The translations under genes and the position numbers were made by a program. Positions 1 to 20,887 of a stretch of DNA of 20,887 nucleotides are shown piece after piece. Source of the DNA: a virus; IMG/VR virus record IMGVR_UViG_3300001373_000023, positions 1 through 20,887 of that record; one strand, given 5' to 3'. Within the stretch, counting starts at the first letter, position 1, and every line of letters starts with the position of its first letter. A model generated the notes under the pieces. That model was not told the DNA's origin. It saw only the letters and a list, made by a program, of their open reading frames with translations, and ran no database searches.

Positions 1-440
1 CTAGAGTCAATAGACTCTTCTTTACAGATAAACTTACTTGGACTAAGAAAGAAAAAGTGTTCCCACTCTTTTCCTGATTCTTTATCCTTGTTTCTATCTA
101 CACCACATTTAGCAAATGGCGTCAAAAATATATCAGTGATTGGTTTGGCACTGATGTATCCACGTAACGCAGCCACTGCCTCAATAAACTCATCTGGAGG
201 AGTAATATTGTCCCAAATAGATACGCGTTTATTGTTTACAATAGCGGTAACACCACTGTACTGACGTAAAAATTGACGACACGCACTACATACATACTCA
301 TTACGAGAAGCTTCAGCAATGTTATCAATATATTCGTTCCACACGGTTTCTCTATCTACATCTACGTAGAATAAGACATCATTTTCTTGAGCTAACTTAT
401 CGAAGTTAGCTCTTACTGCTTGTTTTAGTTCTTTGAACAT
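1..440 (-). CDS. Conserved phage protein of unknown function, 3' end beyond window
   Basis: Open for 146 codons from an ATG at 440 to the window edge with no stop, so the C-terminus is missing. The N-terminal part (MFKELKQAVRANFDKL...) is charged and helical. It is followed by a segment with Cys-x2-Cys and a nearby aromatic/basic stretch (YVCSACRQFLRQY), then KRVSIWD. I have the impression of similar unknown proteins in large phages, but assign no function. The Cys pair could bind metal, though no second pair is visible in the part present. The start is preceded by the TAAATACTT-N6-ATG element shared with several genes in this cluster, which supports the ATG at 440. It is the last minus-strand gene visible, 21 nt downstream of the 100-aa gene. 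Confidence 0.85.
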   Translation of the reverse strand, partial: MFKELKQAVRANFDKLAQENDVLFYVDVDRETVWNEYIDNIAEASRNEYVCSACRQFLRQYSGVTAIVNNKRVSIWDNITPPDEFIEAVAALRGYISAKPITDIFLTPFAKCGVDRNKDKESGKEWEHFFFLSPSKFICKEESIDS

Positions 441-455
441 AATTTTAAGTATTTA
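441..455 (-). promoter_or_regulatory. TAAATACTT-N6-ATG start element
   Basis: On the minus strand TAAATACTT is followed by AAAATT and the ATG at 440. The same element at the same or nearly the same spacing precedes five other minus-strand genes (starts 764, 1128, 1875, 4486, 5429) and one plus-strand gene (8171). It may be a translation-initiation signal or part of a phage promoter; sequence alone does not decide. Confidence 0.5.
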
Positions 456-461
456 GTGTAT

Positions 462-764
462 TTAATTTAAATATTGTTTTACTAATTTTATTCCAGAGTA
501 ATCTTGACGATTGCAAGCATCTTCTAAAACCTCTATAGGACATTTGATACAAAGGTCTCTAACTTTTGTTAAATCCCTTTCACATAAATCTGACCATAAC
601 ACATATAAGTTAGTACCACGAATAGATGTTGCTTTTTCTAACACTGGTACTATTGCTTCTGTTAATACTAATGGTGTTTCAGGATGAAACAAACTCATTA
701 AAAATGAGGTTGCTCCAGGATTACCTTCTGCCCATCTAATTGCTTTTGTTATTTTTTCATTCAT
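462..764 (-). CDS. Small conserved phage protein, unknown function
   Basis: A 100-residue soluble protein with no signal peptide or membrane segment. The N-terminus (AIRWAEGNPGATSFLMSLF) and the C-terminal half (LYVLWSDLCERDLTKV; CPIEVLEDACNRQDYSG) are well-structured, mixed-composition segments. I recall related small proteins from other phages, without a known role. Three Cys residues lie in the C-terminal half but not in a metal-site pattern. The gene ends in TAA, 21 nt before the next minus-strand start. The ATG at 764 is preceded by TAAATACTT-N6, which supports it. Confidence 0.85.
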   Translation of the reverse strand: MNEKITKAIRWAEGNPGATSFLMSLFHPETPLVLTEAIVPVLEKATSIRGTNLYVLWSDLCERDLTKVRDLCIKCPIEVLEDACNRQDYSGIKLVKQYLN

Positions 765-779
765 TTTTTTAAGTATTTA
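765..779 (-). promoter_or_regulatory. TAAATACTT-N6-ATG start element
   Basis: The minus strand reads TAAATACTT then six A residues before the ATG at 764. It is the cleanest copy of the recurring element, with spacing identical to the copy ahead of the gene starting at 440. Confidence 0.5.
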
Positions 780-798
780 ATTATTGTAATTTTTAGGA

Positions 799-1128
799 TT
801 AAAAATCATCAGTTACACCACTATAAGCAAATGTTCCATCAGTATTGCATTCATCCCACCAATCATCATATGATTGTCTATTTCTTTTAAGAGTAGGCTT
901 ATTTTTATTAAAGGACTTTTTAAATTCTTTAAAATCTTCTTGAGCTATAAGTGATACATCAGCATACCACTGGTGCCTACTACTGGTCTTTTTAGGGCGT
1001 TCTAAGCCCTTAGATTTACCAAACAGGTATAAAATACGGCGTTTCTCACTAATATTTAAGTTATGTTTAGCAAGAAATGTAAATACACCTTTATCTATTT
1101 TAGGTAAATCATCTTTATTTTGTTTCAT
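799..1128 (-). CDS. Hypothetical phage protein, 109 aa
   Basis: Unrecognised. It is a basic, Lys-rich protein (a run around residues 40-50 reads KGLERPKKTSSRHQW) with an acidic, aromatic C-terminus (DDWWDECNTDG... ending VTDDF). No membrane segment or clear fold motif is visible. A basic body with an acidic tail would suit a nucleic-acid-binding or inhibitory role, but that is speculation. The ATG at 1128 has a diverged start element (TAAATTCTT, 4-nt spacer). It begins 10 nt after the 76-aa gene ends. Confidence 0.8.
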   Translation of the reverse strand: MKQNKDDLPKIDKGVFTFLAKHNLNISEKRRILYLFGKSKGLERPKKTSSRHQWYADVSLIAQEDFKEFKKSFNKNKPTLKRNRQSYDDWWDECNTDGTFAYSGVTDDF

Positions 1129-1138
1129 CTTTAAGAAT

Positions 1139-1369
1139 TTAATTTAATTGAAAATGAGTGGGTATAAGTAAACTATCCCATTGAACAATTCTATCCACTG
1201 TTTGTACTATATCTGCAGAGTCAATTATTTTGTGATTCATTAATCTAAAGTGACTTTTGAGTATATACTCAGCGTGGTCTTTATCTATAGCATAAATAAG
1301 AATACCCGGCATATAAATACCTATAGTATCTATTATATTTATTTCTTCAGCAGTTAAAAATACTTTCAT
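1139..1369 (-). CDS. Hypothetical phage protein, 76 aa
   Basis: Unrecognised small soluble protein. The N-terminus MKVFLTAEEINIIDTIGI could be a beta strand plus helix, and DKDHAEYILKSHF looks helical. It starts 1 nt after the TAA stop of the upstream 53-aa gene (stop at 1371, ATG at 1369), so the two are likely translated from one message. Confidence 0.75.
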   Translation of the reverse strand: MKVFLTAEEINIIDTIGIYMPGILIYAIDKDHAEYILKSHFRLMNHKIIDSADIVQTVDRIVQWDSLLIPTHFQLN

Positions 1370-1370
1370 T

Positions 1371-1532
1371 TTATTGAGTATAAATTAGTTCACAATCACT
1401 GCTTAAAACTTTTCCTTGCACACCTACTAAGGCGCCTGGTATAGTTTCCATCGAATCTAATACATCTTGGGCAGTAATAACAAATTCACCACCTAAAATC
1501 ATATCATTTACTATGATTTTCTTCTTAATCAT
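1371..1532 (-). CDS. Hypothetical small phage protein, 53 aa
   Basis: The open frame extends upstream to 1676, but I choose the ATG at 1532 (MIKKKIIVNDMILGGEF...). The upstream extension would run through a near-perfect terminator hairpin (1543-1578) and overlap the LuxR-like gene by up to about 90 nt. From 1532 the protein is a compact 53 aa with beta-strand-like segments (KIIVNDMILGG, EFVITAQDV) and no membrane segment. An ATG at 1604 is the main alternative, giving 77 aa and a 17-nt overlap with the LuxR-like gene. Function is unknown. Confidence 0.65.
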   Translation of the reverse strand: MIKKKIIVNDMILGGEFVITAQDVLDSMETIPGALVGVQGKVLSSDCELIYTQ

Positions 1533-1535
1533 AAG

Positions 1536-1578
1536 AAGAAAAAAAGGTGTATCTTGATAATATAACAAGAACACCTTT
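1536..1578 (-). terminator. Strong intrinsic terminator after the LuxR-like gene
   Basis: On the minus strand AAAGGTGTTCTTG pairs with CAAGATACACCTTT (one bulged base, 9-nt loop), followed directly by a U7 tract and CUUCUU. It begins 9 nt past the stop of the helix-turn-helix gene (1588). The U tract ends just before the next ATG at 1532, so this hairpin sits against a start codon and could also act as a processing or attenuation site. Confidence 0.75.
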
Positions 1579-1587
1579 CGATCCAAT

Positions 1588-1875
1588 TTATATTTTTTTG
1601 ACATCAGCTTTTTTGAATAAAAACATATCATTTGCCTCCACGATATTATACCTTTGGTTATATACATATAAACCAATAATAGTTTTAGCTCCTATTTTCT
1701 TGAGTAATCTCAATTTATAGGTGCAAACAGTTTTTTCATCGAGTTTAAGCATTTTAGATATCTGTTCTGCTTTATACTCTTCTATTAGAAGTTTAAATAC
1801 TTCTTTTTCTCTTTTAGAGAATGCTCTAAAGCCATCTTTTGTGATAAGCTTAGATGTTTTTACAAGTGGTTTCAT
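1588..1875 (-). CDS. LuxR/GerE-type helix-turn-helix DNA-binding protein
   Basis: A 95-aa protein that is essentially one DNA-binding domain. Residues about 18-66 match the GerE/LuxR C-terminal pattern: F-S-K-R-E-K-E-V-F near 19-27, EQISKMLKLDEKTVCTYKLR (38-57) as the helix-turn-helix, then LLKKIGAKT. In family terms residues 45-60 form the recognition helix. No receiver or ligand-binding domain is present, so it is a stand-alone regulator. It probably controls phage or host promoters; the target is not visible. The ATG at 1875 carries a start element (TAAATTACTT, 6-nt spacer), and a strong terminator follows the gene. Confidence 0.8.
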   Translation of the reverse strand: MKPLVKTSKLITKDGFRAFSKREKEVFKLLIEEYKAEQISKMLKLDEKTVCTYKLRLLKKIGAKTIIGLYVYNQRYNIVEANDMFLFKKADVKKI

Positions 1876-1891
1876 TTTTTTAAGTAATTTA
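1876..1891 (-). promoter_or_regulatory. TAAATTACTT-N6-ATG start element (one inserted base)
   Basis: A variant of the recurring element with one extra T in the 5' half, but with the exact six-A spacer to the ATG of the LuxR-like gene at 1875. Confidence 0.4.
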
Positions 1892-1955
1892 AAGTGTTTG
1901 TGATTTAAATATAATAACAGTAGGTTTAGAATATTATAGGCTTTTCTTTAGCTCT

Positions 1956-2246
1956 TCATTCTTTATGGTTCTCCGCTTCAAGAGGCCTACTATTATTAAT
2001 CTTTTTATATATCTCTATTTTTATAGCATTACGCCAATAATCTCTATATAATGTTTTGTTATCATAGATAAGATTATAGTATAATTCTACTAAAATAAGC
2101 AGTTCGTAATCTTCTAAACGGATATTACTCCATTCACCTTTTTTTAGTTCTTGAAGAGACTCTGATAAATCAGCACCCAAAAACATTTCATCCATTCGCA
2201 ATAAAGGACTAGGATATAGTATATCTATTTTTTCTTCTATTTTCAT
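1956..2246 (-). CDS. Hypothetical phage protein, 96 aa
   Basis: Unrecognised. The protein is acidic in its first half (MKIEEKIDILY; ADLSESLQELKKGEWSNI) and rich in Tyr and Leu in the middle (YELLILVELYYNLIYDN). That stretch is amphipathic helix rather than a clear membrane segment. It ends with a TGA stop. The ATG at 2246 lies 5 nt downstream of a terminator-like hairpin, so it may be expressed from its own signal. It is followed by about 80 nt of AT-rich spacer before the LuxR-like gene. Confidence 0.75.
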   Translation of the reverse strand: MKIEEKIDILYPSPLLRMDEMFLGADLSESLQELKKGEWSNIRLEDYELLILVELYYNLIYDNKTLYRDYWRNAIKIEIYKKINNSRPLEAENHKE

Positions 2247-2251
2247 AGTTT

Positions 2252-2284
2252 AAAATAAAAGGGCACACTATTACTAATGTACCC
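2252..2284 (-). terminator. Intrinsic terminator-like hairpin upstream of the 96-aa gene
   Basis: On the minus strand GGGTACA pairs with TGTGCCC (7 bp including one T-G pair, 10-nt loop), then TTTTATTTT. It lies 25 nt past the stop of the 53-aa gene ending at 2310 and ends only 5 nt before the ATG at 2246. Confidence 0.55.
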
Positions 2285-2309
2285 AATTAAACACAATTAA
2301 AAAAACACA

Positions 2310-2471
2310 CTATTTCTTTACTTTTAGTCGTAATGCTTGTCTATAATAAGCATCAGTGACTTCAGTTATACTCCCTTGTTTACTTTTCACAAAGGACTTA
2401 AATCCATTGTGAGTCTTAAAGATAGTTCTACCATCTTTAAGAAGTACTTCTTGTTCTACTTCGTGGTTCAT
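2310..2471 (-). CDS. Hypothetical small phage protein, 53 aa
   Basis: Found by reading the minus strand between its neighbours. ATG at 2471 overlaps the upstream gene's TGA stop as ATGA, and the frame closes with TAG at 2310-2312. The product begins MNHEVEQEVLLKDGRTIF and continues with a basic, Lys-rich stretch; its C-terminus is YYRQALRLKVKK. The strand-like KDGRTIFKTHNGFKSFV resembles a small beta-rich or DNA/RNA-binding domain, but no family is recognised. The exact ATGA overlap and sensible composition support it as real. A long plus-strand frame at 2337-2606 is its shadow. Confidence 0.7.
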   Translation of the reverse strand: MNHEVEQEVLLKDGRTIFKTHNGFKSFVKSKQGSITEVTDAYYRQALRLKVKK

Positions 2472-2698
2472 CGTAAATTAGATTTGTTTCTAAACGTTTG
2501 TTTACCCCTAGATGAAGTTATTGGTTTTGAGGACTTATATTTTACATTAGGTGACTTCTTTTTCATCTTTAATGTAGATTTATTAGAAGTTTTCTTTTGT
2601 ATTTGAATTCTAGCAGGTAATGACCTCTGTATTATTTTCAAAATAGGGGCTTGTTCAGCAGTTATGTTTGCCAGTATACGATAGATTCTTGAATTCAT
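2468..2698 (-). CDS. Small highly basic phage protein, 76 aa
   Basis: The N-terminal 30 residues form a helical segment (NSRIYRILANITAEQAPIL). The rest is strongly basic and low in complexity, with many Lys, Arg and Ser (KMKKKSPNVKYKSSKPITSS, ending NKSNLR). Such tails usually bind nucleic acid, so a DNA- or RNA-binding role is a reasonable guess only. The ATG at 2698 overlaps the stop of the beta-barrel-like gene, and its own TGA overlaps the next start, both as ATGA. The three genes are therefore probably translationally coupled. Confidence 0.75.
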   Translation of the reverse strand: MNSRIYRILANITAEQAPILKIIQRSLPARIQIQKKTSNKSTLKMKKKSPNVKYKSSKPITSSRGKQTFRNKSNLR

Positions 2699-3204
2699 AG
2701 TTTAAATGTTCCTGTTATGAAGAATGATTGGACCCATTGTGCATCAGCACCTGAATACTCCATATCACTTCTATAATCGTTAGTAAATCTTCCACCTAAT
2801 AGAAACTTATCAGTTATTTTAAAGTCTACACCTAAATCTATACCAAATAACGGACCATTATAAGAAGAATAGTTTTCACTCTCTCCTCTCCATATATGAC
2901 CTAATCTGATACCTTCGTACAGCCTAGTTTCAACACCTAAGATAGCAGACTGTTGATTTAACCCTACACCGCCTGAAATATCATAGTATCCTCCGGTTAA
3001 TCCGGGGAGTATTTGACCACTAGCCTTCACATATCCAAAATGTGATACTAATGTAAACTCAGCTAATAGATTAATACTAGACTCTTTGTATGATGCATAA
3101 GGATCTGTTCCTATAGTAATCATAGTATACTCCTCTTTAGGAAAAGTAATCCATTGAGCACTACATATAGCAGTACTCAATAGAATAAGTATTAAAGCTT
3201 TCAT
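2695..3204 (-). CDS. Putative phage-encoded outer-membrane beta-barrel protein
   Basis: A 169-aa protein starting with a Sec-type signal peptide: MKALILILLSTAICSA, hydrophobic, with likely cleavage before QWITF. The Cys does not sit in a good lipobox. The mature part is a series of alternating amphipathic strands separated by Gly/Asn/Asp turns (FTLVSHFGYVKASGQI, GGYYDISGGVGL, AILGVETRLYEGIRLGHIW, LFGIDLGVDFKI, FLLGGRF), closing with SFFITGTFKL. That pattern is typical of small outer-membrane barrels. A phage copy would plausibly act at the host surface, for example in superinfection exclusion, but this is inferred. The ATG at 3204 overlaps the upstream TAA by one base; the TGA stop overlaps the next gene. 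Confidence 0.75.
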   Translation of the reverse strand: MKALILILLSTAICSAQWITFPKEEYTMITIGTDPYASYKESSINLLAEFTLVSHFGYVKASGQILPGLTGGYYDISGGVGLNQQSAILGVETRLYEGIRLGHIWRGESENYSSYNGPLFGIDLGVDFKITDKFLLGGRFTNDYRSDMEYSGADAQWVQSFFITGTFKL

Positions 3205-3515
3205 TAATTTAAAATGTTTTCTTTAATCCACTTGAGCCCTTGATTTTTCCACTGATTACTTTTACGAATCAAGACTTTATTTGCTTTAGGAAAATAATCT
3301 AATACACCAAACTTATCAGTTTGTGTGTCTATAACTATTTTATTACCATTAAAAGGTAATATTGTACAACCTTTAGCAATTAATTGTTCACTATAGTCTT
3401 GCTCTAAGAAACGCTCTACTCTAGCTTCTCTTAATCCTTTAGTTCTAAGGTTTAATGCTTTGAAGTCACTGTCTGCTTCAGCAGCGGCTTGATATAACTC
3501 TTCTGATTTTTTCAT
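3204..3515 (-). CDS. Hypothetical phage protein, 103 aa
   Basis: Unrecognised soluble protein. The N-terminal third is an alanine- and glutamate-rich helix (ELYQAAAEADSDFKAL) followed by a basic helix (RTKGLREARVERFLEQ). The second half is beta-like (NKIVIDTQTDKFGVLDYFPKA; KVLIRKSNQWK) and looks like a small globular domain. It ends one base into the signal-peptide gene (TAATG), suggesting coupling. Its start is 4 nt from the end of the small gene at 3520. Confidence 0.8.
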   Translation of the reverse strand: MKKSEELYQAAAEADSDFKALNLRTKGLREARVERFLEQDYSEQLIAKGCTILPFNGNKIVIDTQTDKFGVLDYFPKANKVLIRKSNQWKNQGLKWIKENILN

Positions 3516-3519
3516 TTTT

Positions 3520-3660
3520 TTATGATTTTAATAAGTCTTCTCTCCTTTGATTTACATAGATATCTAACCAAAATAACTTGAGAGTAGTAGGAATAAGTTC
3601 CCATCTAATTTCAGTTATTTTGGATAAGATAAATTCTTTTTGGCTTGATGAATATTTCAA
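3520..3660 (-). CDS. Hypothetical small phage protein, 46 aa, TTG start
   Basis: This fills the gap between 3515 and 3657 on the minus strand. It has no ATG at the right place, but a TTG at 3658-3660 overlaps the previous gene's TGA as TTGA, and the frame runs to TAA at 3520-3522. The product begins L/MKYSSSQKEFILSKITEIRW and continues with LIPTTLKLFWLDIYVNQRR. This reads as a well-mixed helical protein, not random translation. An ATG frame overlapping here (MGTYSYYSQ...) is less protein-like. Start choice and reality are moderately supported by the exact fit between neighbours. Confidence 0.5.
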   Translation of the reverse strand: MKYSSSQKEFILSKITEIRWELIPTTLKLFWLDIYVNQRREDLLKS

Positions 3661-3890
3661 AATAATCGTTCTTTGATTTTTAAACAAACTAGTATTAATA
3701 AAAACAATGGTAAAGCTAAGATAGACACTATTGCTATAATTTTAGTGTGTCTAACTTTATTGATTCTATCAATCTGCTCTAAACTCAACGATGTACTATT
3801 TTCTTCACTTATAATTAACATAATTGGAAGTAATAAGTACAATACTACACTGATAATAAACCAATATAGTAAAAAGGCTACAGCACTCAT
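3657..3890 (-). CDS. Small two-TM membrane protein, 77 aa
   Basis: Two clear hydrophobic segments: residues about 3-27 (VAFLLYWFIISVVLYLLLPI) and 51-69 (IIAIVSILALPLFLLILVCL). They are separated by a polar loop of about 23 residues (SEENSTSLSLEQIDRINK) and followed by a basic tail KIKERLF. Size and topology would suit a small inner-membrane effector such as a holin-like or exclusion protein, but no family signature is visible. Its ATG at 3890 overlaps the upstream TGA (ATGA), linking it to the single-TM gene. Its own TGA overlaps the small TTG-start gene. Confidence 0.8.
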   Translation of the reverse strand: MSAVAFLLYWFIISVVLYLLLPIMLIISEENSTSLSLEQIDRINKVRHTKIIAIVSILALPLFLLILVCLKIKERLF

Positions 3891-4183
3891 TCTACGTGAC
3901 TACGATTAAGATATTCTTTCATCAAACTATCAGTAGTTGGTCTTAATTCTTTTGGAGTAACATAAGGCCCAATATATATAACATTGCCTTTACTAAACTC
4001 TAGAGTAATTGGTGAACCATCTGGAGGAATAGATTCTTCGTCATCATTCCATATAAATACGGCTTCTTGATTTGACGGAAGTAAAACTTCGTGGTTAATG
4101 GTAAAAAATAATGTTACCATTTGAAGAACTACGATAAGTATTAGCACTGCTAATACTGTATCTTTTAGTAAATGTGTTTTCAT
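3887..4183 (-). CDS. Single-TM membrane-anchored protein, 98 aa
   Basis: The N-terminal hydrophobic helix at residues about 8-28 (DTVLAVLILIVVLQMVTLFF), after the basic MKTHLLK, predicts an N-in signal anchor. A polar domain of about 70 residues would lie in the periplasm (FIWNDDEESIPPDGSPITL; KGNVIYIGPYVTPKEL). It is unlike a spanin because the exported part is beta-like rather than a long coiled coil. The upstream gene ends in TAG two codons before this ATG and in the same frame. It overlaps the next gene as ATGA, so it belongs to the envelope cassette. Confidence 0.8.
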   Translation of the reverse strand: MKTHLLKDTVLAVLILIVVLQMVTLFFTINHEVLLPSNQEAVFIWNDDEESIPPDGSPITLEFSKGNVIYIGPYVTPKELRPTTDSLMKEYLNRSHVE

Positions 4184-4186
4184 ATA

Positions 4187-4486
4187 CTAGCATTTGTGAT
4201 TTAAACGTTGGTTTAATTCAGCCATAATTAAATCTATTAGATTATGTATGTCTGTGTAAGATAATCCGGCTACTGCTGCCTGAATGCTTTCAGGATACAG
4301 TTCACAAGTCATTGGATTACCTGCTTTATAACATATTTTAAATGTTTCAGCAGTAATAGCTGTTCTTAATACAGGGTAATCATCTATTTCCTTGTCTTCT
4401 AAGTGTTCTAACATTTCTGTTAGAACCTCAGGCTCAGAAGTAATGTAATGATACATTACTTCTATATTTGTGAGGCTCTTTGGCAT
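4187..4486 (-). CDS. Hypothetical phage protein, 99 aa
   Basis: Unrecognised soluble, mostly helical, acidic protein. Segments MYHYITSEPEVLTEMLEHLEDKEIDD and LSYTDIHNLIDLIMAELNQRLN suggest a helical bundle; the latter is an amphipathic C-terminal helix. Three scattered Cys are present. The stop is TAG, in frame with the next gene's ATG only one codon later, so readthrough would make a fusion of about 199 aa. The ATG at 4486 carries a TAAATACTT element with a 5-nt spacer. Confidence 0.8.
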   Translation of the reverse strand: MPKSLTNIEVMYHYITSEPEVLTEMLEHLEDKEIDDYPVLRTAITAETFKICYKAGNPMTCELYPESIQAAVAGLSYTDIHNLIDLIMAELNQRLNHKC

Positions 4487-4500
4487 TTTTTAAGTATTTA
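4487..4500 (-). promoter_or_regulatory. TAAATACTT-N5-ATG start element
   Basis: The minus strand reads TAAATACTT then five A residues before the ATG at 4486, a near-identical copy of the element seen at 440 and 764. Confidence 0.45.
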
Positions 4501-4731
4501 TTTAAACAAATGTAATGGAATTAATGGTAATTTGAGAGAAACTCTCAACATATCCATCTCTTCTTGTAAATCAGCTACAAACCAATTGTATTCTAAATTA
4601 GCTTGGTATAGTTCATCATCATCATCATACATATTGTAAGGAGGCTTTTCAGTCTCTTTGTATTGTGCAATGATTTCTTTTATTCTGAGCGTTTGCTCAT
4701 TATCCGGGGCATTGTTGGTTATTGCTTCCAT
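4498..4731 (-). CDS. Hypothetical acidic phage protein, 77 aa
   Basis: Unrecognised. Helical N-terminus (EQTLRIKEIIAQYKETEK), then an aspartate run (MYDDDDELYQANL) from an ATC/GAT-type trinucleotide run near 4615-4630, then a second helix (FVADLQEEMDMLRVSLKL). The overall charge is acidic, and no membrane segment is seen. A perfect 7-bp hairpin lies 9 nt upstream of the start. Its end overlaps the start-element region of the next gene by a few bases. Confidence 0.75.
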   Translation of the reverse strand: MEAITNNAPDNEQTLRIKEIIAQYKETEKPPYNMYDDDDELYQANLEYNWFVADLQEEMDMLRVSLKLPLIPLHLFK

Positions 4732-4740
4732 TGAATAAAT

Positions 4741-4758
4741 GTTTAAAAGGATTTAAAC
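4741..4758 (-). other. Perfect 7-bp hairpin just upstream of a start codon
   Basis: GTTTAAA and TTTAAAC are separated by a 4-nt loop. It lies 9 nt upstream of the ATG at 4731 on the minus strand and has no U tract, so it is not a typical terminator. Confidence 0.5.
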
Positions 4759-4811
4759 TACTTTTACTAATAACTACTCTTAATCCAATACGTGACATAT
4801 TAGTAGATCTG

Positions 4812-5429
4812 TTAGACTTTTTTTGGTTCATTGGAAAAATATAATAAAGTTAAAAATTCTTTCCAAACTTCTGATGCTGTCTCTTGGTTAGTTCTTCTAC
4901 CATATTCTATCCAATCTTCTGCAGGACAAGTTCCAGTACTTCTAAAGTATTTACCAGTAGGTATATTAGAATACCAAGTTGCTGTCTTTTCTTCACTTTT
5001 ATCTTCTCTGTACGCTTTTAGAAGCTCGAGTGTAATATCTTCTTTTTTGAAGTCTTTGTAGTAATACCCACTAATTGTATTTTGTTCTATGAACTCATAA
5101 CTAACTTTTTGTTTAAAAGGGTCTAAGTTAATTATTTTCATCAATACATCGTTAGAGTTTACGCTGAATTTAGGTAATCCAGGTCTTTTATAAAGCCCAC
5201 ATAACATCTCTACAGCTATAGATGGTGTTTCAGTGTTAGCACACAACGCTACAATAGCATCGAATGCATTCTCTGATATATCTTTAGGTAATACAGATTT
5301 TAGTGCTAAAGTCTCTATACTAGTCAATGTGCCTAAATGTATAGACGTGAAAATTGTAGCAACATTAATATCGCTAGATTGTTTAATTGTAGCAATATTA
5401 ATATTGCTAGGTTGTTTAGTTACTTTCAT
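4812..5429 (-). CDS. Hypothetical phage protein, 205 aa, with N-terminal tandem repeat
   Basis: The largest complete minus-strand gene in the window, with no recognised family. The N-terminus contains an 11-residue repeat, (Q)PSNINIATIK and QSSDINVATIF, encoded by two 33-bp units. The middle is helical (FDAIVALCANTETPSIAVEML); the C-terminal third has a Thr/Gly-rich patch (WYSNIPTGKYFRSTGTCPAE) and an aromatic-rich helix (ASEVWKEFLTLLYFS). It is soluble. The ATG at 5429 is preceded by an AAACACTT element with a 6-nt spacer. The repeat makes the true N-terminus uncertain: an internal start after it would remove about 25 residues. Confidence 0.8.
   Translation of the reverse strand: MKVTKQPSNINIATIKQSSDINVATIFTSIHLGTLTSIETLALKSVLPKDISENAFDAIVALCANTETPSIAVEMLCGLYKRPGLPKFSVNSNDVLMKIINLDPFKQKVSYEFIEQNTISGYYYKDFKKEDITLELLKAYREDKSEEKTATWYSNIPTGKYFRSTGTCPAEDWIEYGRRTNQETASEVWKEFLTLLYFSNEPKKV
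5353..5418. repeat. Two 33-bp tandem repeats inside a coding region
   Basis: Units at 5353-5385 and 5386-5418 differ at three of 33 positions and encode an 11-residue repeat near the N-terminus of the 205-aa protein. The second unit contains the perfect 20-bp palindrome TAGCAATATTAATATTGCTA (5390-5409); the first has a diverged version. Confidence 0.85.
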
Positions 5430-5443
5430 AATTTTAAGTGTTT
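5430..5443 (-). promoter_or_regulatory. AAACACTT-N6-ATG start element (diverged)
   Basis: A copy of the recurring element with one substitution (T to C on the minus strand) and the identical AAAATT six-base spacer seen at the gene starting at 440. Confidence 0.4.
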
Positions 5444-5451
5444 TTCTGTGT

Positions 5452-5754
5452 TTAATGTAATTCTATTTGTCCCCAGTCTATATAGTGTGTGACTGAGCTT
5501 GTAATTAGTCTAAATCCTATTGGTTCTATTAAATAGTGTAAATCTTCATCTACATCTACTATAATATCTCCAACAGAAGTAGATCTATGATGTAACTTAG
5601 CATATTCATCATTAAAGTCATTCTGACCCAATTTGAATGCATTATGTATACTATCACATTCTATAGTCGCTATTAATTCATACATAAATGTATCAATTAA
5701 GCAATCGTGATTCATATCACCGTTAATTGGATGATATATATTAAACTGTCTCAT
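5452..5754 (-). CDS. Phage protein with a YodL-like RSxSVGD motif, 100 aa
   Basis: A small acidic protein with a C-terminal segment HHRSTSVGDIIVDVDEDLHY followed by LIEPIGFRLI. The pattern (R-S-x-S-V-G-D, then a hydrophobic strand, then an aromatic and G-F) resembles YodL-like domains found on plasmids and other mobile elements. The usual role there is not known to me. The N-terminus (FNIYHPINGDMNHDC; FMYELIATIECD) looks like a separate small element. The resemblance is from motif reading only. The start at 5754 is in an AT-rich context; the gene ends 22 nt before the next start. Confidence 0.7.
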   Translation of the reverse strand: MRQFNIYHPINGDMNHDCLIDTFMYELIATIECDSIHNAFKLGQNDFNDEYAKLHHRSTSVGDIIVDVDEDLHYLIEPIGFRLITSSVTHYIDWGQIELH

Positions 5755-5764
5755 ATTTAATTAA

Positions 5765-6025
5765 TTAATTATTATTCTCCATCATTCCAGCAGGTTGCCA
5801 GTCCCAGAAAGCTCGAGGACAGCTATCACCATCAGGCATATTACCTAACCATTTAGCAAAACTCTCATTAACGAAAGCTTCTTCTGCTAATGCAGAATAC
5901 AATTCACTAGCGTGGTTTTTATAATCACTAGCAGGATCCAATCTTGCAACTACATCATTCCTAATTTTATCATACAACTGAATAAATGCATTAGGACTAT
6001 TAGTATTATCATCAATTATTCCCAT
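5765..6025 (-). CDS. Hypothetical phage protein, about 86 aa
   Basis: The frame is open to 6091, but the first codon there is GTG and the extra 22 residues are a hydrophobic stretch (SIKALPNKVFILLSVYII) that does not resemble the rest. I prefer the ATG at 6025 (MGIIDDNTNSPNAFIQLYDK...), which gives a soluble, helical, acidic protein. It includes FVNESFAKWLGNMPDGD and ends WQPAGMMENNN. A GTG start at 6091 with an N-terminal membrane segment remains possible. The function is unknown. Confidence 0.65.
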   Translation of the reverse strand: MGIIDDNTNSPNAFIQLYDKIRNDVVARLDPASDYKNHASELYSALAEEAFVNESFAKWLGNMPDGDSCPRAFWDWQPAGMMENNN

Positions 6026-6246
6026 AATAATATATACACTAAGTAGTATAAACACTTTGTTTGGTAATGCTTTAATGCTATAAATACACACAGCTTGTTA
6101 TTTCTTCTATTTTTTTTTCTCAGGACAGGTAAAGAGTGTGAAGTCTCCCACAAAAACACGCACAAATTAAATATTTTTAGCCAAAATTATCAAGAAACAT
6201 CACTAAGATGTAATCTATAGGATAATCAACGACCAAAATACCCATA

Positions 6247-6389
6247 TTTGTAGGAATCTGAAGGAAACTCACATACTCTAAAACTATTCATTATGTAGGA
6301 ATATACAACACCAACTTTTAAAATCCTCGAGGAAAAATCTTTTTAGCCTCAAATAAGCTCAGATTATTCTGATACTCAATTTGTAGGAA
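6247..6389 (+). repeat. Three spaced TTTGTAGGAA direct repeats
   Basis: Copies at 6247-6256, 6292-6301 (one substitution) and 6380-6389. A weaker common context precedes them (TAyyCA). Spacings of 45 and 88 nt are close to one and two units of about 44 nt. They lie entirely in non-coding DNA. Confidence 0.6.
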
Positions 6390-6457
6390 GAAATAAAGGT
6401 CAGTTCATACACAAATCATTATAATATCCTATCTTTTTATAAGAATTATTTCTCATT

Positions 6458-6509
6458 TGGGAGTGACAAATTAAATCCTTTCTCATCAGAAATGATTTAT
6501 ATACTCCCA
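6458..6509. other. Extended 52-nt imperfect hairpin
   Basis: Stacked complementary segments: TGGGAGT (6458-6464) with ACTCCCA (6503-6509), TAAATC (6472-6477) with GATTTA (6494-6499), and TTTCT (6479-6483) with AGAAA (6488-6492), around a CATC loop. The arms are joined by an internal loop of 7 and 3 nt. There is no adjacent U tract on either strand, so a terminator role is not indicated. Confidence 0.65.
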
Positions 6510-6514
6510 TACAC

Positions 6515-6549
6515 GAAAAGCAAAATGCTTCCTAAGAGGAAGCATTTGC
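6515..6549 (-). terminator. Terminator-like hairpin spanning a TAG stop codon
   Basis: On the minus strand GCAAATGCTTCC pairs with GGAAGCATTTTGC (one bulged T) around a TCTTA loop, then UUUUCGUG. The stop TAG of the 144-aa gene lies at the loop/stem boundary. The stem is strong but the U tract is only four residues. Confidence 0.6.
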
Positions 6550-6966
6550 GATTTTCTCGATTAAATCGAGACGGCTTAGTAATTCAGGATTCTTAACTAA
6601 TTTATCGAAGTCGCATAAGCTCACTCTAAATTCTCTTTCTTTACGTGTAGCTTCAATTTCTTCTAAGCGGTTCAATTGAGTATAGTTATGATAACCAATA
6701 ACGTTATAACCTGGTTTGGTCATAGTTCCGTCTTCAGCTTCTAACAAGGTTTCTTCAAGTTCAATGAATGCAATATCGCCACTTTCTACATCGTTAAGAA
6801 ATCCTTTTTCATTCGATGTGAACATAATACCACGATAGGTAAACTTAGCGTAAGTATCGTAACCTAGTTCTTTCATTTTAGCGGCTACTTCTTTTTTAAA
6901 CTTAACGTCTTTTGCATTTAACTTCAAGTTAAGCAAGTCTTTTCCTTCAACAACAATAGTTTTCAT
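6532..6966 (-). CDS. Hypothetical phage protein, 144 aa
   Basis: A soluble, charged protein of 144 residues with no recognised family. A Lys-rich N-terminal half (LNAKDVKFKKEVAAKMKEL) leads to beta-like segments (YAKFTYRGIMFTSNE; GDIAFIELEETLLEAEDG). The C-terminal half is helical (RLEEIEATRKEREFRVSL; PELLSRLDLIEKIANASS). It stands alone between two non-coding structured stretches and is the first minus-strand gene at the divergent junction, which suits an early regulator or host-takeover protein; this is inference. The stop is TAG inside a hairpin. Confidence 0.8.
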   Translation of the reverse strand: MKTIVVEGKDLLNLKLNAKDVKFKKEVAAKMKELGYDTYAKFTYRGIMFTSNEKGFLNDVESGDIAFIELEETLLEAEDGTMTKPGYNVIGYHNYTQLNRLEEIEATRKEREFRVSLCDFDKLVKNPELLSRLDLIEKIANASS

Positions 6967-7192
6967 TTTTAATAATTTATTAATTAATATTTAGTGATGG
7001 GGACTACCAACAATCCCTGATTTATGGGTGGAGTCTGAAGATGAAGTCCCCTTAAAGAGCACACACATGATGACGGGGGTACATCTAAAATTTTATTTTA
7101 GGCGCTAACTAAAATAGTTAGTCCAAATTTGAAATTTTTAAAATTTTAGTTTATCTTTACCTCAAGTTTAAAACTACATAAGAAATTTATAT
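6967..7192. other. Divergent junction with nested inverted repeats
   Basis: 226 nt between genes transcribed away from each other, so both leaders must start here. It holds a stem GGGGACT/AGTCCCC (6999-7005 with 7045-7051) enclosing 39 nt. Then come CTAAAAT/ATTTTAG (7085-7101) and CTAACTA/TAGTTAG (7105-7121, 3-nt loop). The 11-bp CTAAAATTTTA (7085-7095) is repeated inverted as TAAAATTTTAG (7139-7149). No TAnnTTTG host-type -7 element is seen in either direction. Confidence 0.7.
7085..7149. repeat. 11-bp inverted repeat flanking a perfect hairpin
   Basis: CTAAAATTTTA (7085-7095) and its exact complement TAAAATTTTAG (7139-7149) flank the perfect CTAACTA-AAA-TAGTTAG hairpin (7105-7121). The first arm can also fold locally with 7095-7101, so alternative structures compete. 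Confidence 0.65.
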
Positions 7193-7543
7193 ATGGAGAT
7201 CCAAAGATTAAGTGTTATAACTAAGGATAAGTATCATAGGTGCCAGAAGTATTTTCAGGTGCTTAGTGCTTTGAATGATTTAGGACTTACTAAGAGTGAG
7301 ATTAATTTGATGGCTTTTACAGCGATACATAAGGATATTACTTCTTCTCAGAATAGGAAGGAGTTTTGTGAAATGTATACTACGAGTACTGCTACTATTA
7401 ATAATATGGTAGATAGGTTGAAGAAGAAGAATTTGTTACATAAGGAAGGAAAGTTGATTTTTGTTAACCCCACCCTTACTAAAATTCCTTTCGATGAGAG
7501 TTATGCTTTAGTGATTACTATTAATAAGAGGAAAGATGAGTAG
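7193..7543 (+). CDS. Winged-helix-like putative DNA-binding protein, 116 aa
   Basis: First gene of the rightward block. Residues about 30-95 look like a small winged helix: LTKSEINLMAFTAI (helix), FCEMYTTSTATINNMVDRLK (helix-turn-helix, about 58-77), LLHKEGKLIFVNP (wing). That arrangement is like MarR-type or replication-initiator-type domains, but no family is certain. It precedes an HU/IHF-like gene, so a regulatory or DNA-architecture role is plausible. The stop TAG lies inside the next gene's start region (ATGAGTAG, 8-nt overlap), indicating coupling. The ATG at 7193 is the first in frame after the AT-rich junction. Confidence 0.75.
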   Translation: MEIQRLSVITKDKYHRCQKYFQVLSALNDLGLTKSEINLMAFTAIHKDITSSQNRKEFCEMYTTSTATINNMVDRLKKKNLLHKEGKLIFVNPTLTKIPFDESYALVITINKRKDE

Positions 7544-7940
7544 AATGCCTACTAGTAATATATCTGAGGCTGCTTTAGATGTAAGATTAGAAATTCTAGA
7601 AAAGCTTCAACGGGACCTAAACTTACCTATGAATGTGATTAGGGCGGTAGTAGATAATCAATTTAAGACCGCAGTTAAGGCTTTTAAAACTGAGACTTCT
7701 ATAGAGATAGCCGGCTTTGGGAGGTTTACACTTAGGGAAGTGAGGATAGATAGGTTACTTCCTATTTATCAAGCTAAGATTGTTAGGTATGATGATTTCA
7801 TACAGTCAGTAGGACCTTCGTGGCATTCTAAAGAGTTGACCATTGAAAAAAGAGATACGTTACAAAAATATGTTAATGATTTAATACACAAAAAAGATGT
7901 CTTTCAAACTAAAAGAAATAGCAGAAGGGTGGAGGAATAA
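7536..7940 (+). CDS. HU/IHF-like DNA-binding protein
   Basis: 134 residues. The core matches the HU/IHF pattern: helices LEILEKLQRDLNLPMNVI and VVDNQFKTAVKAF, then the strand turn SIEIAGFGRFTLREVR (residues about 55-70), where family members carry a G-F-G-x-F signature. The usual beta arm with Pro is not clearly seen; the later part (LLPIYQAKIVRYDDFIQSV) diverges and a C-terminal basic tail (KRNSRRVEE) is added. HU/IHF-type genes are common in crAss-like phages near the structural block. Role: DNA bending, perhaps in packaging or transcription. It overlaps the preceding gene by 8 nt and the zinc-ribbon gene by 44 nt. Confidence 0.7.
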   Translation: MSRMPTSNISEAALDVRLEILEKLQRDLNLPMNVIRAVVDNQFKTAVKAFKTETSIEIAGFGRFTLREVRIDRLLPIYQAKIVRYDDFIQSVGPSWHSKELTIEKRDTLQKYVNDLIHKKDVFQTKRNSRRVEE

Positions 7941-8166
7941 TTTGTTTCCACCAGAACATCTAGAAGAGATTATTAAGGTAGTTAGTACTGAGAGGAATAT
8001 TATATGTATGAACTGTCCTAATCATTCTAGATTTCATAATACATTTAGACCAGATGACCATTGCACTAATTGTGGATGTACTCTAGCAGCTAAAACTAAA
8101 TGTTTATCCTGCCAATGCCCACTAGACCCACCATTGTGGGAAGCTATAGAAACCCCTAATACTTAA
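7897..8166 (+). CDS. Small zinc-ribbon protein, 89 aa
   Basis: Cys at residues 37, 40, 56, 59, 61, 69, 72 and 74 form three clusters (CMNC, CTNCGC, CLSCQC), enough for two zinc sites. The N-terminal 35 residues are a helical leader (FKLKEIAEGWRNNLFPPEHL). Short proteins of this architecture (related to DUF6171-type ribbons) are frequent in Bacteroidota phages, with no proven function. The start is nested 44 nt inside the HU/IHF-like gene. The last codon and stop (ACT TAA) also form part of a TAATACTT-N6-ATG element for the next gene. Confidence 0.8.
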   Translation: MSFKLKEIAEGWRNNLFPPEHLEEIIKVVSTERNIICMNCPNHSRFHNTFRPDDHCTNCGCTLAAKTKCLSCQCPLDPPLWEAIETPNT

Positions 8167-8170
8167 AGAT
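8157..8170 (+). promoter_or_regulatory. TAATACTT-N6-ATG start element (plus strand)
   Basis: TAATACTT then AAAGAT and the ATG at 8171. It has the same 6-nt spacing as the minus-strand copies but overlaps the end of the zinc-ribbon gene, including its TAA stop. Confidence 0.35.
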
Positions 8171-8383
8171 ATGACAGCACGATCAATTCCCGTATCTGAT
8201 TTAATTGATATTTTAATTAAATATGAAAAGAAACGGATTAAATATGCAGATTTAGAGATTATAAAAGGGAACAAAGGAGACCAGATTATAGTTACTAAAA
8301 GTAAAAAGGCCAGCAAAAAAGATAAGAATTCAAAAACCCCACTCACTCAGGAGTATCTAGAGGAGTTACTAAAGCACGTATAA
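8171..8383 (+). CDS. Hypothetical phage protein, 70 aa
   Basis: Unrecognised, small and Lys-rich. The N-terminus is helical (VSDLIDILIKYEKKRIKYAD), the middle is basic (GDQIIVTKSKKASKKDKNSK), and the C-terminus is a short acidic helix (LTQEYLEELLKHV). It lies 4 nt after the zinc-ribbon stop and 4 nt before the next gene, in the same operon. Basic small proteins at this position may bind DNA or assist packaging, but that is inference. Confidence 0.75.
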   Translation: MTARSIPVSDLIDILIKYEKKRIKYADLEIIKGNKGDQIIVTKSKKASKKDKNSKTPLTQEYLEELLKHV

Positions 8384-8387
8384 TACT

Positions 8388-8744
8388 ATGGCACCACCAC
8401 CTAAAAAGTTAATGATAGAGTATGAATTAAAGTTCCTAGATAAGAAATTAAAGGAGCTTAAAGAATACATAGCTGCTACACCTTATTCTTCTCTAGAAGA
8501 TAGGAGTATAGTAGCTTCTAGTACTATGAATAAAAATGGGGAAGAGGTAGTGTCTTACAAGATAGTAGCTACTAAAGAAACCCAAAGAAAAGATCTCACC
8601 CAAGCTCTGAAAGATTATGCAGAGATAGTGAGAACTGTAGATGCTATGCGGACTGCAGATGAGAGTAAAAAAGTAGCGGTGAGAGGAGATGAGGTCTTAG
8701 GTGACCAGGCTGCAGAGTTTTTAAATAGTAGAAACAGTAAATAA
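8388..8744 (+). CDS. Hypothetical helical protein, candidate small terminase by position
   Basis: 118 residues, strongly helical: IEYELKFLDKKLKELKEYIA, LTQALKDYAEIVRTVDAMRT, then a Ser/Asn tail. The TAA stop overlaps the next ATG by one base (TAATG), directly coupling it to the large terminase. In many tailed phages the small terminase subunit lies just upstream of terL and is small and helical, so this is a candidate. However, no HTH or other TerS signature is visible, and crAss-like phages often have no recognisable TerS. Other possibilities are a packaging accessory or head protein. Confidence 0.75.
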   Translation: MAPPPKKLMIEYELKFLDKKLKELKEYIAATPYSSLEDRSIVASSTMNKNGEEVVSYKIVATKETQRKDLTQALKDYAEIVRTVDAMRTADESKKVAVRGDEVLGDQAAEFLNSRNSK

Positions 8745-10783
8745 TGAATTTAGACGGTTTACAAAATATCACGTATAAAGAATGGTACATTAATAGTGGA
8801 CGGGTTCCTGATCCACTATCTGATGAATATAAGTCTTTCTTTAATTTTCATAAACAGCTAGCATTAGAAGGGTTTATGATGGATGGGCAATATATCAATC
8901 CATTTTTATATTGGCATTTAAACTTCTGGAATACTGAAGTAGATATTATAGATGGGCGAGGAATTATTGGACAAAAATATGCTAATCCTTACCTGAGGGA
9001 TAATGAGTGGTTAGTGACTAATGAAATAGATAGGGCCCATTTCGAGAAGAAGGGCCTAGTTATTTTAGGGATTAGGCGTTTTGCTAAGTCTGTGCTCGAG
9101 GCTAGTTATATAGGATGGGGAGCAACTTTCGATGAGAACTCTCAGAATATTATAGCCGGTTTGAATGCGCCAGATATTAAGTTGATTACGGATAAAATAG
9201 ACAAGGGACTAAACTTCTTGCCTAAAGCCTGGAGATGGCAAAGAGTAGAGGATAATTGGAAACAACAGGTTACCCTGGGGATAAAAACTAAAGCAGGTGA
9301 GAGAATACCTTTCTCTCAGATCTTAATAAGAAACTTAGATGGTGGAGCTAATGAAGAAGCTATCGCTGGTACTAAACCTAGAAAACTTATTATAGATGAG
9401 ATAGGTAAAGGTTCTTTTCTAAGAGGATTACAAGCTGCGACTCCCGGATTTACTACACCATATGGGTGGGGGTGTTCTCCTATACTTACAGGGACTGGTG
9501 GGGATATGAAGATGTTCATGGATGCTAAATCATTAATGTTCGATGTAGATAATTTTAACTTCTTATCTTATAAGAGTTCTGATGATACTAAAACTGTACA
9601 TGGATTATTTATTAGTAACAAGTACAGAATGGAAGCTAAAGAAGACTCTACATTAGGGGCGTTTTTAGATTCTCCTAAAGATAGTGACTTACATAATGTA
9701 AAGATGTTAGTGAGCAATGCTGAGTTAGCAGATAAGATTACTGATGATAACATAGAGAAGAAGAAGAAAGCCGGGGATAGAGTTGCCTGGTTAAAAGAAA
9801 AGATGTACTTTCCTAAGGTAGTAAATGATATCTTTTTAAATGAGGATACTAACATTTTCGATATAGAAGCTGCCCAAAGACAAAAGGCCAAGTTATTACA
9901 GCTAGGTAAAACAGGTACACCTGTAATTTTATTTGATGATGGTGATGGCGTCAAACATGAGTTCACAGATAAGCTGCCTATATCAAACTTCCCACTGAAA
10001 GGAAGTGATCTGAAGGAGGCACCCGTAGTAATATATGAATTTCCTATGAGCAATCCTCCGTATGGATTATATATTGCAGGAGTTGACCCTTATAGACAAG
10101 GTAAAGCGGCGTATTCAGATTCCTTAGGTAGTGTGTACATCTATAAAAGGATGCATGAAATCTCAGGAGAAAAATATCAAGATATGTTCGTAGCTAGCTA
10201 CTGTGCTAGACCAGACAAGAAAGAGACCTGGGAAGAACAAGCCAGAATGCTTATTAAATATTATAATGCTAGGACCTTGTGCGAAAATGATGAGATGTCT
10301 TTTATAGACTACATGATTTCTAAGGGAGATGCACATTATTTAGAAAAACAACCAGCCTGGTTAAAAGAAATAGTTCCAAATACAACAGTTAATAGGGATT
10401 ATGGAATACATAGAAGTAGTGATAAAATAAGAGATTTTCTTCACGGGTGTTTAAAAACATATAGCGAAGAGCTTATAATAGAAGAAAAAAATGAAGATGG
10501 TGATGTTATTAAATCTGTAAAAGGGATGTCTAAAATTTTAGATCCAGTTTTATTAGAAGAAATGATACAATATAACGAAAGTATTGGTAACTTTGACAGA
10601 ATTATAGCAGCAGAATTAGCAATAGGGCTAGCTATGAAACTAGGAACTGTTATGGGAAAGATAGGTGGAAAAGCTGATCCTAGAATTTCTGCTTTATATT
10701 CAGGCAAGAATGCTAACAAATTATTTATACCAGACCAAAGTATTTTTACTAGTAATAAACCAAAATTAAAATTATTTAGATAA
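8744..10783 (+). CDS. Phage terminase large subunit (TerL)
   Basis: 679 residues with the expected two parts. The ATPase has a P-loop-like segment GIRRFAKS (109-116), Walker B LIIDEI (215-220) and a later ILTGTGGD (247-254). The P-loop has Ala where the usual pattern has Gly before the Lys. The RuvC-like nuclease shows YIAGVDPY with D448, CENDEM (E514, E517) and NFDRIIA with D618, spaced as metal-binding acids. The protein pumps DNA into the prohead and cuts concatemers. It overlaps the preceding small gene and the portal gene by one base each (TAATG). TerL of this size and arrangement is typical of crAss-like phages. Confidence 0.95.
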   Translation: MNLDGLQNITYKEWYINSGRVPDPLSDEYKSFFNFHKQLALEGFMMDGQYINPFLYWHLNFWNTEVDIIDGRGIIGQKYANPYLRDNEWLVTNEIDRAHFEKKGLVILGIRRFAKSVLEASYIGWGATFDENSQNIIAGLNAPDIKLITDKIDKGLNFLPKAWRWQRVEDNWKQQVTLGIKTKAGERIPFSQILIRNLDGGANEEAIAGTKPRKLIIDEIGKGSFLRGLQAATPGFTTPYGWGCSPILTGTGGDMKMFMDAKSLMFDVDNFNFLSYKSSDDTKTVHGLFISNKYRMEAKEDSTLGAFLDSPKDSDLHNVKMLVSNAELADKITDDNIEKKKKAGDRVAWLKEKMYFPKVVNDIFLNEDTNIFDIEAAQRQKAKLLQLGKTGTPVILFDDGDGVKHEFTDKLPISNFPLKGSDLKEAPVVIYEFPMSNPPYGLYIAGVDPYRQGKAAYSDSLGSVYIYKRMHEISGEKYQDMFVASYCARPDKKETWEEQARMLIKYYNARTLCENDEMSFIDYMISKGDAHYLEKQPAWLKEIVPNTTVNRDYGIHRSSDKIRDFLHGCLKTYSEELIIEEKNEDGDVIKSVKGMSKILDPVLLEEMIQYNESIGNFDRIIAAELAIGLAMKLGTVMGKIGGKADPRISALYSGKNANKLFIPDQSIFTSNKPKLKLFR

Positions 10784-13371
10784 TGGCAATTATACGATAT
10801 ACCAAAGACGAAAACATACGCTATGCTTATTTGAATATTTTTCCAGATCAGTTTAAAACTGAAAAAGAAAAACAAGAAGATAGTTACATCAAAAATACGA
10901 TGGATTACTTTTCCAATAAAGCGTACTCTGAGTATGTACAAAATAAAAATACCTTCGTTAGAAACTATGATATTCTAAAAGGTATTTTAACTTTAGACGA
11001 CTTTTATCAACAACCGGATGAAGTCAAAAGTTTTACGGATATGCTTACAGCTCCTCAGGAGTTACCAGCATACGTACAACAGTATTCTATTATGACTACT
11101 CCTGTTAATGAACTCGTTGGGGAAATATCTAAAAGGCCAGATGGTTATAAAGTAAAAGCTTTCGATGATGATTCTAGATCAGCAGAACTAGAATTTAAAA
11201 CAGAAACTTTAAATGAGTTTATTTTAGCAAAGGCTAAAGAAAAAATATTAAAAAAAGTACAAATTAATGGGGAAGAAATAGATGAGGAAACACTCCAACA
11301 AAAAACAATGGAGCAAGTCCAAGAAGAGTTAGATTCTTATACATCTATTGCTGAAAAATGGGGAAACCATACACTCAACGCTGTAAAAGCTTATTTTAAT
11401 ATAAAAGAAATGAGTGAAGATACTTTTAGGGACTTGCTCATAAGTAATAAAGAGTACTTTCATATTTATGAAGATAATTCTAAACTAGGCTTTAATATAG
11501 AAGTAGCCAATCCTAAAAATGTTTGGGTCCTTACTACACCAGACAGAAAATATACTACAGATGTTACCGGCAGAAATAGAGGGGCATACGCCACTGGCAC
11601 CGTGCAAGTACTAGAGTTATCAGAAATCATAGAATCTTGTCCTGACCTTAGTAAAGAAGAAATAGATCACCTTAGGTCTTCTCTTCAAGATTATGGTTTA
11701 ATTAATGTAAGAGAATCTAATTTAGGGAACCCTGCCGCCGGCGAGGGTATAGATACTATTACGTATGATACTTTTGATCCATTAGTTCTTCAGACTAGAA
11801 TGATGATAGAGTCTGAGATGAAAGAAAATAACGATGGGTTACAAGACTTCTTAGGTCTTACGAACAACGTTAGCTCCTTTGGATACAAGTATGTAGTAGT
11901 TACTTCTTATTGGACTTCTAAGCGTAAAGTAGGTAAAGTAGTGTTCTTAGATGAGATGGGTAATGAGCAGTCTATGCTAGTAGATGAAAAGTATGTAGCT
12001 AAAACTATACCTACAGAAATTTCATTAGAGTGGGGATGGATTAATCAAATGTATCAAGGAAAGAAAATTGGGCCAGATATCTATCACATGAAACCTTTTA
12101 AATTGTTATCTTATAATCCTATTATAGGTACATGTTTTGAAATCAAAAATACACAGTCTAGAAGTTTAGTAGATTTAATGAAACCTTTTCAAGTTATCTA
12201 CAATATTTGTATGAATCAATTGTACAAACTTTTAGAAAAAGAAGTAGGTAAAGTTCAGCTAATGTCTATTAGACACATACCTATTCCTAAAGATGGAGAT
12301 CCCCAAGACGCACTAGATATTTGGGAAGCTGAGGCTAGGGCTAGAGGCGTCGTCTTTGTAGATGATAGCCCAGAAAATTTAAAATCACCAAGCTCATTTA
12401 ATCAGTTTACTTCATTAGATTTAACTAGAACCCAAGAGATACAGTCCAGATATACCTTAGCCCAACAGATGAAACTAGAATGCTGGGAACTAGTAGGTAT
12501 GTCTAAGCAACGTATGGGTTCTGTGTCTGCGAGCGAGACTGCTACAGGGACCAATACAGCAATGCAACAATCTTACTCTCAAACTGAGCCACTCTTTATA
12601 GCTCATGAATATGTAATGGGGCAACTGTACCAAGCTATCATAGATGCTTCATTATACATAGAGAGCTCGAAAGAAGAAACCACGTTATCTTATATCACAT
12701 CTGAAGGACAAAGCGCTTTTGTGAAAGTTAACGGGTCTGACCTTAGACTTAAAGACCTTTGGGTATTCCCTACTAATAGACCTGAGGATAATGTAATGTT
12801 TACAGAGATGAGAGCACTTTCTCAAGCTATACTACAAAATGGTGGTTCGCTTTATGATATTATAGAACTTTACTCTACTAAGAGTTTACGTGAGATTAAG
12901 AAAACATTTAAAGACCTCAAAGATAAACAAGAGGAACAAATGGCTATTCAAAATCAACAAAAACAACAAGAGTTAGAACAAGCTCAAAAACAATATGAGT
13001 TAGGCTTACAGCAAGCAGAAGCTGCTAGAGCTGCAAACGAGGCTAATCAAAATTATCAAAATGAGCTAGATAGAATTAATAAGAAAGAAGTAGCTGCTAT
13101 AAATGCATTAAGTAGAAATGAAAATGCTACTGCTGATATAGATAATTCTGGTATAGCAGATTCATTAGAAGTAACTAACTTAATGAACTCACGAGAAAAA
13201 GCTAATAATGATTTTACTGCATCTATGGCCAAGATTCAATCTGAAGCCAGCTTAGAAAGAGCAGCATTAGCTGTTAAACGTGAGGAATTACAAGTGGCTA
13301 GAGATAACCAAGCTAATGATTTAGCTATAGCTAAACAGAATGCCAAAGGTAGAGGTACTAACAAAAAATAA
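10783..13371 (+). CDS. Phage portal protein
   Basis: 862 residues, large for a portal, as in crAss-like phages. The region around 107-119 (PVNELVGEISKRPDG) and the following KVKAFDDDSRSAELEF are typical of the family. The middle (LMKPFQVIYNICMNQLYKLL; TAQEIQSRY-like LTRTQEIQSRYTLA) carries the conserved helical core, and VGMSKQRMGSVSASETATG is a recognisable block. The C-terminal 140 residues are a Gln/Ala/Glu-rich coiled coil. It forms the dodecameric DNA channel at the capsid vertex. It is coupled to terL by a one-base overlap. Confidence 0.9.
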   Translation: MAIIRYTKDENIRYAYLNIFPDQFKTEKEKQEDSYIKNTMDYFSNKAYSEYVQNKNTFVRNYDILKGILTLDDFYQQPDEVKSFTDMLTAPQELPAYVQQYSIMTTPVNELVGEISKRPDGYKVKAFDDDSRSAELEFKTETLNEFILAKAKEKILKKVQINGEEIDEETLQQKTMEQVQEELDSYTSIAEKWGNHTLNAVKAYFNIKEMSEDTFRDLLISNKEYFHIYEDNSKLGFNIEVANPKNVWVLTTPDRKYTTDVTGRNRGAYATGTVQVLELSEIIESCPDLSKEEIDHLRSSLQDYGLINVRESNLGNPAAGEGIDTITYDTFDPLVLQTRMMIESEMKENNDGLQDFLGLTNNVSSFGYKYVVVTSYWTSKRKVGKVVFLDEMGNEQSMLVDEKYVAKTIPTEISLEWGWINQMYQGKKIGPDIYHMKPFKLLSYNPIIGTCFEIKNTQSRSLVDLMKPFQVIYNICMNQLYKLLEKEVGKVQLMSIRHIPIPKDGDPQDALDIWEAEARARGVVFVDDSPENLKSPSSFNQFTSLDLTRTQEIQSRYTLAQQMKLECWELVGMSKQRMGSVSASETATGTNTAMQQSYSQTEPLFIAHEYVMGQLYQAIIDASLYIESSKEETTLSYITSEGQSAFVKVNGSDLRLKDLWVFPTNRPEDNVMFTEMRALSQAILQNGGSLYDIIELYSTKSLREIKKTFKDLKDKQEEQMAIQNQQKQQELEQAQKQYELGLQQAEAARAANEANQNYQNELDRINKKEVAAINALSRNENATADIDNSGIADSLEVTNLMNSREKANNDFTASMAKIQSEASLERAALAVKREELQVARDNQANDLAIAKQNAKGRGTNKK

Positions 13372-13402
13372 TAGTAATGCTATAAAATGCTAACTATTTT
13401 TT
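13371..13402 (+). terminator. Weak terminator-like hairpin after the portal gene
   Basis: ATAGT (13371-13375) pairs with ACTAT (13393-13397) and GC with GC, with one mismatch and a bulge, then six T. Stability is modest, so it may only reduce readthrough into the scaffold-capsid genes. Confidence 0.35.
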
Positions 13403-13477
13403 AAATACGAATATAAAAATTTTGTAATTATATAATCTATACTTACATTTACACTAACAATATTAAAATAACTACAT

Positions 13478-14737
13478 ATGGCTGATAATACAGAAATGAC
13501 TGGAATAGATAATTTCAGCATTCAAGATACTATGAGTATGGGAGCCGGCAGTCAACAATTAATAAATGACTTGCTTTCTCCTGAAACTGGAACAGGTAAT
13601 CCAGATGACTTAACTCCAATAATTGAAGAAGTTATTCCTCCTGCACCACCCGCGCCTGCTGCACCCGCTGCTAACAAAAAAAATGTAGCACCAAAAGCAG
13701 ATGATGATCCTACTCCTCCTGCTCCTATAGATAACACTAAATCAATTAGAGATTTCTTAGGAACTAATGATGATGATGATAATCCTGAACTTATTGAACC
13801 TGTCGTTCCTACTACTGATGAGTCAGCATCTCCTCCAGCAGCTCCTCCAGCAGCTCCTTCACAGTTTACTGCATTAGCGAGAGACTTACTTTCATTAGGA
13901 GTATTTACTACTGAAGAAGGTACACAAGAAACTCCTATAGAAACACCAGAAGATTTCTTAGAAAGATTTAATTCTGAAAAACAGAAGGGTTCTATTGAGA
14001 TGGTAAACAATTTTATAGGACAATTTGGTGAAGATTATCAAAATGCATTTCAAGCAATTTTTGTAAATGGAGCAGATCCTAGAAATTACTTCCAAGCTTT
14101 AACTGCTGTAGAAGATTTTTCTACACTAGATTTAACTGTAGAAGGAAATCAAAAATTAGTTCTGCAACATTCTTTAAAAGAGCAAGGATTTGAGCAAGAA
14201 GATATAGATGCTGAGATTGAAAGGTTATCTAATTATGGTGACCTACAAACTGTAGCAGAAAGAAACCATAAAGTTCTTGTAAAAAAGCAGGCCGCTAATT
14301 TAGAAAAAATAGCAGCAACTGCCCAAAAAGACATTCAACTAAAAGCAGCCATACGTAATGAATATATTAATAATGTTCAAACGGTACTTAGTGAAAAACT
14401 AAAAGTAAAATCATTTGATGGTATTCCACTAAATCCAAAATTAGCAAATGAACTACATGACTTCTTATTAGTTGATAAATACAAAACACCTACAGGGGAA
14501 ACTCTTACGGATTTTGATAAAACTATCTTAGAATTGAAGCGACCTGAAAACCATGAGATGAAAGTCAAAATTGGTTTATTGATTAAGCTACTTGAAAAAG
14601 ATCCAACGTTATCTACTATACAAAAAACTGGTGTAACTAAAACAGTTAACACTCTTTTTACAGAAGTCGTGAGACAGGGTTCACAACCTAAAACACAACA
14701 AGAACAAAAAGAAGCAGCATCACGCTGGTTTAAATAA
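13478..14737 (+). CDS. Putative scaffolding protein
   Basis: 419 residues. The first 130 are disordered, Pro/Ala/Asp-rich and acidic (PAPPAPAAPAANK; DDDDNPELIEP; PPAAPPAAPSQF). The rest is helical and charged, with coiled-coil stretches (VLVKKQAANLEKIAATAQKD; AAIRNEYINNVQTVLSEKL), ending RQGSQPKTQQEQKEAASRWF. Its position between portal and MCP, low-complexity acidic N-terminus and helical C-terminus suit a scaffold. No direct scaffold signature is conserved enough to be sure. An in-frame AUG-first start at 13478 follows AAATAACTACAT, in a separate leader after the weak terminator. Confidence 0.7.
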   Translation: MADNTEMTGIDNFSIQDTMSMGAGSQQLINDLLSPETGTGNPDDLTPIIEEVIPPAPPAPAAPAANKKNVAPKADDDPTPPAPIDNTKSIRDFLGTNDDDDNPELIEPVVPTTDESASPPAAPPAAPSQFTALARDLLSLGVFTTEEGTQETPIETPEDFLERFNSEKQKGSIEMVNNFIGQFGEDYQNAFQAIFVNGADPRNYFQALTAVEDFSTLDLTVEGNQKLVLQHSLKEQGFEQEDIDAEIERLSNYGDLQTVAERNHKVLVKKQAANLEKIAATAQKDIQLKAAIRNEYINNVQTVLSEKLKVKSFDGIPLNPKLANELHDFLLVDKYKTPTGETLTDFDKTILELKRPENHEMKVKIGLLIKLLEKDPTLSTIQKTGVTKTVNTLFTEVVRQGSQPKTQQEQKEAASRWFK

Positions 14738-14759
14738 TTAATTTAAAAATAGATAAACA

Positions 14760-15497
14760 ATGGCAATTCAAACAATTCCTGGATTAACTGGTTTTACCTA
14801 CGCTAGGGTGGCTTCGATGGACAAACGGGCAGTAGGAAAATTAACAGATTCTAATCACTTAGAATCCTTTCATAATACTGAACCAGCAGATTATGATAAG
14901 AAAATCATCAGCTTATATACACAGTCTTCTCTGTATAGCAATGACTTTCTTGATATGATCAATAAAGCAACACCGTTTTACATTAACAACAACAGTGATG
15001 CTTGGAAATGGGACATTCAAGTTCCTTACAAATTTCCTAAAATCATCGACATTCCTGTATCAACTGCGGCGTTAATTGGTGCATCTAAAACAGGTATTGA
15101 TGGACAAGAATTTAATCTAGTTTTAGATTCTAATGAATTCTCAAAACATGCTATTATCTCTTTAGGTACTCGTCAGTACGGGCCTAGATTGTATGTAACC
15201 AAAGACCCTGTTCCTTATAATACAGGTAGTTTGTACACTTTCACACTTGTTTCAGAAAATCCAATGATTGATTTTGTTTCTCCTACTTTCTTACAGGTTG
15301 GGGTAGAATGTGAATTAGTGGATGCTGCTATTGGTGAATTTGATCAAGACTTATTAGGTCTTCCTAAATTAGGTGAAAAAATCTCTATGTTTGAGTCTTT
15401 AGGTTCTGCATATGGATATGAGCACAAAATCACAGAATGGGCTGATGATAGAATGTTAAAAGATACTGTTACTGGTAAAGCATTAGATATCTTATAA
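14760..15497 (+). CDS. Major capsid protein, N-terminal part (frame interrupted)
   Basis: 245 residues (MAIQTIPGLTGFTYARVASM...), matching the N-terminal half of crAss-type HK97-fold capsid proteins: N-arm, extended loop region and start of the spine helix (SMFESLGSAYGYEHKITEWA; DDRMLKDTVTGKALDIL). It ends at TAA 15495-15497, in the middle of what should be a helix. The next frame is open from 15487 and reads SYKWEPFIEFWMRKSMLE, which continues the family pattern. A restored protein would be about 505 residues, the usual size. The break could be an assembly error, a real mutation or programmed recoding; see findings. Confidence 0.9.
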   Translation: MAIQTIPGLTGFTYARVASMDKRAVGKLTDSNHLESFHNTEPADYDKKIISLYTQSSLYSNDFLDMINKATPFYINNNSDAWKWDIQVPYKFPKIIDIPVSTAALIGASKTGIDGQEFNLVLDSNEFSKHAIISLGTRQYGPRLYVTKDPVPYNTGSLYTFTLVSENPMIDFVSPTFLQVGVECELVDAAIGEFDQDLLGLPKLGEKISMFESLGSAYGYEHKITEWADDRMLKDTVTGKALDIL

Positions 15498-15522
15498 ATG
15501 GGAGCCATTTATTGAGTTTTGG

Positions 15523-16275
15523 ATGCGTAAATCTATGCTTGAACTTAAAGTGAAACGTATGATTTGGGCTAAACCTGGAACAGTGAAATCTGCAGGGTCT
15601 AAACAAGAAGTTAAACGTACTTCTGCTGGTGTATATCACAGAATGCGTAATAACGGAAACTTAGTTCCTTATAACAGAGGAGAGTTTTCTGCTAATTTGA
15701 TTCGTTCTGTATTTGGAGATTTATTCTACAGAAGAGTAGATGTGAAAGACAGACGCGTTAAAATGTACACCAATGAAGCTGGATTCGATGTATTCCAACA
15801 AGCTTTAAAAGATGATGCATTGAATAGTGGTCTTACTTTTATGGCAGATTCTGGAAACAGATTTATGCAAGGAGAAGGACAGCATATCACTTATAACTTT
15901 GCATTTGATGCAATGGTTACTCGTGAAACTGGTCGTGTAGAGCTTATTCACTTGAAAGAGTTGGATTTACCACAAACTAATCTAGAGTTTGGTCAAAACA
16001 AAAAATCTACACCTGTATTTATGGTGTTTGATGTGTCTCCTACAGGAGATGGTTCTCTGATCAACAACATTAGAGAGGTACGTTTACAAGGTGCTCCTTC
16101 TATGACTTGGGGTTATATTGATGGTACTCGTCACCACTTAGGTTTTGCTAAGTCTCAAGGTATGAGTTCTGCTAATAAATTCCCAGGGTATGAAATCTGG
16201 ATGAAAGACAGATGCGATGTTTTCATTGAAGATTTGTCAAGAACTGTATTGATTGAGGAAATTCCTCAGTTCTAA
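15523..16275 (+). CDS. Major capsid protein, C-terminal part (frame interrupted)
   Basis: 250 residues from the ATG at 15523, but the frame is open upstream to 15487, so this ATG need not be the true boundary. The sequence continues the MCP: WAKPGTVKSAGSKQEV, SAGVYHRMRNNGNLVPYNRG, FGDLFYRRVDVKDRRVKMYT, ELDLPQTNLEFGQNKKSTPV, and ends IEDLSRTVLIEEIPQF. These are conserved axial and peripheral domain segments in crAss-like capsids. If translated separately from the ATG it would be a second polypeptide. A strong terminator follows within 10 nt, fitting the high expression expected of a capsid gene. Confidence 0.9.
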   Translation: MRKSMLELKVKRMIWAKPGTVKSAGSKQEVKRTSAGVYHRMRNNGNLVPYNRGEFSANLIRSVFGDLFYRRVDVKDRRVKMYTNEAGFDVFQQALKDDALNSGLTFMADSGNRFMQGEGQHITYNFAFDAMVTRETGRVELIHLKELDLPQTNLEFGQNKKSTPVFMVFDVSPTGDGSLINNIREVRLQGAPSMTWGYIDGTRHHLGFAKSQGMSSANKFPGYEIWMKDRCDVFIEDLSRTVLIEEIPQF

Positions 16276-16284
16276 TAATAAACT

Positions 16285-16317
16285 AATCCTCTTCCGGTAT
16301 TAGGAAGAGGATTTTTT
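16285..16317 (+). terminator. Strong intrinsic terminator after the capsid gene
   Basis: Perfect 11-bp stem AATCCTCTTCC/GGAAGAGGATT with a 7-nt loop (GGTATTA) and a T6 tract. It starts 9 nt past the MCP stop and separates the capsid from the following structural genes. Confidence 0.9.
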
Positions 16318-16381
16318 AAGTACTGGCCACAGAGCCTGCCTTTTGATAGGGGTGCTTAACTAATTTTAACTACATATAGAA

Positions 16382-17350
16382 ATGAGTAAGATAGGAAAAA
16401 TCTCTGTCATAAAAAGAGATTATAGTAAATCTGGGTTGCAAACTATGCAAAGTGAGTTAGCTAGAAATGGAATGACTAGAGTTCCTGGTACAGGGGTATT
16501 CAAATATCCTTATAAAGAGCTAGATGGTAAATACAGAACAGGGTTAGACCCTAAGGCTGCATATATAAATAGAATTTTAGACCCCACAGAAAAGAAATTA
16601 GAGATTGAAAGAATCACTAATACTTTGAAAAGAATCAAAGAAGAACTAGGGGATATCGATTTAGGCCCACGGGCACCATATTGGAATTATGGTTTATCTA
16701 AATCTATCAATGATACAACACACGTACAACCTGTAAAACTACAGGACGGTGATAATCACTTTGATTTGAGTAATGTATATCAAGAAATTGCTTTTTCCTG
16801 GCTCAGAGTACACCCTACAATTGCTTCCAGCTATCAAGCTTGGGAGAGAGGTGAATACCCTGCAGATACTCAGTTCTATGTAGCAGATGCAGAATTAGAA
16901 CAAGCTATCCTTTATAATAAAAAGAAAATCATCAACTTAGCTATTATTAAGTTTGACCAGATGACTCCTGATAAAAAGAAGAAAGTAGCTCGTTTATTAG
17001 GATTAGCTGTTGCAGATGATACTAAAGAAGACGTTGTTTACAATTTAGTAGACACTGTTCTTAAACAAGAAGAGTTTACTTCTGGTAAATTTATTGGGCT
17101 TTCTACAATAGAAGTTTTCTCAAGATTTGCAGACATGAAGGAAAGTTTATTGCATATAAAAGATTTAGTAAAACAAGCAATTTCTCATTCAGTTTATAGA
17201 GTAAAACCATCCGGTTCTATTTATGAAGGAGAGTATGAAGTAGCTAAAACAGAGGATGACCTAGTTGAGTTCTTAGTAAAAGAAGACAACCAAGAAGATC
17301 TTTTAGTTTTAGAACAAAAGCTTAAATCAAGAAAATTAATGGCCGTTTAA
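16382..17350 (+). CDS. Conserved phage structural protein, function unknown
   Basis: 322 residues, soluble. The N-terminus is basic (KIGKISVIKRDYSKSG); the first part contains GPRAPYWNYGLSKSI and conserved-looking aromatic residues. A central block YPADTQFYVADAELEQAILY followed by helices (KKKIINLAIIKFDQMTPDKK; KVARLLGLAVADD) is a pattern I associate with a protein found after the capsid gene in Bacteroidota phages. Its specific role (head completion, cement or cargo) is not known to me. The gene follows the MCP terminator, with its own leader (AACTACATATAGAA before the ATG). Confidence 0.8.
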   Translation: MSKIGKISVIKRDYSKSGLQTMQSELARNGMTRVPGTGVFKYPYKELDGKYRTGLDPKAAYINRILDPTEKKLEIERITNTLKRIKEELGDIDLGPRAPYWNYGLSKSINDTTHVQPVKLQDGDNHFDLSNVYQEIAFSWLRVHPTIASSYQAWERGEYPADTQFYVADAELEQAILYNKKKIINLAIIKFDQMTPDKKKKVARLLGLAVADDTKEDVVYNLVDTVLKQEEFTSGKFIGLSTIEVFSRFADMKESLLHIKDLVKQAISHSVYRVKPSGSIYEGEYEVAKTEDDLVEFLVKEDNQEDLLVLEQKLKSRKLMAV

Positions 17351-17360
17351 ATCAATCAAC

Positions 17361-18089
17361 ATGATATCAGTAGATAGTTTATTATACAAAATAGATCAAA
17401 GGCTTAATAAACTATCTTCTAATTCACATCAAAGGATTCAGTTAGAAGATAAAATCTTAGCTCTTAATGAAGCTCAGATAAAGTTAATAAAGCAAAAATT
17501 AGACGGGGCAACCGCTAATGGTCTTGGCAGAGACTCTTTTAAGAAAAGGTACGATGATTTACAAATTCTCATTGAGGATTATGAAGATCATCGTTTACCC
17601 TTAAAAGAAACTAACAAAGACATAAATCAGTGGCAAGCTGACATCACTAAGATTACTCCGCCATATATGTTCTATGTGGATAGTTATGTTTTAGCTGATA
17701 AAGGTAGATGCAAAAATAAAATTATATGGGCTAATATTGAGTTAGCAAAACATGGTGATATTCAATTTTTGTTAAACAACAATAATTACAAACCATCTTT
17801 TGAATATCAAGAAACATTTAACTTTATTTCTACAGATTTTTTAACTACCTTTACTGACGGAACGTTTACTCCTACAGAATTATGCTTAATGTATATTAGA
17901 TACCCTAAGTATATAAACAAAGAAGGCTATATAATGCTAGACGGGTTGGAGTCAACAAACGAAGATTGTGAGTTAGCAAATTACCTAGAAGATGAACTTT
18001 TAGATTTAACTGTTCAAAATTTAGCAATGTACACAGAAAATGCTGCTGCAGTGCAGAGCGCACAATTTAGAATACAAACAAACGAATAA
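17361..18089 (+). CDS. Probable head-tail connector (ring) protein
   Basis: 242 residues. The N-terminal half is a long coiled-coil helix (RIQLEDKILALNEAQIKLIK; FKKRYDDLQILIEDYEDHR). The C-terminal part is a compact mixed fold: FTPTELCLMYIRYPKYINKE, YIMLDGLESTNEDCELANYL, EDELLDLTVQNLAMYTENAA. That block, a membrane-independent alpha/beta domain, is familiar from conserved connector-like proteins of crAss-type and related phages. Position after MCP and size suit a ring/adaptor between portal and tail. Function is by family impression and context. It begins 10 nt after the previous gene. Confidence 0.75.
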   Translation: MISVDSLLYKIDQRLNKLSSNSHQRIQLEDKILALNEAQIKLIKQKLDGATANGLGRDSFKKRYDDLQILIEDYEDHRLPLKETNKDINQWQADITKITPPYMFYVDSYVLADKGRCKNKIIWANIELAKHGDIQFLLNNNNYKPSFEYQETFNFISTDFLTTFTDGTFTPTELCLMYIRYPKYINKEGYIMLDGLESTNEDCELANYLEDELLDLTVQNLAMYTENAAAVQSAQFRIQTNE

Positions 18090-18113
18090 TTTTAACCTTT
18101 AAATATAAACAAC

Positions 18114-19196
18114 ATGGATTTTTCATTAACAACAGTAGTGGTAGTTCCAGTAGGCCAAGTTCCAATCGTGGCAGGCTCTACTCAAAATTTACTTGCTGGA
18201 CAGGTTGGAATCTATTCTAATGCTTATGTAGCTACAGCGACGCCAAATACGTCACCATACTTCTACATCGCACAAGGTAGACAGAATACTTATCTGCAGG
18301 GGACAAAACGTTCTGATAAAATTGCCGGTGTGAATAACACAGGGGCAGTAAAGAATGTAACAGATTGGCGAAAAGTTGTAGGATGTTCATCTCCTACAAA
18401 CCAAATCACTGAAATAGATAACTTTACCGTACAATGTGGTGAAGATGTAACCGTAACCCTTAGAGGATTCTCTAGCTATTTGAATACTTTGTATTTCAAT
18501 GGTTGGACTAAATCTGTAACCGTTTCAGCCCCATGCTGTGATTGTGGTGATGATCCTTGTACTGACGTAGATGTGCCTGCATTAATTGCACAAATTATCG
18601 AGAAATTTAATTATAGTGCTCCAGGAACTAATCCTGATAACATTACTTTTTCAGATTTCTATACATTTAGTACTTCTGGTGTTGGCGCTGCTCAAAAATT
18701 AGTTATTACAGGAAAACCATTAACACAATATGGTGTACCTTGTGATATAGCTGCATTCCCTTTTGAGTATGACAGACTTCGTTTCAATACTTTTGTTTAC
18801 AAAGGGCCTGAAACTACTGCTGACTTTATTGTATACGATAATTGTGATTTAGTGGCTGATGTAAATGTCACTCAAGAATCTAATTATATTACAGGTACTT
18901 CTCAAGAAATTGCACAACTAGAGAAAAATTACTATAGCTATCAAGCTGGGTATTTGAAATCTCTTTACAGAATGGCTGGATATAACCAAAACTTTGAGTC
19001 TTGGGTTACTCCTGGAACTACTTATGATACGTTTTATATCAGGTTCAATGAAATTGATAAATCTGCTCAAGTATGGGGAGATTTTATTCCTGAGGATAGT
19101 ACGGTGATTTTGGCTGTTCCACAAGCTGCTTCTGCTGCTTTTGAAACTATTCTAGAGACTGCTTTAGGTGCTGTTACAGCAGATAATGCATGCTAA
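18114..19196 (+). CDS. Virion protein with central Cys cluster, candidate capsid auxiliary or tail protein
   Basis: 360 residues, mainly beta-rich (FSLTTVVVVPVGQVPIVAGS; DVTVTLRGFSSYLNTLYFNG) and Thr/Val/Asn-rich, like phage surface or tube proteins. A cluster at residues 141-149 (CCDCGDDPC) splits an N-terminal beta domain from a C-terminal domain with a helical stretch (IAQLEKNYYSYQAGYLKSLY). It ends GAVTADNAC. The Cys cluster could bind metal or crosslink subunits. An auxiliary capsid (decoration) protein or a tail component fits the context, but I cannot decide. A terminator follows, implying strong expression. Confidence 0.75.
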   Translation: MDFSLTTVVVVPVGQVPIVAGSTQNLLAGQVGIYSNAYVATATPNTSPYFYIAQGRQNTYLQGTKRSDKIAGVNNTGAVKNVTDWRKVVGCSSPTNQITEIDNFTVQCGEDVTVTLRGFSSYLNTLYFNGWTKSVTVSAPCCDCGDDPCTDVDVPALIAQIIEKFNYSAPGTNPDNITFSDFYTFSTSGVGAAQKLVITGKPLTQYGVPCDIAAFPFEYDRLRFNTFVYKGPETTADFIVYDNCDLVADVNVTQESNYITGTSQEIAQLEKNYYSYQAGYLKSLYRMAGYNQNFESWVTPGTTYDTFYIRFNEIDKSAQVWGDFIPEDSTVILAVPQAASAAFETILETALGAVTADNAC

Positions 19197-19228
19197 GAAT
19201 ATAATCTAAACCAAATACATTTAACCTA

Positions 19229-19271
19229 ATACCAGGGGAAAGAGGATAACTCCTATCCTCTGGTATTTTTT
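19229..19271 (+). terminator. Intrinsic terminator after the 360-aa virion protein
   Basis: ATACCA pairs with TGGTAT and GAGGATA with TATCCTC, with a 7-nt one-sided bulge (GGGGAAA) and a 5-nt loop, followed by a run of T. The T tract ends about 12 nt before the next ATG. Confidence 0.75.
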
Positions 19272-19283
19272 TATAAAAAAAAC

Positions 19284-19823
19284 ATGGCTACACTAAAATT
19301 AGATATATTCGTACTCCAGACGTATAATGTTACGACATTAGCAATAGTAGATGCTTCTGTTTATCCTACAGATCCACCTAACGTTGTGACTCCATCTATT
19401 AAAATAACTCCTCCTGGATTTAATTCTGTGGAGATACCTTTCATAGTAGAAGATTATAACTTGTTTAATTCATTTAAACTAGGTATTTCCCCTGAGGGCG
19501 TAGACTATCCTTTACCTGATGGTGTGTATCAGATGAGATATAGTGTTAGCCCTAGTCTTACTACTTATGTAGATAAGTCTTTTATGAGAATAGATGCTAT
19601 ACAAGAAAAATATGATACAGCATTTATGCGTTTAGATTTGATGGAGTGTGATCAAAAAATTAAAGAACAGGCTAAAGTAGAGCTTAGTACTATTTATTTT
19701 TTAATTCAGGGTTCTATTTCTGCTGCCAATAATTGTGCAATAACAGAATCTGAAAAACTATATGTTAAAGCAAGTTCTTTACTAGATAGATTTGTATCTA
19801 GTGGATGTGGATGTGGACATTAA
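19284..19823 (+). CDS. Conserved phage structural protein, Cys-rich C-terminus
   Basis: 179 residues. An N-terminal beta domain of about 100 residues (DIFVLQTYNVTTLAIVDAS; DYPLPDGVYQMRYSVSPSL) is followed by helices (FMRLDLMECDQKIKEQAKVE; YFLIQGSISAANNCAITESE). The C-terminus is SSGCGCGH. I associate this architecture with a conserved protein in Bacteroidota phages, positioned between capsid-associated and appendage genes. It could be a head-tail or appendage-attachment protein. It starts the module of small Cys-containing proteins that follows; the next start is 10 nt after its stop. Confidence 0.75.
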   Translation: MATLKLDIFVLQTYNVTTLAIVDASVYPTDPPNVVTPSIKITPPGFNSVEIPFIVEDYNLFNSFKLGISPEGVDYPLPDGVYQMRYSVSPSLTTYVDKSFMRIDAIQEKYDTAFMRLDLMECDQKIKEQAKVELSTIYFLIQGSISAANNCAITESEKLYVKASSLLDRFVSSGCGCGH

Positions 19824-19833
19824 ATTATAAGAT

Positions 19834-19938
19834 ATGGCTAATTGTGCAGGATGTGGTACATCAGTAGGGTGTAGCTGTCAACTAAAAAATGGATTATGTG
19901 CTACTTGTTTAGCTAAACAAAATGCTGAGAAAAAATGA
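19834..19938 (+). CDS. Small Cys-rich protein, 34 aa
   Basis: A short frame from ATG 19834 to TGA 19936-19938. The product reads MANCAGCGTSVGCSCQLKNG then LCATCLAKQNAEKK. Six Cys-x2-Cys-like or Cys-x-Cys residues (NCAGC, GCSC, LCATC) suggest one or two zinc sites or disulfides in a minimal fold. The TGA overlaps the next gene's ATG (ATGATG), showing tight coupling. Tiny Cys proteins with this pattern occur in other Bacteroidota phages by my recollection. The strong motif and exact gene fit support it despite the length. Confidence 0.75.
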   Translation: MANCAGCGTSVGCSCQLKNGLCATCLAKQNAEKK

Positions 19939-20297
19939 TGATAACTCCTAGGTTAACGGATTGTGTAGAGTGTGTAGACATTCTAGCTCTACAAGAACAA
20001 ATAGATTGCAAAATAGCAAATCTAGCTAGTTGTGCATACAATAAAATTATTTATGGTATGAATACTGATTGTTCTGCAGACACTGTGTTTGCTCTTTTAA
20101 ATTATAGAAGAATTTTACTTTACAGATATTTTAATCCTATGTATGCTAATCAGTATTCATTGTATCAAATAGCAGGCAGAGTAAAAACATTAGTAGCTGG
20201 AGCGAAGTGTGATTGTGTAAAGAAAGAATCTATTTTTGAAATAACAACGACTACTACTACTATAGCACCAACAACATCAACAACAACAACAACTTAA
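19935..20297 (+). CDS. Cys-containing small structural protein with Thr-rich tail, 120 aa
   Basis: The body is helical with several Cys (RLTDCVECVDILALQEQIDC; KTLVAGAKCDCVKKES) and conserved aromatic stretches (LLNYRRILLYRYFNPMYA; NQYSLYQIAGRVKTL). The last 20 residues are almost all Thr with a central IAPTTS, encoded by an ACA/ACT/ACC trinucleotide run (20248-20296). Low-complexity Thr tails often mark exposed, flexible surface appendages. It starts inside the stop of the 34-aa gene and is 13 nt before the next start, in the appendage block. Function is inferred only. Confidence 0.7.
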   Translation: MMITPRLTDCVECVDILALQEQIDCKIANLASCAYNKIIYGMNTDCSADTVFALLNYRRILLYRYFNPMYANQYSLYQIAGRVKTLVAGAKCDCVKKESIFEITTTTTTIAPTTSTTTTT

Positions 20298-20310
20298 AAT
20301 AAAAAATATT

Positions 20311-20887
20311 ATGGCATGTGATAATTGTTTCAATGGTTGTGTAGAAACAACCTCTGATAAATGTGTAAAATATACAGGAGAAAATTATCCTGAGTTAGGT
20401 ATAGAAACTGGAGATAGTTTAGCTTCAATAGAACTATCTTTAATTACTTATCTTAAAAAAGCTTTAGATGGTACTGGGATTGTATTTACTGTATCTAACA
20501 GTGCTTTATGTGCTTTAGTGACAGGATATTTACCCTCGTCTGGCCCTATAACTATAATTGATTATGTTACAGCTCTTATTAAATCTGCCTGTAGTTTACA
20601 AACACAGGTTACTGCCAATAAAGGAAGGCTTGATACTATTGAGGCTAGTTATACTATAAGCTGCCTATCTGGGGTTACTGCTTCTAGTGGTACACATGCT
20701 ATAGTACAAGCTGTAATTACTAAGTTGTGTTCAACTAGTACTGCATTAACTGCATTAGCTTTAGATGTATCTACTAATTATGTAAAGAAAAGTGAAATAG
20801 ATGATTATATAGCTGATTACATAGCAGATTCTCCTACTTCTACAGCTATTAGAAATAGAATGGTTCCTAATACTGTAGTAGAATATT
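20311..20887 (+). CDS. Putative phage appendage (head fibre-like) protein, C-terminus beyond window
   Basis: 192 codons are visible from ATG 20311 with no stop. The start MACDNCFNGCVETTSDKCVK contains Cys-x2-Cys-x4-Cys and a further Cys, then KYTGENYPELGIETGDSL, a motif I recall at the head of appendage proteins in crAss-like phages. The remainder is Ala/Ser/Thr-rich with repeated helical-beta units (ALIKSACSLQTQVTANKGRL; AIVQAVITKLCSTSTALTAL; DVSTNYVKKSEIDDYIADYI), consistent with a fibre. It may be a head fibre or adaptor for one. It follows the Thr-tailed gene by 13 nt. Confidence 0.75.
   Translation, partial: MACDNCFNGCVETTSDKCVKYTGENYPELGIETGDSLASIELSLITYLKKALDGTGIVFTVSNSALCALVTGYLPSSGPITIIDYVTALIKSACSLQTQVTANKGRLDTIEASYTISCLSGVTASSGTHAIVQAVITKLCSTSTALTALALDVSTNYVKKSEIDDYIADYIADSPTSTAIRNRMVPNTVVEY

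Follow-up and report, generated by a model that had tools for sequence, protein, structure and literature searches.

The window analysed here, which spans an entire virus record (20,887 bases), carries on its minus strand, at 2695-3204, a gene for a 169-aa protein that is very probably, as judged from structural models, a small eight-stranded outer-membrane beta-barrel. Lacking a match in curated families, the protein and its relatives in other phages form a new sequence family, to be set beside the phage-encoded outer-membrane barrels that are already known (Lom and named BFVD entries). What might such a protein do for a phage? With rather less than even confidence, and by analogy, we propose that the barrel serves superinfection exclusion, as an envelope protein that would block adsorption of other phages.

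The gene was defined from the ORF list, two AlphaFold models and their fold matches; its strand had not been given in the preliminary description. It is one of a series of small minus-strand genes that starts near position 6966 and continues downwards; the genes for terminase (phrog_6681, E 3.5e-80), portal (phrog_6547, E 2.7e-83) and capsid (phrog_11589), as assigned in PHROG scans, lie on the other strand. The junction sequences show overlaps with the neighbouring genes on both sides. Just upstream, the stop of a 103-aa gene (3204-3515, minus strand) overlaps the barrel ATG by one base (TAATG), and blastp finds a relative of this gene in the IMG/VR contig L003 (8971-9288, 41%), about 2.5 kb from the barrel gene of that contig. 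Just downstream, the ATG of a gene for a 76-aa basic protein (2468-2698, minus strand) overlaps the barrel stop (ATGA). The gene layout suggests early expression, and the run of small genes opposite the head genes agrees with the earlier placement of the gene in a phage cluster of early type. Its GC content (0.347; GC3 0.212) resembles that of its neighbours and of the window (0.331), so there is no sign of recent arrival. When the window was scanned with a Bacteroidota-type promoter pattern, two matches were obtained against 1.13 expected, neither of them near the barrel gene; 31 of 100 shuffles gave as many. Two other small proteins of the region deserve mention. A minus-strand ORF at 1588-1875 (95 aa) weakly resembles families of sigma factors and transcription regulators (best E 1.5e-4), and a 77-aa protein encoded upstream of the barrel gene, at 3657-3890, has two hydrophobic stretches when inspected by eye.

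The N-terminus of the barrel protein resembles a signal peptide. In 8/8 relatives [AS]Q (a simple pattern) comes after a hydrophobic stretch recognised by eye. The predicted signal comprises residues 1-16 (3157-3204, minus strand), with cleavage expected between CSA and Q under the usual cleavage rule, and the models place a helix at residues 2-16 or 2-15. A lipoprotein was considered and rejected, a conserved Cys being absent among the eight relatives. AlphaFold was run on an alignment of four sequences (run 1) and again after addition of Peternella_1 as the fifth (run 2). Mean pLDDT and pTM were 77.6 and 0.68 in run 1, 80.1 and 0.71 in run 2; the five models of each run had pLDDT values of 77.6, 77.0, 73.2, 67.1 and 35.8, and of 80.1, 78.6, 77.8, 42.2 and 37.3, respectively. 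Both models consist of the signal helix and eight long strands in near-identical places (residues 26-34, 45-53, 57-66 or 57-65, 73-88, 91-106, 115-129, 134-145 and 156-168), to which run 2 adds a short strand at 18-20. In the models and in the face analysis described below, the strand region covers residues 26-168 (2701-3129, minus strand), strand 156-168 being the closing C-terminal one. The motif DPYASYKE (residues 34-41; 3082-3105, minus strand) falls in the first loop, which would be extracellular in the usual topology; this region is a helix in the run-1 model and coil in the run-2 model.

Which known folds do these models resemble? Foldseek against the PDB at E <= 0.001 returned 8 chains for one run and 12 for the other, all of them structures or models of OmpA, OprF, Ail, NspA and OmpX, with moderate TM-scores of about 0.4-0.6. 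VIA matched a designed transmembrane barrel (Z 16.5), NspA (16.4, rmsd 3.2 over 141 aligned residues), OmpA (15.9, 2.2 over 128) and OprF (15.8, 2.7 over 132); PagL (14.4), PagP (11.8), OmpW and OprG were also among the matches, and the best 19 rows, from Z 16.5 to 11.8, are all outer-membrane or designed transmembrane barrels. Eight strands are modelled, and the fold matches suggest that this even number closes into a barrel. Below these come the designed barrel 6ohh (Z 11.7, about equal to PagP), PsbO of photosystem II (up to 9.8) and VtrC (9.2), which we take to be soluble barrels. Could the protein then be an exported soluble barrel rather than a membrane barrel? Despite these three matches we hold this to be highly unlikely, both from the membrane-type barrels that fill the best 19 rows and from the pattern of conservation on the strand faces.

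This pattern was analysed in an alignment of the eight relatives with 5000 column shuffles; the strand limits were taken from AlphaFold models built with five of the eight sequences, so the face test is not wholly independent. On the interface scale the two faces of every one of the eight strands differ in the sign of their mean, and none of the 5000 shuffles of strand columns gave a summed face contrast as strong. On average it is the polar face, where Arg, Lys, Asp, Glu, Gly and Thr abound, that is better conserved (14 of 5000 shuffles reach the observed value), as it also is in seven of the eight strands, strand 45-53 being the exception with a less conserved polar face. From the fold matches and the conservation we infer that the polar face lines the inside of the barrel and the nonpolar face the outside. 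A conserved polar face is as expected inside a small outer-membrane barrel and the opposite of a soluble core. The conserved residues, being partly inside the barrel, may be structural. These results bear out most of what the preliminary description had read from the gene, namely an N-terminal signal peptide, a barrel-like protein and a C-terminal strand SFFITGTFKL, with which the translation indeed ends. It had also counted 'eight to ten' amphipathic strands: the alternation stands, and the number is eight. A confident soluble fold other than a barrel, named beforehand as the outcome to be looked for against the barrel, did not appear in the structure prediction.

Seven relatives were found, all in phage records: in three IMG/VR contigs (L003, L004 and L005), the only environmental relatives in our scans of viral contigs, and in MaF61, Peternella_1, JQ and Gundel_1. 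Each of the eight records has one copy of the gene. Direct matches to the window protein are those of L003 (51% identical over 144 aa, E 4e-39, indicating conservation as a protein), L004 (37%), MaF61 (34%), Peternella_1 (33%) and L005 (31%). The members from JQ (QIG62289) and Gundel_1 (gp51), both hypothetical proteins, did not match the window protein directly in blastp at E 1e-4; they belong to the family by sequence through L004 and Peternella_1 and, for JQ, also through MaF61. The loop-1 motif is kept as DP[YN]A[ST][YI]K[ED] in six of the eight members, JQ and Gundel_1 having a shorter loop 1 without DPYASYKE. In the tree of the eight proteins the window groups with L003, L004 with MaF61 and JQ with Gundel_1; the carrier labels cluster no more than in many shuffles, 82 of 200 being as low. 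The rows are too few to count transfers, and the tree neither proves nor excludes transfer between carriers. In L005 the barrel gene is directly followed by that for a small protein (746-1228) with an HCQHGHGRT stretch, which we take to be a phosphatase-like motif; this protein has no PHROG match.

The window protein itself matches nothing in the Pfam, NCBIfam, PADLOC, PHROG or PDB sequence families: Pfam gave no family at E up to 1 and then up to 5, and the PDB no sequence match up to E 10. Seven of the eight members were scanned against Pfam without a match to the Ail/OmpX/Lom profile; the Gundel_1 member, left out there, was covered by NCBIfam and PADLOC only, and PADLOC returned nothing for any of the eight. 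The signals that did emerge were weak. The best in PHROG was phrog_15595 (E 0.0072, in one of five members), JQ gave a Pfam zinc-finger match below the cut-off (E 0.016), and PF13505 (OMP_b-brl) was seen in MaF61 alone of five members, with 13.9 bits (E 0.062) against a curated cut-off of 28.7 bits. PF13505 had no match in the window record, and a control matched in 4 of 14 genomes. A literature search of titles and abstract openings yielded no description of the family. The barrel gene is annotated only as hypothetical in MaF61, Peternella_1, JQ and Gundel_1, and the words 'outer membrane' do not occur in the main texts, as far as these were available, of PMC13269007 (MaF61), PMC8776804 (Peternella and Gundel) and PMC11267871 (JQ).

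The carriers are unlike one another. According to the respective papers, MaF61 is a Flavobacterium phage of 168 kb with the form of a myovirus (PMC13269007), the Winogradskyella phage Peternella_1, which has transposases, is Mu-like (PMC8776804), and JQ, from Tenacibaculum, has been placed in a new family (PMC11267871). Gundel_1, likewise a Tenacibaculum phage, is filed under Pachyviridae. The gene is not peculiar to the window phage, being carried by phages of the window type as well as by a Mu-like one, a myovirus of 168 kb and one assigned to another family. The families of the window terminase and portal match in four of the eight carriers (the window, G001, G003 and Gundel_1) and miss G002, MaF61, Peternella_1 and JQ, where it should be borne in mind that IMG/VR records may be incomplete; with the single window terminase sequence as query, three of the eight match. 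The large virion protein of the L004 contig has no match in the other seven records. We also compared 510 ORFs of at least 45 aa at E 1e-4 between eight stretches of 6.7-24 kb, which are stretches and not whole genomes. Among 22 protein matches between stretches, 21 join barrel to barrel, and the remaining one links the 103-aa gene of the window to its L003 relative; MaF61 and L004, for instance, have barrels 51% identical and share no other match between their compared stretches. The barrel thus behaves as a lone cargo gene, which fits selection for what the gene itself does to the cell. In JQ it sits between terminase and portal, and in Peternella_1 it comes after two small proteins with hydrophobic stretches.

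Did the gene originate in a bacterial host? Capture from the host had been suggested and found no backing in two limited scans of bacterial genomes. These scans covered 84,980 species, each represented by a single genome, and used short exact patterns only, from alignment A1 and from the MaF61 protein; they gave 18 and 88 pattern stretches in genome contigs, respectively, and no confirmed relative. Limited to these patterns, the scans can neither support nor refute a host origin. When plasmids were searched with the L005 protein, six Rhizobium records came up at E 0.6, within a carboxylase gene, which we took as chance. The accompanying remark that such a protein is uncommon in phages was right only in part. 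Among viral models (BFVD), where the best fold match is an uncharacterised protein of Gundel_1 (E 5.1e-6) that is also a sequence relative, 21 models matched at E <= 0.001, and 12 of these bear the names outer membrane protein, OmpA, porin, opacity protein or similar. The idea that the barrel alters a surface receptor is plausible.

The window is, from its size, probably a fragment of a genome, and the host of its virus is probably a member of the Bacteroidota. In the phage collection its terminase and portal match crNNN-series gut phages and phages of Bacteroides, Flavobacterium and Cellulophaga, which we take to be crAss-like by name. For the region 8744-13371, the terminase and portal matches ranked first are those of Leptolyngbya phage Lbo-JY46 (41% and 28%), recorded from the cyanobacterium Leptolyngbya boryana, ahead of Bacteroidota phages. 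The major capsid gene is split into plus-strand ORFs 14760-15497 and 15523-16275 in different frames, which match positions 19-219 and 269-489 of phrog_11589; the second frame is open from 15487, and the split may be a frameshift, an assembly error or real. The ORF at 19935-20297 ends in a threonine-rich run (TTTTTTIAPTTSTTTTT).

How does the barrel compare with named systems? Lom of lambda and Ail/OmpX/PagC are, like it, small, exported, eight-stranded outer-membrane barrels, and Lom is phage-encoded (PMC4198210, in part). Ail and OmpX also rank high among the fold matches, and the window model predicts an OmpX-like eight-stranded fold. Unlike Lom and Ail, the present family has its own loop-1 motif, and its carriers infect, or probably infect, Bacteroidota. 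As the window protein has no Pfam match, it also has none to the Ail/Lom model that presumably exists in Pfam. The N-terminal barrel of OmpA and OprF, and NspA, likewise have eight strands and are among the best structural matches; the window protein is without the periplasmic C-terminal domain and without a PDB sequence match. Phage outer-membrane proteins named in BFVD with a matching barrel are Caudovirales A0A6J5LBY6, proteins of Synechococcus phage S-CBWM1 and Vibrio phage nt-1, and the OmpA-domain protein of Cellulophaga phage phi17:2; identity in these fold alignments is 11-12%, the phi17:2 protein has 327 residues, and the host of phi17:2 belongs to the Bacteroidota.

Kept alone in unlike phages and with a surface product, the gene most likely acts on the envelope of the infected cell. 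Under the proposal of superinfection exclusion, the barrel would be made as part of the series of small genes, which are coupled in translation and read in the direction away from the head genes, exported by Sec and presumably inserted by the host BAM complex. Its conserved loop 1 and charged rim would bind an outer-membrane component of the host at the surface of the infected cell, and the bound component would no longer be usable for adsorption of further phages. Progeny would thereby be shielded from debris. Computation supports the ORF, the signal, the eight strands, the membrane-type faces and the presence in several phage types; BAM insertion, early timing, binding of a partner and exclusion are steps that we infer. 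Small outer-membrane-directed phage proteins are used for exclusion elsewhere: T5 Llp acts on FhuA (PMC9586334, in part) and Rtp45 on LptDE (PMC12685063, in part). Llp is a periplasmic lipoprotein and not a barrel according to the former source, so the parallel, a shared proposed role at an outer-membrane receptor, is one of role only. Against exclusion speak the location of the JQ gene between terminase and portal, the lack of a PADLOC match in all eight members, and Lom, a phage barrel of like size that the available part of PMC4198210 links to adhesion and not to exclusion.

The association of Lom with adhesion is consistent instead with a barrel that stabilises the envelope or remodels the surface in the manner of OmpX or OmpA, keeping the infected or lysogenic cell intact or altering its surface, with no effect on adsorption. 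The fold matches to OmpA, OprF, OmpX and Ail and the Mu-like nature of Peternella_1 point the same way, and we regard such a function as possible, if rather unlikely; Gundel_1, listed without an integrase in the table of PMC8776804, is harder to reconcile with a trait of lysogeny alone. The same position in JQ, together with the two small proteins that precede the Peternella_1 barrel and the window 77-aa protein, which could be holin-like, might rather indicate an aid to lysis, a protein that weakens or perforates the outer membrane late in infection. This we consider unlikely: the window barrel lies opposite the head genes, none of the nine minus-strand neighbours scanned matched a PHROG lysis family, the lumen, to judge from the conserved charged face, is probably closed, and Peternella_1 has a named amidase and holin (PMC8776804, in part).

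A closed lumen would also weigh against a small channel through which the infected cell would take up a nutrient or ion, a role that the fold matches to OmpW and OprG bring to mind. Conserved Arg, Lys, Asp and Glu abound on the polar face, a sign that salt bridges may close the lumen, and eight-stranded barrels seldom form wide pores; a channel seems a poor prospect. PagL and PagP, found among the fold matches at Z 14.4 and 11.8, raise the question of a lipid-modifying enzyme that changes lipid A and hence the phage receptor, and all five rows of alignment A1 share S38. The eight-row alignment has no invariant His or Ser, and what we assume to be the catalytic residues of PagL and PagP have no clear counterpart in the family, making an enzyme of this kind very improbable.

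Superinfection exclusion is thus the function we put forward, tentatively, for this barrel. A bolder form of the proposal, which we regard as doubtful, is that of a phage-specific barrel family, the lone gene of crAss-type, Mu-like and other Bacteroidota phages, which would exclude rivals by means of a conserved loop directed at a single shared target in the envelope. To our knowledge, the ways in which Bacteroidota phages, crAss-like ones included, protect infected cells from competitors are poorly known. Four isolates with known hosts carry the gene, so its role is directly testable. If the proposal is true, this would be the first superinfection-exclusion barrel of Bacteroidota known to us.
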